This document shows positions 1 to 58,762 of a stretch of DNA of 58,762 bases, in pieces. The DNA lies in contig CAJTDE010000029.1 in the NCBI GenBank assembly GCA_910574835.1, positions 1 through 58,762 on the forward strand, in the 5' to 3' direction. Origin of the DNA: Clostridia bacterium (lineage in GTDB: Bacteria; Bacillota; Clostridia; Lachnospirales; Lachnospiraceae). Each line of letters opens with the position of its first letter. The stretch's first letter is position 1. The position numbers were made by a program, and so were the translations under genes. The notes under the pieces were generated by a model. That model had not been told where the DNA came from. It saw only the letters and a program-made list of their open reading frames with translations, and did no database searches.

Positions 1-187
1 TGATAAAGGTGAAAACCAAAGTATCCGGATGCTTCCGAACTGAGGAAGGTGCTAGAGATTATCTAAAAATCATGTCCTACGTTGGTACAGCACATAAGCA
101 GGGATACAATGCTTACAAAGCAATCAGAAATGCAATCTCAGGTCATCCTGATTTCATCTTTGAATAAGGGTGGTTCTGAATAGTTAC
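1..187 (+). mobile_element. Right end of an IS66-type insertion sequence
   Basis: The transposase end is followed by 20 bases that finish in GTTAC at 183-187. Read from the outside the terminus is GTAACTATTCAG; IS66 elements typically begin with GTAA. The reading frame of the interrupted acyltransferase is recognisable up to base 188 and then runs into antisense IS sequence. The junction at 187/188 is therefore supported from both sides. The other end and the target duplication are outside the window. Confidence 0.65.
3..167 (+). pseudogene. IS66-family transposase, C-terminal end only
   Basis: The reading frame is open from the window edge and ends with TAA at 165-167. It encodes about 54 residues, including the segments VSGCFRTEEGARDY and SYVGTAHKQGYNAYKA, which match the conserved C-terminal end of IS66 transposases (TnpC). 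The rest of the gene lies outside the window, so it cannot be said whether the transposase is intact. It runs against the polysaccharide genes and ends inside the acyltransferase that it interrupts. Confidence 0.8.
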
Positions 188-455
188 TAATCAACAATGT
201 CAGGCAATGTAAGGGAAATAAATTCTTTAGTTTATATGTGGCGAAATATACGTTTGATGGCAGAGATATCTCATTGATACGGCTCTGTCCATAATAATTA
301 TATGCCATTAAAAACCCGGCCAATATCAAAAATAACGACACACCTAATGCTCCAAGTCTATCTCCCTCCCCCCCACACCCGCTATGAGCAATAAACACAC
401 AGGCAAAGGCTATCATCCTAACTATTTCAAGGCTTTTTATTTTTTCATTCTTCAT
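188..455 (-). pseudogene. Acyltransferase family 3 (O-acetyltransferase) fragment, truncated by IS66
   Basis: About 89 residues of an integral membrane acyltransferase-3 protein remain. Visible are KSLEIVRMIAFACVFIAHSG (first membrane helix), LGALGVSLFLILAGFLMAY (second helix and the conserved GVSLFLILAGFL region) and KLKNLFPLHCLTLLI. Family members are usually 330-370 residues, so about three quarters are missing. The start at 455 (ATG) has AAAGGA 12 bases upstream; 465-467 is an alternative. In frame the ORF runs on into the IS to a stop at 138. Such enzymes O-acetylate surface glycans. A run of 7 G (plus-strand C at 368-374) lies in the coding region next to the HSG segment. Confidence 0.75.
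368..374. repeat. Homopolymer tract, 7 C (poly-G in the acyltransferase gene)
   Basis: Seven consecutive C on the plus strand within the 5' part of the acyltransferase-3 fragment. A change by one base would shift the frame early in the protein. This is the second O-acyltransferase gene in a row with a G run of 7 or more. Confidence 0.9.
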
Positions 456-525
456 TTTTATATCCATTCCTTTCGCTTCGCTCAGGTACAAATAAGTGTG
501 ATTCCAATCTTTCTTCTCCATAAAG

Positions 526-1958
526 TCAAAATTGAAAATAAACAAATTGACTGCTTCCAAATTTTCCGAAAATTATAATCCAAAAAACTAGGATGTAATA
601 AATTATCCAACGGCACATTGTCGGTAGTTTCGTAAGCTTAAGGAGCACATCTTCTTTCAGCGAAGCATAATCAAACACCAACAACGCTAACAAGGAACAA
701 GATATCTGAATAACCTGATCCCCATTTAACTGCAAATCCAAATATCCTCTTAAAATATAATTCTTTATAATCCCCATTCCGTCAAACATATGCGAAAAAA
801 CATAAACGGCATCCTGAATATTCTCAGCTCTAAAAAAGATCCAACAATTACAACTGATAGCAAAAACCAATATAACAGATAGAAACCATTTTAAAGAACG
901 CCTTGTATCTCTGTTCGATCTAATATTTAATAAATTCTCTCCTACCTGTAATCCTCCATTTACCCCCCCCACATCAAAAATGTCCAATTGGCCCCATGCC
1001 ATGCTCCACTGGCAAAAAAAGTAATCATAAGATTCGTATATTGTCTTATTCGCCCTTTCCTATTTCCGCCCAATGGAATATAGATGTAATCCCGAAACCA
1101 GGTTGACAATGAAATATGCCATCTGCTCCAAAATTCTTTCACGGTTCCCGAAAAATATGGGCTGCGAAAATTTGTCATAAGTTCAATTCCAAACAATCGA
1201 GCAGTCCCAATTGCAATGTCGGAATATCCGGAAAAATCACAATATATTTGAATAGAAAAAAACACAGTCGCTAAAATGAGTGAAAATCCCTGATAAGAAG
1301 ATACATTACCGTAAATCAGATCAACAAAAACAGCCAAATTATCAGCTATTACAAGTTTTTTAAAGAATCCCCACGCCATCAGCTTCATTCCATATGCTGC
1401 CTGTTCATAATCAAAAAAATGCTTTTCGTTTATCTGATGCAACAGGTTTTCTGTTCGCTCAATTGGTCCTGCAACAAGCTGCGGAAAAAATGTAATAAAC
1501 GCCGCATACTTACCAAAATGATGTTCTGCTTTCACCTTTCCTTTATAAACATCTATAACATAGCTTAGCGTTTGAAAGGTATAAAAAGAAATCCCAACCG
1601 GAAGAATCAGCTTCAATGTCACAGAGTGTATTGGTATGGATAGCAATCTGCAAATTTGCGAAAAACTCTCAGAGACAAAATTAAAATATTTAAAAATAAA
1701 TAATATGCCTAAACTAACACTCAAAGTTAATAATAGCAAAACTTTTCTTTTCAATGAAAAGCGTTCCATCAAAATAGCGCTTATATACGATACAATTGTT
1801 GTAAACAAAATTAAAATAATATATTTTGCATTCCAGCTCATATAAAAATAACAGCTGGACAGCAATAAAACCGCCCAGCGCAATCTATGTGGCAATGCCC
1901 AATATAGACCAAAAACAATAGGGAGGAAAATGGCAAAGGCTAATGAATTAAAAAGCAT
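526..1958 (-). pseudogene. MBOAT O-acyltransferase (AlgI/DltB family), split by a frameshift at poly-G
   Basis: Two overlapping frames together encode one membrane-bound O-acyltransferase of about 475 residues. The N-terminal part (960-1958, 332 residues) begins MLFNSLAFAIFLPIVFGLYW and carries the family signature SGAWHGANWTFLMWGG with the conserved histidine. It then stops because a run of 8 G reads TGG GGG GGG TAA. The C-terminal part (526-1002 frame) continues as VNGGLQVGENLLN, as expected for the family, with four or five more hydrophobic segments. Nine or six G would restore one continuous protein. The enzyme would transfer an acyl, probably acetyl, group to the polysaccharide at the membrane. 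It starts 6 bases after the pseG stop. A slipped tract (phase variation) is more likely than simple decay, because nothing else in the gene is damaged; a sequencing error cannot be excluded. Confidence 0.85.
963..970. repeat. Homopolymer tract, 8 C (poly-G in the MBOAT gene)
   Basis: Eight C on the plus strand, located exactly where the MBOAT frame breaks. The tract length decides whether the last 145 residues are made: 8 is OFF, 9 or 6 would be ON. Confidence 0.9.
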
Positions 1959-1964
1959 CCGTTA

Positions 1965-3044
1965 TTACTCCTCAACATAAAATAATATGTTCCTTTCTTT
2001 CCATAAATCATTTATATAATATTTTTTCATACATCTTGCAATACGCCATGCCCCTCTCCCGTCCACTTTCCTTTGCGCGGCTTCTGATACTTTCTTCCGA
2101 TATAAGTAATCTCGATATTTTCCATCCAACAATCCTTCAATCCTCTTCAAAACCGGATCGCATCTCAGATCCCCCGCACACTCCATGATTCCGTCCCTAT
2201 GAAACGACTCCGCATTCTTCTGCTGATTGTCCGCCATCACGTAGGTAATGGCCGGTACCCCCGCCGCACACAGCTCATAGGAGATCACTCCCGCCGACGT
2301 TACGGCCGCATCTGCTAACTGCATATGCTTTTCTATATTTTCTACTGCTCTATGAATTCGAAACTTCTCGTTTCCCGCAAGTTTCCCTCTCAGTTCATCA
2401 TACCGCATATAGTATCTTCCGCATACAATGTAAATTTCTTCCAATTTCTCGTACAACCCGTTCTCCATTATGGATTCCGAAAATTTCCACAAAAAGTCAT
2501 GGGGATCCGTCCCGCCGGATAACACAAGCAGTCTTTTCAGCTCCGGCAATATTTCTTTTGGGGGAAGGTCTGAAAACACGCTGCGGAGAGGTGCGTACTT
2601 TGTTCCAAGAAGCAGCCTTGTCTCTGACGGATACCTCTCTTCCAGCAGCAGCTCCTTATGGTAGTTTGCATAACAGATAACGGCGTCTACGTCATAAACC
2701 TCTTTTCCCAGATCTTCCATGTATATGACCTTGGTAAAGGTATGGATTTTTTCAAAATATGCCTTCGTTGCATAATAAGAATCTACCAGCAGAACCTCGA
2801 TACGCTCCTTATTGATCACCGCCTGCAACTGCCCCGTTTCCCCTTCCATATGTCTCCAATCGGATCCCAGGGAGACAAATTCATACCCCTTCCCCTCAAT
2901 CAGAAGCCTTGGAAATTCGTCCGCCGAAATAAACAACGGATTCTCCCCCAGTTTTTTCAATTCCTCCGCTATGGCCATACATCTCATGACATGTCCCGTT
3001 GCGATTGTCTCGTTTGCATCTACCCGTATGCCTACTCTTCTCAT
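1965..3044 (-). CDS. pseG: UDP-2,4-diacetamido-2,4,6-trideoxy-beta-L-altropyranose hydrolase
   Basis: PseG removes UDP from the diacetamido-trideoxy-altrose nucleotide, giving the free 6-deoxy sugar used by PseI, in the cytoplasm. The protein (359 aa) has the GT-B-like fold motifs of the family: RVDANETIATGHVMRCMAIA at the N-terminus with the catalytic GH..RC region, LLVLSGGTDPHDF near residue 190, and AVTSAGVISYELCAAGVPAI near residue 250. Length is usual for the family. Its start overlaps the end of pseI (ATG at 3044, pseI stop at 3041), so the two are likely translationally coupled. Confidence 0.92.
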   Translation of the reverse strand: MRRVGIRVDANETIATGHVMRCMAIAEELKKLGENPLFISADEFPRLLIEGKGYEFVSLGSDWRHMEGETGQLQAVINKERIEVLLVDSYYATKAYFEKIHTFTKVIYMEDLGKEVYDVDAVICYANYHKELLLEERYPSETRLLLGTKYAPLRSVFSDLPPKEILPELKRLLVLSGGTDPHDFLWKFSESIMENGLYEKLEEIYIVCGRYYMRYDELRGKLAGNEKFRIHRAVENIEKHMQLADAAVTSAGVISYELCAAGVPAITYVMADNQQKNAESFHRDGIMECAGDLRCDPVLKRIEGLLDGKYRDYLYRKKVSEAAQRKVDGRGAWRIARCMKKYYINDLWKERNILFYVEE

Positions 3045-4090
3045 CTTATCATCTCCCAGGATAACGGTGTCCCCTTTTTCAAATCACGGGATGCCCTTTT
3101 CCCCAGGATATCCTCGTAATGTTTTGTCGCCAGTCCTGCGGCCGGACGCACGGAACGAATATTCTCCTTCGTAAATTCACTTCCCTCACGGATATCCTCC
3201 GCCACAAACAAGGACCTTCCGAACTGCCGCCCCTCTTTCTGCTTTTCCGTAAGCTCATAAGTGACTTGCCCTTTGGCTTTTTCTATATTTCTGATCTGTC
3301 TCACCATATCCGCAAGCTCCTCCGGCTCCATAGAGAATGCGGCGTCCACTCCGCCGTCCGCCCTCCTAAGTGTCAGGTGCTTCTCTATAACCTCTGCCCC
3401 AAGGGAAACGGAAGCCACCGCCACCTCTGTCCCCAATGTATGGTCGGAAAGGCCGCAGACGCATCCGAAGGTTTGCTTCATATGGGGTATCACGTTCAGA
3501 TTCATTTCTTCATAGGGAGACGGGTAGGCAGACGTGCATTTTAAAAGTATAATCTGCTCATTTCCTTCTTCATGACATGCTTCTACGGCCGCATAAATGT
3601 CTGCCAGCGTCGCTATGCCTGTGGACATAATGACCGGCTTTCCCGTCCCTGCCACTTTTCGAACCAGAGGGATGTCCTGAATTTCATAGGATGCAATCTT
3701 ATATGCCGGAACATTCAGCTCCTCCAAAAACTCTACTGCCGTGAAATCAAAAGGACTTGAGAAACAGGTGAGACCAAGCTCTCCCGCCCTTTCCATAAGC
3801 GGCCTGTGCCATTCCCAAGGAGTGTACGCTTCCCCGTACAAGTCGTAGAGCGTCCTTCCCTCCCACAAGGAGCCTTTCTGGGTCTGAAAATGCTGATTGC
3901 TGCAGTTTAGCGTTATGGTATCCGCCGTATAAGTCTGAAGCTTGATTGCGTCAACGCCCGCTTTTGCCGCCGCTTCCACAATTTCCAACCCACGCCGGAT
4001 GTCTCCGTTATGGTTTCCCGACATTTCCGCTATCACGTAGGCGAGAGCGCCTTTTCCAATTGTTCTTCCATTGATTTTCAAGTTCTCCAT
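3041..4090 (-). CDS. pseI: Pseudaminic acid synthase (NeuB family)
   Basis: Condenses the PseG product with phosphoenolpyruvate to give pseudaminic acid. The 349-residue protein shows the NeuB TIM-barrel motifs AEMSGNHNGD, AIKLQTY, CGLSDHTLG and VIEKHLTL, followed by a C-terminal SAF (antifreeze-like) domain from about residue 285 (EGRQFGRSLFVAEDI to the end). The NHNG and metal-binding histidine regions are intact. It lies between the NeuD-like gene and pseG in the same operon. Sequence context (PseB, C, H, G present) favours pseudaminic rather than sialic or legionaminic acid. Confidence 0.93.
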   Translation of the reverse strand: MENLKINGRTIGKGALAYVIAEMSGNHNGDIRRGLEIVEAAAKAGVDAIKLQTYTADTITLNCSNQHFQTQKGSLWEGRTLYDLYGEAYTPWEWHRPLMERAGELGLTCFSSPFDFTAVEFLEELNVPAYKIASYEIQDIPLVRKVAGTGKPVIMSTGIATLADIYAAVEACHEEGNEQIILLKCTSAYPSPYEEMNLNVIPHMKQTFGCVCGLSDHTLGTEVAVASVSLGAEVIEKHLTLRRADGGVDAAFSMEPEELADMVRQIRNIEKAKGQVTYELTEKQKEGRQFGRSLFVAEDIREGSEFTKENIRSVRPAAGLATKHYEDILGKRASRDLKKGTPLSWEMIR

Positions 4091-4145
4091 TTCACTCTCC
4101 TAATGGTCAATCCAACTTCCTCATGTTATCTGTCCATTTCCTGTT

Positions 4146-4805
4146 TTAATGTCCAAAATCCAGGCTGCTTTTTCCTTCTAAGCGCCCGCTCCTTGCCGGA
4201 ACGATCACTTCGTACTCGTCCGTATTTTCGGATACATACGCTCCTGCGCCTACCAGGGTATAGTCGGCAATCGTGACACTATTTTTTATTGCGGCATTCG
4301 TTCCAATAAAGCAATGGTTTCCTATCCTGACATGGCCGCTGGGGGTCACTCCCGGTGCGATGCAGTTGAAGTTTCCCACCCTGTTATGGTGCTGCACCTG
4401 GGCGCCCGCCCACAATACGTTTCCATCTCCGATTCCGGAAAACGGGGCAAGGAGACAGTTCTGCATAATAATGTTTCCCTGTCCAATCTCCGCATTGGTC
4501 AATTCAGCCGTACTGCTGATAACATTTTCAAACCAGAACCCCTTCCGCCGCAGCTCCCCCTGCAGCCGTTCCCTTGTCCGATACATGTCATGGGCCTCGT
4601 ATCCCAGGGCTACTGCATGGTCGCCAGGATTGTAAAGCTTCTCCACTTCTTCATAAGGAACGACCGGCTTGCCATGATAGCTGTCCGCATCCAGAAATTC
4701 ACGATTTACCATGTAAGCCGCTACATTCCTGCGCATTTCTTCTTCGATCATATAAGTTAAAATATCGGCAAAGTCTCCCTTGCCGAAAATAATAAACTCC
4801 CGCAT
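4146..4805 (-). CDS. NeuD-like sugar O-/N-acetyltransferase (hexapeptide repeat)
   Basis: A 219-residue protein with an N-terminal nucleotide-binding-like segment (EFIIFGKGDFADILTYMIEEE) followed by left-handed beta-helix repeats (about residues 100-205: IGQGNIIMQNCLLAPFSGIG, VRIGNHCFIGTNAAIKNSVT). This is the layout of NeuD/PglD-type acetyltransferases. In this cluster it could acetylate pseudaminic acid, or a precursor made by the class III aminotransferase, since PseH already provides the N-4 acetyl step. Substrate is inferred from context only. Confidence 0.8.
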   Translation of the reverse strand: MREFIIFGKGDFADILTYMIEEEMRRNVAAYMVNREFLDADSYHGKPVVPYEEVEKLYNPGDHAVALGYEAHDMYRTRERLQGELRRKGFWFENVISSTAELTNAEIGQGNIIMQNCLLAPFSGIGDGNVLWAGAQVQHHNRVGNFNCIAPGVTPSGHVRIGNHCFIGTNAAIKNSVTIADYTLVGAGAYVSENTDEYEVIVPARSGRLEGKSSLDFGH

Positions 4806-4841
4806 ATGCTTTCTCCACTTAAACCCGTTTTCTGCGCTTGC

Positions 4842-5600
4842 TTACATGTGAAGGCTCTCCCTCCGGTACTCTTCACATGTGTAATTCTTCCGGCTTCCTT
4901 TGCGAATGTATGCCAAGGACTCATCGATCCCAACGTTAAACAGCAAGTCATAGATGCCAATATACGCTATAAAGTGTTCTCCCTGTTGTCTGTATTCCGG
5001 ATGTTCATAATTTAAATAAAACAGCTCTATCCCATGCCTGGCAAACGCCCCTCCCGCCGTGTCTTTTTCGATATATGCAGCGGAGCCCTGCGCCGACAGA
5101 TAAGCGTCTGCTTTTAATTCCTGGCAGATCTCAACTAGCAGATCATCCTTGTGTCCGTTAACATGCAGCCCGCTGGCGGAATACAGCCGTGTGCCGATTC
5201 CAATCCTTTTGCATATTTCCGTAATCAGTGCAATGTTCATCTCCCCAACGGAGCCGTACTCTTTCAGATACAAGAGGGCCAGGAACTCCATTACTTCATG
5301 ATAAAAGGGGCTTTTCCGGTAAGCCTGCTTAATGGTCTCCAGATGGCTCTTTTTCCACGATTCATCCATATAAGGTGTGTTATATATCATGCGTTCATCC
5401 CGGTTTACGGATTTGTCAACGGGAATGGTCAGCATTTTTTCCTTGTCGTTCAGCTTGATTTTATTGCGTACCTGCCAGCTTCTGCCCGCCAGCTGGACGT
5501 TGTCCAGAAACACGAAGGCGTCCGTCTGGTCTATCATGGAGAAATATCCCATCCAGGGCATATATGTGGGCTGCATAATTCCTATCATTTTTTTCATCAT
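4842..5600 (-). CDS. WbqC-like family protein
   Basis: The 252-residue protein opens with IGIMQPTYMPWMGYFSMID and DAFVFLDNVQLAGRSWQVRN, the signature of the WbqC family found in O-antigen and flagellin glycosylation loci. The biochemical role of the family is not established, though it is repeatedly found with amino-sugar transaminases and is proposed to act on acyl-amino sugars. Several ATGs lie at the start (5600, 5597, 5588). AGAGG is placed best for the second. It follows pseH by 34 bases. Confidence 0.8.
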   Translation of the reverse strand: MMKKMIGIMQPTYMPWMGYFSMIDQTDAFVFLDNVQLAGRSWQVRNKIKLNDKEKMLTIPVDKSVNRDERMIYNTPYMDESWKKSHLETIKQAYRKSPFYHEVMEFLALLYLKEYGSVGEMNIALITEICKRIGIGTRLYSASGLHVNGHKDDLLVEICQELKADAYLSAQGSAAYIEKDTAGGAFARHGIELFYLNYEHPEYRQQGEHFIAYIGIYDLLFNVGIDESLAYIRKGSRKNYTCEEYRRESLHM

Positions 5601-5634
5601 GCAGCCTCTTTTCCGGCATAAATCTTATAAAGAC

Positions 5635-6153
5635 TTATACCCCCCCCGGATTATTTTCCAAGTCTTTTCGATATATCATAAACTTCCCCTCTCTGCCTGT
5701 CACGGCATACCCTAGTTTTTCTGCCAGAACCTGAGACGCTTTATTTTCTTCATGAATATGAAATATGATTTTCTCACATTTCCATTCATTTTTTGCAAAA
5801 GCCATCAATCTTTTGATTACCTCTTGCGCATATCCCTTTCCCTGTGCACATTTATCCAAAAGATATCCAATTTCAGCATTCTGCGAATTGCTCAAATCGC
5901 GTTTGATATTGAATACTCCCTTTTCCCTTCCTGATTCCTTTTCAACTGCTATAAAATCAATTCGGTTGCTGTTGCCTTTATAACAATTATAATACCAATT
6001 AAGATGTTCTTCTCTTGTTATGGGTCTTGGTGAAAGAAAGTACTGATAAACCTGGGGATCTGACCGCCACTTTACAATCCGTGAAGTGTCTGTTTCTCTT
6101 ATTTCCCGTAGAAGTAATCGTTCTGTTTCAAGAGAATTAATTTTCCCACTCAT
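5635..6153 (-). CDS. pseH: UDP-4-amino-4,6-dideoxy-N-acetyl-beta-L-altrosamine N-acetyltransferase (GNAT)
   Basis: PseH adds the acetyl group to N-4 of the PseC product. The 172-residue protein is a GNAT acetyltransferase: LETERLLLREIRETDTSRIVKW at the N-terminus, an acetyl-CoA-binding segment around CAQGKGYAQEVIKRLMAFA and a C-terminal HEENKASQVLAEKLGY motif. The last codons contain 8 G (plus-strand C at 5640-5647), so slippage would alter only the C-terminal tail. The coding sequence is richer in A+T than the adjoining pse genes. It begins 3 bases after the class III aminotransferase stop. Confidence 0.85.
   Translation of the reverse strand: MSGKINSLETERLLLREIRETDTSRIVKWRSDPQVYQYFLSPRPITREEHLNWYYNCYKGNSNRIDFIAVEKESGREKGVFNIKRDLSNSQNAEIGYLLDKCAQGKGYAQEVIKRLMAFAKNEWKCEKIIFHIHEENKASQVLAEKLGYAVTGREGKFMIYRKDLENNPGGV
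5640..5647. repeat. Homopolymer tract, 8 C (poly-G at the pseH 3' end)
   Basis: Eight consecutive C on the plus strand encode the final Pro-Gly-Gly of PseH. One extra G extends the frame to a TGA that overlaps the wbqC-like start codons. One fewer gives a slightly different short tail. The effect on activity is unknown. Confidence 0.85.
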
Positions 6154-6156
6154 TTT

Positions 6157-7488
6157 TCAATTTAACCGCCCAAACCCACTGTGGCAGACCGGACCCTCAA
6201 GATACGATTCCACAGTTTCATTCCTGCCGTTAATCTCCGTTATCATCCGGAATACTTCATCCACTTGCTCCAGATATTCTTTTATGATTTCTTCCGAATG
6301 GGCGTATGTGGTATAGAAGGCGTTGGATGCTATATAACCCCTCTTCAGCATTTCCTGTACAAAGAATGTCTTATAAACCAGACCGCTTTCTTTTCCTATA
6401 ATTGAAAAATGTCCTAACGGCCGGATTCCTCCTACTTCAATTTCAAGCTCGTTTTTTTCCGCTTTTTCTTTCCATCCGTCTTGAACCATCGTTCCATATT
6501 CGGCCTGCTTTTCCCATACCCTGTATTTCTGGTACAGTTCGATGTTCTTCAATGCCGCCGCAAATGCGATTCTCTCCGTATAGAAGGTGCTGCTGATAAA
6601 GGTTCCCTGGGATGCCTCCATCACTTCCTTCCGGCCAATAATGGCTGACAGAGGATAGCCGTTGGTCATTCCCTTGGCGAATACGGCTATATCCGGCTCC
6701 ACTCCCAGCACCTTATGGCTTCCTCCCGCACACAGACGGAAACCTGCCGTGATCTCGTCAAATACAAGGACTACGCCGGCTCTTTCTGTTTCCTTTCGTA
6801 TCTCTTCCAGAAATCCGTTTTCCGGATAGTCATTCCGAATCGGCTCCATCACAACCGCCGCAATCTTTCCCTCATGCTTTTTCATAAGGGTCCGGAACTC
6901 TTCAATGCAATTGTAATGGAAAGGAAGGTTTGTCCCTGCCAGGCCGGCGGGCACTCCCAAAGGCTCCAGGCCGGCTATGTGCTGGTCATTTAAGGCATTT
7001 TTATTTGCCAGGTTTGCGGACAGGTACCAGTCATGCCAGCCGTGATAGCCGCAGAACAGAATGATGTCCTTCTTTGTATACGCTCTGGCTATCCGGGAAG
7101 CCAACGCCATCGCCTCGCCGCCTGCTTTTGCATATCTCACCCCTCCCGCCCAGGGATGGAGCTTAATCAGCTCCTGTGCCAGATATACTTCTTCCGGCGC
7201 ATTTAAGGTGCTCATGCCCCCCTTATCAATGGCTTCTTTTGCTGCCGTATCTACTTCCTCATTAGCATAGCCGAGTACATTGGCTCCGATTCCCATGTAG
7301 CTGACGTCAATGTATTCTTTTCCGTCCAGATCCCAGATCCGGCAGCCCTTTGCCTTTGAATAGTAGGCCGGCCACAGCTCCGGGAGAAACATCTCCGGAC
7401 GCTTGCTTAACAGCTGTGTGCCCCCCGGTATTACCTTTTTTGCTTCCTGGTAAAGCCCCTGTCCCTTTCCTATTTCTATCCTGCTCAT
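6157..7488 (-). CDS. Class III (glutamate-1-semialdehyde aminomutase-like) aminotransferase
   Basis: A PLP-dependent class III enzyme of 443 residues. Visible are the N-terminal VIPGGTQLLSKRPEMFLP, the cofactor-region motifs FCGYHGWHDWYL and VLVFDEITAGFRL, and the Schiff-base lysine region VFAKGMTNGYPLSAIIGRKE. It resembles HemL but sits in a surface-sugar operon without other haem genes. Such HemL-like proteins recur in nonulosonic acid and flagellin glycan loci next to SpsF-type cytidylyltransferases and aldo/keto reductases. It probably aminates a sugar or an acyl substituent. The substrate is unknown. Confidence 0.82.
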   Translation of the reverse strand: MSRIEIGKGQGLYQEAKKVIPGGTQLLSKRPEMFLPELWPAYYSKAKGCRIWDLDGKEYIDVSYMGIGANVLGYANEEVDTAAKEAIDKGGMSTLNAPEEVYLAQELIKLHPWAGGVRYAKAGGEAMALASRIARAYTKKDIILFCGYHGWHDWYLSANLANKNALNDQHIAGLEPLGVPAGLAGTNLPFHYNCIEEFRTLMKKHEGKIAAVVMEPIRNDYPENGFLEEIRKETERAGVVLVFDEITAGFRLCAGGSHKVLGVEPDIAVFAKGMTNGYPLSAIIGRKEVMEASQGTFISSTFYTERIAFAAALKNIELYQKYRVWEKQAEYGTMVQDGWKEKAEKNELEIEVGGIRPLGHFSIIGKESGLVYKTFFVQEMLKRGYIASNAFYTTYAHSEEIIKEYLEQVDEVFRMITEINGRNETVESYLEGPVCHSGFGRLN

Positions 7489-7550
7489 TTTTTCATTACT
7501 CCTCCATTTCAGCTTCCTAATATCCCTTTTGCCGTTTCTCTATTTCCCTT

Positions 7551-8321
7551 TTAATTTGGCGTAACAAGAACATCCTCATTTATTGATTTTTGAAGTCCCT
7601 CATTTCGTTGGTATTTTTTATTCAGCTCCATAACCTCGGGATGCCCCTCCAGATACCAAAGGATTTCCTTGTACCCAAAATCATCCTTTTTCTTCTCCTT
7701 CAAAAAATACTCATAAATCCGGCTTACCACCTCAAAGTCCTCCGTCTCGTCCACCGTCCAGCGATGGTGTCCGAAGTCCCCTATGGGCGAGACAAAGTCC
7801 TGCTGTTTAAACACCTCCGGGCGGTGAATGATATACTGGGTCACGTGCTCCCGCTCATAAGAATGCTCCGCCTCTTTCCAGGCTTTCTCCAATGCCGAAA
7901 AACTTATAATTTCAAGATCCAGGCCGTCTGCAAAGGTCTCACTCATCATTGCGCAGTAATCCGTGTCCGGCCCCATCTGCTCAATCGCCATGTCCAGAAG
8001 CTCCGCATCAAAGCAGGGGCAATCGGCCGTTAATCGGATTACATACTCCGGTCGCAGAAGCTTTGCCGTCTGGTAAAAGCGATCCAGCACGTCATCCTCC
8101 GAACCTACGCCAACCCGGATGCCGATAGAGGAACATAGCTTCAAGATTGGAAGATTGTCTCTTTTTATAGAGGTTACAACCATTACTTCATCTATTCTTC
8201 CGCTTTTCTGCACACGCTCGATCATGCGCTGCAGGGCCGGTTTTCCATATAGATCCTTCAACACCTTATTTGGCAGGCGCGTGGAACCACACCTTGCCTG
8301 TATCATAGCAAGATACTTCAT
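7551..8321 (-). CDS. pseF: CMP-pseudaminic acid cytidylyltransferase (SpsF/PseF-like)
   Basis: Activates the nonulosonic acid with CTP. The 256-residue protein starts MKYLAMIQARCGSTRLPNKV, the nucleotide-binding signature of acylneuraminate cytidylyltransferases, and has YVIRLTADCPCFDAELLDMAI and HHRWTVDETEDFEVV. I chose the ATG at 8321, which has GGAGGA 7 bases upstream, rather than an in-frame ATG 66 bases earlier. It resembles SpsF more than Campylobacter PseF, so the assignment rests on being the only such enzyme in a complete pathway. Confidence 0.83.
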   Translation of the reverse strand: MKYLAMIQARCGSTRLPNKVLKDLYGKPALQRMIERVQKSGRIDEVMVVTSIKRDNLPILKLCSSIGIRVGVGSEDDVLDRFYQTAKLLRPEYVIRLTADCPCFDAELLDMAIEQMGPDTDYCAMMSETFADGLDLEIISFSALEKAWKEAEHSYEREHVTQYIIHRPEVFKQQDFVSPIGDFGHHRWTVDETEDFEVVSRIYEYFLKEKKKDDFGYKEILWYLEGHPEVMELNKKYQRNEGLQKSINEDVLVTPN

Positions 8322-8424
8322 GCTCTTTCCTCCTCCAATGCACAAGCGGTATACTCCAGGAACAAGACTAAAAGCTCCTTTTCCCAAGCTCTTACCTGTT
8401 ATCTATCTGTCTAAGGAATACTCA

Positions 8425-9318
8425 TCATTTATTCCAGAGTACCGGATTCACTAAGCGTTCCTCCACGTCCTCAAATGTCTTTTGTATCGCCTTTACTAGC
8501 TCTGCCGGAACCGTCTCCTCCTGCATGGACAGGTATTCCTGCATCTGTGCCTTGTTATCAACCCCAAATACAACGTAATCAATGCCGTAGTGGTTTCCTG
8601 CATATCCAACTGCCGCCCTCAGCGGTGAGATTTCATATTCCCTGCAGATGGAATGAAAGCTTTCTATATATCTTTTGGCAAACTGCATCCGCTGCGGCAG
8701 CTGCTCCGGGTCCATCATGATAAGTCCCTGCAGCAGGGAGCTTCTGGCGTATATCTCCACTCCCTTTTCTTTTGCCTTTTCGAAAAAGCCACACTTATCA
8801 AGCCTCTGGTCAAAAACGTTGTAAGGAATCTGTATGACTTCTATCTCTTCATACTCCAGGGCCTTCATCGCTTCTCTCGGCGTGTAAATGGAAACTCCTG
8901 CCCACTCCGCCAACTTTTCCGTACAGGCAGAGGTCAAGGCGGATACGGCGGCTTCGTCAAAGATATACTCTGAATTATGGAAAAGAAAGGCTTCTAACTT
9001 TTTCACTTTCAGCTTTTGAAGGCTCTCTGTGACATTCCCTAATACGGTATCCCTCCACTCTGCCCTTGGTTTTTCTGCAAATGCCATCGGGGCAAGCTTT
9101 GAGATAATCCGCATCCCGTCTGCTCTGTCCGGGTGCTTCTCTCTGTAAGAGCCTAGAACCTCCTGGGCATTTCCATACGCCATGGCCGTGTCAAAATGAT
9201 CAATTCCCCTGTCAAGGGCCAATGACAGCATTTCATTTACCTTTTCCCTGGAAGGCTGCCTCCCTCCCTGTACTCCGTAATCCATACCAAACTGTACGGT
9301 TCCCAATGTTAATTTCAT
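8425..9318 (-). CDS. Aldo/keto reductase family oxidoreductase
   Basis: A 297-residue TIM-barrel reductase. It begins MKLTLGTVQFGMDYGVQG, with DHFDTAMAYGNAQEVLGSYRE (catalytic Asp and Tyr), KLAPMAF (Lys) and FLFHNSEYIFD (His position). NAD(P)H-linked enzymes of this type occur in nonulosonic acid loci beside the HemL-like aminotransferase and SpsF. They may reduce a keto sugar or acyl side chain. The start overlaps the pseC stop by 4 bases. Confidence 0.85.
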   Translation of the reverse strand: MKLTLGTVQFGMDYGVQGGRQPSREKVNEMLSLALDRGIDHFDTAMAYGNAQEVLGSYREKHPDRADGMRIISKLAPMAFAEKPRAEWRDTVLGNVTESLQKLKVKKLEAFLFHNSEYIFDEAAVSALTSACTEKLAEWAGVSIYTPREAMKALEYEEIEVIQIPYNVFDQRLDKCGFFEKAKEKGVEIYARSSLLQGLIMMDPEQLPQRMQFAKRYIESFHSICREYEISPLRAAVGYAGNHYGIDYVVFGVDNKAQMQEYLSMQEETVPAELVKAIQKTFEDVEERLVNPVLWNK

Positions 9319-10520
9319 TTTCCGTAATTCCCCGCAACTTTCCGCACTGCCATTATTACATCCTGCACATCCGAATCACTCATCTTTGGATACAGGGGAA
9401 TGCTCATAATTCCTTTGTATATTTCTTCCGCATTGGGGCAGAGTCCCCTCTCATATCCAAGATGTTTGTAATAAGGGAACCAATAAACAGGCACGTAATG
9501 AATCTGACACTGTACGTTTTCCGCCGACATTGCATCAAAAAACTGACGCCTGGTGCACGTCAGCTTCTCAAGGTCTAATTGGATAATGTACAGATGCCTG
9601 CAGGTGTCCGATTCCGGTATTTCCTCCTGCAGAATAATCTCCGGAATATCACGAAAGGCTTCATTGTATCTCCTTACAATCTCCTTTCTTCTTTCCACGA
9701 ACCGATCCAGCTTTTTTAGCTGACTCAGCAATAGAGCTGCCTGGAAGTCTGTCATTCGGTAGTTATACCCTAAGGATACCTGCTCGTAGTACCAGGAACC
9801 TTCATGGGGCGCTTCTTCCATCTGTGCCTCCTCATGGGTAATCCCATGTGTATGGGCAAGAACCAGCTTTTCATAAAGCTCCCTGTCATTCGTTAAAACT
9901 GCCCCTCCTTCTCCCGAAGTAACGGTTTTTACCGGATGGAAGGAGAAGCAGGTCATATCCGCAAGACTTCCTACCTGCTTTTCGTTATACCTGGTCCCTA
10001 TGGAGTGGGCCGCATCCTCAATAAATATAAGATGATGCCTGTTACATATTTCCCTGATTTCTTTAATCTTTACGGCCTGTCCCGTAAAATCCACGGCGAC
10101 CACGGCCTTCGTCTTTTCCGTTATATGCGCTTCTATGCTTTTCGGATCTATGTTGTACGTGTCAGGCTCCACGTCCGCAAATACCGGCCTTGCCCCGCAG
10201 TACAGTGCACAGTTGGCGCTTGCCGCAAAGGTCAGGGGTGTGGTGATCACCTCGTCTCCCGGCCCGATTCCTGCCGCCAGGCATGCACAGTGAAGGGCCG
10301 CCGTCCCATTGGAAACCGCCACTACATGGCCGGCCCCCGTATAGTCCGCAAGCGCTCGTTCCAACTCTTCCACCTTAGGACCACATGTAATAAAATCATT
10401 TGTTAAAACCTCGCTGACGGCCCTTCTGTCCTCCTCGTCAATCCATTGCTTTCCATAAAATATCTTTTCTTTCCGAACAGGCAGACCACCGTCTATCGCT
10501 AATCTATCCATATGATACAT
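9315..10520 (-). CDS. pseC: UDP-4-amino-4,6-dideoxy-N-acetyl-beta-L-altrosamine transaminase
   Basis: PLP enzyme of the DegT/DnrJ/EryC1/StrS family (401 aa) that aminates C-4 of the PseB product. Seen are FITCGPKVEELERALADYTG, AVSNGTAALHCACLAAGI, FIEDAAHSIGTRY (PLP-binding Asp) and the lysine segment SFHPVKTVTSGEGGAVLTN. The C-terminal IHYVPVYWFPYYKHLGY matches the family. The start at 10520 is preceded by AAGGAG. PseB lies immediately upstream in the operon. Confidence 0.93.
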   Translation of the reverse strand: MYHMDRLAIDGGLPVRKEKIFYGKQWIDEEDRRAVSEVLTNDFITCGPKVEELERALADYTGAGHVVAVSNGTAALHCACLAAGIGPGDEVITTPLTFAASANCALYCGARPVFADVEPDTYNIDPKSIEAHITEKTKAVVAVDFTGQAVKIKEIREICNRHHLIFIEDAAHSIGTRYNEKQVGSLADMTCFSFHPVKTVTSGEGGAVLTNDRELYEKLVLAHTHGITHEEAQMEEAPHEGSWYYEQVSLGYNYRMTDFQAALLLSQLKKLDRFVERRKEIVRRYNEAFRDIPEIILQEEIPESDTCRHLYIIQLDLEKLTCTRRQFFDAMSAENVQCQIHYVPVYWFPYYKHLGYERGLCPNAEEIYKGIMSIPLYPKMSDSDVQDVIMAVRKVAGNYGK

Positions 10521-10558
10521 TCTGCTCCTTCCTCATTTTTTGCATAAAAAAAGAGCCT

Positions 10559-11554
10559 TTAATGCTCGTCCAAGTCTGTCTTAAACTTTTCTTTTAAATC
10601 CTCTATACCCAGCCATTCCGTGTTCGTTCCGGAGCTGTATTCAAACTCAGGGGTTACCAGCCTTCCTCCCGGAATAATGTCCTTTTTCCCCCACCAGTTA
10701 TAATGGGGGTAAACAATAAAGTGCTTTTCATATTCATAGGTATGGAGGGAATCCTCTCTGGTCACCATGATTTCATGAAGTTTTTCTCCCTCCCGGATTC
10801 CAACCTCCGGCATTTCGCATCCCGGTAGCATGGCCTGGGCCAAGTCAGTAATTTTAAAGGATGGGATTTTTGATATGAAGGTTTCACCGCCCCGGGCCTC
10901 TTCCAAAGCCTTAATAACCAGTTCCACTCCCTGCTCCAGACTGATCCAGAAACGGGTCATCCGGTAATCTGTAATGGGAAGCTCCTTTCCTCCGTTATTT
11001 ATGATGTTTTGAAAGAATGGTATAACGCTTCCCCGGCTTCCCGCCACATTTCCATAACGAACGACCGCAAACCTTGTCCCTTCCGCCCCGCCATAAGAAT
11101 TGGCCGCACAGAACAGCTTGTCCGAAACCAGCTTCGTACCGCCGTAAAGGTTCACCGGATTTACGGCTTTATCCGTTGATAATGCTATCACTTTCTTTAC
11201 GCCTGCCTCCAGGGAAGCATTGATTACATTCATGGCTCCGTTGATGTTTGTTTTGATGGCTTCGTTTGGATTGTATTCGCAGGCCGGGACCTGCTTCAGC
11301 GCGGCGGCGTGGATGACATAATCAACGCCCTTCATTGCCATCTTAAGGCGTGCTTCGTCACGGACATCGCCTATAAAGAAACGAAGAATATCTTGATATT
11401 CTTTATACTCATTGTCCATGATGAACTGCTTATATTCGTCGCGGGAGTATATAATAATCTTCTTGGGCTGGTAATGCTTTAATACATACTCTACAAAGTG
11501 GTGGCCGAATGAACCTGTTCCGCCTGTAATCAAAATCGTCTTGCCTGTCAACAT
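10559..11554 (-). CDS. pseB: UDP-N-acetylglucosamine 4,6-dehydratase (inverting)
   Basis: First enzyme of pseudaminic acid synthesis: UDP-GlcNAc to the 4-keto-6-deoxy-L-arabino sugar, an NADP-dependent SDR. The 331-residue protein has ILITGGTGSFGHHFVEYVL (Rossmann glycine motif), YSRDEYKQFIM, HAAALKQVPACEYNP and STDKAVNPVNLYGGTKLVSD (catalytic region), all typical of PseB/FlaA1. AGGAGG lies 7 bases before the ATG. Just past the stop is a weak stem (GAGC/GCTC) followed by seven T, a possible minor terminator inside the operon. Confidence 0.94.
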   Translation of the reverse strand: MLTGKTILITGGTGSFGHHFVEYVLKHYQPKKIIIYSRDEYKQFIMDNEYKEYQDILRFFIGDVRDEARLKMAMKGVDYVIHAAALKQVPACEYNPNEAIKTNINGAMNVINASLEAGVKKVIALSTDKAVNPVNLYGGTKLVSDKLFCAANSYGGAEGTRFAVVRYGNVAGSRGSVIPFFQNIINNGGKELPITDYRMTRFWISLEQGVELVIKALEEARGGETFISKIPSFKITDLAQAMLPGCEMPEVGIREGEKLHEIMVTREDSLHTYEYEKHFIVYPHYNWWGKKDIIPGGRLVTPEFEYSSGTNTEWLGIEDLKEKFKTDLDEH

Positions 11555-11607
11555 AATTTTTCCTCCTAAAATAAATGATGATTAACCTTTCGTACACAGT
11601 TGTTTTA

Positions 11608-12996
11608 TCAAAATATCGTTTTTCTTTTATAAAGACGAACCATTTCAAAAACACCTATCCCAATAGCAATTACCCATCTTAGTAAAATTTTATCTTCAAA
11701 TAAATAAAATAATGTGATTCCAAATAACACGAATGCCAGCCCTTTTAAGAAAAATAAGAAATTTAACTCAAATTTTGCTTTCATCTTCCATTTAGCAATT
11801 ATAAAATGTAACATAAATAACATAAAATATGATATTGCCGTTGCTATTGCTGCACCATACATTCCCCAACTAGGAATCATAAAATAATTAAGTAAAATAT
11901 TAATTACGGCTGCTCCCGTAGTGCCTATTGCAACTATTTTGGTCTGTTGATTATAAAATTCAAAATTTACAGGAAATTGATACATAAATATAAAATAGAT
12001 TGCAATTACAATTAAAGGAATAACCTTAACACCTATAACATAATCTTTACCAGCAAATATAATTCCCACTTCTCTTGAAAGCAAAACAAATCCCAATGTC
12101 AATACCGTAAACAATTCTCTATAATTTTTACATTTATCAATTAACTTTTCCCAGTTATTTTTATCTAATCCATCGTAAAAAAATGGACACCAAGAATTAT
12201 TTAATGCGGTCAATATTGTATTTAAAACCATTGAAAATGAATAAAATACACTATACACTCCCACTTCAACAGAATCTGTTCCCATACGTTCCATCATGAT
12301 TCGATCCGAGCTTGTTAAAACTGTATGTGAAAGGGAATGAAATACAATAGGGACCCCCATAGAAAGAGCAAATTTCCAGTATTCACTATGGTAGCCATGT
12401 ATTCCTCCCTTGCTGTAGATTATAATATTCAGCACAATCCCAACTAGGATAAACGGGACAGCATTCCCTATAATCTTTGCATAATATAGTTCTTGATACC
12501 CACCTTTCATAATTAGCCATAAAGATAGCAATACTGTAGATATTGTCAAAAAAACTGAAAGCAACAAATGTAATTGAGGTGTCTTCCTATAAATAAAGTC
12601 TATTTGTGCAAACCCAACAGTATAGGAAGCGTATGCATTGAGTATTAACACTAAAATAAGGCTAAATTCCAAATGAAATATAGACTCAAAAAAAGAATGA
12701 AAAACTATTACCGTTATACCTATTATAATGCAAATGATATTTCCCAGTGTTAATATGGAACTTCTAAATTTGAAATAATTATCTCTGTATTTATAAAGCC
12801 CTGTTCCTAATGAATTGCCAACTCCCAATCCTATCACTGCAACAAAAATTGCAAGCCATGAAGTATACACTGAATATTTGCCGTATTGAAGGGGTCCTAA
12901 TACTCTTGTAAAAATAGGAGCCGTAAAAAATATCATTCCCTGCGTTAATATCGTACTTGCGATATTAAAAAATGTAGTTGTATTTTCGCTATTCAT
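11608..12996 (-). CDS. wzx: Polysaccharide flippase, Wzx-like (MATE/MOP superfamily)
   Basis: A 462-residue, highly hydrophobic protein with about 12-14 predicted membrane segments, beginning FFNIASTILTQGMIFFTAPIF and GPLQYGKYSVYTSWLAIFVAV, as in RfbX/Wzx exporters. It would flip the undecaprenyl-linked repeat unit across the membrane for polymerisation by the Wzy-like protein upstream. The gene is strongly A+T-rich and overlaps the end of the sialyltransferase-like gene by 8 bases. Confidence 0.88.
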   Translation of the reverse strand: MNSENTTTFFNIASTILTQGMIFFTAPIFTRVLGPLQYGKYSVYTSWLAIFVAVIGLGVGNSLGTGLYKYRDNYFKFRSSILTLGNIICIIIGITVIVFHSFFESIFHLEFSLILVLILNAYASYTVGFAQIDFIYRKTPQLHLLLSVFLTISTVLLSLWLIMKGGYQELYYAKIIGNAVPFILVGIVLNIIIYSKGGIHGYHSEYWKFALSMGVPIVFHSLSHTVLTSSDRIMMERMGTDSVEVGVYSVFYSFSMVLNTILTALNNSWCPFFYDGLDKNNWEKLIDKCKNYRELFTVLTLGFVLLSREVGIIFAGKDYVIGVKVIPLIVIAIYFIFMYQFPVNFEFYNQQTKIVAIGTTGAAVINILLNYFMIPSWGMYGAAIATAISYFMLFMLHFIIAKWKMKAKFELNFLFFLKGLAFVLFGITLFYLFEDKILLRWVIAIGIGVFEMVRLYKRKTIF

Positions 12997-14080
12997 GCTT
13001 ATCTCTCATTATATTTTCCAGGCATATCAAAAGTTCTTCTTCAGATTCCGGAATCATGATTCTATCTTTATCTGTATATATCTTTTTCAATTTTTTAACC
13101 ATTTTATTAATGTTGCATATCATGGCATCACTGTACATGCTCAATGCCAATTTATATAAAAAAATTAATCTAGGTTCTTTGTTGTATATAAATTTAGGTG
13201 TAAATTGACCTGTAGAGCACAAAGCAATTATTACCTTATTTTCAATATCAATCCTTGATATTGCCAATTCCCACATATCTTCATTTTGACTAATCACATA
13301 ACTATCATAAATATTGGTTTTCTTACTTCTTGGATGCAGCTTAACTGTAATCAGTTCCTTGTAAGGAAGTAAAATATCAGCAAACCTCCTTGAAACCATC
13401 TCCATTTCTTTAAAATCCTGGATACAGTCTGTCAACCAGATTGCACGATTATAGCTTTCTTTGGGTGATGATCCAAAGACTTTATCCATCAGATTATAAA
13501 AATCATCTGTCATCTGGGGAATCTGCCCTTTCCCACACCTAATTAAATTATCTGAAAACTCCGGATTATGCATCAATAAGGTCTCTGGTGTAATTACATC
13601 CGAAAACCTGTTTACGATATATGATAGAAACCGATATTTACTTTTTACCGCATGGCTGAGGATATCTCCCTCATATGAACCTGTACCATCCTCAACCATA
13701 ATAAAATGGCTTTTCTTGCTGATTCTTTGAAGCATTGCAACCAGTTCGTTATAGTAGCTTGTATATATGATATCGTATTTTATTAATTGTTTTCTTCTAA
13801 TCCCCTTTAATTGCTCATGTATGACTAATTGCGGAAAAATCAGCCTGAAAACTGCATGTATACGAATGAATAGCTTGCATGTAAAAATATTTACAGGCCT
13901 ATCTGCCAATATGACATTTTCAAATAAATGGATCTCTTTCATTCTCTTTGCAACAGCTTCTGCATTTCTAAAATTATTTATTATAAATAAATCTCCCCTG
14001 TCAGATGCGTTACAATGATATTGTATATTACACGAATTAAAAATTTGATATGGTGTATCTGCTACAAATACTCGATTCAT
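12989..14080 (-). CDS. Sialyltransferase-like glycosyltransferase (GT52/polysialyltransferase type), candidate pseudaminyltransferase
   Basis: The 363-residue protein starts MNRVFVADTPYQIFNSCNI, typical of capsule sialyltransferases, and has HFIMVEDGTGSYEGDIL (conserved acidic/Gly motif) and LITVKLHPRSKKTNIYD (the HPR motif of bacterial sialyltransferases), then IALCSTGQFTPKFIY. In an operon that makes CMP-pseudaminic acid and not CMP-sialic acid, the donor is most likely CMP-Pse. That substrate assignment is inference. Confidence 0.72.
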   Translation of the reverse strand: MNRVFVADTPYQIFNSCNIQYHCNASDRGDLFIINNFRNAEAVAKRMKEIHLFENVILADRPVNIFTCKLFIRIHAVFRLIFPQLVIHEQLKGIRRKQLIKYDIIYTSYYNELVAMLQRISKKSHFIMVEDGTGSYEGDILSHAVKSKYRFLSYIVNRFSDVITPETLLMHNPEFSDNLIRCGKGQIPQMTDDFYNLMDKVFGSSPKESYNRAIWLTDCIQDFKEMEMVSRRFADILLPYKELITVKLHPRSKKTNIYDSYVISQNEDMWELAISRIDIENKVIIALCSTGQFTPKFIYNKEPRLIFLYKLALSMYSDAMICNINKMVKKLKKIYTDKDRIMIPESEEELLICLENIMRDKHE

Positions 14081-14084
14081 CTCT

Positions 14085-14897
14085 CTACTCGCTTTTAATA
14101 AATTTTAACCCGATCCTTCTAGGAAGAATTGCACATAAATATTGTCTTATAAAAGTATTAAAATTCAAGCTTCGACACCTGTGTAAAATAATAAAGGGCT
14201 TATAATCATGATAGCTGTAGAAATTCATTATTCTTCCATTACCTTTATATTTTTCAGGAAGCTTTCCAAACTGAGTCGGGTCCTGATAAAATCCTATATT
14301 CTTACTTTTAACCAGCAAACTCAGTATAGATTGATCTTCTCTATGCATTAGGAAACTCTCATCATCTGTTTCATTCTCCCTGCCAATCAATAGATCACGA
14401 TTGCAGCATAGCTGAAGCCATTCTTCCATTAATTCCACTGATTCACTACATTTTTTTACTGCAATAAATCCCGCCTGAATCTGTCCTGTATCCATATATC
14501 GCTCATGAACACAATTCATATATTTAAAATTATACAAATGTGTATATTGTTTCTCTATTAACGGCAAAATAGAAAGCCATATCGGATTATTTTCCAGAAT
14601 TTTAAAAACCGGAGCAGCGCTTCGAAAAAAAAATGCCCCCGAATCACAATAAAACACAATATCATTTTCTTTAACAGCATGAAGTGTTTTTAAAATGAAA
14701 TAAGGTTTCCACAGCCATAGCCCGTTTCCTCTCTTTTGAGACAATATTTCTTTATGAAGCACATAAAAATCTGCATCTATATCCTTATCCGAATATTCTA
14801 TAACAGCATCAAAACCCGCTATATGCTTTGCAGTCCACGAATTTATCTTCTGGCTTGCTCTATATTCCTTGTTTGCATAGTTTATCAGGTACTTCAT
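14085..14897 (-). CDS. Glycosyltransferase-like protein with a GLWLWKP motif
   Basis: A 270-residue soluble protein. It shows KRGNGLWLWKPYFILKTL and DIVFYCDSGAFFFRS; the latter places an acidic motif (CDSG) where a metal-binding DxD would be expected. GFWLWKP-type proteins are common in capsule loci and are presumed nucleotide-sugar transferases with a GT-A fold. The start overlaps the end of the wzy-like gene by 38 bases. Donor and acceptor cannot be inferred. Confidence 0.62.
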   Translation of the reverse strand: MKYLINYANKEYRASQKINSWTAKHIAGFDAVIEYSDKDIDADFYVLHKEILSQKRGNGLWLWKPYFILKTLHAVKENDIVFYCDSGAFFFRSAAPVFKILENNPIWLSILPLIEKQYTHLYNFKYMNCVHERYMDTGQIQAGFIAVKKCSESVELMEEWLQLCCNRDLLIGRENETDDESFLMHREDQSILSLLVKSKNIGFYQDPTQFGKLPEKYKGNGRIMNFYSYHDYKPFIILHRCRSLNFNTFIRQYLCAILPRRIGLKFIKSE

Positions 14898-16167
14898 AAT
14901 TCAATGTCCTTCTTTTGTGATTAAGAGTTTCTGCGTATTTTACTATTAAAACGATTAAAGGGAAATCCCTTGCCGAGAGGAATGATGCAGTAGTAAAATA
15001 TATAACAACTAATGCAGAAAAAACCGAAAATAACTTTGCCTTTATCAATAATTTTCCCAAATTGAAATTGTATATCACAAACAATACAATTCCAAGTATC
15101 CCCGCCGATACTAAGATATATGATACAGAACTCATATATTCATACGTAGGATTCAAATCAAATTGCTTTTCTATCACATAAGATGTATATGCGCCGCTAC
15201 CTATACCTAGCAACTTTGAAGCTGGTTCAAGAATAGCATAAAAATCAAATCCCTTTAATAGACGCACATACAACGAAGAATTCATGCCTTTTGAAATTCC
15301 TCTAATTCTACTGATAACATTAAAAATAACATTATGTTTCACCAAAAATATTAAGCCAATCGGAATTACTGATAACAATAGTACATTTATCCTCTTCATC
15401 CTATTAAACTGATAAAGACTTCTCAGCATGTAACTTCCCCATCCAATCACAAAAAAAATCATCCCATTGCCAGAATCACAAAATACTAATGAAATACTAA
15501 TTAAGATACAAAAAACAAAGTCTTTTCGTTTAACTTTATCTTGCGAAAGGCATAATAGCAAGCATGGACCAACATACAGTGCAAAATGCGATGGCTCCAG
15601 AAATACAGAGGTTGGTCTGAAATTATGCATATATAGGGCATTATAAGCTGCTGAATACTTATCATACGTAGAATAAGAAGCCTGACTATACCGAAGCCAT
15701 CTTATTAAAAAATATAAATTATAGTTAAAAAGATAATGCATCACTACCTGGCATAACAGTAAGAGACAGGAAATTAATGTCAGTGATCTATATGTTTTCA
15801 TCATATAATTTACATTTACAATATCACTGCTGATAAAATATATAATCAAAAAAGCATAGAAACCTTCGACAATTAACCGAATGCAAATATCCTTTAAATC
15901 CAAATCATGCATCACTGCGTTAAAAAATGATACTAAAATAATGTATGCCATTAATGCAAAAAGTGATTTTTGCATTTTACTTGCTAAAAATCTATTTCCG
16001 CTTCTGCCATATATAAAAGTTACAACTAAAAAAGGCGACAGCAATACCATAATAAAATCCGCAATTCCTAAAGACTTTATAGGGCTTGCATATACATTAA
16101 TAATTGCATACGCAGCTATCAAAAATGAAATAAATTTTTTCCAATTACTCATAAAGGCTCCCCTCAT
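14860..16167 (-). CDS. wzy: Polysaccharide polymerase, Wzy-like membrane protein
   Basis: A 435-residue integral membrane protein with about ten hydrophobic segments and a larger outward loop. The segment NALYMHNFRPTSVFLEPSHFALYVGPCLLL has the FxEPSHFA pattern often seen in Wzy/O-antigen ligase-like polymerases. It would join repeat units after flipping. The start at 16167 overlaps the decarboxylase stop as ATGA. A second ATG at 16152 with AGGGGAG upstream is possible. Strongly A+T-rich. Confidence 0.75.
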   Translation of the reverse strand: MRGAFMSNWKKFISFLIAAYAIINVYASPIKSLGIADFIMVLLSPFLVVTFIYGRSGNRFLASKMQKSLFALMAYIILVSFFNAVMHDLDLKDICIRLIVEGFYAFLIIYFISSDIVNVNYMMKTYRSLTLISCLLLLCQVVMHYLFNYNLYFLIRWLRYSQASYSTYDKYSAAYNALYMHNFRPTSVFLEPSHFALYVGPCLLLCLSQDKVKRKDFVFCILISISLVFCDSGNGMIFFVIGWGSYMLRSLYQFNRMKRINVLLLSVIPIGLIFLVKHNVIFNVISRIRGISKGMNSSLYVRLLKGFDFYAILEPASKLLGIGSGAYTSYVIEKQFDLNPTYEYMSSVSYILVSAGILGIVLFVIYNFNLGKLLIKAKLFSVFSALVVIYFTTASFLSARDFPLIVLIVKYAETLNHKRRTLNYEVPDKLCKQGI

Positions 16168-17282
16168 TTTAGTCCTTCAATGAAACGTATTTTATTCTCT
16201 CTCGGTGTTGTTGTAGGTCTGCCCAAATCAGGTCTCGCCCCAATAGAACTTTTAATTTCTATGAAAGTTAATTTGTTTTTTTCATTTTTTATTTTCTGCA
16301 AAACCTCATCCAATTTTTCTAATGTATCTATACGATATATTGTTTCATAACCACATGCTTTGGCAATGCTGCACAAATCCACTTTAGCTGCAGGTGTTGG
16401 CATTCCTCCAACTGTTTCATGTGCTTCATTATTTATAACAGCATGTACAAAATTATTGGGCTTTACGGAACCTATCACAGCCAAAGCTCCCATGTGCATT
16501 AGAACCGCACCGTCTCCATCTATGCACCAAATCCTCTTTTCCGGTTTATTCACGGCAACTCCAAGAGCAATAGAACTTGCATGCCCCATTGAGCCTACGG
16601 TAAGGAAGTCTCTTTCGTGTCCCTGCCCATTCTCTTCCCGAATTTCAAATAACTCCCGGCTTGTTTTTCCGGTTGTACTGATAATTGGATCCTTCCCGCT
16701 ATATTTAACAATATGTCGAATTATATTCTCCCGCACAAGTCTATGCTCATTTTTGTACTTTACAATTTCCCCATAAGATAATGCACCCTTACGGACAACA
16801 AAAGCAACGTTTATGCCTTGTGCAAGGTTATTTCTAAACTCGATCATTACTTTTTTCACTTCATCATCTGTCGTTTCCTTTCCGATGACAAAATATTTAA
16901 TTCCCATATTCTCTATCAGCCTGCAAGTCACTTCACCCTGATATATATGCTGCGGCTCATCGTGAACACCTGGTTCCCCGCGCCAGCCTATGATAAATAT
17001 GCAGGGAATTGCATAGACCTTCTGATTCATAAGGCTTGCCAGAGGATTTATAATATTTCCCTCGCCGCTATTCTGCATATAGACTACAGGAACCTTGCCT
17101 GTAGCCAGGTGATATCCTGCCGCAAGGGCTGTCGCATTCCCTTCATTTGCCGCAATAATATGATGGTGGCTGTCTATGCCATATACATTCATCAAATAAT
17201 CACAAAGTGCTTTTAATTGACTATCCGGAACTCCTGTATAAAAGTCAGCTCCTATCAACTTTACTAAATTTTCTACCTGCAT
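16164..17282 (-). CDS. aepY: Phosphonopyruvate decarboxylase
   Basis: Thiamine-diphosphate enzyme (372 aa) that decarboxylates phosphonopyruvate to phosphonoacetaldehyde, the step that drives phosphonate synthesis forward. Seen are FYTGVPDSQLKALCDYLMN, IIAANEGNATALAAGYHLATG (the ThDP glutamate region), YMQNSGEGNIINPLASL and the ThDP/Mg motif CIDGDGAVLMHMGALAVIG. It lies directly between the PEP mutase/reductase pair and the wzy-like gene, so the phosphonate is made for this polysaccharide. Confidence 0.93.
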   Translation of the reverse strand: MQVENLVKLIGADFYTGVPDSQLKALCDYLMNVYGIDSHHHIIAANEGNATALAAGYHLATGKVPVVYMQNSGEGNIINPLASLMNQKVYAIPCIFIIGWRGEPGVHDEPQHIYQGEVTCRLIENMGIKYFVIGKETTDDEVKKVMIEFRNNLAQGINVAFVVRKGALSYGEIVKYKNEHRLVRENIIRHIVKYSGKDPIISTTGKTSRELFEIREENGQGHERDFLTVGSMGHASSIALGVAVNKPEKRIWCIDGDGAVLMHMGALAVIGSVKPNNFVHAVINNEAHETVGGMPTPAAKVDLCSIAKACGYETIYRIDTLEKLDEVLQKIKNEKNKLTFIEIKSSIGARPDLGRPTTTPRENKIRFIEGLK

Positions 17283-17285
17283 TTG

Positions 17286-18407
17286 TCACCTCTTAAGTAT
17301 CTTGTGATACAAGCTGTCAATGATATCAACATCCAATCTGACGGGATTATTTTTTAGCCGTACCGGATTAACGGAACTCTTTAAAACATCATAATTGTCT
17401 TTTGCTACCGGCATCTCCAACCGCAAGCCTTCAACAAAATTTCCAAACCATTCAGCTGCTGAGTATGCGTTCTTACACTGCATGATAGCTGCCAGTTCCA
17501 CAAACATATCATCAAGGTAATCTTTGCCTCTGCTGTCCACACACTTATCTGTATTCTTAATCATCCAAGGCCAGAGTTCTTTTACACATAAAGCAGCCGA
17601 ATGTCCATGTGCCACTCCATATAAACTTGTCAGCTTATAACACATTGCATGTCCTGCTGTTGTCTGAGTAATGTTAATTGCCTTGCCCGCAATATAGGCA
17701 GCTCTTAACATGGTCTCATTGGCTATATCTTCATTTGCAAAATATCCATTCATACTTTGTAGAATTAGTTCAATAGCTTCTCTTGAATATACCTTGCTTT
17801 CTGCTGTACTGTTCACCGACCAAAATGATTCAATGCTGTGACAAAACGCATCAAGCATTGTCGCTTTCCTTTGATATAAAGGCAGTGTCTTTAATGCACT
17901 GCTATCCATCAATACCGTATCCGGAATAATGCTTTCATGGGTAATGGATTGTTTCTCATTATGATAATACAATACCGCATATTTCGTAGCCTCTGATCCC
18001 GTACCCGCTGTTGTAGGCACAGCCAACAATTTAACTTCATTCGGAACAATAGATCGGTTTAAAAAACTGCCATCTACTCCGTCATCCTCAAAACTGCTGT
18101 ATAATTTAATGCATTTAGCCACATCTATTACACTCCCGCCGCCAACAGCTACGATAGCGTCACATTTATTTTTGCGGAATATCTCTACACCCCTCACTAC
18201 TATCTCATAATGCGGATTGGGTTGAACCCCATCAAATTTAACAACTTGAATACCGGTACGTTTCTCCAATTTATTAAAATAGTCATTCATATTATGCTTT
18301 TGCAAGGATTTACCAGAAACCAATAAAAAAGAACGGATTTCATTGCCGTTCAGATAATCATCTAATTCTTTATAATTTGGTGATGCCTTATAGATTGTTT
18401 GCTGCAT
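17286..18407 (-). CDS. Phosphonoacetaldehyde reductase (iron-containing alcohol dehydrogenase family)
   Basis: A 373-residue group III alcohol dehydrogenase. Motifs are CDAIVAVGGGSVIDVAKCIKL (nucleotide binding), AVPTTAGTGSEATKYAV, and metal ligands within MLDAFCHSIESFWS and YGVAHGHSAALCVK. Next to PEP mutase and phosphonopyruvate decarboxylase, this family reduces phosphonoacetaldehyde to 2-hydroxyethylphosphonate (PhpC-like). No aminoethylphosphonate transaminase is present nearby, so hydroxyethylphosphonate rather than aminoethylphosphonate is predicted. Confidence 0.85.
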   Translation of the reverse strand: MQQTIYKASPNYKELDDYLNGNEIRSFLLVSGKSLQKHNMNDYFNKLEKRTGIQVVKFDGVQPNPHYEIVVRGVEIFRKNKCDAIVAVGGGSVIDVAKCIKLYSSFEDDGVDGSFLNRSIVPNEVKLLAVPTTAGTGSEATKYAVLYYHNEKQSITHESIIPDTVLMDSSALKTLPLYQRKATMLDAFCHSIESFWSVNSTAESKVYSREAIELILQSMNGYFANEDIANETMLRAAYIAGKAINITQTTAGHAMCYKLTSLYGVAHGHSAALCVKELWPWMIKNTDKCVDSRGKDYLDDMFVELAAIMQCKNAYSAAEWFGNFVEGLRLEMPVAKDNYDVLKSSVNPVRLKNNPVRLDVDIIDSLYHKILKR

Positions 18408-18419
18408 TACGATACCATC

Positions 18420-20459
18420 CTACCCCTCTTCCGGAATGAGCCGGATAATCTCACTGAATGGCATCAAAAAATCATCACACTCTTTTGCACGATGCTTCTC
18501 CAGTATCGTCTTTGCAGCTTTTTGAATCGCCGGAACCGTAGCTCTCATAAGCTGATTTGCATAAATGACCACGTTTACTCCCAATTCCTTAAATTCCTCT
18601 TCCGTAACCGTATTAAAGCTTGTAGGCACAACTACAATTGGTGTTTTCCTGTCATTTTCACGAAACATTTTCACAAACGTAAATATTTCATCCGGCTCTC
18701 GTTTTCTGCTATGAATCATAATAGCATCTGCACCTGCCTTAACATATGCACCAGCCCGCTCAAGCGCATCCCCCATGCCTTGTTCAAGAATCAAGCTCTC
18801 AATTCGGGCACAAATCATAAACTCCTTCGTCTGCTGCGCTTTTTTCCCTGCTGCTATTTTCTCACAAAAATTTTCAACACTATCCTGCACCTGCATAACT
18901 TCCGTTCCAAACAAGCTGTTTTTTTTCAGGCCTGTCTTATCTTCAATAATTATCATCGACACACCCATACGTTCCAACGAACGGACCGTATATGAAAAAT
19001 GCTCTGTTCTCCCTCCGGTGTCCCCATCAAAAATAATTGGCTTTGTGGTGACCTCCATTAAATCTTCTATGGTGCGAAATCGGCTTGTCATATCCACCAA
19101 TTCTATATCCGGCTTTCCCTTTGCCGTAGAATCACACAAGCTTGATACCCACATAGCATCAAACTGATGACCTCCTCCATCCGTATAAACTACTGTTTTT
19201 TCGACTATTAGCCCGGTCAGTCCATCATGGGCTTCCATCGCTGTCACAAGATTTTTAAGTTCAATCTCCCGCTTGAGCCTTCCGCGTCTTACATCAGGCA
19301 TTGATACTTCCGTTTTTTTCCTTGCTTCTAAGTCTTTATATCTCTGATCTGCTGCATAGGGATACTCCACCAGCTTCCCTCCATAAGTGGCAAGAACTGA
19401 TGTTACTTCATCACGGATCGGTTTTTGGAAACCTGTCTGCCAGTCATCTCCATGTACAACATAAGTTGGTTTAAACCGTTCCAGATTTTCCTTATAACTA
19501 AGAGTTTTCTGTTCAACAACCTTATAAACTCCAGCAATACTGCTAAGCATAGATTTTCTATCTTCAAAAAGAAGAAGCGGATAACGTTTATACGATGCCA
19601 CCGCTTCATCCGACATCACGCCGATGATTAATTTGCCGAGCCGCTGAGCTTTTCGAATCATAGATATATGCCCGCCATGAAGCATATCCGTGCTAAAGCA
19701 CATATAAACCGTGCGGCTCTCTATTTCCCGCAAACGGTTTGATATGACTGCTAAATCCTCCGCATTGTCTATTTCATTGCAAAGCCGATCCTCAATATCC
19801 AATGGTACAATATGGCAGCTCTCTGACACTTCATTTAATGCATTCTCAGCATAACACTTCTTATGATTTGTCTCGCAAAATAATATTATCTGCTCTAACC
19901 ATTTTTGCCAGTCACCCCTTTTCAGCTTATACATGGGCTGTGCCGCCATAGATTCACCGAAAAATTCAACACCCACATACTTGATTTGTCCGGATTTTAT
20001 TACTGCCTTAAAATCCTTCTCCGACAACGGCAAGGTAGAGCTTACTGCCATACAGGAATCCTCTGATGCCATCACATCGTCAATCACAGAATTTTCAAAT
20101 ACCATATCTCCATGTAAAAGCAGAATATCATCATCTAAATATTCCCTTGCACAATAAATGGAATAAATATAATTTGTATCCGCAAAATCGGGATTCTTTA
20201 TAAAAATGAGATTCAGCGGAATCTCCAAGCTCTGGCAATAATTAACTAACACGCCATCAAAATATCCGGTAGTAATCACCACCTCTTCTATTCCCGCTTG
20301 ATAAAGCATATTAAGCTGTCGTGATAGAATGGTCTCATGCGCTGATATCTCTGTCATACATTTTGGCTGCTCTGATGTTAAAACGCCCATCCTTGTTCCC
20401 ATTCCTGAATTAAGAATCAATGCTTTCATAATACTACTATTAAATCCTCCAAGCCCCAT
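18420..20459 (-). CDS. pepM: Three-domain phosphoenolpyruvate mutase with two nucleotidyltransferase-like domains
   Basis: A 679-residue fusion. Residues about 11-245 are a LicC-like nucleotidyltransferase (LNSGMGTRMG, QPKCMTEI, TNYIYSIY, LLLHGDMVF), the type that attaches CMP to phosphonates (PntC). Residues about 250-375 resemble glycerol-phosphate cytidylyltransferase, with the HGGH motif at 261-264; the usual ISST-type motif near the end is not recognisable. Residues about 390-670 are PEP mutase with FDGDTGG (477-483) and the diagnostic EDKTGLKKNS (506-515). It converts PEP to phosphonopyruvate and probably activates the finished phosphonate as a CMP ester for LicD. The ATG at 20459 overlaps the upstream stop (TAATG). 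ATG at 20429 begins the conserved domain and is an alternative. Confidence 0.92.
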   Translation of the reverse strand: MGLGGFNSSIMKALILNSGMGTRMGVLTSEQPKCMTEISAHETILSRQLNMLYQAGIEEVVITTGYFDGVLVNYCQSLEIPLNLIFIKNPDFADTNYIYSIYCAREYLDDDILLLHGDMVFENSVIDDVMASEDSCMAVSSTLPLSEKDFKAVIKSGQIKYVGVEFFGESMAAQPMYKLKRGDWQKWLEQIILFCETNHKKCYAENALNEVSESCHIVPLDIEDRLCNEIDNAEDLAVISNRLREIESRTVYMCFSTDMLHGGHISMIRKAQRLGKLIIGVMSDEAVASYKRYPLLLFEDRKSMLSSIAGVYKVVEQKTLSYKENLERFKPTYVVHGDDWQTGFQKPIRDEVTSVLATYGGKLVEYPYAADQRYKDLEARKKTEVSMPDVRRGRLKREIELKNLVTAMEAHDGLTGLIVEKTVVYTDGGGHQFDAMWVSSLCDSTAKGKPDIELVDMTSRFRTIEDLMEVTTKPIIFDGDTGGRTEHFSYTVRSLERMGVSMIIIEDKTGLKKNSLFGTEVMQVQDSVENFCEKIAAGKKAQQTKEFMICARIESLILEQGMGDALERAGAYVKAGADAIMIHSRKREPDEIFTFVKMFRENDRKTPIVVVPTSFNTVTEEEFKELGVNVVIYANQLMRATVPAIQKAAKTILEKHRAKECDDFLMPFSEIIRLIPEEG

Positions 20460-21520
20460 TATATATTTTGATATAAATCATCATATTTACAGGAAAAAGC
20501 ATTCGGTTGAATGCTTTTTCTGTATTCCATATATTTTTTATCTACTTCAAATTTCTTTGTCAGTGCAGTTTCTAATACTTCTGCCAAAGACTGTGCATTT
20601 TCCGAATCGAATACATATCCTAAATGATTCCTTTTTATGGTATCCCCCAAATTTCCATAATCAGATCCGATGATGCATTTTTTCAAATATGCTCCCTCAC
20701 ATAAAGGTCCGCTTGCTCCGTTAAATATATTTCTATACGGCAAAACAATGATATCACTACAGGAAAATGCATGGCCTAATTCTTCGTCATTAAGATATTT
20801 CATCCTTAATACAATTCTATTTGAAAAATGTTTTGTCTTTTCTCTCACATAATCTTCATCAAATGCATCTGGTTTTCCTGCAATTAATAATTGATAACCA
20901 GCTCTTACCCCTTTGAGAGCCTCTAAGCAAATGTCTAACCCCTTATCATAACGGGTATTTCCAATGCAGGCTATAACGGGAATATCCAATTCAAATCCCC
21001 AATATTCCTTTGATTCTTTATATCCTTTATACACCTTTTCCAACATAGGGTAATTAATGTATGCCACATTAGAAATTCTTTTTTGTAAAACCTCATCCTT
21101 TAGATATTCAGAATGCACCACAATTGCATCCGCATAATGGCTCACTGCTCTCAAAGCCAATGTCTGCAGCCATCCTTTTTTTATCCAATGATATGTCATC
21201 AATATTTTCGTATTACAGATTCCTTTTAGGCCAATTCCAAAATATCTGTTAAAATAATCACCTGTTAAGAAATGTACAATATCCGGTTCTTCCTTTTTGA
21301 TTATTTTCTTTATTTCCTGAATCCACTTTAGGTATACAGATATCCTTCTTTTTCGTCCTTCTTGATTTTTATAAACATATTGTTTACACTGCAAACCTTC
21401 CAGCTTAGTTGGGAGAACTACAACAGGTTCATTCTTACTACCAAGTAATTGCCGCAAATATTTTTCATGATGCCCCACAATGGCTGTGTCTATATATAAA
21501 ATTTTCATACTATAATCCAA
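20459..21520 (-). CDS. Glycosyltransferase family 4
   Basis: A 353-residue GT-B glycosyltransferase. The C-terminal nucleotide-sugar domain shows IPVIACIGNTRYDKGLDICLEAL, LLIAGKPDAFDEDYV, and DIIVLPYRNIFNGASGPLCEGAYL, where the usual E-x7-E motif is replaced by a Gly-Ala-Ser-Gly-Pro-Leu-Cys-Glu version. The N-terminus KILYIDTAIVGHHEKYLRQLL is a typical acceptor domain. Cytoplasmic, assembling the lipid-linked repeat unit. Sugar specificity is unknown. Confidence 0.83.
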   Translation of the reverse strand: MDYSMKILYIDTAIVGHHEKYLRQLLGSKNEPVVVLPTKLEGLQCKQYVYKNQEGRKRRISVYLKWIQEIKKIIKKEEPDIVHFLTGDYFNRYFGIGLKGICNTKILMTYHWIKKGWLQTLALRAVSHYADAIVVHSEYLKDEVLQKRISNVAYINYPMLEKVYKGYKESKEYWGFELDIPVIACIGNTRYDKGLDICLEALKGVRAGYQLLIAGKPDAFDEDYVREKTKHFSNRIVLRMKYLNDEELGHAFSCSDIIVLPYRNIFNGASGPLCEGAYLKKCIIGSDYGNLGDTIKRNHLGYVFDSENAQSLAEVLETALTKKFEVDKKYMEYRKSIQPNAFSCKYDDLYQNI

Positions 21521-21521
21521 T

Positions 21522-22976
21522 TTACCCCTCTATACTTACCTGCTCAAAAACTTCAATATGAGATTTTACCATTTCATCTATGTTATACATTAAAATACTG
21601 TTATATGCGTTTTCAACCATAGAGTTGAATAATTTCTCATCATTATACAATTTAGAGCAGCATTTTCCTAATTCTTTTTCATCCTCAACGTTTACAAGAT
21701 AACCATTTTCTCCATCACGAATTAATTCTAAACCTGCAACGCATCTATTCGTTGTAACCACTGGCAATCCAAAGCTAAGAGCCTCATTAACCACAAGCCC
21801 CCATACATCCCCTCTTGTTGGCAAAACAAAAATATCTGCTGCCTGAAAATATGTCTTTATTTCTTCTTTTGGCTTAAAGCCATGAAAATAAATATTATTC
21901 GCGCCACATTCTTCTTTCAATTTTAGATATTCGTCAGAAACATCTCCTCCAACAAAATATACCCCAATTCTTTTGTCCATATATTTTGTAGCTTTTATTA
22001 AAACATCCAATCCCTTTACATAAATTGGACGCCCCACCATCAATACTATAAATTCCTCTTTTATGCCAAGTCTTTCTTTTGAACAATTTGAAATAATTCG
22101 CTTAATATCTGGACAGTAATTGAACTCTGCCAGTTCTGAACGATTTATCCTTTGGTCAAATAGGTTAACAAAGCCATCGCACATACAAAAACATTCCAAT
22201 CTTTGAAATTCTGACGTTTGGGGAATAATATAGATACAAGATTCCCCTTTGTATTCATGCCTGTCTGCGAAAAATGTTTTATCTCCTAAAACGAATGCCG
22301 TATCCTCCATCTCCTTAGCTCTGGTTAAGACCATGTCCCACTGCTTTTCAGATAATCCTTCTGCCGGAATATCTCCACAATATAATACAGTCGATTCTTT
22401 GATATGATATTTTTTCCTTAGAATACGCCTATCATCATCGCTAACTACTTGTGCCTCTTTTATATCCGTTTTTGTCAAAGGTGTAAATGGATATCTCTTA
22501 ATCTTCTCCTGAGCTACCCCATACTGAATCATTAATTTATCAACAGAATGTCCTGGAGATAAAATAAACTCTGGGCTAGTCAACAAAAATGACTTAAGTT
22601 TTCGAGTAAACCATGATTCACTCTCTTTAGGAAGCATCCCATCTACAGACAGTACAAATCGCTTTTTCATCATTCTCAAACAAAACATTGCATAAATATT
22701 TGTTGCATTTCCATACATATTAAAGAAAACAATATCCTTTTCTTTGATAAGCTTTCTAACTTCAAAACATATTCTCAATTTGCCTATATTATATGGCTTC
22801 ATTTGAATTAAATGGTACCCTCTTTCATGAGTAGAAAACCATTTTTTATCACGAGAATTCTGTTCCTCTATTGTTTCGGATAGTGCCAATGTCATATCGT
22901 ATTTCTTAGACAGTGCATTGTAGAACGGCACTCTATAAGGAGCCTCAAAATTTGTAATATATAATAGTTTCTTCAT
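21522..22976 (-). CDS. Glycosyltransferase family 4 with an extra internal segment
   Basis: A 484-residue GT-B enzyme, about 100 residues longer than usual. The donor domain is clear near the C-terminus: IVLMVGRPIYVKGLDVLIKA, YFHGFKPKEEIKTYFQAADI and VLPTRGDVWGLVVNEALSFG with the family E-x7-E. Before it, residues about 180-280 (RILRKKYHIKESTVLYCGDI onward, then LECFCMCDGFVNLF) look like a partial second copy of a donor-type Rossmann segment, with the last part resembling its helix-loop pattern. Overlaps the licD-like gene by 4 bases. Confidence 0.8.
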   Translation of the reverse strand: MKKLLYITNFEAPYRVPFYNALSKKYDMTLALSETIEEQNSRDKKWFSTHERGYHLIQMKPYNIGKLRICFEVRKLIKEKDIVFFNMYGNATNIYAMFCLRMMKKRFVLSVDGMLPKESESWFTRKLKSFLLTSPEFILSPGHSVDKLMIQYGVAQEKIKRYPFTPLTKTDIKEAQVVSDDDRRILRKKYHIKESTVLYCGDIPAEGLSEKQWDMVLTRAKEMEDTAFVLGDKTFFADRHEYKGESCIYIIPQTSEFQRLECFCMCDGFVNLFDQRINRSELAEFNYCPDIKRIISNCSKERLGIKEEFIVLMVGRPIYVKGLDVLIKATKYMDKRIGVYFVGGDVSDEYLKLKEECGANNIYFHGFKPKEEIKTYFQAADIFVLPTRGDVWGLVVNEALSFGLPVVTTNRCVAGLELIRDGENGYLVNVEDEKELGKCCSKLYNDEKLFNSMVENAYNSILMYNIDEMVKSHIEVFEQVSIEG

Positions 22977-23836
22977 TTAAGATACCTTTCATAACTATTT
23001 TTTGTATCAAACACTTCTGGTTGGTGCGTCATCACTCTATCCTTTTCCGGCGGTAGTTTCATATAATCACCATACCAATGCCTAAGCAATTGTCTATATG
23101 ATTTACTTACCATAAACTTATGATTTTCAAACTCCATTTCACAATACTCGTTTAAGTACTTTGATTTAAAGGGAACTTGAACATTTGACGGCTTTACCAA
23201 AACCCCGCCTTCACAGATAATTCCCATACTTTTTGTTTTTGTATTACTATATTTCTTAATGTAATAATCTTCTATTTTTTCGCAAGTCTTATAAGGCATG
23301 CATCTAGCAATATAATATACAAGCTTTTTTAATAATGGACTAAACTTTTCTCCTCTATTATTAAAAATTATTGGATTTCTGGCCACTCTAATCGGAGTAT
23401 TAAAAAAAATCATCGAGAATTGAAGAATTCTTGATAATTTATTGTCTGCAATATTATCAATAGGGAAAATGTCAATATAGATACCCAAATGTATACCTGA
23501 GTCCCTCCATGCTCTATAAATCATTGCCGTATTATTTTTACGGATTCTGCAAAGATTATATGGATATTTTTCTTCTGTTTTCCTGCTTTGAAAAAAGAAC
23601 TCTTTTGATATTTCTTGAGGACAAATTTTGCAAAATCTATCAAAATTCTTTCTATCCATCATAACATCAACATCATCGTCCCAAGGAATAAATCCTTTGT
23701 GACGAACTGCCCCTAACAGTGTCCCAAATGCCAAAGAATATTTGATATTATATTTTTTACAAATTCTGTTAAACTCTATTAAAATGTCCAGAAGAATATT
23801 CTGTAATTCTTTTAAATCCATTCCGCAATTAGTCAT
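22973..23836 (-). CDS. LicD family phosphotransferase
   Basis: LicD proteins transfer a phospho-substituent from a CDP- or CMP-activated donor to a glycan; the founding members attach phosphocholine. The 287-residue protein has the full signature YSLAFGTLLGAVRHKGFIPW followed by DDDVDVMM, whose aspartates bind metal. In this operon, with a CMP-phosphonate-making fusion enzyme and no choline genes, hydroxyethylphosphonate is the likely cargo. That is inference from context. Confidence 0.88.
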   Translation of the reverse strand: MTNCGMDLKELQNILLDILIEFNRICKKYNIKYSLAFGTLLGAVRHKGFIPWDDDVDVMMDRKNFDRFCKICPQEISKEFFFQSRKTEEKYPYNLCRIRKNNTAMIYRAWRDSGIHLGIYIDIFPIDNIADNKLSRILQFSMIFFNTPIRVARNPIIFNNRGEKFSPLLKKLVYYIARCMPYKTCEKIEDYYIKKYSNTKTKSMGIICEGGVLVKPSNVQVPFKSKYLNEYCEMEFENHKFMVSKSYRQLLRHWYGDYMKLPPEKDRVMTHQPEVFDTKNSYERYLK

Positions 23837-23870
23837 GATAATTCCGCACTCCGTGACTTGATTTTTCCTA

Positions 23871-24611
23871 TTAACCCAATATCAGCTTCATAATCTCAGT
23901 ACAAAAGCATTCAATAAAATAAAGTCTATTGTATCCGTTATTTTTATATATTTTATATCTTATGCCAATTCTATTTACTACATCGCACAGGCTGCGTTTA
24001 TGGCTCATTCCTTCTGTTGTAAAATTAGCTAGAATCTCATTCAAAATTTCAATGTGATAACCTTTTTTTGTAACCCGAAGAAACAAATCAAAATCATCAT
24101 ACAAGCTTTCCAATTTATATGGCTCTTCCAAATACAATTTCCGTGTAGCAAATTGTGTCGGATGATTCCAATGTCTGGATGTCATATATGCAGATTTTTT
24201 TGCCTTTTTGACCCTAATCTTTCTATCTGGATAAACAATCCTTAAATCTCCATACAAAAAATCAAATTTTGTCTTCCTGTACTTTTTTACTACCTTTTCA
24301 ACTGCATCTCTTTCATACCAGTCATCTGAATTAATATTTCCTATAATTTCACCTTTGGACAATTGAATTCCTTTATTGATTGCATCATACATGCCTTTAT
24401 CTTTTTCAGAAATAATCGTGTATAAACTCCCCTTTTCCTTGAATCTATCATAATATTTCTCTGCAATTTGAAGTGTTTTATCCTTTGACACTCCATCAAT
24501 TATAATATATTCAAGCGGATGATATGTCTGATTCAATACTGACTCAATTGTCCTTGCAAGCGTTTTTTCGCTGTTATATGTTACAGTTGTTATAGATACT
24601 AATGGCTTCAT
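23871..24611 (-). CDS. Glycosyltransferase family 2
   Basis: A 246-residue GT-A enzyme of the WcaA/PgaC-like group. It begins KPLVSITTVTYNSEKTLART with IESVLNQTY, then EYIIIDGVSKDKTLQIAEKY, SEKDKGMYDAINKGIQLSKG and the metal-binding INSDDWYE. It lacks membrane segments and probably adds the second sugar to the lipid-linked primer made by the neighbouring phosphoglycosyl transferase. Donor unknown. Confidence 0.88.
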   Translation of the reverse strand: MKPLVSITTVTYNSEKTLARTIESVLNQTYHPLEYIIIDGVSKDKTLQIAEKYYDRFKEKGSLYTIISEKDKGMYDAINKGIQLSKGEIIGNINSDDWYERDAVEKVVKKYRKTKFDFLYGDLRIVYPDRKIRVKKAKKSAYMTSRHWNHPTQFATRKLYLEEPYKLESLYDDFDLFLRVTKKGYHIEILNEILANFTTEGMSHKRSLCDVVNRIGIRYKIYKNNGYNRLYFIECFCTEIMKLILG

Positions 24612-24613
24612 AT

Positions 24614-26371
24614 TTACCTTTCTGTATTTCGGATAGATTCACAAAAACTAACCTTCTCATATTTCAGGCCATCATAGCTGCCAAGCTTCTGACTGTAGAC
24701 GCAATTTCCAAAAGCTTTATTTGTCAATTTACCTATTTTCCCTGGAATATATGAAGCGAACAGTACCACTGGCTTTAATAGTTTGGTAATCTTGATTGGC
24801 CGCCCTGCGGTATCTGCAATATTCTCTACCATCGTTGATGTATTTACATATCTCTCATTCTGCGGAAAATAAATTCCTCCTTCTCCACCAAGCATCAGCA
24901 AGCAAAGGAATTCACATAAATTTTCAATATAAAGCATGGATCTCTGATTGTCTACATCCGGAAATATCGGAAGTAACTTTGCCAATTTTGACAAAACAGG
25001 ATAATTACCTTTGCTCCCTGGTCCATAAATCATCGGCGGACGCAACACTGCCACATGAAAGCTCTCATCCGCCAGTTTTCTCACGCCTTTATCCGCCTGC
25101 CATTTACTGTCTCCGTAAAAATTCGCCGGAGCCGGAAGCGTATGTTCATCAATCGTCTTTTCTTTCCCATAAGGGGCAGATTCTCCATAAATAATCATGG
25201 AGCTCATCAGTATAAACTGCTTCACGCCTGCAGCTTTAGCTATCTCGGCCGCTTCAATTGCCAAATCAGTATTTACCGCATAATATTTTTTCTTTGTTTC
25301 TTCATCCACATGTCCGATATCCGCATGTGCAATTCCTGCCACATGAAAAACGGCATCGTAGGATCCGAAATCTGTCTGTCTCCAATTGCTGTCAAGCATA
25401 TCTAACGTATCAATAAGAAGGTTGCTGTCATAATGCTTTTTGGCATACGCTTCAAAGGATTCCCCAATATAGCTGCCTGCGCCGGTGATTAAAATACGTC
25501 TGTGAGCAGTTCTATCAATATGGAAGCTTTTCTTATAACCGTAATCCTCAAAGCCTGCGTCAGAAACCTCGACAGTTTGTATACCATTCTTGTGCAGTTC
25601 TCCGGTTCCTCCTTCTACCACCCCATCGCTGCCAAGAACGGATTTTATTGTGCCGAGAAAGCATTTCACATCAAAAAGCAGGGCCTTAATTCCGCCCTGA
25701 TGCAAATGTTCCACATATTCCCCATCCAGCTTCGCTTTCTCTTCTATCTCCAGCTCATCTCTCCCATTGATCTGCGCCCACCCCGTCAGCCCAGGCTTTA
25801 CATCGTTCACCCCATACCTTTCCCGCTCCGCCACCAAATCATCCTGATTCCAAAGAGCCGGTCTGGGGCCTATGATGCTCATATTGCCAACAAAGATATC
25901 CCAAACCTGCGGAAGCTCATCCAGGGAGGTTTTCCGCAATATCCTTCCCACTCTTGTGATATATTGCTCCGGATCGGAAAGCAGATGGGTCGGCACGTCA
26001 TGAGGGGTATTCATCTTCATGCTGCGGAATTTATGAAGGAGAAAGAAATGCTTTTCTTTTCCTACCCGCTTCTGTGTAAAGAGAACCGGTCCGGGATCGT
26101 CTATAAAAATGGCAAGGCTTATAATGCTGTAAAGCGGCGCCAGGATTAACAAGCCTGCAAACGACAGGACTTTATCGAGCGCCGGCTTAAATTTGCCTTC
26201 ATACCATCCAACCTTGCGCTGACATTCAAAGTTACTGTCATCCAAGTAAGCATTGTCATCATCTATGTTCTTTCTATTCTTTTTTTTGCTTCCAATATAA
26301 GTAAGGAAGGCATATGTTCCGGTTAAAACGGCTATTCCCATAATTATTTTTTTCCGATTACTTTTAGACAT
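24614..26371 (-). CDS. Phosphoglycosyl transferase fused to an NAD-dependent epimerase/reductase
   Basis: First biosynthetic gene of the operon, 585 residues. Residues about 55-250 are a monotopic phosphoglycosyl transferase (WbaP/PglC type): a re-entrant hydrophobic segment (SFAGLLILAPLYSIISLAIF), HKFRSMKMNT, the catalytic Asp-Glu at 151-152 in TSLDELPQ, IIGPRP and PGLTGWAQINGRD. Residues about 290-570 are an SDR with GAGSYIG at 297-303 and YGDSK at 419-423. The fusion suggests that the sugar nucleotide is finished and loaded onto undecaprenyl phosphate by one protein. I chose ATG at 26371 with GGAG 11 bases upstream; in-frame TTG codons lie at 26395 and 26392. Confidence 0.9.
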   Translation of the reverse strand: MSKSNRKKIIMGIAVLTGTYAFLTYIGSKKKNRKNIDDDNAYLDDSNFECQRKVGWYEGKFKPALDKVLSFAGLLILAPLYSIISLAIFIDDPGPVLFTQKRVGKEKHFFLLHKFRSMKMNTPHDVPTHLLSDPEQYITRVGRILRKTSLDELPQVWDIFVGNMSIIGPRPALWNQDDLVAERERYGVNDVKPGLTGWAQINGRDELEIEEKAKLDGEYVEHLHQGGIKALLFDVKCFLGTIKSVLGSDGVVEGGTGELHKNGIQTVEVSDAGFEDYGYKKSFHIDRTAHRRILITGAGSYIGESFEAYAKKHYDSNLLIDTLDMLDSNWRQTDFGSYDAVFHVAGIAHADIGHVDEETKKKYYAVNTDLAIEAAEIAKAAGVKQFILMSSMIIYGESAPYGKEKTIDEHTLPAPANFYGDSKWQADKGVRKLADESFHVAVLRPPMIYGPGSKGNYPVLSKLAKLLPIFPDVDNQRSMLYIENLCEFLCLLMLGGEGGIYFPQNERYVNTSTMVENIADTAGRPIKITKLLKPVVLFASYIPGKIGKLTNKAFGNCVYSQKLGSYDGLKYEKVSFCESIRNTER

Positions 26372-26380
26372 GATTTGCAA

Positions 26381-26418
26381 ATCTCCAAACAACAAATAAG
26401 CCGCAGAAACCCACGGCT
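26381..26418 (-). terminator. Terminator-like hairpin (attenuator) between loaP and the biosynthetic genes
   Basis: On the minus strand a stem AGCCG/CGGCT with a 10-base loop TGGGTTTCTG (26418-26399, extendable by a T-G pair) is followed by the T-rich tract TATTTGTTGTTT just before the PGT-fusion start. This is the geometry of an intrinsic terminator. It lies directly downstream of a LoaP-type antiterminator gene, so it could be a leader attenuator overcome by LoaP, or the hairpin recognised by it. Confidence 0.6.
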
Positions 26419-26477
26419 GATCCTTCTATATTATTTATGCTGCTTAAAAAGCATATAACGAATCCGAATCTTTCGTT

Positions 26478-27008
26478 TCATTCTTTTTTCCGAACAATCT
26501 CTATTCCAAGATGAAGGATTGTTTTTCGTTTCATAAATTCTACTTCTACCTCTGCTATGCGTTTATGAAGATTGATTTTCTGAATATGGCCCTCCATATT
26601 CTTTAAAGGCCCGGACAAAATCACAATGGCATCCTGTTCTGCCACTACCTGGGACAATCCCGCCTCGCTGCTTTCTTCTGCCCCTGCCCCGATGCCTGTA
26701 AGCTGCTCCAGCCAGTGAACCTCTTTCTCACTGAGAGCCGTGAATTGTTCTTTGTCTTTTCCCAACAGCTTTGTAAGCATTGGTACCTTCCGCAATTCCA
26801 AATACAGCTCCTGAACGGAATTGCTTATAATAAATACATATCCCGGAAGAAGTTTTTCATGCTGATCCTTCCATTCTCCATGAAACTTCTTTTTTACATG
26901 GCGTGTGGGATGAAAACAACGCTTGTATACTCCATTTTCTACTGTCTTCCGAATCAATGCTTCTGTCTTCTCTTCCATTCCCGGAGCTACTTGAATTACG
27001 TAATACAA
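26478..27008 (-). CDS. loaP: NusG-like transcription antiterminator, LoaP family
   Basis: A 176-residue specialised NusG paralog. The NGN domain starts MYYVIQVAPGMEEKTEALIR and contains LLPGYVFIIS (RNA-polymerase-contacting segment) with variable FHPTRHVKKKFHGEW. A KOW domain follows: QDAIVILSGPLKNMEGHIQKIN. LoaP proteins in Firmicutes promote read-through of long biosynthetic operons. The start codon is TTG at 27008, placed 8 bases after GGGAGG. It sits directly upstream of the polysaccharide operon and in the same orientation. Confidence 0.88.
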   Translation of the reverse strand: MYYVIQVAPGMEEKTEALIRKTVENGVYKRCFHPTRHVKKKFHGEWKDQHEKLLPGYVFIISNSVQELYLELRKVPMLTKLLGKDKEQFTALSEKEVHWLEQLTGIGAGAEESSEAGLSQVVAEQDAIVILSGPLKNMEGHIQKINLHKRIAEVEVEFMKRKTILHLGIEIVRKKE

Positions 27009-27363
27009 GTTTACTTCCTCCCATCAAGATAAATTCTGGAAATATCCTATTCACGCATATCCCTTCAAAGCCAACTTTGTCCGGCAAGGAATTCTCCGTG
27101 TGCACCAGTACGCTCACTCATACATATCTCTTCGTATCGGACGGTCTCCGCCCAATAAGGTATGCTTCGCCATCCACGCCTTATGGAACAATTTCCCATT
27201 GCCGCAGTAATATTCCTGAAAGCTCCTAACATGTATCATGTATCATGTATATGAATAAGAACATTTCGAACACCAAAATATGTCATACTTCAGAGACCCA
27301 AGTGCCCACGCTGCAAGGGTTCTCTCTCCGTAATCCTAATTGCTGCATAAATACTTAAAGTCT
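27009..27363 (-). promoter_or_regulatory. 355-bp leader between the two NusG-like genes with a hairpin and a heptamer repeat
   Basis: No gene is supported here. On the minus strand 27325-27292 can form a stem AGAGAACCC/GGGTCTCT with one bulge, and a 17-base loop. It has no T tract, so it is not a terminator. Its loop shares the hexamer CGTGGG with the hairpin at 26399-26418. Bases 27230-27250 hold three exact copies of the heptamer CATGTAT. Only a weak promoter candidate was seen (TTGGTG with a poor -10). A structured 5' leader for the downstream loaP gene is plausible. Confidence 0.45.
27230..27250. repeat. Tandem heptamer CATGTAT x3
   Basis: Three perfect copies of a 7-bp unit in the leader upstream of loaP. 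Copy number could vary by slippage and change promoter or leader spacing. Confidence 0.85.
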
Positions 27364-27870
27364 CTAGCTCTTCGCCACAATTTCCAACCCAACCTGCATT
27401 TCCTGAAAGTGTCCCGTCGACAGCATTCCTACTTGTGCAATCCGCTTATGCCGGTCAATCTTCCGAATCAGGTTCTCCCTGCCCTGAAGCGGTCCTTCCG
27501 TCACAACGGTCTGTCCGTTCCGGATATATCCTCTGGACATTCCAAAATGATGAGCTTTTCCACAAAATCTCCGGAGAAATTGCTCTTCCTCTCCGCACAC
27601 AGGCGTCAATGCACCCTGGCCGCCCAAAACAGTGAGAATACTCTGATACTGCTCTAACTCCTCTGCCAGTCTCTCCCCGTCCTCACTTTCCAGAAATACA
27701 TAGTCCGGAAACATGGACTGCCGCTCCACATGCCAGCTTCCCTCATACCGCCGCATCCGGTCATAAGTAAAGCAGAACGCATCCCTCAGTGCCTTATCCG
27801 TCAGATGCTTCCTGCAGGAGCGTATGATATCCTGCTCTTTATGATTCGGACAATAAAGTACATACCAGAT
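27364..27870 (-). CDS. Second NusG-like antiterminator (LoaP/UpxY type) with a non-canonical start
   Basis: Full-length NusG paralog of 168 codons. The NGN domain reads WYVLYCPNHKEQDIIRSCRK, then RQSMFPDYVFLESED; the KOW domain reads NGQTVVTEGPLQGRENLIRK. The first in-frame ATG (27756) would delete the first beta-strand of the NGN fold, which is clearly conserved upstream. At the position where the paralog has its TTG start, 8 bases after GGGAGG, this gene has ATC (27870-27868). Either ATC is used as a weak start or a former ATG was lost. It is the gene nearest to the invertible promoter, so it would be transcribed first. Confidence 0.75.
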   Translation of the reverse strand: MWYVLYCPNHKEQDIIRSCRKHLTDKALRDAFCFTYDRMRRYEGSWHVERQSMFPDYVFLESEDGERLAEELEQYQSILTVLGGQGALTPVCGEEEQFLRRFCGKAHHFGMSRGYIRNGQTVVTEGPLQGRENLIRKIDRHKRIAQVGMLSTGHFQEMQVGLEIVAKS

Positions 27871-27940
27871 AACAAGTGCCTCCCTTTCTACTTCCAGTAG
27901 TTTTATCTACGTCAAAAGTCATCCTCAATAAAGCCATTTT

Positions 27941-27964
27941 TTCGTAGAGCATGTTACTCTACGA
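27941..27964. repeat. Left inverted repeat of the invertible segment
   Basis: A 24-bp sequence whose reverse complement occurs exactly at 28161-28184. It is itself a dyad: arm TTCGTAGAG, 7-base asymmetric spacer CATGTTA, arm CTCTACGAA, with flanking T6 and A6 that extend the palindrome to 27937-27969. This arm-spacer-arm form is that of a tyrosine-recombinase core site. Confidence 0.9.
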
Positions 27965-28095
27965 AAAAATAACCCTAATTCTTATAAGTAAGGAAAAATA
28001 AATGAATACTTTTACGAATTAATAGACAAAATTAAAATAAAAACAGAAAAAATCTCTTGAAAAATGTACAAAAAAAGAGAAACCAAGAAAAAATG

Positions 28096-28124
28096 TTTAC
28101 GTTTTCAAGGATCTGTGCTATGAT
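28096..28124 (+). promoter_or_regulatory. Strong sigma-A-type extended -10 promoter inside the invertible segment
   Basis: The -35 box is TTTACG (28096-28101), the spacer is 17 bases, and the -10 box is TATGAT (28119-28124) preceded by TGC, an extended -10. Transcription would start near 28131 and run to the right. Rightward there is no convincing gene before the two-way terminator at 28357-28401, so in this orientation the promoter is idle or makes a short RNA. Confidence 0.8.
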
Positions 28125-28131
28125 ATTCAAG

Positions 28132-28159
28132 AAAAAAGCAGGAGATCTGCTCTCCTGCT
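28132..28159 (-). terminator. Hairpin with T tract at the edge of the invertible segment
   Basis: A perfect 9-bp stem AGCAGGAGA/TCTCCTGCT (28137-28159) is followed on the minus strand by TTTTTT (28137-28132). This makes an intrinsic terminator for leftward transcription in the present orientation. For the embedded promoter it forms instead a 5' hairpin at the start of the transcript. In the OFF state it would block read-through into the operon from the right. Confidence 0.75.
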
Positions 28160-28160
28160 A

Positions 28161-28184
28161 TCGTAGAGTAACATGCTCTACGAA
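28161..28184. repeat. Right inverted repeat of the invertible segment
   Basis: Exact reverse complement of 27941-27964. The spacer here is TAACATG between CGTAGAG and CTCTACG arms. The outermost base of the left arm (28160, A) differs from the perfect dyad. Confidence 0.9.
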
Positions 28185-28208
28185 CAAAAAGTTCCACACA
28201 TTTCCAAT

Positions 28209-28340
28209 TCATTCCAATTTCAGGATAAATGCATCATTCTTCCGATCTTTCGGTTCCAACATTATGTCATATCTTCCTAAACCGCTTTCCCACCATTCCT
28301 TGATAAACATGATTTTATCAATATAAAATTTTGGCCCATA
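28209..28340 (-). pseudogene. Remnant of an AAA-ATPase-like/PD-(D/E)XK (DUF1703) gene
   Basis: An in-frame stretch of 43 codons between two stops encodes FIKEWWESGLGRYDIMLEPK and DRKNDAFILKLE. The ESGxGRYDxMLxPKD...AFILxxK pattern is the nuclease-like C-terminal motif of the AAA-ATPase-like/DUF1703 family that is abundant in Lachnospiraceae. Those proteins are over 500 residues; nothing else of the gene is visible. It is a decayed fragment beside the inverton. Bases 28185-28208 and 28341-28356 hold nothing recognisable. Confidence 0.6.
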
Positions 28341-28356
28341 TTACAACGAAATTTAC

Positions 28357-28401
28357 AAAAGGCCGTCCCCCTTCTCGCCCTGAAAAGGAAACGGCCTTTT
28401 T
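28357..28401. terminator. Bidirectional intrinsic terminator
   Basis: AAAAGGCCGT at 28357-28366 pairs with ACGGCCTTTT at 28391-28400, with T runs on both strands. Leftward it ends the DUF1540 gene; rightward it would stop transcripts from the inverton promoter in its present orientation. Confidence 0.88.
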
Positions 28402-28429
28402 ATAGCAATTATAAATCAAAAACTACCAT

Positions 28430-28750
28430 CTACTCACATTTACACCGGAAAGTTGCACATTCCGTCTCCTGACACTCGCAGGCAGAACCCCCGGCAATTC
28501 CAATATGCTTTGCATGGCAGACGCAATTCTCATTAAAAGTACACTCCTCCGCCTTACAGGACACTTTTGTCTCCTTAGTGGGATAATCTACGGAACTCTG
28601 GTAATTACCCTCGCCTCTCTCCCGGAAGCTGCTGCAGCAGGTATCCTTGGAATGCTTGGCATTGTTGCCCTCCACCTGAATATTATCCTTACAGCAGCTC
28701 TTCTCCTTGTTATACATGCAGCTTGTTACGGTACAGTCTAATCTTGTCAT
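28430..28750 (-). CDS. DUF1540 cysteine-rich protein
   Basis: A 106-residue protein with two copies of the DUF1540 cysteine pattern: LDCTVTSCMYNKEKSCCKDN near the N-terminus and VSCKAEECTFNENCVCHAKH near residue 65, ending in CECQETECATFRCKCE. The spacing suggests metal binding. Function is unknown; such proteins are common in spore-forming Clostridia. The ATG at 28750 has GGAGG 9 bases upstream. An ATG two codons earlier has too short a spacer. A weak promoter (TTGATA, TATAAA) lies about 55-85 bases upstream. Confidence 0.85.
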   Translation of the reverse strand: MTRLDCTVTSCMYNKEKSCCKDNIQVEGNNAKHSKDTCCSSFRERGEGNYQSSVDYPTKETKVSCKAEECTFNENCVCHAKHIGIAGGSACECQETECATFRCKCE

Positions 28751-28850
28751 GTTCATCTACCTCCATAAAAATATAGAAGTAGTATGTGCAGATTTGCCCT
28801 GTTTATACCTAAAAAGCCGGAATATCAAATCCATTTTCTTATCGAAAAGC

Positions 28851-31145
28851 TTATGAATGCTGCAGCTTCTTCCTTTTTCTAAAAATTCCGGCAGTCAGTA
28901 AAATAAGGAAAATTATGGAAATTACTCTCCCCGCATGATAGAACCAAGGTTCTTGATATCTCACCTTTACAAGCCCCTGCGTATCCTCGGCAATCCATAC
29001 GCGCACCGTCCCCTGGTCGCCAATGCCCGTTTTTAATCGCGTCCCGTCCTCTGCATATGCCGCGTAATTGGGATAGTAGGTAAACGGCACATCCACCCAA
29101 GCCTCTTCCCCCTTAATTCCTGTCTCCGGCAGCTCATAACGAAATTCCGCCGTCAAATTTTCCGCCCTCTTACATTCGCTTAAGGCAATTCCTTCCGGAG
29201 CCGCAAACGTATTTGCCCGATGCCAGATACGGTAACTGTTAGAATGAGGCACATTGATAAAATACAGAACATCTACCTGGCTCTGCTCTCTCTGATATTG
29301 ATTCTCTTTCGTATATTTGGGCATTGCTTCCTCACTGTAGCGGTTTATGTAAATTCCTGCGCATAGAAAGGCCAGCACACAGGCGCTTCCGCACACCAAT
29401 TTACGTACCTCCTTTTCAGAGCAAAAACGATAAAATCCTACCGCACACACCAGGCACAGAAGCACGGTGGAAAGAGACAGAAAACGCCACGGCAATTGAA
29501 GAGAGGTCACAAGTCTGTGAATCACAGGCAGTCCCTGCACTTTATCCCAGGGAAAAAGATCCGTAGACAGATAAATCCCCAGAAGGCTTAATCCCAACGC
29601 TCCAAAGCACCCCTTTAATAAGCCGTCCTTCTTCTCCTCACGAAGATACACATACAAAAATGCCAGTATACCTGCAAGCATAACAAATCCCAGGGAACAG
29701 GGCATCTCTTCGCTATTCTGAATCATAGCCCAGGTACTCATTGTCGGATTGGCTAAGATAAAGTCAAAAAGCTTGGGCAGAGTTACGGTCCACCAGCTTA
29801 AGGTAATATCAATACAAAATACGCGATAGGGATAAACCGCATGATGAAGCAGGGTAAATATCACTCCCAGATTCAAAAGCAAAGTACTTCCCGCAGCAAA
29901 CAGCAGCGCTTTCCAGCGTTTCTTTTCCCGTAAACGTCCCAGGCAGCACAGACCGAAAATGCTGCCGAAGCATACGGTCAGCTCAACAGAGAGCACATGA
30001 GATTGAAGAACTCCTGAAAAGCCCAAAGCCGCCAGATACCATTTTTTCGGATTTCCCAGAAACAGCTCATACATTCCCCACAAAACCAGCGGGAAGAAAA
30101 TCATAGCCATAGCCTCACCAACAGCCGCACGGGTATACAAATCTATCAGACGGTATACCGAAAGGGTATAGAGAAGCGCAGCCACAAGACCTATTTTTCG
30201 GGAACGTGTCAGGCCGGAAAAAGAGCGGTACGCCACAAAAGCCGTAGCAACATTCATACCAATCAGCAGCACCTTATAGCAATTGACCAAAGACACGCCC
30301 AGGCATCCCAAAAGAGCAGGGAAGTATAAAAACAGCTGCGGGTAGAAAATAGGCGATCCATACCCATATCCATGAAGCAGCGTACTGTGAATTTTTACCG
30401 GAAACCGCCCGTTCTTCAGTCCCTCCTGAATACCCAGAATCCTGTTAAACTGATAATAAAGATCATGGCCGTCCAATACAAAATTGTAGCTTAGAGGCAG
30501 GGATACCAAAATCACCGCCGCGCTCAAGAGAAGCAGCGCTGTCTTTCCCTCCTTGTCAAGACGGCCTCCGCGCATCTTCCATATAAGAATTAAAACGGAA
30601 CACAAAAGTATGGCTCCCATCAGACAGGGGATATCCGTATACATTGGCCTGACAGATGTCAGATAAAAGCCGCTTACATTGAAGTCTCCTCCCCCTCCAT
30701 AAACAATACGCACGGAGATATCCTCCATAGAATCCTCTGTGTCAAAATAAATCTCCGTTATATCCCCGTTCTGCTTCAAAGGCTCTTTGACCAGAAGCTT
30801 TCCCTCCGTATTATCCTCATTTAATTTCCTGGGACTGCGGATCTCAACATAATTCTGTTCGCCATTTGACAGAGAAACCACCTGAAGCCGATAGCTTCCC
30901 TTTTTCAGCGTCACATGCGCCGTCTCCGCCACAATCCCTGTATAGCCGCTCCCTGGCTCAATTCTCAATATCGGATCTTCATCCTCTGTAAATGTAACAA
31001 TATCCTCCGCCTCCGGATGAATCTCCAGCTCTGATGCCGGGAGTTCCCTGCTAAAGTAAGAATCAAAGGGAATCCCCGCTGCTATCACAAGCAATAGAAG
31101 GGTAACGATTAAATGAATTTTATAAGCTGATATAAATTTTTTCAT
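28851..31145 (-). CDS. Large membrane protein, PTPS-related/YfhO-like (GT-C-like fold)
   Basis: A 764-residue protein with an N-terminal membrane anchor, an extracytoplasmic beta-rich domain (about residues 40-155), then about 12 membrane segments and a C-terminal outside domain ending with one more helix. Motifs FVLDGHDLYYQFNRILGIQEG and YRLIDLYTRAAVGEAMAM match the 6-pyruvoyl-tetrahydropterin-synthase-related membrane family (PF10131). Members are not pterin enzymes and resemble GT-C glycosyltransferases. The protein at 38354-40621 is a clear paralog. The ATG at 31145 has AAGGAG 7 bases upstream. It follows two GT-C-like genes in an apparent operon. Confidence 0.75.
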   Translation of the reverse strand: MKKFISAYKIHLIVTLLLLVIAAGIPFDSYFSRELPASELEIHPEAEDIVTFTEDEDPILRIEPGSGYTGIVAETAHVTLKKGSYRLQVVSLSNGEQNYVEIRSPRKLNEDNTEGKLLVKEPLKQNGDITEIYFDTEDSMEDISVRIVYGGGGDFNVSGFYLTSVRPMYTDIPCLMGAILLCSVLILIWKMRGGRLDKEGKTALLLLSAAVILVSLPLSYNFVLDGHDLYYQFNRILGIQEGLKNGRFPVKIHSTLLHGYGYGSPIFYPQLFLYFPALLGCLGVSLVNCYKVLLIGMNVATAFVAYRSFSGLTRSRKIGLVAALLYTLSVYRLIDLYTRAAVGEAMAMIFFPLVLWGMYELFLGNPKKWYLAALGFSGVLQSHVLSVELTVCFGSIFGLCCLGRLREKKRWKALLFAAGSTLLLNLGVIFTLLHHAVYPYRVFCIDITLSWWTVTLPKLFDFILANPTMSTWAMIQNSEEMPCSLGFVMLAGILAFLYVYLREEKKDGLLKGCFGALGLSLLGIYLSTDLFPWDKVQGLPVIHRLVTSLQLPWRFLSLSTVLLCLVCAVGFYRFCSEKEVRKLVCGSACVLAFLCAGIYINRYSEEAMPKYTKENQYQREQSQVDVLYFINVPHSNSYRIWHRANTFAAPEGIALSECKRAENLTAEFRYELPETGIKGEEAWVDVPFTYYPNYAAYAEDGTRLKTGIGDQGTVRVWIAEDTQGLVKVRYQEPWFYHAGRVISIIFLILLTAGIFRKRKKLQHS

Positions 31146-31197
31146 CATTTGTCTCCTTTTTGTTATGGCTTTTGACGGCTCCAAAGCCTTTTCTCCC

Positions 31198-32745
31198 CTA
31201 TTTTATCTTTCTCCTCTGACTTCTCTGCGATATCCGGATGCCTGCCCGTTCCGCAAGCTCAGCCAGCCCTACGGCCGCCATCGGAAGCATCATCACAAAA
31301 TAAGGCAGTATGTAACGTCCCTTTGCCTCCCACAGCATATGAAAGAGAAAGCCCCCGAAAATAGTAATCAAAAGCACCTGCTCCTCCAACGGCTTCTTCC
31401 TCCAATAACGAAATATCATCCACAAAAAGACGCCCATAAAAATGAGACTTTGATACTGGTTCATAAACCAGGTCATTACAGTATGCAGCTTCCCCACATA
31501 CATACTGTTCACAATACCGCAGCGCTCCCATCCGTTGATATGGGTCATAGCAAAGCACTCATAAGTAGGATCATTCCACTGGCTGGTAAATTTCTCCCGA
31601 TAAAACTCCGCCGCATAAAGAGGCGCCGCCCGAAAGCCGGATATCGACGCGCGGATATCCTCCAACGCCATCGCCGACGCCCTCTCCCCGTCAAATTCCG
31701 AAGCTCCCCAATAAGCATGAAGAATATAACCGTTGGACCAGCCCGGCGCTCCCTCCCCTTTTTGCATTCCCATTGCCACATACAGAACCATAGGGGCGCC
31801 TTCATTCAGTGAAACGCCGGAGCGTTCCTCGTAGAAGCTGCGCAGGCCGAAGCGGGAAAGCAAAAATACCGCCACAAGAAGCCCTGCTGCCGCAAACGCC
31901 TTCCACTGACGCTTTCCCAGCCCTGTAATCGCCCAAATACCTACAAAGGCAATCAGAAGAATCAAACTGTTATTGCGAATCAGGCAGGCCAGCGTACATG
32001 CAATACAGCAGGCCGCCAGACACCATTTCTTTTCCCGCTTTTGATACTCCAGAAACATCCAAACTGCCAACAGAGAATAAGCAAGAGAGGGTATCTCTCC
32101 ATACACAAAGGTTACATAGAAAAACAGCGGAAAACAACAGGCGGCCAAAAGCAGGTAATACACAATTCCTCTCTTATTCTTTGCCAGCAGCCGCGTGATT
32201 CCATAACCGCTGTACACACACAGAACCGCTCCCAGACAGTTAAGATATTCAAACGCCTGAAAATTCCCATTCCCAAAACATGCAAAAATCAATTCAATCA
32301 ATGCCGTCAGCCCAAGCTGATGCGGATGAATAAATAAATATTTCTCATAAGAATCCTTCGTCAGCATGGAATAATCACCGCATCGAAAGCCGGAAGCCGC
32401 CGTACATACGGAAGCCTGATCGCCTACCGGAATACAGCAGGCCCCCTTTGCCCACAGCACACAAAAGCACAGTGTATAAAAGAGAACCAGGCCAAGTAAA
32501 ATGCGGATACGCTTCTCCTGCCTCTCCTCTTCCTTTAAAACCCATCGGCAAATCCAATCCATACAAAAAAGTCCAAGTGTACATACCGCCAGGACTACAA
32601 GAAAAATATCGCCTTTCGCATAGGGAATCTCCTGATATTCCGTTGTAAAATATACGGTAGAAAACAGACTAAAGCCTAAAAGCGCCCCAAAAAGAGCCAG
32701 GCCCAATATGGATATCATCCTATCTGTCAGCTTTATCAGCTTCAT
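31198..32745 (-). CDS. Integral membrane glycosyltransferase-like protein (GT-C type), copy 2
   Basis: A 515-residue protein with about 12 hydrophobic segments. An outward loop shows SVCTAASGFRCGDYSMLTKD and a segment KYLFIHPHQLGLTALIELIF, a pattern found in mannosyltransferase-like GT-C proteins. The C-terminus GRYILPYFVMMLPMAAVGLA is almost identical to that of the upstream gene, so the two are tandem duplicates. They overlap by 26 bases. Presumed use of a lipid-linked sugar donor at the outer face is inference. Confidence 0.7.
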   Translation of the reverse strand: MKLIKLTDRMISILGLALFGALLGFSLFSTVYFTTEYQEIPYAKGDIFLVVLAVCTLGLFCMDWICRWVLKEEERQEKRIRILLGLVLFYTLCFCVLWAKGACCIPVGDQASVCTAASGFRCGDYSMLTKDSYEKYLFIHPHQLGLTALIELIFACFGNGNFQAFEYLNCLGAVLCVYSGYGITRLLAKNKRGIVYYLLLAACCFPLFFYVTFVYGEIPSLAYSLLAVWMFLEYQKREKKWCLAACCIACTLACLIRNNSLILLIAFVGIWAITGLGKRQWKAFAAAGLLVAVFLLSRFGLRSFYEERSGVSLNEGAPMVLYVAMGMQKGEGAPGWSNGYILHAYWGASEFDGERASAMALEDIRASISGFRAAPLYAAEFYREKFTSQWNDPTYECFAMTHINGWERCGIVNSMYVGKLHTVMTWFMNQYQSLIFMGVFLWMIFRYWRKKPLEEQVLLITIFGGFLFHMLWEAKGRYILPYFVMMLPMAAVGLAELAERAGIRISQRSQRRKIK

Positions 32746-34270
32746 ATTTTGTCCTCCAGCCTTGTATTTGATACAGCCCTCCCGCAGCCAGGGGAAGCAT
32801 CATCACAAAATAAGGCAGTACATACCGGGATTTCGCCTCCCACAAAAGATGGAACAGCACGCCGCCTATAATGATAATCAAAAGAATATGGTTCTCCAAC
32901 GGCTCTTCCTTTTTCCGACTTCCAAGAAGCAGTAAAAGCACCATCGCGTAGATAAAAAGCTGATAGCTGTCCATAAAAGCTAACAGAAATTGATGCAGGC
33001 CGCCGAAAAAAAGAGCCTGCGTCAGCTCTCCCCGCTCCTCTTCCGCAGCAAGGGTCATGATAAAGCAGCCATATGTAGGCTCATTCCACTGACTGGTCAG
33101 CTTCCTTCCATAAAAATCCGCCGCATAAACAGGATTCTTCAGAAATTCCTTTGCCCTGCTGCGAATTTCCTCTTTTCCCAGCTTTGATGCAGCCTCTCCG
33201 TCATATCCGCAGATATCCTGATACGTATACATAGAATAACCGTTATACCAGCCGGCTTCTTTATCTCCCTCCTGCATTCCCATTGCTATCCAGAGAATTG
33301 CCGGTACTCCGTCATGGATCTTCAGCCCGGATCGCGCTTCGTACAAAGCCTTTAACCCACGGCTGCTTCCAAACAATACGGCAATCAGCAAAAGAATCCC
33401 TAAAAAATATTTACCTGTTTTTCTTGAAACAGCCAGCACACCCAGCACACAAATACAGGCAATCACCGCAATCAAGCTGTTATTCCGAATCACTACCGCA
33501 ATACTTATGGATAAAAGCATCAGCCAAAATCCGCTTTTCTTCCCCTCTTTGTGATAACGAAGCAGCTGCCATACTGCTGTAAGTGAAAGCACGGTCCCCA
33601 ATACATCGCCATAGATAAACACACTGTACAATAAAAACGGAAAACAGGTTCCGTAGAGCAACAGAAAATATGCCTGTACCTGCGGCTTCCCAAACAGCTG
33701 TCTGACAATCCCACAGCCCGCGATCAGCCCCACAGCCATCCCTGCCACATTCAAAAGCTGAAGAGCCCGAATACCGGCAGCTCCCTTCCCCACAATCCGA
33801 AAAATCAACTCCTCATAAGCAGCCAGCCCCAATTGCGACGGGTAATAATAGAGATATTTTCCATATTCAAACCGCCCGAAATTCCCTTCGGAAAAACGCT
33901 CCGCACTGCTGAGCACCATAAGCTGATCCGATACCGGAATACTCTTTGAAATAAGTCCCCAGACAATTCCAAACAGTACGATCCAGCTTAATACTACTCC
34001 GAACAAAATCCGAAGATTCCGCTCCTTCCTTCCCTCTTCCCTCATAAGCCGTCTGCCAAAAAGCAGGAGACTTGCACCAATCATCACCGCGCCGGCCAAA
34101 GAAAGCAGATCTAAACAGTTATATGGAATTTCTTCCTGGTAATCTTTTGGAAAGTACCGGGTAAACAGCAGCGCCGACAGCGTCAGAAGAAAAAAAATAA
34201 TGATACAGAACCAGTGGATCATTGTCCCGGACGCTTGCTCAAGAGAACGAAAACTCTTTTCTTTACACAT
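32720..34270 (-). CDS. Integral membrane glycosyltransferase-like protein (GT-C type), copy 1
   Basis: A 516-residue paralog of the following gene with the same order of elements: SDQLMVLSSAERFSEGNFG, YLYYYPSQLGLAAYEELIF, AGWYNGYSMYTYQDICGYDG, LTSQWNEPTYGCF and SRYVLPYFVMMLPLAAGGLY. About 12 membrane segments. It is the first gene of a three-gene membrane operon downstream of purL. The likely role is surface glycan modification; no substrate can be named. Confidence 0.7.
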   Translation of the reverse strand: MCKEKSFRSLEQASGTMIHWFCIIIFFLLTLSALLFTRYFPKDYQEEIPYNCLDLLSLAGAVMIGASLLLFGRRLMREEGRKERNLRILFGVVLSWIVLFGIVWGLISKSIPVSDQLMVLSSAERFSEGNFGRFEYGKYLYYYPSQLGLAAYEELIFRIVGKGAAGIRALQLLNVAGMAVGLIAGCGIVRQLFGKPQVQAYFLLLYGTCFPFLLYSVFIYGDVLGTVLSLTAVWQLLRYHKEGKKSGFWLMLLSISIAVVIRNNSLIAVIACICVLGVLAVSRKTGKYFLGILLLIAVLFGSSRGLKALYEARSGLKIHDGVPAILWIAMGMQEGDKEAGWYNGYSMYTYQDICGYDGEAASKLGKEEIRSRAKEFLKNPVYAADFYGRKLTSQWNEPTYGCFIMTLAAEEERGELTQALFFGGLHQFLLAFMDSYQLFIYAMVLLLLLGSRKKEEPLENHILLIIIIGGVLFHLLWEAKSRYVLPYFVMMLPLAAGGLYQIQGWRTKYEADKADR

Positions 34271-34324
34271 TTGTTCCTTCTCTTTTCTCTTTATTCAAAA
34301 TACATTCTGATCAGACAGCATGAA

Positions 34325-34382
34325 CTGGTAAAGAGAAAAAGCGCCTGATACTTCAACCTATCCGTGCTTCTTCCTTTACCAG
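34325..34382. other. Long imperfect inverted repeat between purL and the membrane operon
   Basis: CTGGTAAAG at 34325-34333 pairs with CTTTACCAG at 34374-34382, and the inner bases AGAAAAAGC and GCTTCTTCC extend the stem imperfectly. Neither strand has a good T tract after the stem, so a terminator is doubtful. It is the only structured element in this 145-bp gap. Confidence 0.5.
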
Positions 34383-34415
34383 CCATCCTTCCGTAAAAAA
34401 TCATATTGAGGTCAT

Positions 34416-37400
34416 CTACTTAAAGTAAGCCACCCCGGATTCAAAAATCTTCATATCCTGCTCCCCATAGATATTTATAGCCACAGCCTCATCCCGCCGC
34501 TCGGAATGAACCATCTTGCCCAGCACCCGTCCGTCGGGGCTTGTGATTCCTTCGATGGCCGCATAGGAGCCATTTACATTCCAATACTCGTCCATTGTGG
34601 GCTGACCTTCCAGGTTCACATACTGAGTCGCCACCTGGCCGTTTGCAAAAAGCTTGTCCAGCCATTCCCGGCTCGCCACAAAGCGTCCCTCTCCATGAGA
34701 AGCCGGGTTTACATAAGCTTTTCCAACCTCCGCCAACTGAAGCCAGGGAGACTTATTCGCAGCCACGCGTGTATAAACCATCTTTGACACATGGCGGTTG
34801 ATGGTATTGAAGGTCAGGGTCGGAGAATCCGCTGTCTGCCCTACAATCTCTCCATGCGGCACCAGTCCCAGCTTAATCAAAGCCTGGAAACCATTGCAGA
34901 TACCCAACGCCAGACCGTCACGCTCCTTAAGAAGCTTTGTCACCGCCTCCTTGAGCTTCTCATTCCGGAAGGCCGTTGCGAAAAACTTGGCGGAGCCGTC
35001 AGGCTCATCGCCTGCGGAGAAGCCGCCCGGGAACATAATAATCTGAGCCTGGCTTATGGCCTGTTCAAAAATATCCACCGACTCCCTTATATCCTCCGGC
35101 GTCAGATTCCGGAATACTCTTGTGATAACATCCGCCCCTGCCCGCTCAAAGGCTCTGGCGCTGTCATACTCACAGTTCGTTCCGGGGAATACCGGAATAA
35201 ATACCGTGGGTTTTGCCACCTTATGCCTGCACACATATACCTGCTCCGTCCGATACAAAGAGGTCTCCACCTTGTCTTCTCCCAAAACTGCGATGGTCGG
35301 GAATACCTTCTCCAAAGGAGCCGTCCAGGTATCCAAAGCCTCTTCCATCCCAATATTCATATCACAATAGGCAAATCCGCCCTCTGTCACCTCTCCCACT
35401 ACGGTATAAGTCACAGCCAGTTCACCCACACGCCCCTCCGGAACCTCCGCAACAATATTTCCAAAGCCTGCGGTAAACAAATCTCTCTTATCCACATTGT
35501 GCTCAATCTTAACACCGAGCTTGTTGCCGAATGCCATCTTGCTCACGGCTGCCGCCAGACCCTTACCGTCCAGAGCATAGGCGGACACAATTCTTCCCGC
35601 CTTTACATCCTGGAAGAACCGGCCGTACAAATCTTTAATCTGTTCAAAATCGGGCAGATCATAGGCGTCCCTGTCTATGGAAATGAGCACCAGCTTATTC
35701 CCGGCCTTTTTCAGCTCCGGCGTAATGATGTGCTTATGGCTGGCAATATCCACTGCAAAAGAAACCAGCGTGGGCGGAACATCAATCTCATTGAAGGTCC
35801 CCGACATGCTGTCCTTGCCGCCGATAGACGGCAGACCGAAGCCAAGCTGCGCACGGTAAGCGCCCAGCAAAGCCGCGAAAGGCTGACTCCAGCGGTGCGG
35901 ATCTTCCGTCATCCGTCTAAAGTACTCCTGGAAGGTAAATCGAATCCTCCGATAATCCCCGCCGGAGGCGGCAATCCTTGCCACAGACTCAATTACCGCG
36001 TACATTGCTCCATGATAAGGACTCCAGCTTGAAAGATACGGATCAAAGCCATAGCTCATCATGGTCACCGTATCTGTCTTTCCCTTCAGGACAGGAAGCT
36101 TGGCAACCATAGCCTGCGTCTCCGTCAGCTGATATTTTCCGCCATAAGGCATAAACACACTGCCCGCACCGATAGAACCGTCAAACATCTCCACCAGGCC
36201 CTTTTGAGAGCAGACATTGAGATCCTTCAGGGTATCCAGCCATTTTTCCCTTACATCCGCCACCTCATTGCGGACAAAATATCTCTGCTCCTCATTCGGC
36301 ATCTCTACCGCCACGGCAGTTTCCTGATGCGCACCGTTGGTATCAAGAAAGGCTCTGGAGATATTTACGATCTCCTTTCCTCTCCAAAACAGTACCAATC
36401 TGGGAGACTCCGTTACCTCCGCCACTGTGACGGCTTCCAGATTCTCTTCCTTTGCAAAAGCAAGAAATGCTGCTTCATCCTTCTTATCCACAACAACTGC
36501 CATCCGCTCCTGAGACTCGGAAATGGCAATTTCCGTTCCATCCAATCCGGCATATTTCTTAGGCACCAGATCCAGATTCACCCGCAGTCCGGCCGCAAGC
36601 TCTCCGATGGCCACGGACACGCCGCCCGCGCCGAAATCATTGCATTTCTTAATAAGGCGCGTAACCTCGGGACGGCGGAACAGCCTTTGAATCTTCCGCT
36701 CCGTAGGTGCGTTTCCCTTCTGCACCTCCGCGCCGCAGGTCTCAATGGAAGCCTCCGTATGGACCTTGGAAGATCCGGTAGCCCCGCCGCATCCGTCGCG
36801 TCCCGTCCGGCCGCCCAACAGTACAATCAAATCTCCCGGATCGGAGGATTCACGTATCACATCCTTCCTTGGCGCCGCACCCATAACCGCGCCAATCTCC
36901 ATGCGCTTAGCCACATAATCCGGATGGTAAATCTCTTTCACGTAGCCGGTTGCCAGTCCAATCTGGTTGCCATAGGAGCTGTAGCCGCCGGCCGCTCCCC
37001 TCACCAGCTTCTTTTGGGGCAGCTTTCCCTTTAAAGTATCCTTTACCGATGCGGTGGGATCGGCCGCACCTGTCACACGCATAGCCTGATAGACATAGGT
37101 CCGCCCTGACAGCGGGTCGCGGATGGCTCCTCCCAGGCAGGTAGCCGCGCCGCCAAACGGTTCAATCTCCGTGGGATGATTGTGAGTTTCATTCTTAAAG
37201 TTCACCAGCCATTCCTCAGTCTTACCGTCTATCTCCACGGGCACTACAATAGAGCAGGCGTTGATTTCCTCGGATTCCTCCTGATCCTCCAGCTTTCCTT
37301 CCGCTTTCAGCTTCCGCATGGCCATAAGCGCCAGATCCATCAGGCATACAAACTTGTCCTTCCGCCCTTTAAAAATCTCCGCCCGATCCGCAAGATATTG

Positions 37401-38165
37401 CTGATATGTCTCCTCCAGAGGCTTTCTGTAATAGCCCTCCCCAAAGCTTACATCCTTAAGCTCGGTAGAAAAAGTGGTATGGCGGCAATGATCGGACCAG
37501 TAGGTATCCAGCACCCGAATCTCGGTCATAGACGGATCGCGCTTCTCCTCGTCCCTGAAATATTTCTGTATATGAAGGAAATCTTTGAAGGTCATTGCAA
37601 GATTAAAAGATGCATAAAGGCTCTGAAAGGGTTCCTCCTCCATCCGGCAGAAGCCCTCCAAAATCTTTACATCCGCCGGCTCTTCAAACTCTGTCACCAG
37701 GGTTTCGGGCTTTACCATGCCTGTCTCTCTGGAGTCTACCGGATTGATGCAAAAGCTCCTGATGGATGCAAACTCTTCGTCCGAGACAGAACCCGTTATC
37801 ACATAAGTGACTGCCGTCCGTATCACCGGCTCCTCGTCCTCTTTTAGAAACTTGACGCACTGCACCGCTGAATCCGCCCTCTGATCAAACTGGCCGGGAA
37901 GGTATTCCACACTAAAGACACGGGAATCCTCAGCCGTCTCAAATGCTTCTTCATAAAGCCTGTCCACCGGCGGCTCGGAAAACACCGTCCGGCAAGCTGT
38001 CTGAAATACCTCGTCCGAGATATTCTCCACATCATAGCGGATCAGCACACGCACCTCTGACACGCCCTGAATCCCCAAATAGCTCTTAATTTCCTCCAAC
38101 AGCTCCTTTGCCTTTACTGCGAAGGGTTCCTTTTTTTCTACAAAAATTCTTCTTACGTTGCCCAT
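34416..38165 (-). CDS. purL: Phosphoribosylformylglycinamidine synthase, single-chain
   Basis: Fourth step of purine synthesis: FGAR plus glutamine and ATP to FGAM. The 1249-residue protein has the N-terminal domain, the ATP-grasp-like/AIRS core (HNHPTEIEPFGGAATCLGG, GGRTGRDGCGGATGSSK, LPSIGGKDSMSGTFNE) and a C-terminal class I glutaminase from about residue 985, with PGTNCEYDSARAF, the nucleophile region GICNGFQALIKLG and HGEGRF. This is the long form in which PurL and PurQ are fused. AGGAGG lies before the ATG. No other pur genes are nearby. Confidence 0.96.
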   Translation of the reverse strand: MGNVRRIFVEKKEPFAVKAKELLEEIKSYLGIQGVSEVRVLIRYDVENISDEVFQTACRTVFSEPPVDRLYEEAFETAEDSRVFSVEYLPGQFDQRADSAVQCVKFLKEDEEPVIRTAVTYVITGSVSDEEFASIRSFCINPVDSRETGMVKPETLVTEFEEPADVKILEGFCRMEEEPFQSLYASFNLAMTFKDFLHIQKYFRDEEKRDPSMTEIRVLDTYWSDHCRHTTFSTELKDVSFGEGYYRKPLEETYQQYLADRAEIFKGRKDKFVCLMDLALMAMRKLKAEGKLEDQEESEEINACSIVVPVEIDGKTEEWLVNFKNETHNHPTEIEPFGGAATCLGGAIRDPLSGRTYVYQAMRVTGAADPTASVKDTLKGKLPQKKLVRGAAGGYSSYGNQIGLATGYVKEIYHPDYVAKRMEIGAVMGAAPRKDVIRESSDPGDLIVLLGGRTGRDGCGGATGSSKVHTEASIETCGAEVQKGNAPTERKIQRLFRRPEVTRLIKKCNDFGAGGVSVAIGELAAGLRVNLDLVPKKYAGLDGTEIAISESQERMAVVVDKKDEAAFLAFAKEENLEAVTVAEVTESPRLVLFWRGKEIVNISRAFLDTNGAHQETAVAVEMPNEEQRYFVRNEVADVREKWLDTLKDLNVCSQKGLVEMFDGSIGAGSVFMPYGGKYQLTETQAMVAKLPVLKGKTDTVTMMSYGFDPYLSSWSPYHGAMYAVIESVARIAASGGDYRRIRFTFQEYFRRMTEDPHRWSQPFAALLGAYRAQLGFGLPSIGGKDSMSGTFNEIDVPPTLVSFAVDIASHKHIITPELKKAGNKLVLISIDRDAYDLPDFEQIKDLYGRFFQDVKAGRIVSAYALDGKGLAAAVSKMAFGNKLGVKIEHNVDKRDLFTAGFGNIVAEVPEGRVGELAVTYTVVGEVTEGGFAYCDMNIGMEEALDTWTAPLEKVFPTIAVLGEDKVETSLYRTEQVYVCRHKVAKPTVFIPVFPGTNCEYDSARAFERAGADVITRVFRNLTPEDIRESVDIFEQAISQAQIIMFPGGFSAGDEPDGSAKFFATAFRNEKLKEAVTKLLKERDGLALGICNGFQALIKLGLVPHGEIVGQTADSPTLTFNTINRHVSKMVYTRVAANKSPWLQLAEVGKAYVNPASHGEGRFVASREWLDKLFANGQVATQYVNLEGQPTMDEYWNVNGSYAAIEGITSPDGRVLGKMVHSERRDEAVAINIYGEQDMKIFESGVAYFK

Positions 38166-38206
38166 ATATGACCTCCTGTACTTTCCTGCTGTGCCTTCAT
38201 ATTCCT

Positions 38207-38235
38207 AGTATACCACATATTTCTTTTTGCAACAA
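38207..38235 (-). promoter_or_regulatory. purL promoter
   Basis: On the minus strand TTGTTG (38235-38230), a 17-base spacer and TATACT (38212-38207), about 42 bases before the purL start codon. The leader is too short for a purine riboswitch and none was recognised. Confidence 0.7.
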
Positions 38236-38279
38236 TGATAGCATAAAACTTATAACTTGTTAATAGCATTTGCCGTTCT

Positions 38280-38292
38280 TCTGTGTTATAAT
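38280..38292 (+). promoter_or_regulatory. Promoter for the membrane protein gene at 38354
   Basis: An extended -10 box, TGT followed by TATAAT (38287-38292), about 60 bases before the ATG. The -35 region is poor. It is divergent from the purL promoter. Confidence 0.6.
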
Positions 38293-38353
38293 TCTTACGT
38301 AATATCATAAGTGCGGCAAATTCAGCAAAAAAATCAAACCGGGAGAAAATGAT

Positions 38354-40621
38354 ATGAATCTTCTTAAACAATATAAAGGCCAACTGCTTATTACCCTTAT
38401 TCTGTTTATAGCCATCCTGATTATGCCTTTTCAGGATTACACGGAGCGTACTTTCTCACTTGACGACATTGATTATCCGGAAGACTCCATCGGCATTGTA
38501 AAAAAGGAAGGCGGTCTGTTAACGGTTCCCGACAACGCGGGCAGCATCACATTCTCCAGCAAACGCTATTATTTTAAGAAGGGGACTTACGAGGTAACCT
38601 TTGACGTCCGCTCGCATGCGGAGGGTAATACCATTGAGATCATAGATCCGCTCTATGTCCGGCCTGACAACACAGCCGGAAAAACCCTTGCAAGCTCTCC
38701 TATTCCCACCACAGGAGAGCTGGTTCGCATGACTTTTACTGTTGACGAATATACGGAGTGTGTTCAGTTCCTTGTTCACACCCAAAGCGCTGCGGAGCTT
38801 GCCAGCTTTTATCTGATGTCCCAGCATGGACTTTATCGTGATCCCTATATTTATGCCGCTTTGCTGCTTTTGGCTTCCGCCCTGCTTTTTATCTACCGAA
38901 GCCGCCGAAAAGTCCGGCCGGAGGTTTTGTTCCTTCTCGGCTTTGCCGCGCTCTGGTCCTGCCTCCCTCTCTCTTTTACCTGGCTCTCGGCGGGACATGA
39001 TTTGTTCTTTCATTACGGACGGCTTTTCAGTTTATCCCAAGAGCTTTCTTTTGGGCAGTTCCCTGTGCGTATTCATTCCGGGATGTATTGGGGTTTTTCC
39101 TATATGTGCTCTGTTTTTTATTCAGAATTTTTCCTTTATCCCTTTGCCTTTTTAGAGCTGCTCGGTCTTTCGCCCATAGGCTGCTACAGGCTTTTGTTAG
39201 TCTGCATTAATTTTGCAACTGCAGGTGTCTCTTACTATTCCTTCTCCCGTCTGTTCCGCTCCAGAAGGCCGGGGCTTGTTGCCGCCCTGCTCTACACCCT
39301 TTCCATGTACCGGCTGATTAACCTGTACACAAGAGCCGCGTTAGGAGAAATCCTTGCCACTCTCTTTCTCCCTCTGCTGGTCCTTGGCATATATCAGCTC
39401 TTTCTGGGTGACTCCCGCCGATGGTTTACAACTGTCCTGGCCTTTACGGCCTTGTTCCAGTCGCACCTCATTACAACGGAACTGGCCATCGGCTTTTGTG
39501 TTCTCTTCGGACTGTGGAATATTCGGAAGCTCAAGGAAAAGAAGCGCCTCCTTCATCTGTGTCTGGGAGCTGTTTCTACCTTGCTGCTCAACCTCTGGTT
39601 TATCCTGCCCTTCCTGGATCACATGCGGTATTCCGTATGTGCCCTGACAGATGTGCGGAATCTTGCAGGATATTCCCTCTACGCCGCCCAGATCCTATCG
39701 CCCACTGCCGCGAATCCGGCCGGCGAAGCTCTGGGAAGAGGTTCTATTACAGGGGAAATGCCTTACTCCATCGGCCTTACCCTTGTATTCGGCTGTGTTC
39801 TGTTTCTGTTTACTTATATCCGGAAGAAGCACAAGGATTTTCATCTGAAGCTGGGCGCATACTGCTTCCTGCTTGGCCTTCTATGCCTGTACGCCTCCTC
39901 CAATTATTTCCCCTGGGAAACCGTACAGCGCATTGGGATTATCAACCGGCTTGCAGGAAATATTCAGTTTGCTTCCCGCTTCCTGCCCTTTGCTTCCCTC
40001 TTTCTCTGTCTTGTGGCCTCCATTGGGATCTGCGGCTTCTTTAAGTCAAAGGATTCCAGGCAAATGCTTTTTATTATCTGCGGCCTTTTAACGGTATATA
40101 CCAGCGGAAGCTACCTTGCGGCCTATTCCAATGACGCGGCCATATTCGCCTCCTGGGAGAGTCAGATGGATCATGTGATGGATACGGATACCATGTATCT
40201 TATCAGCAATAACGGAGAATATTTCAGTGTTCGGAAAATGCACCAGCAGCAGCCGACCTTCATTCCCTCTGAAAATATTACCCTCTCCGGCTGTTCACGC
40301 AAACAAACGAACGCTGTCTTTACTTATAAGAAGGAGACTGCCTCGGCGGATGCTTATGTAGATGTTCCGTTTAATTATTATCCCTATTACCGCGCTTATG
40401 ATAAAGCCGGCAACCGGTTGGAGACCAGCCACGGGGAATTGATCCGCCTGCGCGTTCATCTGCCGGAAGCTTTAGAGGATACCATAACCGTACGCTTTGA
40501 GCTTCCGGGATATTATTTGATTGGAGATCTCATCTCACTGCTGACAGCCATGCTTTTCCTTGGCCTTTGGATTCTCTCCTGCCGCTCCCGTTCCAAAAAC
40601 AAAGAACCTCTTACCGCTTAG
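38354..40621 (+). CDS. Large membrane protein, PTPS-related/YfhO-like (GT-C-like), paralog of the gene at 28851
   Basis: A 755-residue protein that follows the 28851-31145 protein along its whole length: the same N-terminal anchor (LLITLILFIAILIMPFQDY), an outside beta-domain to about residue 155, then about 12 membrane segments with LSAGHDLFFHYGRLFSLSQE and YRLINLYTRAALGEILATLF. The C-terminal domain ends with one helix and a basic tail. It stands alone, on the plus strand, divergent from purL and ending 2 bases from the end of the convergent helicase gene with no terminator between them. Confidence 0.75.
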   Translation: MNLLKQYKGQLLITLILFIAILIMPFQDYTERTFSLDDIDYPEDSIGIVKKEGGLLTVPDNAGSITFSSKRYYFKKGTYEVTFDVRSHAEGNTIEIIDPLYVRPDNTAGKTLASSPIPTTGELVRMTFTVDEYTECVQFLVHTQSAAELASFYLMSQHGLYRDPYIYAALLLLASALLFIYRSRRKVRPEVLFLLGFAALWSCLPLSFTWLSAGHDLFFHYGRLFSLSQELSFGQFPVRIHSGMYWGFSYMCSVFYSEFFLYPFAFLELLGLSPIGCYRLLLVCINFATAGVSYYSFSRLFRSRRPGLVAALLYTLSMYRLINLYTRAALGEILATLFLPLLVLGIYQLFLGDSRRWFTTVLAFTALFQSHLITTELAIGFCVLFGLWNIRKLKEKKRLLHLCLGAVSTLLLNLWFILPFLDHMRYSVCALTDVRNLAGYSLYAAQILSPTAANPAGEALGRGSITGEMPYSIGLTLVFGCVLFLFTYIRKKHKDFHLKLGAYCFLLGLLCLYASSNYFPWETVQRIGIINRLAGNIQFASRFLPFASLFLCLVASIGICGFFKSKDSRQMLFIICGLLTVYTSGSYLAAYSNDAAIFASWESQMDHVMDTDTMYLISNNGEYFSVRKMHQQQPTFIPSENITLSGCSRKQTNAVFTYKKETASADAYVDVPFNYYPYYRAYDKAGNRLETSHGELIRLRVHLPEALEDTITVRFELPGYYLIGDLISLLTAMLFLGLWILSCRSRSKNKEPLTA

Positions 40622-40623
40622 GC

Positions 40624-42996
40624 TCAAGGCTCTCTGTTTTTCCAAAAGCGTTCCATAAGCTCCCCTGACTGGGACAGGCCGCACACCTGATAGTCCTCCC
40701 ATTCCAGGGGAAAGAGACGCTTATATTCACTGTTTAAAAACCGCTCGTCCAAAAGCAGCACCACACCCTGATCCTCCGGGGTGCGGATCACTCTTCCTGC
40801 CGCCTGCAGAACCTTGTTCATACCCGGATACCGATAGGCATAGGCAAAGCCATCCATCCCCCGCTCTTCATAAAATGTCTTAAGAATCTCCCGTTCATGG
40901 CAGACTAAGGGAAGGCCCGTTCCAATCACTGCCGCTCCAATCAGAGCATCCCCCTTCAAGTCAATCCCTTCTGAGAATATCCCGCCCATGACGCAGAATC
41001 CCAAGTGGCTCTTCTCCCGGACACCTGCATTTTCTTGGAAAATCTTTAAAAATTCCTCCCGTTTCTCTTCATTCATCCCTGCGCTTTGCAGCAGACATTC
41101 CGCCTTATCCTCCCCATAGAGATCCAAAAACGCCTCATAGACCTCCAGCATCATTTTATAGGAAGGAAAAAACAGAAGATAATTTCCCTTTTTCCCTTCC
41201 GCAAGGGAATACAAATATCCGGCAATTCTCTCGTACTCCCTCCTGGAGCGCCTGGTATACCGGCTGCTAACATCCCTCCCGATTAAAAGCAGACGCTGTT
41301 CCTGAGAAAAAGGAGATCTGGCATAGACCGCATAGTCTTCCTCCGCCCCCAGCAAATGCTTATAATAGGGCATAGGCAGCAAAGTGGCCGAAAAAAAGAC
41401 CGTGCTGTTTCCCTTATCCAGACATTCCCGCAGGTTTACTGCCGTCTCCACACAGAAAAGCTTCAAACGAAAATGGCCGTCCTCCATAAGCTCGCTGTAA
41501 ATCACATAATTCTCATCCAATCTGTCAAAAATATTCAGGAAATCCCGAAGCCTGAACCAAAACTCCTGCACTTCCTTTTGAAGCTCCGGCTCCAAACCTT
41601 CCTCCAAAATCGTCTCCAGCTCTCCCATCAGAGACATCACCATCAGGGAAAATGCTCCCACATCCTCATGGATCTGATAAGTAACACACTCCCGCTTTAA
41701 GTCAAGAAGGTAGCGGTTGCAGCGCTCCAAGGCCCTCTCTGCCTTCCGGTAACGTCCCTTTACCTTCCGCTTCAACTGTAAAAAATCCTCTTTACAAAGA
41801 GAAGCGCTGAACATTTCCCGTCCCCGCTCCACGAGATTGTGGGCCTCATCAATTAAGAAAAGATATTCTCCCTTCATTCCCTCGGAAAAAAAACGCTTCA
41901 GACGTACATTGGGATCAAACACATAGTTATAATCACAGATCACGGCGTCTGTCCAGGAAGATACGTCCAAGCTCATCTCAAAAGGACAAACCCGATGCTT
42001 ATCAGCCCAGGCCAGCAAAGTCTCCCGGTTCAAATCGTCAGGGCCTTCCGTAAGAAGTGAATAAACCGCATCATTTACCCGATCATAATGTCCCAGCGCA
42101 TACGGACAATGCTCCGGGTTGCAATCCGTCTCCTGACAGATACAGAGCTTCTCCTTAGCCGTCAAGGTTACGCTTTTCAGGCAAAGCCCCTTTCCGCGCA
42201 GGATTCCAAATGTCTCCTCCGCTACCGTTCTTGTGATTGTCTTTGCAGTCAGATAAAAGAGCTTCTCTCCAAGCCCCTCCCCCATAGCCTTCACTGCCGG
42301 AAATACGGCCGACATGGTCTTTCCAACCCCTGTGGGCGCCTGAATAAAGAGACGCTTCTTTCTGGCGATCGTCCGATAGACCCCATACGCCAAATCCTTC
42401 TGTCCCTCCCGATAGGGAAAAGGAAATTCCAGAGGACGGATACTTTCCTGACGGGTATTCCTCCAATCAGCCTGAAAACGCGCCCATTTCTCATACTCCC
42501 CCATAAGCCTCCCAAACCAGTCCTCAAGCTCTTTCTTATCATAGGAAAAGCGAAAATACCTCAAATCCTCCGTTTCCAGATTACAGTAGGTCATACGCAC
42601 CTGAATCTTAGGCAAATCCTGCTGCGCCGCATACATATAAGCATAGCACATGGCCTGAGCCTTATGAACCTCCACAGGCTCCTGCAAAAGCGCCAGATCC
42701 CGGTAGCTGCCCTTGATCTCATCTATGGTTACCAGATCGTCTTCCACAAAGATTCCGTCGGCACGCCCTTCGACAACACAGTCAAAGCCTTCCATCGTCA
42801 CTTGATATTTCAGAGGAACCTCTGCCTGGTACCCCGCTCCCATACGCCGCTGCAGCTTTCGGTGGATACGGCTTCCCGCCTGCATCGCCTCACGCTCGGC
42901 CCGCTTTCCTCTGCGATTGTCCAAGTCTCCGCCCCGCAGGATAAATTCTACCAGATTGCGGACGGAGATTCTAATTGTCGTTCTTTTATTTTCCAT
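40624..42996 (-). CDS. Nuclease-helicase: PD-(D/E)XK domain fused to a DinG/XPD-type iron-sulfur helicase
   Basis: A 790-residue protein. Residues about 1-180 look like a Cas4/RecB-type nuclease domain (VEGRADGIFVEDDLVTIDEIKGSYR gives the GxxD...D/ExK core). The helicase follows: APTGVGKTMSA (Walker A), four cysteines in LCICQETDCNPEHCPYALGH (iron-sulfur cluster region), LIDEAHNLVERG (DEAH box), and C-terminal motifs VFFSATLLP, GGIFSEGIDLKGD and QAAGRVIRTPEDQG. It probably acts in 5'-3' unwinding and DNA repair. The ATG at 42996 starts at the first conserved residues. Confidence 0.88.
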   Translation of the reverse strand: MENKRTTIRISVRNLVEFILRGGDLDNRRGKRAEREAMQAGSRIHRKLQRRMGAGYQAEVPLKYQVTMEGFDCVVEGRADGIFVEDDLVTIDEIKGSYRDLALLQEPVEVHKAQAMCYAYMYAAQQDLPKIQVRMTYCNLETEDLRYFRFSYDKKELEDWFGRLMGEYEKWARFQADWRNTRQESIRPLEFPFPYREGQKDLAYGVYRTIARKKRLFIQAPTGVGKTMSAVFPAVKAMGEGLGEKLFYLTAKTITRTVAEETFGILRGKGLCLKSVTLTAKEKLCICQETDCNPEHCPYALGHYDRVNDAVYSLLTEGPDDLNRETLLAWADKHRVCPFEMSLDVSSWTDAVICDYNYVFDPNVRLKRFFSEGMKGEYLFLIDEAHNLVERGREMFSASLCKEDFLQLKRKVKGRYRKAERALERCNRYLLDLKRECVTYQIHEDVGAFSLMVMSLMGELETILEEGLEPELQKEVQEFWFRLRDFLNIFDRLDENYVIYSELMEDGHFRLKLFCVETAVNLRECLDKGNSTVFFSATLLPMPYYKHLLGAEEDYAVYARSPFSQEQRLLLIGRDVSSRYTRRSRREYERIAGYLYSLAEGKKGNYLLFFPSYKMMLEVYEAFLDLYGEDKAECLLQSAGMNEEKREEFLKIFQENAGVREKSHLGFCVMGGIFSEGIDLKGDALIGAAVIGTGLPLVCHEREILKTFYEERGMDGFAYAYRYPGMNKVLQAAGRVIRTPEDQGVVLLLDERFLNSEYKRLFPLEWEDYQVCGLSQSGELMERFWKNREP

Positions 42997-43067
42997 AAGT
43001 GTATTCTAACAGACACGGAAATACTCCGCAAGCATTCCAAGGTTACTTTTCACTCCCTGAGCATAAC

Positions 43068-43094
43068 AAAGGACCTGCCGTAAGCAGATCCTTT
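43068..43094 (-). terminator. Terminator of the HPr-like gene
   Basis: On the minus strand AAAGGATCTGC pairs with GCAGGTCCTTT over 11 bp (one G-U pair) around the loop TTACG. The T tract is short. Confidence 0.6.
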
Positions 43095-43121
43095 CTCCAT
43101 AATGCCCTATTCTGTTTTAAC

Positions 43122-43349
43122 TTATGCCGCGGCAAATTTTGCCAGGACGCGATTAAAAGCGCCATTATCACCATGACACCGAACAGTCAATACACGGCTC
43201 AAATCCAAGCTTAAAACTCCCAGTATCGATTTGGCATCAATCAGAACCCGATTGTAGGAGACATCCACATCAAAGTCACATTGGCTTGCTCCATACACAA
43301 ATTCCTTTACATCCTCAGTGGCATTTAATCTAATTTTCTTTTCCTGCAT
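43122..43349 (-). CDS. HPr-like protein without the phosphorylated histidine
   Basis: A small protein of 75-78 residues with the HPr fold pattern (KIRLNATEDVKEFVYGASQC, DAKSILGVLSLDLSRVLTVRC). The serine region DAKSILGVLSL of HPr is kept, but the segment that should carry the active-site His (HARPA) reads NATEDVKEFV. It cannot work as a normal PTS phosphocarrier; a regulatory, Crh-like role is possible. ATGs lie at 43358, 43355 and 43349; AGGAG favours the upstream pair or the third about equally. Confidence 0.8.
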   Translation of the reverse strand: MQEKKIRLNATEDVKEFVYGASQCDFDVDVSYNRVLIDAKSILGVLSLDLSRVLTVRCHGDNGAFNRVLAKFAAA

Positions 43350-43397
43350 TTTCATCACTCCTCATAGCCAAAGGTCAACAATAGTTTCAATGGAGGT

Positions 43398-43426
43398 ATT
43401 ATGCCAGCCAGCCTTCTGTTTGTCAA
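43398..43426 (-). promoter_or_regulatory. Promoter of the HPr-like gene
   Basis: Minus strand TTGACA (43426-43421), 17-base spacer, CATAAT (43403-43398), about 40 bases before the start codon. The -35 box is consensus. Confidence 0.75.
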
Positions 43427-43602
43427 TCCTGCCTGTCTTTTCCTCCTTCGCTCCTATTTTTCCCTTTTTTATAAAAATTATACAACTTTTTTGTTTCTTT
43501 TCCTCCGGCTTTTTTACAATTCTGAAAATGCATATTTTTCCAGATGGGGACCATAAGCAAAATTTTTGTAAATTTTCAAATATCTTCCTTGGAATTTTCT
43601 AT

Positions 43603-44256
43603 TTAATCCAGGGATTCAATTAAGATTAAAACTCCTGATTTCATACGTATCTTAGCTTCATCCGCCACAATTTCATTGCTGACGCCAAGCCCTGCGCTTC
43701 CGGTGCTGGTAAAAGTATGGTTGCAAAGAGGATACTTAAAGCCAATCAAATCGACTCCTTCTACCAGAGTCGTCAGAGGAAGCAAAGACACAAAGCGTCC
43801 ATACTGCTGATCCTTTTTTAAAATTGTCTCTTCCTCTATGAGACGAATCCGATTGTTCGCATCTACCATCTCGCAATCTACGCCCGCCGCCCTGGCCAGC
43901 ATCATACTCTGAATATTGCCCAGCACATGATCCAGCCGGCTTCCGGTCCCGCCTAAGATTGTGACAGAATCGCTCCTCAATTCCAATGCCAGCTCTATCG
44001 CTATCTGTGTGTCTGTGGAATCCTTCACCGGATCAAAACGGCGAATCTCTACTTCCTTCCAGGAATGATAGTATTCCTCCAAGCCAGGTTCTGCCGAATC
44101 AAAGTCACCAACAATATGGGTTGGCATAATCTCATAGCGATGCAAAAAGTCCAGACCGCCGTCCACCCCTATGATCTGCTCAAATTCATTATTTTGACAA
44201 AAAGGAAGGGCAAAATCCGGATCGATCCTGCCCCCGCTTACAATTAAAGTCCTCAT
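43603..44256 (-). CDS. thiN: Thiamine pyrophosphokinase
   Basis: Transfers pyrophosphate from ATP to thiamine. The 217-residue protein has [20 protein letters not shown], the GDFDS motif, [14 protein letters not shown] and [16 protein letters not shown], all typical of TPK. It ends the conserved prkC-rsgA-rpe-thiN string and overlaps rpe by 4 bases. No TPP riboswitch was seen in front of it, consistent with cotranscription. Confidence 0.95.
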
Positions 44257-44906
44257 GGATTCATGACCTTCAAAAAGTCCTGCACATTCTGCTCTACATT
44301 TCCGCCGAATACGGCCGAACCTGCCACAATCACATTTGCTCCCGCATCCAGAACCTTCTTTACGTTATCAAGCTTAATACCGCCGTCCACCTCAATATCA
44401 ATGTCCAGGCCCCTCTCCGTAATCATCTGACGCAGATTGCGAATCTTTTGCGTACAGCTCTCAATATACCTCTGGCCGCCAAAACCGGGATTCACAGTCA
44501 TAAGCAGAACTATATCAAGATCCTCCAGGATATATTCAAGCTCTGTCAGAGGCGTAGCCGGATTCAAAACTACTCCGGCCTTGATTCCCTGCTCCTTGAC
44601 AGACGCTACCGTCCGGTTGAGATGTGTGCAGGCTTCCGCATGGACCGTAATAATATCCGCCCCTGCCCCTGCAAATTCTTTGATATAGCGATCCGGATCA
44701 CAGATCATCAGATGTACGTCAAAAACCATATCTGTCAAATTCCGAATGGATTGAATCACCGGAAATCCCAAAGACAGGCTGGGCACAAAGGCCCCGTCCA
44801 TCACATCAATATGCAGATACTGCGCTCCCGCCCTCTCTACTTTCTTTACATCCTCTCCCAAAGCCGCAAAATTTGCGGAAAGAATGGATGGCGCCAGCTT
44901 GTTCAT
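44253..44906 (-). CDS. rpe: Ribulose-phosphate 3-epimerase
   Basis: Interconverts ribulose 5-phosphate and xylulose 5-phosphate. The TIM-barrel protein (217 aa) shows [53 protein letters not shown] and [14 protein letters not shown], with the metal ligands His and Asp in place. Two bases separate it from rsgA. Confidence 0.97.
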
Positions 44907-44908
44907 AA

Positions 44909-45787
44909 CTAATACCTCCTTTTGTCCTTTATTTCCTCATATAAGCATTGATAATTCTCATATCGTATGGGGCTGATTTTCTTTTCCATCAGGGCTTCCT
45001 TCACACCGCAGTCCGGCTCATGAATATGTACGCAGCCCTGAAATCTGCAATTCGGTTCATATTCCTGAAATTCCGGAAAGTACTCCCGCAAATCCTCTTT
45101 TTCAAGCTCCGGCAGATAAACGGAACTAAACCCGGGCGTATCGCAGATATAGCTGTCCCCGTCCAGGGCGAAAAGCTCCGAATGGCGGGTGGTGTGTTTT
45201 CCCCGCTCAATCTTTTTGCTGATATCCCCTGTCTCCATCCCTGCCTCCGGCTGCAGCAGATTGATCAGGGAGGATTTTCCCACACCGGAAGGGCCGGCTA
45301 CGGCCGTCGTCTTTCCCTGTAAAATGGTGCGGAGTTCCCGGATTCCCGTTTCCTCCATAGCGCTTGTAAAATGAATCCGATAGCCTCCGCGCTCATAGAC
45401 TTCTTTTAACATCCGCAGCTCTTCCTGCGACACCATATCCTGTTTGTTAAAACAGATAATTACCGGAACCTTTTGATATCTCATAAGAATCAGGAAGCGA
45501 TCCAGGAGGTTAAAATTGGGCTTTGGCTTTGCCGCCGCAAATATAACCAGCGCCTGATCCATATTGGCTACCGCAGGCCGTATCAGGGCATTCTTTCTTG
45601 GAAGAAGCTCCTCAATGCTTCCTGTCTTTTCTCTCTCATCAAGAACAGACAGGCGGACATTATCCCCTACCAGGGGCTTTACTTTCTGATTTCGGAAGAT
45701 TCCCTTTGCTTTACATTCGTAGATGCCGGACTCCGCTGTGTGAACGTAGTAGAATCCGGCTATTCCTTTTATAATTTTTCCCTGCAT
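44909..45787 (-). CDS. rsgA: Ribosome small subunit-dependent GTPase A
   Basis: Circularly permuted GTPase that matures the 30S subunit. The 292-residue protein has an N-terminal OB fold, then ICFNKQDM (G4), [15 protein letters not shown] (G1), DTPGFSS (G3), and a C-terminal zinc domain with [17 protein letters not shown]. Length and order are standard. It follows prkC by 6 bases. Confidence 0.97.
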
Positions 45788-45793
45788 AGGCTT

Positions 45794-48199
45794 TTACGGC
45801 GTTGTAGGATTCGTGTTATTTTCGGAGTTATTATCCCCATCGCCCCCTGTCGGCGGATCTGGCTGTGCAGGCGGGGTAGGCGGGGTCAATCCGGTTTCTC
45901 CACAGGCAGTACATTTACCGCCTGCATCCACAGTCGGATGACTGCAGACGCCATTGCTTATCACCACATTAATTGTCGTCCCTACGTTCTGTGTTCCCGA
46001 CGGGCTGCAGGAAATAATTTTATCCTTTGCCACAGACTTACTATACTCACGCTTGATAGTGCCAACTACAAAACCTCTGGCCGTGATTTCATCCAATGAT
46101 GCCCCGGCACCCGGCACAGAAGCCGTCTTAACCGGCTCCGGCCCAAGGCTCACAACAACGTTCACGGTGCTTCCAACCTTCACAGTATTTCCGTTTCCCG
46201 GGGAATAAGAAATCACATTTCCTTTTGGAACCGTATTATGATACTGCTCTGACCGTGCTACCTTTAGTCCTTTTTCCGTAAGATAGTTTGTCACCGCACT
46301 CTCGCTGCTTCCATTCTTCTCCGCATTCCCGATATAAACCTCTTTGATCTCTTTTCCCTTACTTACCTCGTAGCTTACGGCCGTATCCTTGGGCACCTTG
46401 GTTCCCTTCGTAATACTCTGGCTGATTACGCGCCCTTCCTCTACCGTATCACTGAATGCCTGACGCGCCGTACCGCTCTTAAGTCCGGCCTTTTCCAGCT
46501 CGCTCTTTGCTTCTGCCTCCGTAAGCCCTTCTATTTTGGGCACAGTTGCCTCTTCATCTTCTTGCTTTCCTTTACTTACAACCATGCGGATGACACTGCC
46601 CTTGCTTGTCTTGCCGCCTGCTTTCGGAGTTATGGAAATCACGTTTCCGGCCGGCGTATTGTCATCGAAGGCTTCCGTCACATCTACCGTAAATCCCGAC
46701 TCCTCCAAAGCCTCCACCGCACGTTCACGGGTATAACCCTCTACATCCGGTATTGTGACCTCCTCGCCGTCGCCGCAGATATCTACGATAATCATAGTGT
46801 TCAAATCCACCTTCGTACCTGCCTCCACACTCTGACCGATAATCTGTCCCGGTTCATAGTCCGAAGAAGCCTTTGTCTCTCCCAACCGGATACCCAGGTT
46901 CAAGGAATTGAGGGCTTCCTTAGCTTCCGAGTAGCTCTTTCCAAGCAAGTCCGGAACTTCAACTTCACCCTCTTCATCGTCGCCGTCCAGGACATCCTCT
47001 ATCTGAGGCTCGTTGTTATCCTTTGGCTTCTTGCCCTTACCAAAGCCAAAGATCTTCGCTATAATAAAGATAATAATAATGACAATAATCACTGCGGCAA
47101 CAATGCCGCCGATGGTCATAATTTTTTCCAGCTTGGGATCTAATGCGCCGCTGTCCTCGTCGTCGTCCTCCTCATCATAATCATCGTATTCATCATCATA
47201 TTCGTCATCGTCATATTCATCATCGTCATAATCTTCATCAAAAAGCTCTTCATCATCCTCCCCAAAGTCATCCGGATATGGGATTCTGCCCGTTTCCCTC
47301 TTGATCTTTGACACATCATCCCGGGAGATCGCAACAGTCTTAGCACCATCCGGCAAAATCTCCTTTACAAAATTCACATCAGGCGTTACCAAAGACTGCT
47401 TCAAATCTGCCGCCAGTTCCGACACATTGGCATAACGTCGATCCGGGCTTTTCTCCGTACATTTCAGAATAATATGCTCTAAGCTTACCGGAATGTCAGA
47501 AGCATAGACTCTGGGAGACACAATGTCCTCCTGAAGATGCTTTACAGCCACAACAACCGTAGTCTCCCCGTCAAATGGCACCCGTCCCGTAACCATTTCA
47601 TACATCACAATACCAAGAGAATAAATATCGCTCTTTGCATCGCTATAGCCTCCTCTTGCCTGTTCCGGAGAGGTATAATGAACGGACCCCATAGCGTCTG
47701 AGGTGTTTGTATTTGAGGACACGGATTTTGCAATTCCAAAATCTGTCACCTTTACCTTTCCCTCACGGGAAATGATGATGTTCTGGGGCTTAATGTCCCG
47801 ATGTACAATCTGATTGTTATGTGCAATCTCTAATCCTGCCCCTACCTGAATCGCAATGCTGGTAGCCTCCTTAACCGTAAGCCTGCCTTTCTTCTCGATA
47901 TAGGTTTTCAGAGTAATGCCCTCTACCAGCTCCATAACGATGTAGTTAATGTTCTGCTCATCTCCCACGTCGTACACATTCACAATATTGGGGTGAGCCA
48001 GTCCTGCCGCCGCCTGGGCCTCCTCCTTAAATTTGCGGACAAAATTTTTATCATCTACGAACTCGTCCTTTAAAATCTTCACTGCCACAAAACGGTTCAG
48101 CTTGTGATCCTTACCCTTAAAAACATCCGCCATGCCGCCCGATCCGATTTTCTCCAAAATCTCATAGCGATCTCCCACAAACATACCTAATCTAATCAT
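45794..48199 (-). CDS. prkC: Membrane Ser/Thr protein kinase with PASTA repeats
   Basis: An 801-residue receptor kinase. The kinase domain (about 1-270) has IGSGGMADVFKG, VAVKILKD, HRDIKPQNIII, DFGIAKS and GSVHYTSPEQARGG. An unusually acidic Asp/Glu/Tyr-rich stretch (about 310-355) precedes a single membrane helix. Outside are about five PASTA-like repeats (for example VPDLLGKSYSEAKEALNSLN and IPDVEGYTRERAVEALEESG), which sense muropeptides in homologs. The last 50 residues hold a small Cys/His motif (CSHP...KCTACGE) and a Pro/Asn-rich tail not usual in PrkC. It overlaps prpC by 4 bases. Confidence 0.95.
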   Translation of the reverse strand: MIRLGMFVGDRYEILEKIGSGGMADVFKGKDHKLNRFVAVKILKDEFVDDKNFVRKFKEEAQAAAGLAHPNIVNVYDVGDEQNINYIVMELVEGITLKTYIEKKGRLTVKEATSIAIQVGAGLEIAHNNQIVHRDIKPQNIIISREGKVKVTDFGIAKSVSSNTNTSDAMGSVHYTSPEQARGGYSDAKSDIYSLGIVMYEMVTGRVPFDGETTVVVAVKHLQEDIVSPRVYASDIPVSLEHIILKCTEKSPDRRYANVSELAADLKQSLVTPDVNFVKEILPDGAKTVAISRDDVSKIKRETGRIPYPDDFGEDDEELFDEDYDDDEYDDDEYDDEYDDYDEEDDDEDSGALDPKLEKIMTIGGIVAAVIIVIIIIFIIAKIFGFGKGKKPKDNNEPQIEDVLDGDDEEGEVEVPDLLGKSYSEAKEALNSLNLGIRLGETKASSDYEPGQIIGQSVEAGTKVDLNTMIIVDICGDGEEVTIPDVEGYTRERAVEALEESGFTVDVTEAFDDNTPAGNVISITPKAGGKTSKGSVIRMVVSKGKQEDEEATVPKIEGLTEAEAKSELEKAGLKSGTARQAFSDTVEEGRVISQSITKGTKVPKDTAVSYEVSKGKEIKEVYIGNAEKNGSSESAVTNYLTEKGLKVARSEQYHNTVPKGNVISYSPGNGNTVKVGSTVNVVVSLGPEPVKTASVPGAGASLDEITARGFVVGTIKREYSKSVAKDKIISCSPSGTQNVGTTINVVISNGVCSHPTVDAGGKCTACGETGLTPPTPPAQPDPPTGGDGDNNSENNTNPTTP

Positions 48200-48933
48200 C
48201 CTATCACCTCATCCAGTTCTACTAACACCACTGCAATATTGTCTCTCCCGCCGTTTCTGTTAGCCGTATCCACCAGCTCCTGTGCACAGGTGCGAAGATC
48301 TCTTCTTCGCCCCACAATCTCCAGAATCTGGGAATCCTCTATCATATTACTCAAACCATCCGAACACAAAAGCAGACATTCGCCGGGTTCTAAACTTGTA
48401 TTAAAATAGTCCGGCTCCACCGCACCTGATACTCCGATGGCTTTCGTTATAATATTCTTTTCAGGATGATTTCTTGCTTCCTCTTTTGAAATCTCTCCCA
48501 TACGAACCATTTCTTCCACCAGGGAATGATCCCTTGTTATTTGTTCTATGGTCCTCCCCACCTTGTAAAGCCGGCTGTCCCCTATGTTGGCTGCATAGAC
48601 AGTATTCCCCAGCACAGTGGCTGCTACCAATGTTGTCCCCATCCCACTGTAAGCCTCGGATTCCTGCGCCTTCTCAATCAACCTTTGATTTGCATACTGA
48701 AATGCACTTTTTAAAATCTGTAGGGGAATATTCCGCATACTTTTCTCGACTGCCTCCCGAATCCGGGAGACCGTATACTCGGAGGCCAGATCGCCTGCTT
48801 TATGACCGCCCATCCCGTCTGCCACAAGGAACAGGTTGGGTAAATTACCGACCGGTTTTTCTGAAATATAAATATAATCCTGATTGACGCTCCGATACCG
48901 GCCTACGTCCTTCAATCCATATGCCCTCAGCAT
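48196..48933 (-). CDS. prpC: PP2C-family Ser/Thr phosphatase
   Basis: Metal-dependent phosphatase (245 aa) that reverses PrkC phosphorylation. Seen are KDVGRYRSVNQDYIYIS, FLVADGMGGHKAGDLAS, AANIGDSRLYKV, ITRDHSLVEEMV, LLCSDGLSNM and GGRDNIAVVLVEL, covering the metal-binding aspartates. The kinase-phosphatase pair and 4-base overlap are standard for Firmicutes. Confidence 0.96.
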   Translation of the reverse strand: MLRAYGLKDVGRYRSVNQDYIYISEKPVGNLPNLFLVADGMGGHKAGDLASEYTVSRIREAVEKSMRNIPLQILKSAFQYANQRLIEKAQESEAYSGMGTTLVAATVLGNTVYAANIGDSRLYKVGRTIEQITRDHSLVEEMVRMGEISKEEARNHPEKNIITKAIGVSGAVEPDYFNTSLEPGECLLLCSDGLSNMIEDSQILEIVGRRRDLRTCAQELVDTANRNGGRDNIAVVLVELDEVIG

Positions 48934-48946
48934 TCGTCTCCTCCTT

Positions 48947-50005
48947 TCATGATTTCATCAATTTGCCTGCGGGCTGCTGCACATATTTTCTGCGCAGCTG
49001 TCCGCAGGCACCGTCTATATCACGGCCCATCTCTCTCCTAAGTGTAGCATTAATCCCGTTTTTTTCAAGATTTTTTTTGAATTTGTCTACAACTTTTTCC
49101 CTTGGCTGCACAAAATTCCGCTCTGTCACGGGATTTACCGGAATCAAATTTACATGTGCGTGAAGAGGACCTGCAAGCTCTGCCAAAGCTGCCGCATCCT
49201 CATCGCTGTCATTGACTCCGGCTACCAGGCTATATTCCAGCGTCACCCTTCTGCCTGTCCTTCGAAAATAATATCCGCAGGCATCCAGCACTTCCCTAAG
49301 CTCGTAGCGATTCGCAATGGGCATCAGCTCCCGCCGTTTTTCCTGGGTTACCGCGTGGAGTGACAGCGCTAATGTAACGGCAAGCTCCTCCTCCGCCAGC
49401 CTGCGAATCTCCGGCACAATGCCGCAGGTAGATATTGTAAGATTCCTCTGGCTGATATGAAGGCCCTTTTCATGGGTTAACATTCGGATAAAACGCACGA
49501 GATTGTCATAATTATCCAAAGGCTCCCCTGTCCCCATCACTACCACATTGGAAACACGCTCTTTGGAATCCTGCTGAATCCGGTAAACCTGCTCCAGCAT
49601 CTCAGAAGTCCGGAGGTTCCGCACCAATCCTCCGATGGCAGACGCACAAAAACGGCATCCCATCCGGCATCCTGCCTGAGAAGAAATGCACACGGAATTT
49701 CCATGATGATAGCGCATCAACACACTCTCTATCACATGGCCGTCCGGCAGACGAAATAAATACTTACAGGTTCCGTCCAGCTTTGATCTCTGTACTTCTA
49801 CGATCTCCAAAGTAACGTATTCATATTCCGTTTCCAGCCATTCCCGAAATGTCTTTGGCAGATTGGACATTACCGTAAAATCCTCTGCCAGCTTTTCATG
49901 CATCCACTGGTATACCTGTTCTGCCCGAAATGCCTTCTCACCCTGACTCAGAAACTGACCGCGAAGTTCTTCTAAAGTCAGGGATTTAATGTCAATTTGT
50001 TCCAT
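48947..50005 (-). CDS. rlmN: 23S rRNA (adenine-2503-C2)-methyltransferase
   Basis: Radical-SAM methylase for A2503 of 23S rRNA and A37 of some tRNAs. The protein (352 aa) has the CxxxCxxC cluster motif in AGCRMGCRFCAS, the VVMGTGEPLDNYDN segment, and the C-terminal AACGQL-like region written GACGQLRRK. I chose the ATG at 50005, with AAGGAAA upstream, because the longer frame merely overlaps rsmB. Confidence 0.95.
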   Translation of the reverse strand: MEQIDIKSLTLEELRGQFLSQGEKAFRAEQVYQWMHEKLAEDFTVMSNLPKTFREWLETEYEYVTLEIVEVQRSKLDGTCKYLFRLPDGHVIESVLMRYHHGNSVCISSQAGCRMGCRFCASAIGGLVRNLRTSEMLEQVYRIQQDSKERVSNVVVMGTGEPLDNYDNLVRFIRMLTHEKGLHISQRNLTISTCGIVPEIRRLAEEELAVTLALSLHAVTQEKRRELMPIANRYELREVLDACGYYFRRTGRRVTLEYSLVAGVNDSDEDAAALAELAGPLHAHVNLIPVNPVTERNFVQPREKVVDKFKKNLEKNGINATLRREMGRDIDGACGQLRRKYVQQPAGKLMKS

Positions 50006-50006
50006 A

Positions 50007-51374
50007 TTATGATTTCCTTCTGAATTTCGCAATAAAAAATCCATCGCCGGCATGGATTCCCGGCAAAAGCTGAATATATCCCTTTGAAGCCGTTCCTTCA
50101 TTTAACCCTTTTGGAAGGCAGTCCTCCAAAGAAACCGCCTCAAAGGGAAAATGCTCTAAAAACCACTCCACATTCTCCTCATTTTCTCCCCGGTGAATGG
50201 TACAAGTGCTGTAAATCAAAGCTCCGCCGGGCTTTACATACGCCTGAACCGTCTCAAGAATCTGCCGCTGCAGTACCATTAAATCCTGCTGCTGTTCCCG
50301 TGTCATCCGGTACTTCAGATCTGTTTTTTTGCCCAAAACGCCCAAGCCGGAGCAGGGAAGATCTGCAAGCACCAAATCTGCTGATGCGACGGAGTCCTCA
50401 TGACAGACACAGGCATCCCATTTCAGAATGTGCAGATTCCTCACACCGGAACGCCGGGCATTTTCCCGAATTAATTCCGTCTTATAGTCTGTTAAATCCC
50501 TTGCCTCTACACGGCCCGTACCATGAAGCTTTTCCGCCATATGAAGGCTCTTTCCGCCAGGCGCCGCGCATACATCTATGCATACGCTCCCCTCGCTTGG
50601 AGCTGCCGCCTCTGCCGCCAGCATAGAACTTACGTCCTGAACCTGGAATAATCCTTCCTGAAATTCCGGAATGGTTCCCAAATAATTATAATTCTCTATG
50701 CGCAGCGCATAATCCGGCCAGTCTGCCCGCGTCACATGAATCCCCTGCCGCTCAAGGCGCTCCTTCAATTCCTCCGGCGTAATACGCTCCAAATTAGGCC
50801 GAATAGCCAACGGTTCTTTTTCCAAAAAAGCCCGAAGCATCCGTTCTGTTGTCTCCGCTCCGTATACGGCCAGCCAATCCGCCGTAATCCATTCCGGCAT
50901 AGAATACATCACAGACAAATAGGAGCATATGTCTGCCTTATCCGGATAACGAACGTCGGCAAGATTTCTTGCCGCATTACGCAGTACGCCGTTCACAAAG
51001 CCTTTCAGGGAGCGAAACCCCTTTTTTACCGCCAGCTTTACAGCCTCATTGCAAACTGCCGAGTCCGGAACACTGTCCATAAACTTCAGCTGATAGACGG
51101 ACATCCGCAGGATATTGCGGATTACCGGCTTCATTTTATTCACCTTTACGCTGGAAAACTGGTTGATAATATAGTCCAGATGGAGCATCCACTCCAATGT
51201 TCCTTCCGTAAGCCGCGTGAGAAAAGCCCGCTCCGGCTTACTCAGGTATTGATACTTTTCCAGTACATTGCGGATAGCAATATGACTGTATTCTTCCTGC
51301 CTGGTCACTTCCATCAGAATACCAAGGGCCAGCTCCCGACTGTCCGCCGTATCAGTCACGGTCTCTTCCTCCAA
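50007..51374 (-). CDS. rsmB: 16S rRNA (cytosine-967-C5)-methyltransferase
   Basis: A 455-residue enzyme with an N-terminal NusB-like domain (RELALGILMEVTRQEEYSHI) and a SAM-dependent methylase domain: CIDVCAAPGGKSLHMAEKL, DLVLADLPCSGLGVLGKKTD (the PCSG cysteine) and IYSTCTIHRGENEENVEWF (catalytic TC). Its start overlaps the end of the metallopeptidase gene by 23 bases. Confidence 0.95.
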   Translation of the reverse strand: MEEETVTDTADSRELALGILMEVTRQEEYSHIAIRNVLEKYQYLSKPERAFLTRLTEGTLEWMLHLDYIINQFSSVKVNKMKPVIRNILRMSVYQLKFMDSVPDSAVCNEAVKLAVKKGFRSLKGFVNGVLRNAARNLADVRYPDKADICSYLSVMYSMPEWITADWLAVYGAETTERMLRAFLEKEPLAIRPNLERITPEELKERLERQGIHVTRADWPDYALRIENYNYLGTIPEFQEGLFQVQDVSSMLAAEAAAPSEGSVCIDVCAAPGGKSLHMAEKLHGTGRVEARDLTDYKTELIRENARRSGVRNLHILKWDACVCHEDSVASADLVLADLPCSGLGVLGKKTDLKYRMTREQQQDLMVLQRQILETVQAYVKPGGALIYSTCTIHRGENEENVEWFLEHFPFEAVSLEDCLPKGLNEGTASKGYIQLLPGIHAGDGFFIAKFRRKS

Positions 51375-52059
51375 ATAAAATCAAAAGCCGAAGCAGTGAT
51401 AAAATAGAAGCCGCTGCCGCTGCCACATAAGTCATTGCTGCTGCGCCCAGTACCTTCTTTGTCTGCTTTACCTCTTCCTCATACAACATTCCCGAATCAC
51501 TTAAAATGCGAATCGCCCGGCCGGAAGCGTCAAACTCCACCGGCAGGGTTATCAGCTGAAACAGCACTCCCAGAGAAAACAGCAAAATTCCCAAATTCAC
51601 CAAGAAGGAAGAACCTGCAAAAACCAAGCCCACCAGAATAATAGGCCAAGCTGCCTGTGTTCCGAAATTTGCAACCGGAACCAGGGAGTTGCGGAGGCGA
51701 AGAGGCGCATAGGAACGATCATCCTGAATTGCATGGCCGCACTCGTGGGCCGCAACGCCAATCGCTGCCACAGAGTCCGAACCATATACGGAATCCGACA
51801 AACGAAGCACCTTTGTCCTGGGATCATAATGATCTGTCAGGCTGCCGGATATATGCTCTATCCGCACCTCGTAAAGTCCGGCAGAACGCAAAATCCGCTC
51901 CGCCGCCTCTGCTCCTGTCAATCCTGCCCGGCTGCGCACTCTGCTGTATCTCGCATAAGTTCCCTTCACCTTTGCAGATGCAATCAGGGAAATCACCATC
52001 CCGATTATAATTAAAATGTATGTTGGGTCAAAATAGTATCCATATCCATAATAAGGCAT
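51352..52059 (-). CDS. Neutral zinc metallopeptidase, YugP-like membrane protein
   Basis: A 235-residue protein with an N-terminal membrane helix (DPTYILIIIGMVISLIASAKV), the zinc motif AAHECGHAIQDD near residue 110 and two or three more C-terminal membrane segments. This is the Zn-dependent protease family PF04298. Substrates are unknown. It lies between fmt and rsmB, as often seen in Clostridia. Confidence 0.9.
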   Translation of the reverse strand: MPYYGYGYYFDPTYILIIIGMVISLIASAKVKGTYARYSRVRSRAGLTGAEAAERILRSAGLYEVRIEHISGSLTDHYDPRTKVLRLSDSVYGSDSVAAIGVAAHECGHAIQDDRSYAPLRLRNSLVPVANFGTQAAWPIILVGLVFAGSSFLVNLGILLFSLGVLFQLITLPVEFDASGRAIRILSDSGMLYEEEVKQTKKVLGAAAMTYVAAAAASILSLLRLLILFGGRDRD

Positions 52060-52164
52060 ATTCTATCTCCTTTCCGCAATCTCCCGCACTCTTTCCTCCA
52101 AATTTCTTAAAGTGTTTTGTACAGGTAAGCCGTAAGCGCTTCTCTTCTTAAACCGTATTCGAAT

Positions 52165-53097
52165 CTAACCAAGGAACATTCCCTCCTTGATCTCATACCC
52201 CCGAAGAAAAGCCGCCGTATCCATACGTTTCTTGCCCTGCAGCTGCAGCTCGTTGATTTTCAACACGCCCTGTCCGCAGGCCACATAGACAGCATCCTTG
52301 GAAACTCTTACTATCTCCCCACAGGCCCTTTGAGTCTGTTCCTCCACACACACATCCCCGTCCCAGATCTTTAAAAGCTTTCCCGTAAGCCGCGTATAGG
52401 CGCTTGGCCACGGATTTAAGCCTCTGATAAGCCTCTCAAGCTCTGCAGCCGGCCGCGTCCAGTCAAGTTCCCCCATATCCTTTGTAAGCTGCTTTGCATA
52501 AGCGGTGGGGGAATCGCCCTGTTTTTGGGAAGTGAGGCTCCCCTCCTCAAGCTTTGCCAATGCCTCCACGCAAAGAGACGCTCCAAGCGCGCTGAGCTTT
52601 TTAAAAAGGCTTCCCCCTGTTTCCTTTGGCTCCAGGGGAACCGCAGCCTTAAGAAGCATATCACCGGTATCCAGGCCCTCGTCCATCTGCATAATTGTAA
52701 TTCCGCTTTCCGCCTCCCCATCAATCACAGCCCACTGAATGGGCGCTGCTCCGCGATACTTCGGAAGCAGAGAACCGTGAACATTGACACAGCCATATTG
52801 CTTCATTTCCAGGATCGATTTTGGTATCAGCTGGCCAAAGGCTGCCACCACTATCACATCTGCCTCGGTGCTTCGCAACTTCTCCTCTGCCTGTTCACCG
52901 CGAAGCTTAGCCGGCTGATAAACAGGTAAGCCATGAGCCAAAGCTACTGCCTTTACCGGTGTAGGAATCAGCTCATGCCCTCTTCCCTTTGGCTTATCCG
53001 GCTGGGAAACCACCAAAGTGATTTCATGGCCCGCCTCGATAAGCGCCTCCAAGGTTCCCACCGCAAAATCCGGCGTACCCATAAAAATAACCTTCAT
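52165..53097 (-). CDS. fmt: Methionyl-tRNA formyltransferase
   Basis: Formylates initiator Met-tRNA. The 310-residue protein has MKVIFMGTPDFAVGTLEALI, the catalytic segment NVHGSLLPKYRGAAPIQWAV and MQMDEGLDTGDML, then a C-terminal OB-like domain. It lies 5 bases after def, the partner that removes the formyl group. Confidence 0.97.
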   Translation of the reverse strand: MKVIFMGTPDFAVGTLEALIEAGHEITLVVSQPDKPKGRGHELIPTPVKAVALAHGLPVYQPAKLRGEQAEEKLRSTEADVIVVAAFGQLIPKSILEMKQYGCVNVHGSLLPKYRGAAPIQWAVIDGEAESGITIMQMDEGLDTGDMLLKAAVPLEPKETGGSLFKKLSALGASLCVEALAKLEEGSLTSQKQGDSPTAYAKQLTKDMGELDWTRPAAELERLIRGLNPWPSAYTRLTGKLLKIWDGDVCVEEQTQRACGEIVRVSKDAVYVACGQGVLKINELQLQGKKRMDTAAFLRGYEIKEGMFLG

Positions 53098-53102
53098 ATG
53101 CG

Positions 53103-53576
53103 TTACTCCTCATCTTCCATTTCCACATCGTAAAGCTCGCCCTCTACCTTGTCCACATACACGATGCCTTCCAGATGATCTATCTCATGGCAGATAGCTC
53201 TTGCCAGATAGCCGTCTGCCTCAACTACATAATATTCCATATTTTCATCCCACGCCTCTGCCCGAACATGGGCCGGACGTGTCACCTCACCCGCTTTTCC
53301 GGGAACGCTTAAACAGCCTTCGCTTGCGGTTTCCGTATCCCGTGTTTCAAGGATCTTCGGATTTACCATAGTATATGGAGTTCCGTCTACATCAATGACT
53401 ACGATTCTCTTCAGAATCCCAACCTGCGGAGCTGCCAGCCCCACACCCTCCGCTTCATACATGGTATCGTACATATCGCCGATAAGCTCCTGAAGCTTAG
53501 GTGTCATCTCGGGAACCTCCCTGCATTTCTTTCGCAGTATATCGTCTCCTAACTGCCTGATTTTTCTGATTGCCAT
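53103..53576 (-). CDS. def: Peptide deformylase
   Basis: Removes the N-formyl group from nascent proteins. The 157-residue enzyme has all three motifs: GVGLAAPQVG, EGCLSVPG and HEIDHLEG (metal ligands Cys, His, His). Short type I form. AGGAGG lies before the ATG, and a hairpin repeat lies about 24 bases upstream. Confidence 0.97.
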   Translation of the reverse strand: MAIRKIRQLGDDILRKKCREVPEMTPKLQELIGDMYDTMYEAEGVGLAAPQVGILKRIVVIDVDGTPYTMVNPKILETRDTETASEGCLSVPGKAGEVTRPAHVRAEAWDENMEYYVVEADGYLARAICHEIDHLEGIVYVDKVEGELYDVEMEDEE

Positions 53577-53599
53577 TTCTATCCTCCTGCTATCTATAG

Positions 53600-53639
53600 T
53601 CGCTGCGCGACGGCACTAAAGGGTAAAGCCGCTTCGCAC
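53600..53639 (-). repeat. Interspersed hairpin repeat upstream of def
   Basis: About 40 bases nearly identical to 57386-57425 (a few differences). On the minus strand the 3' part folds as GTCGC-GCA-GCGAC. It lies 24 bases before the def start codon, between priA and def. Confidence 0.75.
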
Positions 53640-53644
53640 TAGCA

Positions 53645-55879
53645 CTAAAACCCATTCATGGGATCTAGGTCAAATTGTATGTTCAGCCGCTGCAAGCATG
53701 CATCCTGTTGGAAAAGAAGCTCTATCTCCCCTTTCACCCGAAGCAGCTTTTCCACGTCCTTGTGCTTTAAGTAAACTACCTTCCGGTAGATATCATTGAG
53801 CTTTGCCACATAAGCATCCGCCGGGCCAATTACGCCGATTTCTCTGTCGTCCACTTGTTGCAGCAGACATTCCTTCAAACGACAGGCTCCTATTTCCAGT
53901 CCATTCTTGTCTTTATAAGACAGATAGACTGCCAGCAAATGAGCCGCCGGGGGGTACTCCATCAGCCGCCGATAGGACTGCTCCTTTTCAAAAAACATCC
54001 CGTAATTCTGTGCGGCCGCGGCTTCAATACTATAGTGGTCGGGGCTGTATGTTTGAACTACTGCTGTTCCTTCTTCCTTCCCCCGCCCCGCCCGGCCTGC
54101 CGCCTGGGTGAGAAGCTGAAAGGTCCGCTCCGATGCCCGATAATCCCCTGTGTAAAGTGACAAATCTGCCGCCAGCACTCCCACCAGGGTTACACCGGGA
54201 AAATCATGGCCCTTTACAATCATCTGGGTTCCCACCAATATATCTGCTCGTCCCTCTGAAAAAGCCTCCAGAATCTTCTCGTGACCGTCCTTATTTTTTG
54301 TGGTGTCCATATCCATACGCAAAATCCGCGCCTCCGGAAATTCCTTCCCTACAATCTCCACCACCTGCTGGGTTCCCGCACGAAAAGCTCCTATATAATG
54401 AGAACCACAGGAAGGACATTCCCGCCCCGCCTGCTCCTCATAACCGCAATAATGGCAGACCATGCGTCCGCCCATATGAAGAGATAAGGACACATCACAA
54501 TGTGGACATTTTAACACATGTCCGCAAGCTCTGCAAGAAACAAAACCGGCATACCCCCTCCGATTGAGAAACAGCATCATCTGCTGTCCTCTGTCTAATC
54601 GTTCCTTCATCAATTCTCTAAGCCGGACACTTAAGATGGAACGATTTCCTTGTTTTAATTCCCGGCGCAGATCGACAATCTCTACCGTCGGAAGCGCCTG
54701 GCCATAAATCCGCCGCTCCAGCTTATATAAACAGTATACACCGCCGCAGGCTTTTTCATAAGACTCTACCGAAGGCGTTGCCGATCCCATAAATACAAAG
54801 GCTCCCGTCATCCCGGCGCGTTGAATGGCCGTCTCTCTTGCATGATAGCGCGGCACCGTTTCACTCTTATAGCTGGACTCATGCTCCTCATCAATTACAA
54901 TAATTCCCAGATTTTGAAAAGGGGTGAACAGCGCCGACCGGGGACCAATCATCACCTGCACTTCTCCCCGTCTTGCCCTTTCAAACTGATCGTACCGCTC
55001 TCCGGCGGACAATCTGGAATTGATAATTGATACCAAATCTCCAAAACGCTTATAAAACCGAAGGGCCGTCTGAAAGGTCAATGCAATCTCCGGAATCAGC
55101 ACAATCGCTTCCTTCCCCTGCTTAAGCACCTCTGCAATCAGTTCCAGGTAAACGGCTGTCTTTCCGCTTCCGGTTACACCGTGAAGCAGAGATGGACGCA
55201 TATCTTTTATATCCGTGCGCCTCATCACATCATTCACAATCCACTGCTGGGAATCCGTCAAATCAAAGGGATGGGGGACAAGCTCTGAAGGACGCACCGG
55301 GTTTCGAAACACCATAACGGTCTCTATCTCCAAAATGCCCATTTCCTCCAGCTTTTTTACCGTAGGCGCCGAAAGATGAAGCTGCTCCGACACCAAACGA
55401 TAATCAAGTTCCGGAGTGTCCATCAGCGCTGCCAGCAGACGAAGCCTTGCTGTCTGGTGCTTGCGTTCGAACAGCTCCAGATATTTCTTCGCCTCATCTG
55501 TGGAAATCTTTCTTATCAGCCGTTTTCTTGTCTTTTCCTGAACCTTTTTTCGAACCGGAAGGACTGTTTTAAGCGCCTGATTCATAGTTCCCCCATAGGT
55601 GCGGCGCATCCATTTCGCTAAAGCAATCAGCTGCCCCTCCAAAGGCATACCTTTTTCCACAATTTCCGAAAGCTCTTTTATTCTGGAAGGTTCAAATTCA
55701 CAAATATCTGTCAGCTCCACTACATAGCCTGTCAAGGTCCGTGTTCCGTTTCCAAACGGAACACGGACCTGCATTCCCTCTGTCACCCTTTCTCTTATCT
55801 CCTCCGGAATCCGGTATTGGAAAGTTTTATCCAATTTTTCCATAGATATATCTACAATCACATTGGCATACCGGGCCAC
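53645..55879 (-). CDS. priA: Primosomal replication restart helicase
   Basis: A 744-residue 3'-5' helicase for restarting stalled forks. It has the N-terminal DNA-binding domain (VARYANVIVDI...FQYRIPEEI), HGVTGSGKTAVYLELIAEVL (Walker A), VIDEEHESSYK (DEEH box), the zinc cysteines (CRACGHVLKCPHCDVSLSLH and CHYCGYEEQAGRECPSCG) and GTQMIVKGHDFPGVTLVG. I chose the GTG at 55879, which has GAGGTGG upstream and begins the conserved domain, over an ATG inside murE. Confidence 0.94.
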   Translation of the reverse strand: MARYANVIVDISMEKLDKTFQYRIPEEIRERVTEGMQVRVPFGNGTRTLTGYVVELTDICEFEPSRIKELSEIVEKGMPLEGQLIALAKWMRRTYGGTMNQALKTVLPVRKKVQEKTRKRLIRKISTDEAKKYLELFERKHQTARLRLLAALMDTPELDYRLVSEQLHLSAPTVKKLEEMGILEIETVMVFRNPVRPSELVPHPFDLTDSQQWIVNDVMRRTDIKDMRPSLLHGVTGSGKTAVYLELIAEVLKQGKEAIVLIPEIALTFQTALRFYKRFGDLVSIINSRLSAGERYDQFERARRGEVQVMIGPRSALFTPFQNLGIIVIDEEHESSYKSETVPRYHARETAIQRAGMTGAFVFMGSATPSVESYEKACGGVYCLYKLERRIYGQALPTVEIVDLRRELKQGNRSILSVRLRELMKERLDRGQQMMLFLNRRGYAGFVSCRACGHVLKCPHCDVSLSLHMGGRMVCHYCGYEEQAGRECPSCGSHYIGAFRAGTQQVVEIVGKEFPEARILRMDMDTTKNKDGHEKILEAFSEGRADILVGTQMIVKGHDFPGVTLVGVLAADLSLYTGDYRASERTFQLLTQAAGRAGRGKEEGTAVVQTYSPDHYSIEAAAAQNYGMFFEKEQSYRRLMEYPPAAHLLAVYLSYKDKNGLEIGACRLKECLLQQVDDREIGVIGPADAYVAKLNDIYRKVVYLKHKDVEKLLRVKGEIELLFQQDACLQRLNIQFDLDPMNGF

Positions 55880-55901
55880 GGTTCCACCTCTTCCTATCGC
55901 A

Positions 55902-57365
55902 TCAGGCCAGTTCTTCCAAGACCTCTTGGATGAGTACACGTTCATCCATAGGATATTTCACACCTCGTATCTCCTGATAATCCTCATGGCCTTTTCCTGC
56001 TAAAACAATCACATCTCCCGGGCAGCCATGCTCAATCACATAGCGAATGGCTTCCTTTCGATCAATGATTTCCACATAAGAACCATCGGTCTTTTCCATT
56101 CCTGTCTTAATATCATCAATAATGGCCTGCGGCTCCTCAAATCTCGGATTATCCGAGGTAATCACCGTCAAATCTGCCAAACGGCCGGATACCTCTCCCA
56201 TCTCAAACCGGCGCAGACGCGAACGATTTCCTCCGCAGCCAAAGAGACACACCAGACGCTTTGGCCGGTACTCCTTAAGAGTAGTCAAAAGACTCTCAAG
56301 ACTCATGGCATTGTGAGCATAATCAATCATCAATGTAAAGTCATCCGACACCTTCACCCGCTCTATTCTTCCCTTTGTCTTTGCCTCCTTCAGAGCTTTC
56401 AGCATATCTTCCTTTGAAATGTCAAAATGGAGGCAAATCGCAATTGCTACCAGGGAGTTATACACGCTGAACCGGCCCGGAAGATCTATCTCTACCTGGA
56501 AGTTTTCCAAACCGGACACCTGATAGGATACTCCCAAACAGCCGGGCCGTGTAATCAGCTTCATATCCAAGGCCCGCAAGTCCGCATTTTCGGAAAATCC
56601 ATAGGTCTCCAGCTGACAGGTGTGTCCATTTATCACCTTCATGCAATATTCATCATCTATGTTGACGATCCCCACTTTACATTGGCGGAACAGACGGCTC
56701 TTACATTCCAAATATTCCTCAAAGCTCTCATGCTCTCCCGGGCCTATATGATCCGGCGCCAGATTGGTGAATATCCCCAAATCAAAAAGGATACCTGCCG
56801 TGCGGTGGAGCTTAAGCCCCTGGGAGGACACCTCCATCACAACTACCTTGCAGCCTGCCTCCACCATCTGCGCAAAATCCTCTTGAATGGCGTAGGATTC
56901 CGGGGTAGTATTGCTGGCCGGAATATGGCGGTCTCCGATAATCGTCTCTATGGTTCCTATCAGCCCTGTGGAGATTCCCGCATGCTCTAAAATAGAACGT
57001 ACCATAAAGGCTGTTGTTGTCTTTCCCTTGGTTCCTGTAATTCCGATTACCTTTAATTTTTTTGCAGGGTAATCAAAATATGCTTCTGAAATCAGGGCGA
57101 GTGCATATCGGGTGTCCTTTACCAAAACTACGGTAATTCCCTCCGGAACCTCTACCGGGCGCTCCGCAACAATGACAACTGCTCCGGACTCTGCCGCCTT
57201 TGCCGCCGCCTCATGGCTGTCAAAGGCCATTCCCTTGATGCACACGAAAAGACATGCCTTGGTAACCTTTGCTGTGTTGTAAACCAGCTCGTTTACGTTA
57301 ATGTCCACGCTGCCGCTTAGGACCTCGTATTCCAAACCTTTTAGCAATTCTCTTGCTGCACGCAT
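55902..57365 (-). CDS. murE: UDP-N-acetylmuramoyl-L-alanyl-D-glutamate--2,6-diaminopimelate ligase
   Basis: Adds meso-diaminopimelate to the peptidoglycan precursor. The 487-residue protein has GITGTKGKTTTAFMVRSIL (ATP binding), SNTTPESYAIQEDFAQMV, FTNLAPDHIGPGEHESFEEY and the DNPR motif in VITSDNPRFEEPQAII that selects diaminopimelate over lysine. AGGAGG lies before the ATG. It appears to be the first gene of the long housekeeping operon. Confidence 0.95.
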   Translation of the reverse strand: MRAARELLKGLEYEVLSGSVDINVNELVYNTAKVTKACLFVCIKGMAFDSHEAAAKAAESGAVVIVAERPVEVPEGITVVLVKDTRYALALISEAYFDYPAKKLKVIGITGTKGKTTTAFMVRSILEHAGISTGLIGTIETIIGDRHIPASNTTPESYAIQEDFAQMVEAGCKVVVMEVSSQGLKLHRTAGILFDLGIFTNLAPDHIGPGEHESFEEYLECKSRLFRQCKVGIVNIDDEYCMKVINGHTCQLETYGFSENADLRALDMKLITRPGCLGVSYQVSGLENFQVEIDLPGRFSVYNSLVAIAICLHFDISKEDMLKALKEAKTKGRIERVKVSDDFTLMIDYAHNAMSLESLLTTLKEYRPKRLVCLFGCGGNRSRLRRFEMGEVSGRLADLTVITSDNPRFEEPQAIIDDIKTGMEKTDGSYVEIIDRKEAIRYVIEHGCPGDVIVLAGKGHEDYQEIRGVKYPMDERVLIQEVLEELA

Positions 57366-57385
57366 ACTGTTCCTCCTATTTCAAA

Positions 57386-57425
57386 TCGCTGCGCGATGGC
57401 ACTAAAGGGTAAAGTCGCTTCGGCA
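57386..57425 (-). repeat. Interspersed hairpin repeat upstream of murE
   Basis: Second copy of the repeat at 53600-53639. Its hairpin reads ATCGC-GCA-GCGAT: the outer pair changed from G-C to A-T on both sides, which keeps the stem. It lies 21 bases before the murE start. The remaining gap to 57574 holds no gene or clear terminator. Confidence 0.75.
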
Positions 57426-57574
57426 CACCTGTAATGAGAGAAACTTTTATTCGAAAGGGCACTCATGAAAGCTCCTCTCGTGCGCCTCCTCGACTTTACC
57501 GGCCGGCAGAAATTATTTTTCAAAATAACTTGACATTTGTTAGACGGACTATTATTCCAGTTCCGTAATATTCC

Positions 57575-58453
57575 TTACTCTCCTATCAGCAATTCGTAGG
57601 ATGTATGGAAGCTTTTGCCTGCCTCCAGGCTCTGCACGTCAAATTTATCTTTCAGCTCGCCTGTGAAACCACTGTTATCACACCTCCCAATCCACGGTTC
57701 CAGACAAATGAAAGGCGCCTGCTTTCCTACCGGAGACCAGATTCCCACACTCAATGCCTCCGAACAGCGCAACGTTACAAGACGTGTTCCGTTTGCTTTT
57801 TCCAGGCTCACTTGCTTAACCTGTTCCTGATCAAAAATGAGCGCATCCCTGTCAAACGTATCCGCTTTTACCTGATACACTCCGTCCTCCAAGACAATTG
57901 CTTCAGGATGCTCTATGTCCACGCCCTCTGTTTTGGGATCAATGGCTACTCTCTTTAAAGATGTCTGTCCCTCAAACACCAAACGGCTTCCCACATTCTC
58001 CTCCACGCAGAAACCCGGATGGCCGCCTATGGAAAAGTACAGTGTTTTTGTTCCCGGATTCAGAACCTTCCATTCTACTGTTACACATTTTCCTTCTAAT
58101 TTATGCACAATCTCCAGTTCAAAATCAAAGGGATAAATTTTTTTGCTGGTTTCATCGGATACCAGACGGTGGCAGATCTCGGTCTCATCCTGCTTTACAA
58201 ATAAAAATTCGCGATCTCTTGCAAAGCCATGCTGCCCCATAGGGTACTTTTGTCCGTCATAAGTATAAAAGCCTCCCGTCACCTTTCCTACAAAGGGAAA
58301 AAGTACAGGCGCATGGCGGTTCCAAAACGCCGGATCTGCTGTCCAGATGACCTCCCGCTCCGCTTTTTTATCATAAATGCTGCAAAGCTCCGCGCCCCAG
58401 TCATTGACACTTACCTTTAACCATTCATTTTCCAATGTATGCATTTCGGACAT
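57575..58453 (-). CDS. Aldose 1-epimerase family protein
   Basis: A 292-residue beta-sandwich protein of the galactose mutarotase/YeaD superfamily: NEWLKVSVNDWGAELCSIYD at the start, WNRHAPVLFPFVGKVTGGFY, FSIGGHPGFCVEE (catalytic His region) and FICLEPWIGRCDN (catalytic Glu). It probably interconverts sugar anomers; the exact substrate is unknown. It has its own promoter. Confidence 0.88.
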   Translation of the reverse strand: MSEMHTLENEWLKVSVNDWGAELCSIYDKKAEREVIWTADPAFWNRHAPVLFPFVGKVTGGFYTYDGQKYPMGQHGFARDREFLFVKQDETEICHRLVSDETSKKIYPFDFELEIVHKLEGKCVTVEWKVLNPGTKTLYFSIGGHPGFCVEENVGSRLVFEGQTSLKRVAIDPKTEGVDIEHPEAIVLEDGVYQVKADTFDRDALIFDQEQVKQVSLEKANGTRLVTLRCSEALSVGIWSPVGKQAPFICLEPWIGRCDNSGFTGELKDKFDVQSLEAGKSFHTSYELLIGE

Positions 58454-58490
58454 TCTTCATCTTCCTCCCTGTCATTTTTCACTATTGTTC

Positions 58491-58520
58491 AGTATATCAC
58501 ACCCTGCTTATTTTTTCCAA
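58491..58520 (-). promoter_or_regulatory. Promoter of the aldose epimerase-like gene
   Basis: Minus strand TTGGAA (58520-58515), 18-base spacer ending in TGA, TATACT (58496-58491), about 38 bases before the start codon. Confidence 0.7.
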
Positions 58521-58652
58521 TCCTTCCACGGGATTTTCGTTTCTCTTAAACACTTTTTAATTTTTGTGCATTATTTTTACCATTCTTTTAGAAAATGGAC
58601 ATACTTTGAACACATTTGGATATTATAATCCCGTTTTTGACACTAAAAAGGC

Positions 58653-58699
58653 AAAAAAGTCCCAAAAGGCCAGCAAATATGCGGCTTACGGGACTTTTT
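58653..58699. terminator. Bidirectional intrinsic terminator near the window end
   Basis: AAAAAAGTCCC at 58653-58663 pairs with GGGACTTTTT at 58690-58699. T runs lie on both strands. Apart from this and the promoter, 58454-58762 holds no recognisable gene. Confidence 0.85.
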
Positions 58700-58762
58700 G
58701 AAATTTTTTACTTACACGTTACATGTCCTGTTTTTTTGTCTGAGCCCAAATTTTTCTCATTT

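Follow-up and report, generated by a model that had tools for sequence, protein, structure and literature searches.

A putative invertible promoter segment, apparently caught in the OFF orientation, ahead of a LoaP-headed polysaccharide operon in Lachnospiraceae

INTRODUCTION

The capsule promoters of Bacteroides fragilis are invertible and are associated with Mpi, a serine recombinase, and with UpxY and UpxZ. The locus described here lies in a window of 58,762 nucleotides (the whole stretch of DNA analysed, contig CAJTDE010000029.1 of the Lachnospiraceae assembly GCA_910574835.1). It resembles the Bacteroides arrangement in that a short, putatively invertible promoter precedes the gene for a NusG-paralogue antiterminator heading a polysaccharide operon, and in that there are several loci per genome, with apparently one enzyme for many sites. 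It differs in its hosts, which are Lachnospiraceae, in its antiterminator family (LoaP, not UpxY), in having its own palindromic site and an apparent ATC start, and in its candidate enzyme, which is a tyrosine recombinase. Moreover, a second LoaP gene stands where Bacteroides has UpxZ, and a terminator would flip along with the promoter.

Invertons in Clostridia are already known. The accessible part of PMC11892184 describes UpxY genes that adjoin invertons and ties UpxY antiterminators to groups of Bacteroidota; it also describes an inverton group (139) and an invertase group (35) from gut Clostridia, with tyrosine-type recombinases. Two examples of group 139 are ~205 and ~228 bp long, and shifts in their orientation were measured over passages. 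Our locus, with its TCGTAGAG-N7-CTCTACGA sites, is likewise a clostridial segment with a candidate enzyme of the tyrosine type. In Clostridioides difficile, the Cdi switches act on a cell wall protein and on flagella (PMC5903667), and Cdi switches or RecV are the subject of three further papers (PMC5386303, PMC2784873, PMC8890394). From the accessible parts of these papers, the shared traits are Firmicute invertible segments before surface operons, several switches and a master recombinase, whereas the Cdi switches described there precede no LoaP capsule operon.

According to the accessible text of PMC12691694, LoaP recognises an RNA hairpin with a UNCG loop in the leader of its target operon. 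As in those systems, two genes of our locus, loaP1 and loaP2, pass the LoaP cut-off and head a long biosynthetic operon; unlike the LoaP gene described in that text, loaP1 is the first gene behind a putative invertible promoter and has an apparent ATC start, and a simple stem scan located no UNCG hairpin of the recognised kind between loaP1 and loaP2. A preprint (PMC13174815), again as far as its accessible text goes, links inversion at short repeats near loaP to changed capsule expression in the CPS of Eggerthella lenta. Short-repeat inversion near a LoaP gene is common to both cases, but the E. lenta events are megabase inversions of whole clusters at 16-bp GATAAGCGCGGTTATG repeats, and that text reports no recombinase adjoining the breakpoints and does not mention an 'invertible promoter'. 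Among the literature matches listed (subscription papers and supplements being outside reach), we found no description of a Lachnospiraceae polysaccharide operon that is headed by LoaP and preceded by an invertible promoter; we would say only tentatively that the LoaP-headed, terminator-carrying, ATC-started, multi-locus form is absent from the literature.

RESULTS

Site architecture of the segment. Two exact inverted copies of 24 nt, 196 bp apart, enclose the segment, just as an earlier note on this DNA had claimed.

27941-27964, no strand assigned: left (operon-side) 24-nt arm, with the site TCGTAGAG-CATGTTA-CTCTACGA at 27942-27964
28161-28184, no strand assigned: right (distal) 24-nt arm, with the site TCGTAGAG-TAACATG-CTCTACGA at 28161-28183
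27965-28160, no strand assigned: putatively invertible body, 196 bp

This is the longest exact inverted pair in the whole window at distances of 60 to 450 bp, while 40 dinucleotide shuffles reached at most 14 nt. The earlier note had placed the start at 27937; the repeat is real, but the exact arm runs from 27941 and the earlier start takes in a few flanking T. The arms are, moreover, each palindromic around a 7-nt spacer, a feature beyond the earlier note, and we take this palindrome to resemble the core site of a tyrosine recombinase. The spacer of the right arm, TAACATG, is exactly complementary to the CATGTTA of the left arm.

A promoter and a terminator within the body. The body carries two putative signals of opposite effect.

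28096-28124, plus strand: putative promoter TTTACG-17-(TGC)TATGAT with an extended -10, pointing away from the minus-strand operon
28159-28137, minus strand: predicted intrinsic terminator with a 9-bp stem and a T run, facing the operon now and away from it after inversion

The promoter is the one previously described as facing away from the operon, and a consensus scan of 27870-28700 listed no promoter-like site on the minus strand, in keeping with the further claim that no comparable promoter faces the operon. By itself the scan does not rise above chance (three sites found versus 1.8 expected). The promoter is credible because its extended -10 marks the start of the 30 nt that are best conserved across 11 aligned class A bodies (10 loci, L226 being entered twice), not because of its scan score; these bodies, and those of class B, were picked by promoter-like patterns and complementary spacers, a choice that favours such a result. 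The 12 class B bodies have a different promoter, TTGAAA followed by TATAAT, within their most conserved stretch. These 11 class A and 12 class B bodies thus each hold a conserved putative promoter that could face a gene in one of the two orientations.

The terminator, which the earlier note did not include, folds at -15.4 kcal/mol (z -3.7), and none of 200 shuffles was equally stable. It shares one body with the promoter, and therefore the two would swap together upon inversion. In most of the class A cassettes inspected by eye, the same end has a comparable stem and T run, the latter interrupted in L073 and weak in L227; the class B cassettes show no evident stem of this kind.

The operon and its flank. 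The genes on either side of the segment are as follows.

27364-27870, minus strand: loaP1, LoaP-family NusG paralogue, gene 1 of the operon (NCBIfam NF033641, 132.9 bits, cut-off 125)
26478-27008, minus strand: loaP2, a second, more canonical LoaP gene (NF033641, 154 bits, cut-off 125)
138-27870, minus strand: polysaccharide operon, taken as one operon from gene order and strand
28430-28756, minus strand: gene for a DUF1540 cysteine-rich protein (tblastn, PF07561), a flank marker common to L062, L073 and L226
28357-28400, no strand assigned: imperfect GC-rich hairpin with T runs on both strands, seen by eye between the DUF1540 gene and the segment

From 27870 to 138, a span of ~27 kb, every likely gene is on the minus strand, and the operon may be longer because the contig ends at position 1. 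Its cargo comprises a sugar transferase, glycosyltransferases, LicD, PEP mutase, phosphonopyruvate decarboxylase, an Fe-ADH and a Polysacc_synt protein, together with PseB, PseC, PseG, PseI, WbqC and MBOAT. PseB, PseC, PseI, PseG, PEP mutase and phosphonopyruvate decarboxylase pass their NCBIfam equivalog cut-offs, and the earlier assignment of a pseudaminic acid and phosphonate cargo is thereby borne out with curated models; PseF- and PseH-like genes score below the NCBIfam cut-off. The hairpin at 28357-28400 is possibly a two-way terminator; it is missing from the output of the terminator scan.

Both antiterminator genes belong to LoaP by NF033641, which loaP1 matches over its full length (profile positions 1-166 of 166). 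The UpxY profile NF033644 gives 27.5 bits for loaP1 and 46.6 bits for loaP2 against a cut-off of 100, and we rejected an assignment of the locus to the UpxY family. Of the 13 loci that have a close loaP1, 10 carry a second LoaP reading frame behind it; this frame is absent at L005 and L057, and the sequence of L073 ends soon after loaP1. A simple stem scan for UNCG-loop hairpins gave one candidate, inside loaP1 at 27575, and found no hairpin of the LoaP-recognised kind in the gap between loaP1 and loaP2.

The start codon of loaP1. We infer an ATC (27870-27868) as the start of loaP1; an SD-like GGGAGG lies 8 nt before it, and its position, 70 nt past the left arm, agrees with the ~70 bases given before. 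The conventional ATG call, 27364-27756, is shorter than this frame. Initiation at AUC is likely because the codon is conserved, keeps a regular distance from the SD-like run, is the only start available in some of the genes and directly precedes the W at which the LoaP profile begins. Specifically, ATC directly precedes the conserved W(Y) in 19 of 19 loaP1 genes (the genus plus assemblies G098 and G099), and in the 16 genes inspected an SD-like purine run ends 6 to 8 nt ahead of it. In 6 of the 19, the open frame, followed for up to 40 codons upstream, offers no table 11 start other than this ATC; an in-frame ATG, GTG or TTG lies further upstream in 6 of 19 (L061, L064, L169, L172, L173 and L227). 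The preceding codon is variable, and isoleucine codons inside loaP1 genes are ATT (87), ATC (37) and ATA (27). Among three genes from other genera, two (L235 and L236) have ATC and one (L234) has ATG. L169 has AGG where the others have TGG, and this gene may be degenerate.

Further cassettes in the genome and in relatives. Three more site pairs were found in the source genome.

C9:145687-145929: exact site pair, directly upstream of a LoaP gene
C10:60444-60706: site pair with one mismatch, directly upstream of a LoaP gene
C1:382876-383097 (L007 9377-9598): variant pair with CGCAGAG/CTCTGCG arms, one site having further changes

At C9, at C10 and at the window locus (C29) the LoaP gene comes directly next; the genes at C9 and C10 share 66% and 64% identity with loaP1, respectively. 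The C1 variant precedes a gene that by eye resembles a signal peptidase and genes for secreted-looking proteins; it also adjoins a regulator with a BTAD domain. Among the matches listed from a three-mismatch scan of the genome, those besides the C10 and C1 pairs were mostly noise.

Of the 98 genomes searched, 7 contain the exact single-site pattern. A scan of genome contigs for the paired pattern, set without a spacer condition, gave 52 stretches, of which 15 have the same arm type and come from records titled Lachnospiraceae, Lachnoclostridium or Clostridia. In all 15 the spacers pair with no mismatch, and the spacer sequence differs from locus to locus. No spacer is common to two cassettes within any of the six genomes in which at least three cassettes were read (G000, G002, G004, G012, G013 and G098). 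Several cassette-bearing records presumably stem from mouse gut catalogues, judging from their names. The other 37 stretches belong to other lineages or arm types and are by eye mostly unrelated repeats; complementary spacers also occur among them, at L142, L143, L148, L161 and L168. Pairs of the type TCATAGAG-N7-CTCTATGA, some with changed arms, are seen at L148 (1052-1294), L142 and L166, the last with one spacer mismatch; the hosts are a Paenalcaligenes plasmid and two Clostridiales assemblies. Four lone sites in viral contigs were judged to be chance.

In relatives, the cassette precedes LoaP or TnpB-like genes. A protein search with LoaP1 that made no use of the sites (E of at most 1e-38) found six genes in 4 of 250 genomes of the family, and a site pair lies upstream of every one of the six, across four genera. 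In G002, one cassette (L058 5465-5707) lies upstream of genes with GGDEF (c-di-GMP) and Trans_reg_C domains, its promoter facing away, and at another (L063 4768-4790, G002:C57) the contig stops one base past the recombination site, which may be an assembly break caused by both orientations.

Orientation among cassettes. The evidence for inversion is comparative and comes from related genomes and assemblies. Orientation was called from the conserved class promoter, except at L234 (the same locus as L057), where the best match, TTGACA-17-TACGAT, was used. Both orientations occur among the 22 cassettes linked to loaP1: 16 are OFF (the window, L005, L006, L060, L061, L062, L064, L065, L067, L068, L070, L073, L129, L169, L173 and L227), four are ON (L172, L225, L235 and L234), L226 holds both junctions and L236 was called neither OFF nor ON. 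Ten cassettes that do not lie beside loaP1 were kept out of this count (L007, L056, L058, L059, L063, L066, L069, L071, L072 and L147). An expectation that about half would be ON was not borne out. The three LoaP cassettes of the source genome are all OFF, their class promoter facing away, and the C1 cassette shows a small directional difference (9 versus 8 matches of 12). In L006 and L070, another promoter match (10 of 12) faces loaP1.

When flipped, the L172 body scores higher in all 15 comparisons made; the difference is clear against class B and only slight against class A. Loci of a second type include L059 (OFF) and L069 (ON), whose flanks are collinear (800 of 1,004 aligned) and whose bodies match well only when one is flipped (174 of 189); L147, of the same type, is ON, and L072 was called neither way. 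The shared DUF1540 gene (79% identity) marks L226 as the ortholog of the window locus; L062 and L073 carry this flank at 97 to 98%. The order in L226 is DUF1540, site, body with OFF junction, a single N, body with ON junction, site and loaP1, and over 235 nt one body is the exact reverse complement of the other. The L226 sample probably contained both forms, because one chromosome without a duplication cannot hold both junctions. It is also possible that this scaffold is an assembly artefact. The comparison of related genomes, which the earlier note had proposed as a check, thus gave both orientations, and its claim of an invertible segment gains from these opposite orientations, from the two junctions of L226, from the paired spacers and from a co-occurring recombinase that adjoins a cassette in two genomes.

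A candidate recombinase. The genome has 35 PF00589 and 34 PF00239 matches, and three of the former and none of the latter were profiled across the genus. Of the three, the best candidate for the enzyme is L045.

G000:C15:86240-87274, outside the window: L045, tyrosine recombinase of 345 aa with an open frame, its neighbours by eye being sugar-nucleotide-like genes

Orthologs with at least 61% identity occur in G002, G004, G005, G007, G012, G013, G098 and G099; the other genus members tested reach at best 44% across most of the length (G003) and 49% within a piece of 131 residues (G011). With a loose paired-site pattern, set after variant cassettes in G005 and G007 had come to light, cassettes were found in 10 of 18 genomes. 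An L045 ortholog is present in nine of these 10 and in none of the eight genomes without a cassette (Fisher's P of 4.1e-4, a value that ignores shared ancestry). The exception is G006 (83% complete), which has a cassette and in which no L045 ortholog was found. G027, from another genus, was kept out of this table; its site pair is ~390 bp apart, beyond the pattern, and its closest homolog has 47% identity. The gene also adjoins the cassette: in G005, 15 bp separate the recombinase gene from the cassette, which precedes loaP1 in the ON orientation, and in G007 the distance is ~100 bp, the recombinase frame there being broken into two parts. The candidate, named by co-occurrence and adjacency, is a tyrosine recombinase; serine recombinases, the type to which Mpi belongs, also occur in the genome, outside the profiled set.

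Two small recombinases, which we assume to be of RecV/FimE size, were rejected because they do not track the sites: P0002 has a single clear relative (G004, 52%), and the best match of P0001 outside G000 is 35% (G027), the rest being about 32% or less besides short pieces. No match was found between own-genome recombinases from the motif script and the first 22 of 30 inverton loci at E 1e-4; the adjacency in G005 and G007 comes from loci beyond these. Two further tyrosine recombinases, L026 and L034, are conserved in the four genus members compared (G000, G004, G006 and G012), and either may be the enzyme. Three adjacent tyrosine recombinase genes (G000:C37:35216-37692; frames of 341, 345 and 411 aa) are probably a mobile element, and recombinase frames of similar length cluster in G002:C88 and G013:C8.

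TnpB-like genes beside LoaP. In four genomes, a TnpB-like gene lies between the cassette and the LoaP gene.

L069/L175 4585-5721, L059 4888-6024, L072 5260-6636 and L147 5867-7006: TnpB-like gene between cassette and LoaP gene

Such a gene also stands beside LoaP in G003 and G008, where the loose site-pair pattern found no cassette, and L181, L182 and L183 belong to the same set. The L175 copy scores 49 bits against NCBIfam guided_TnpB (cut-off 100) and the L072 copy 22 bits against IS200_TnpB; Pfam gave no match, and a search for PDB relatives gave none that was credible (one chance match, E 0.59). The AlphaFold model has a mean pLDDT of 53.5 and a pTM of 0.29. Three of the four cassette-linked copies stop before what we take to be the RuvC-III region, and L181 and L182 are without the presumed RuvC-I aspartate. 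The protein may be nuclease-dead and domesticated.

A conserved noncoding block precedes LoaP at L069 (~6400-6480), with equivalents in L059, L072 and L147. By eye it forms a UUCG-loop hairpin in L069 and L059, the loop being changed in L072 and L147; this hairpin is missing from the output of the simple stem scan. It recalls the LoaP recognition hairpin in the accessible text of PMC12691694. The block may be a LoaP-type hairpin, and we therefore dropped its reading as a guide RNA; matches between guide and target for a presumed omega-RNA amounted to three 12-nt matches in the examined loci and were judged to be chance.

DISCUSSION

Our results suggest that the segment is an inverton flipped by a tyrosine recombinase acting in trans, which would switch a LoaP-antiterminated polysaccharide operon ON and OFF; we consider this highly probable, and the segment very probably flips in the source strain. 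We infer that the segment controls the operon and that the present orientation is OFF. The recombinase would act on the two inverted palindromic sites and flip the 196-bp body between them. In the OFF form, the promoter would fire away from the operon and the terminator would block read-through towards it; in the ON form, the promoter would face the operon with a leader of ~120 nt ahead of loaP1 and the terminator would point away. LoaP1, and then LoaP2, may carry RNA polymerase through the long operon, such that one flip combined with antitermination would give all-or-none expression of the surface polysaccharide. The site pairs at three further loci of the genome, two before LoaP genes and one before a signal-peptidase-like gene, would be served by the same recombinase. 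It is probable that one recombinase serves several switches, because the same kind of site pair recurs at these three loci.

It is possible that the segment was invertible in an ancestor and is now locked OFF, its recombinase lost or silent and the operon cryptic. OFF is indeed the state of each of the three LoaP cassettes in this genome and of 16 of the 22 overall, but it could be simply the majority state under the sampled condition, the arms and complementary spacers are intact, and an open 345-aa candidate recombinase is present; we regard a locked segment as improbable. Less probable still, and in our view very hard to sustain, is that the repeats are terminators or protein-binding palindromes that do not invert, the outward promoter making a regulatory RNA. 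Each arm is itself a hairpin and one orientation is common to most cassettes, as such a function would have it. However, related loci stand in opposite orientations, L226 holds both junctions within one assembly, the spacers vary and yet pair, a recombinase adjoins the cassette in two genomes and, among loci inspected by eye, no one gene regularly lies in the path of the outward promoter.

A different doubt concerns the enzyme and not the inversion. The cassette may invert mainly through a recombinase outside the L045 family, to which we give a minor but real chance: nearly all of the PF00589 and PF00239 matches of the genome lie outside the profiled set, two PF00589 genes are conserved in the four genus members compared, and G006 has a cassette without L045. 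Against this, only L045 of the three profiled tracks the sites, and it adjoins the cassette in two genomes. An inverton driven by a trans-acting tyrosine recombinase, with L045 as the leading candidate, is thus the reading that we favour.

Taken jointly, these observations could mean that several Lachnospiraceae genera run a multi-locus surface-polysaccharide switchboard whose origin is independent of Bacteroides. Its cassettes would each hold a promoter or, in one class, a promoter plus a terminator, flipped by one tyrosine recombinase family, with 7-nt spacers unique to each cassette that pair only with their own partner; each cassette would drive a LoaP gene whose weak AUC start throttles or gates the antiterminator, and at other loci a degenerate, apparently nuclease-dead TnpB-like gene between cassette and LoaP may add RNA-guided control. 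We put this wider reading forward tentatively, as one about which doubt slightly outweighs confidence.

If AUC initiation is real, gene calls based on ATG, GTG or TTG cut such antiterminators too short. The conserved putative AUC start codon is directly testable and, together with a named candidate recombinase, is a further yield of this analysis. The combination of the site pair and LoaP would provide a sequence signature for phase-variable polysaccharides in uncultured Lachnospiraceae. If the switch operates as proposed, the capsule design of Bacteroides, in which an invertible promoter is joined to a NusG paralogue, would also have been reached in Clostridia, with different parts.
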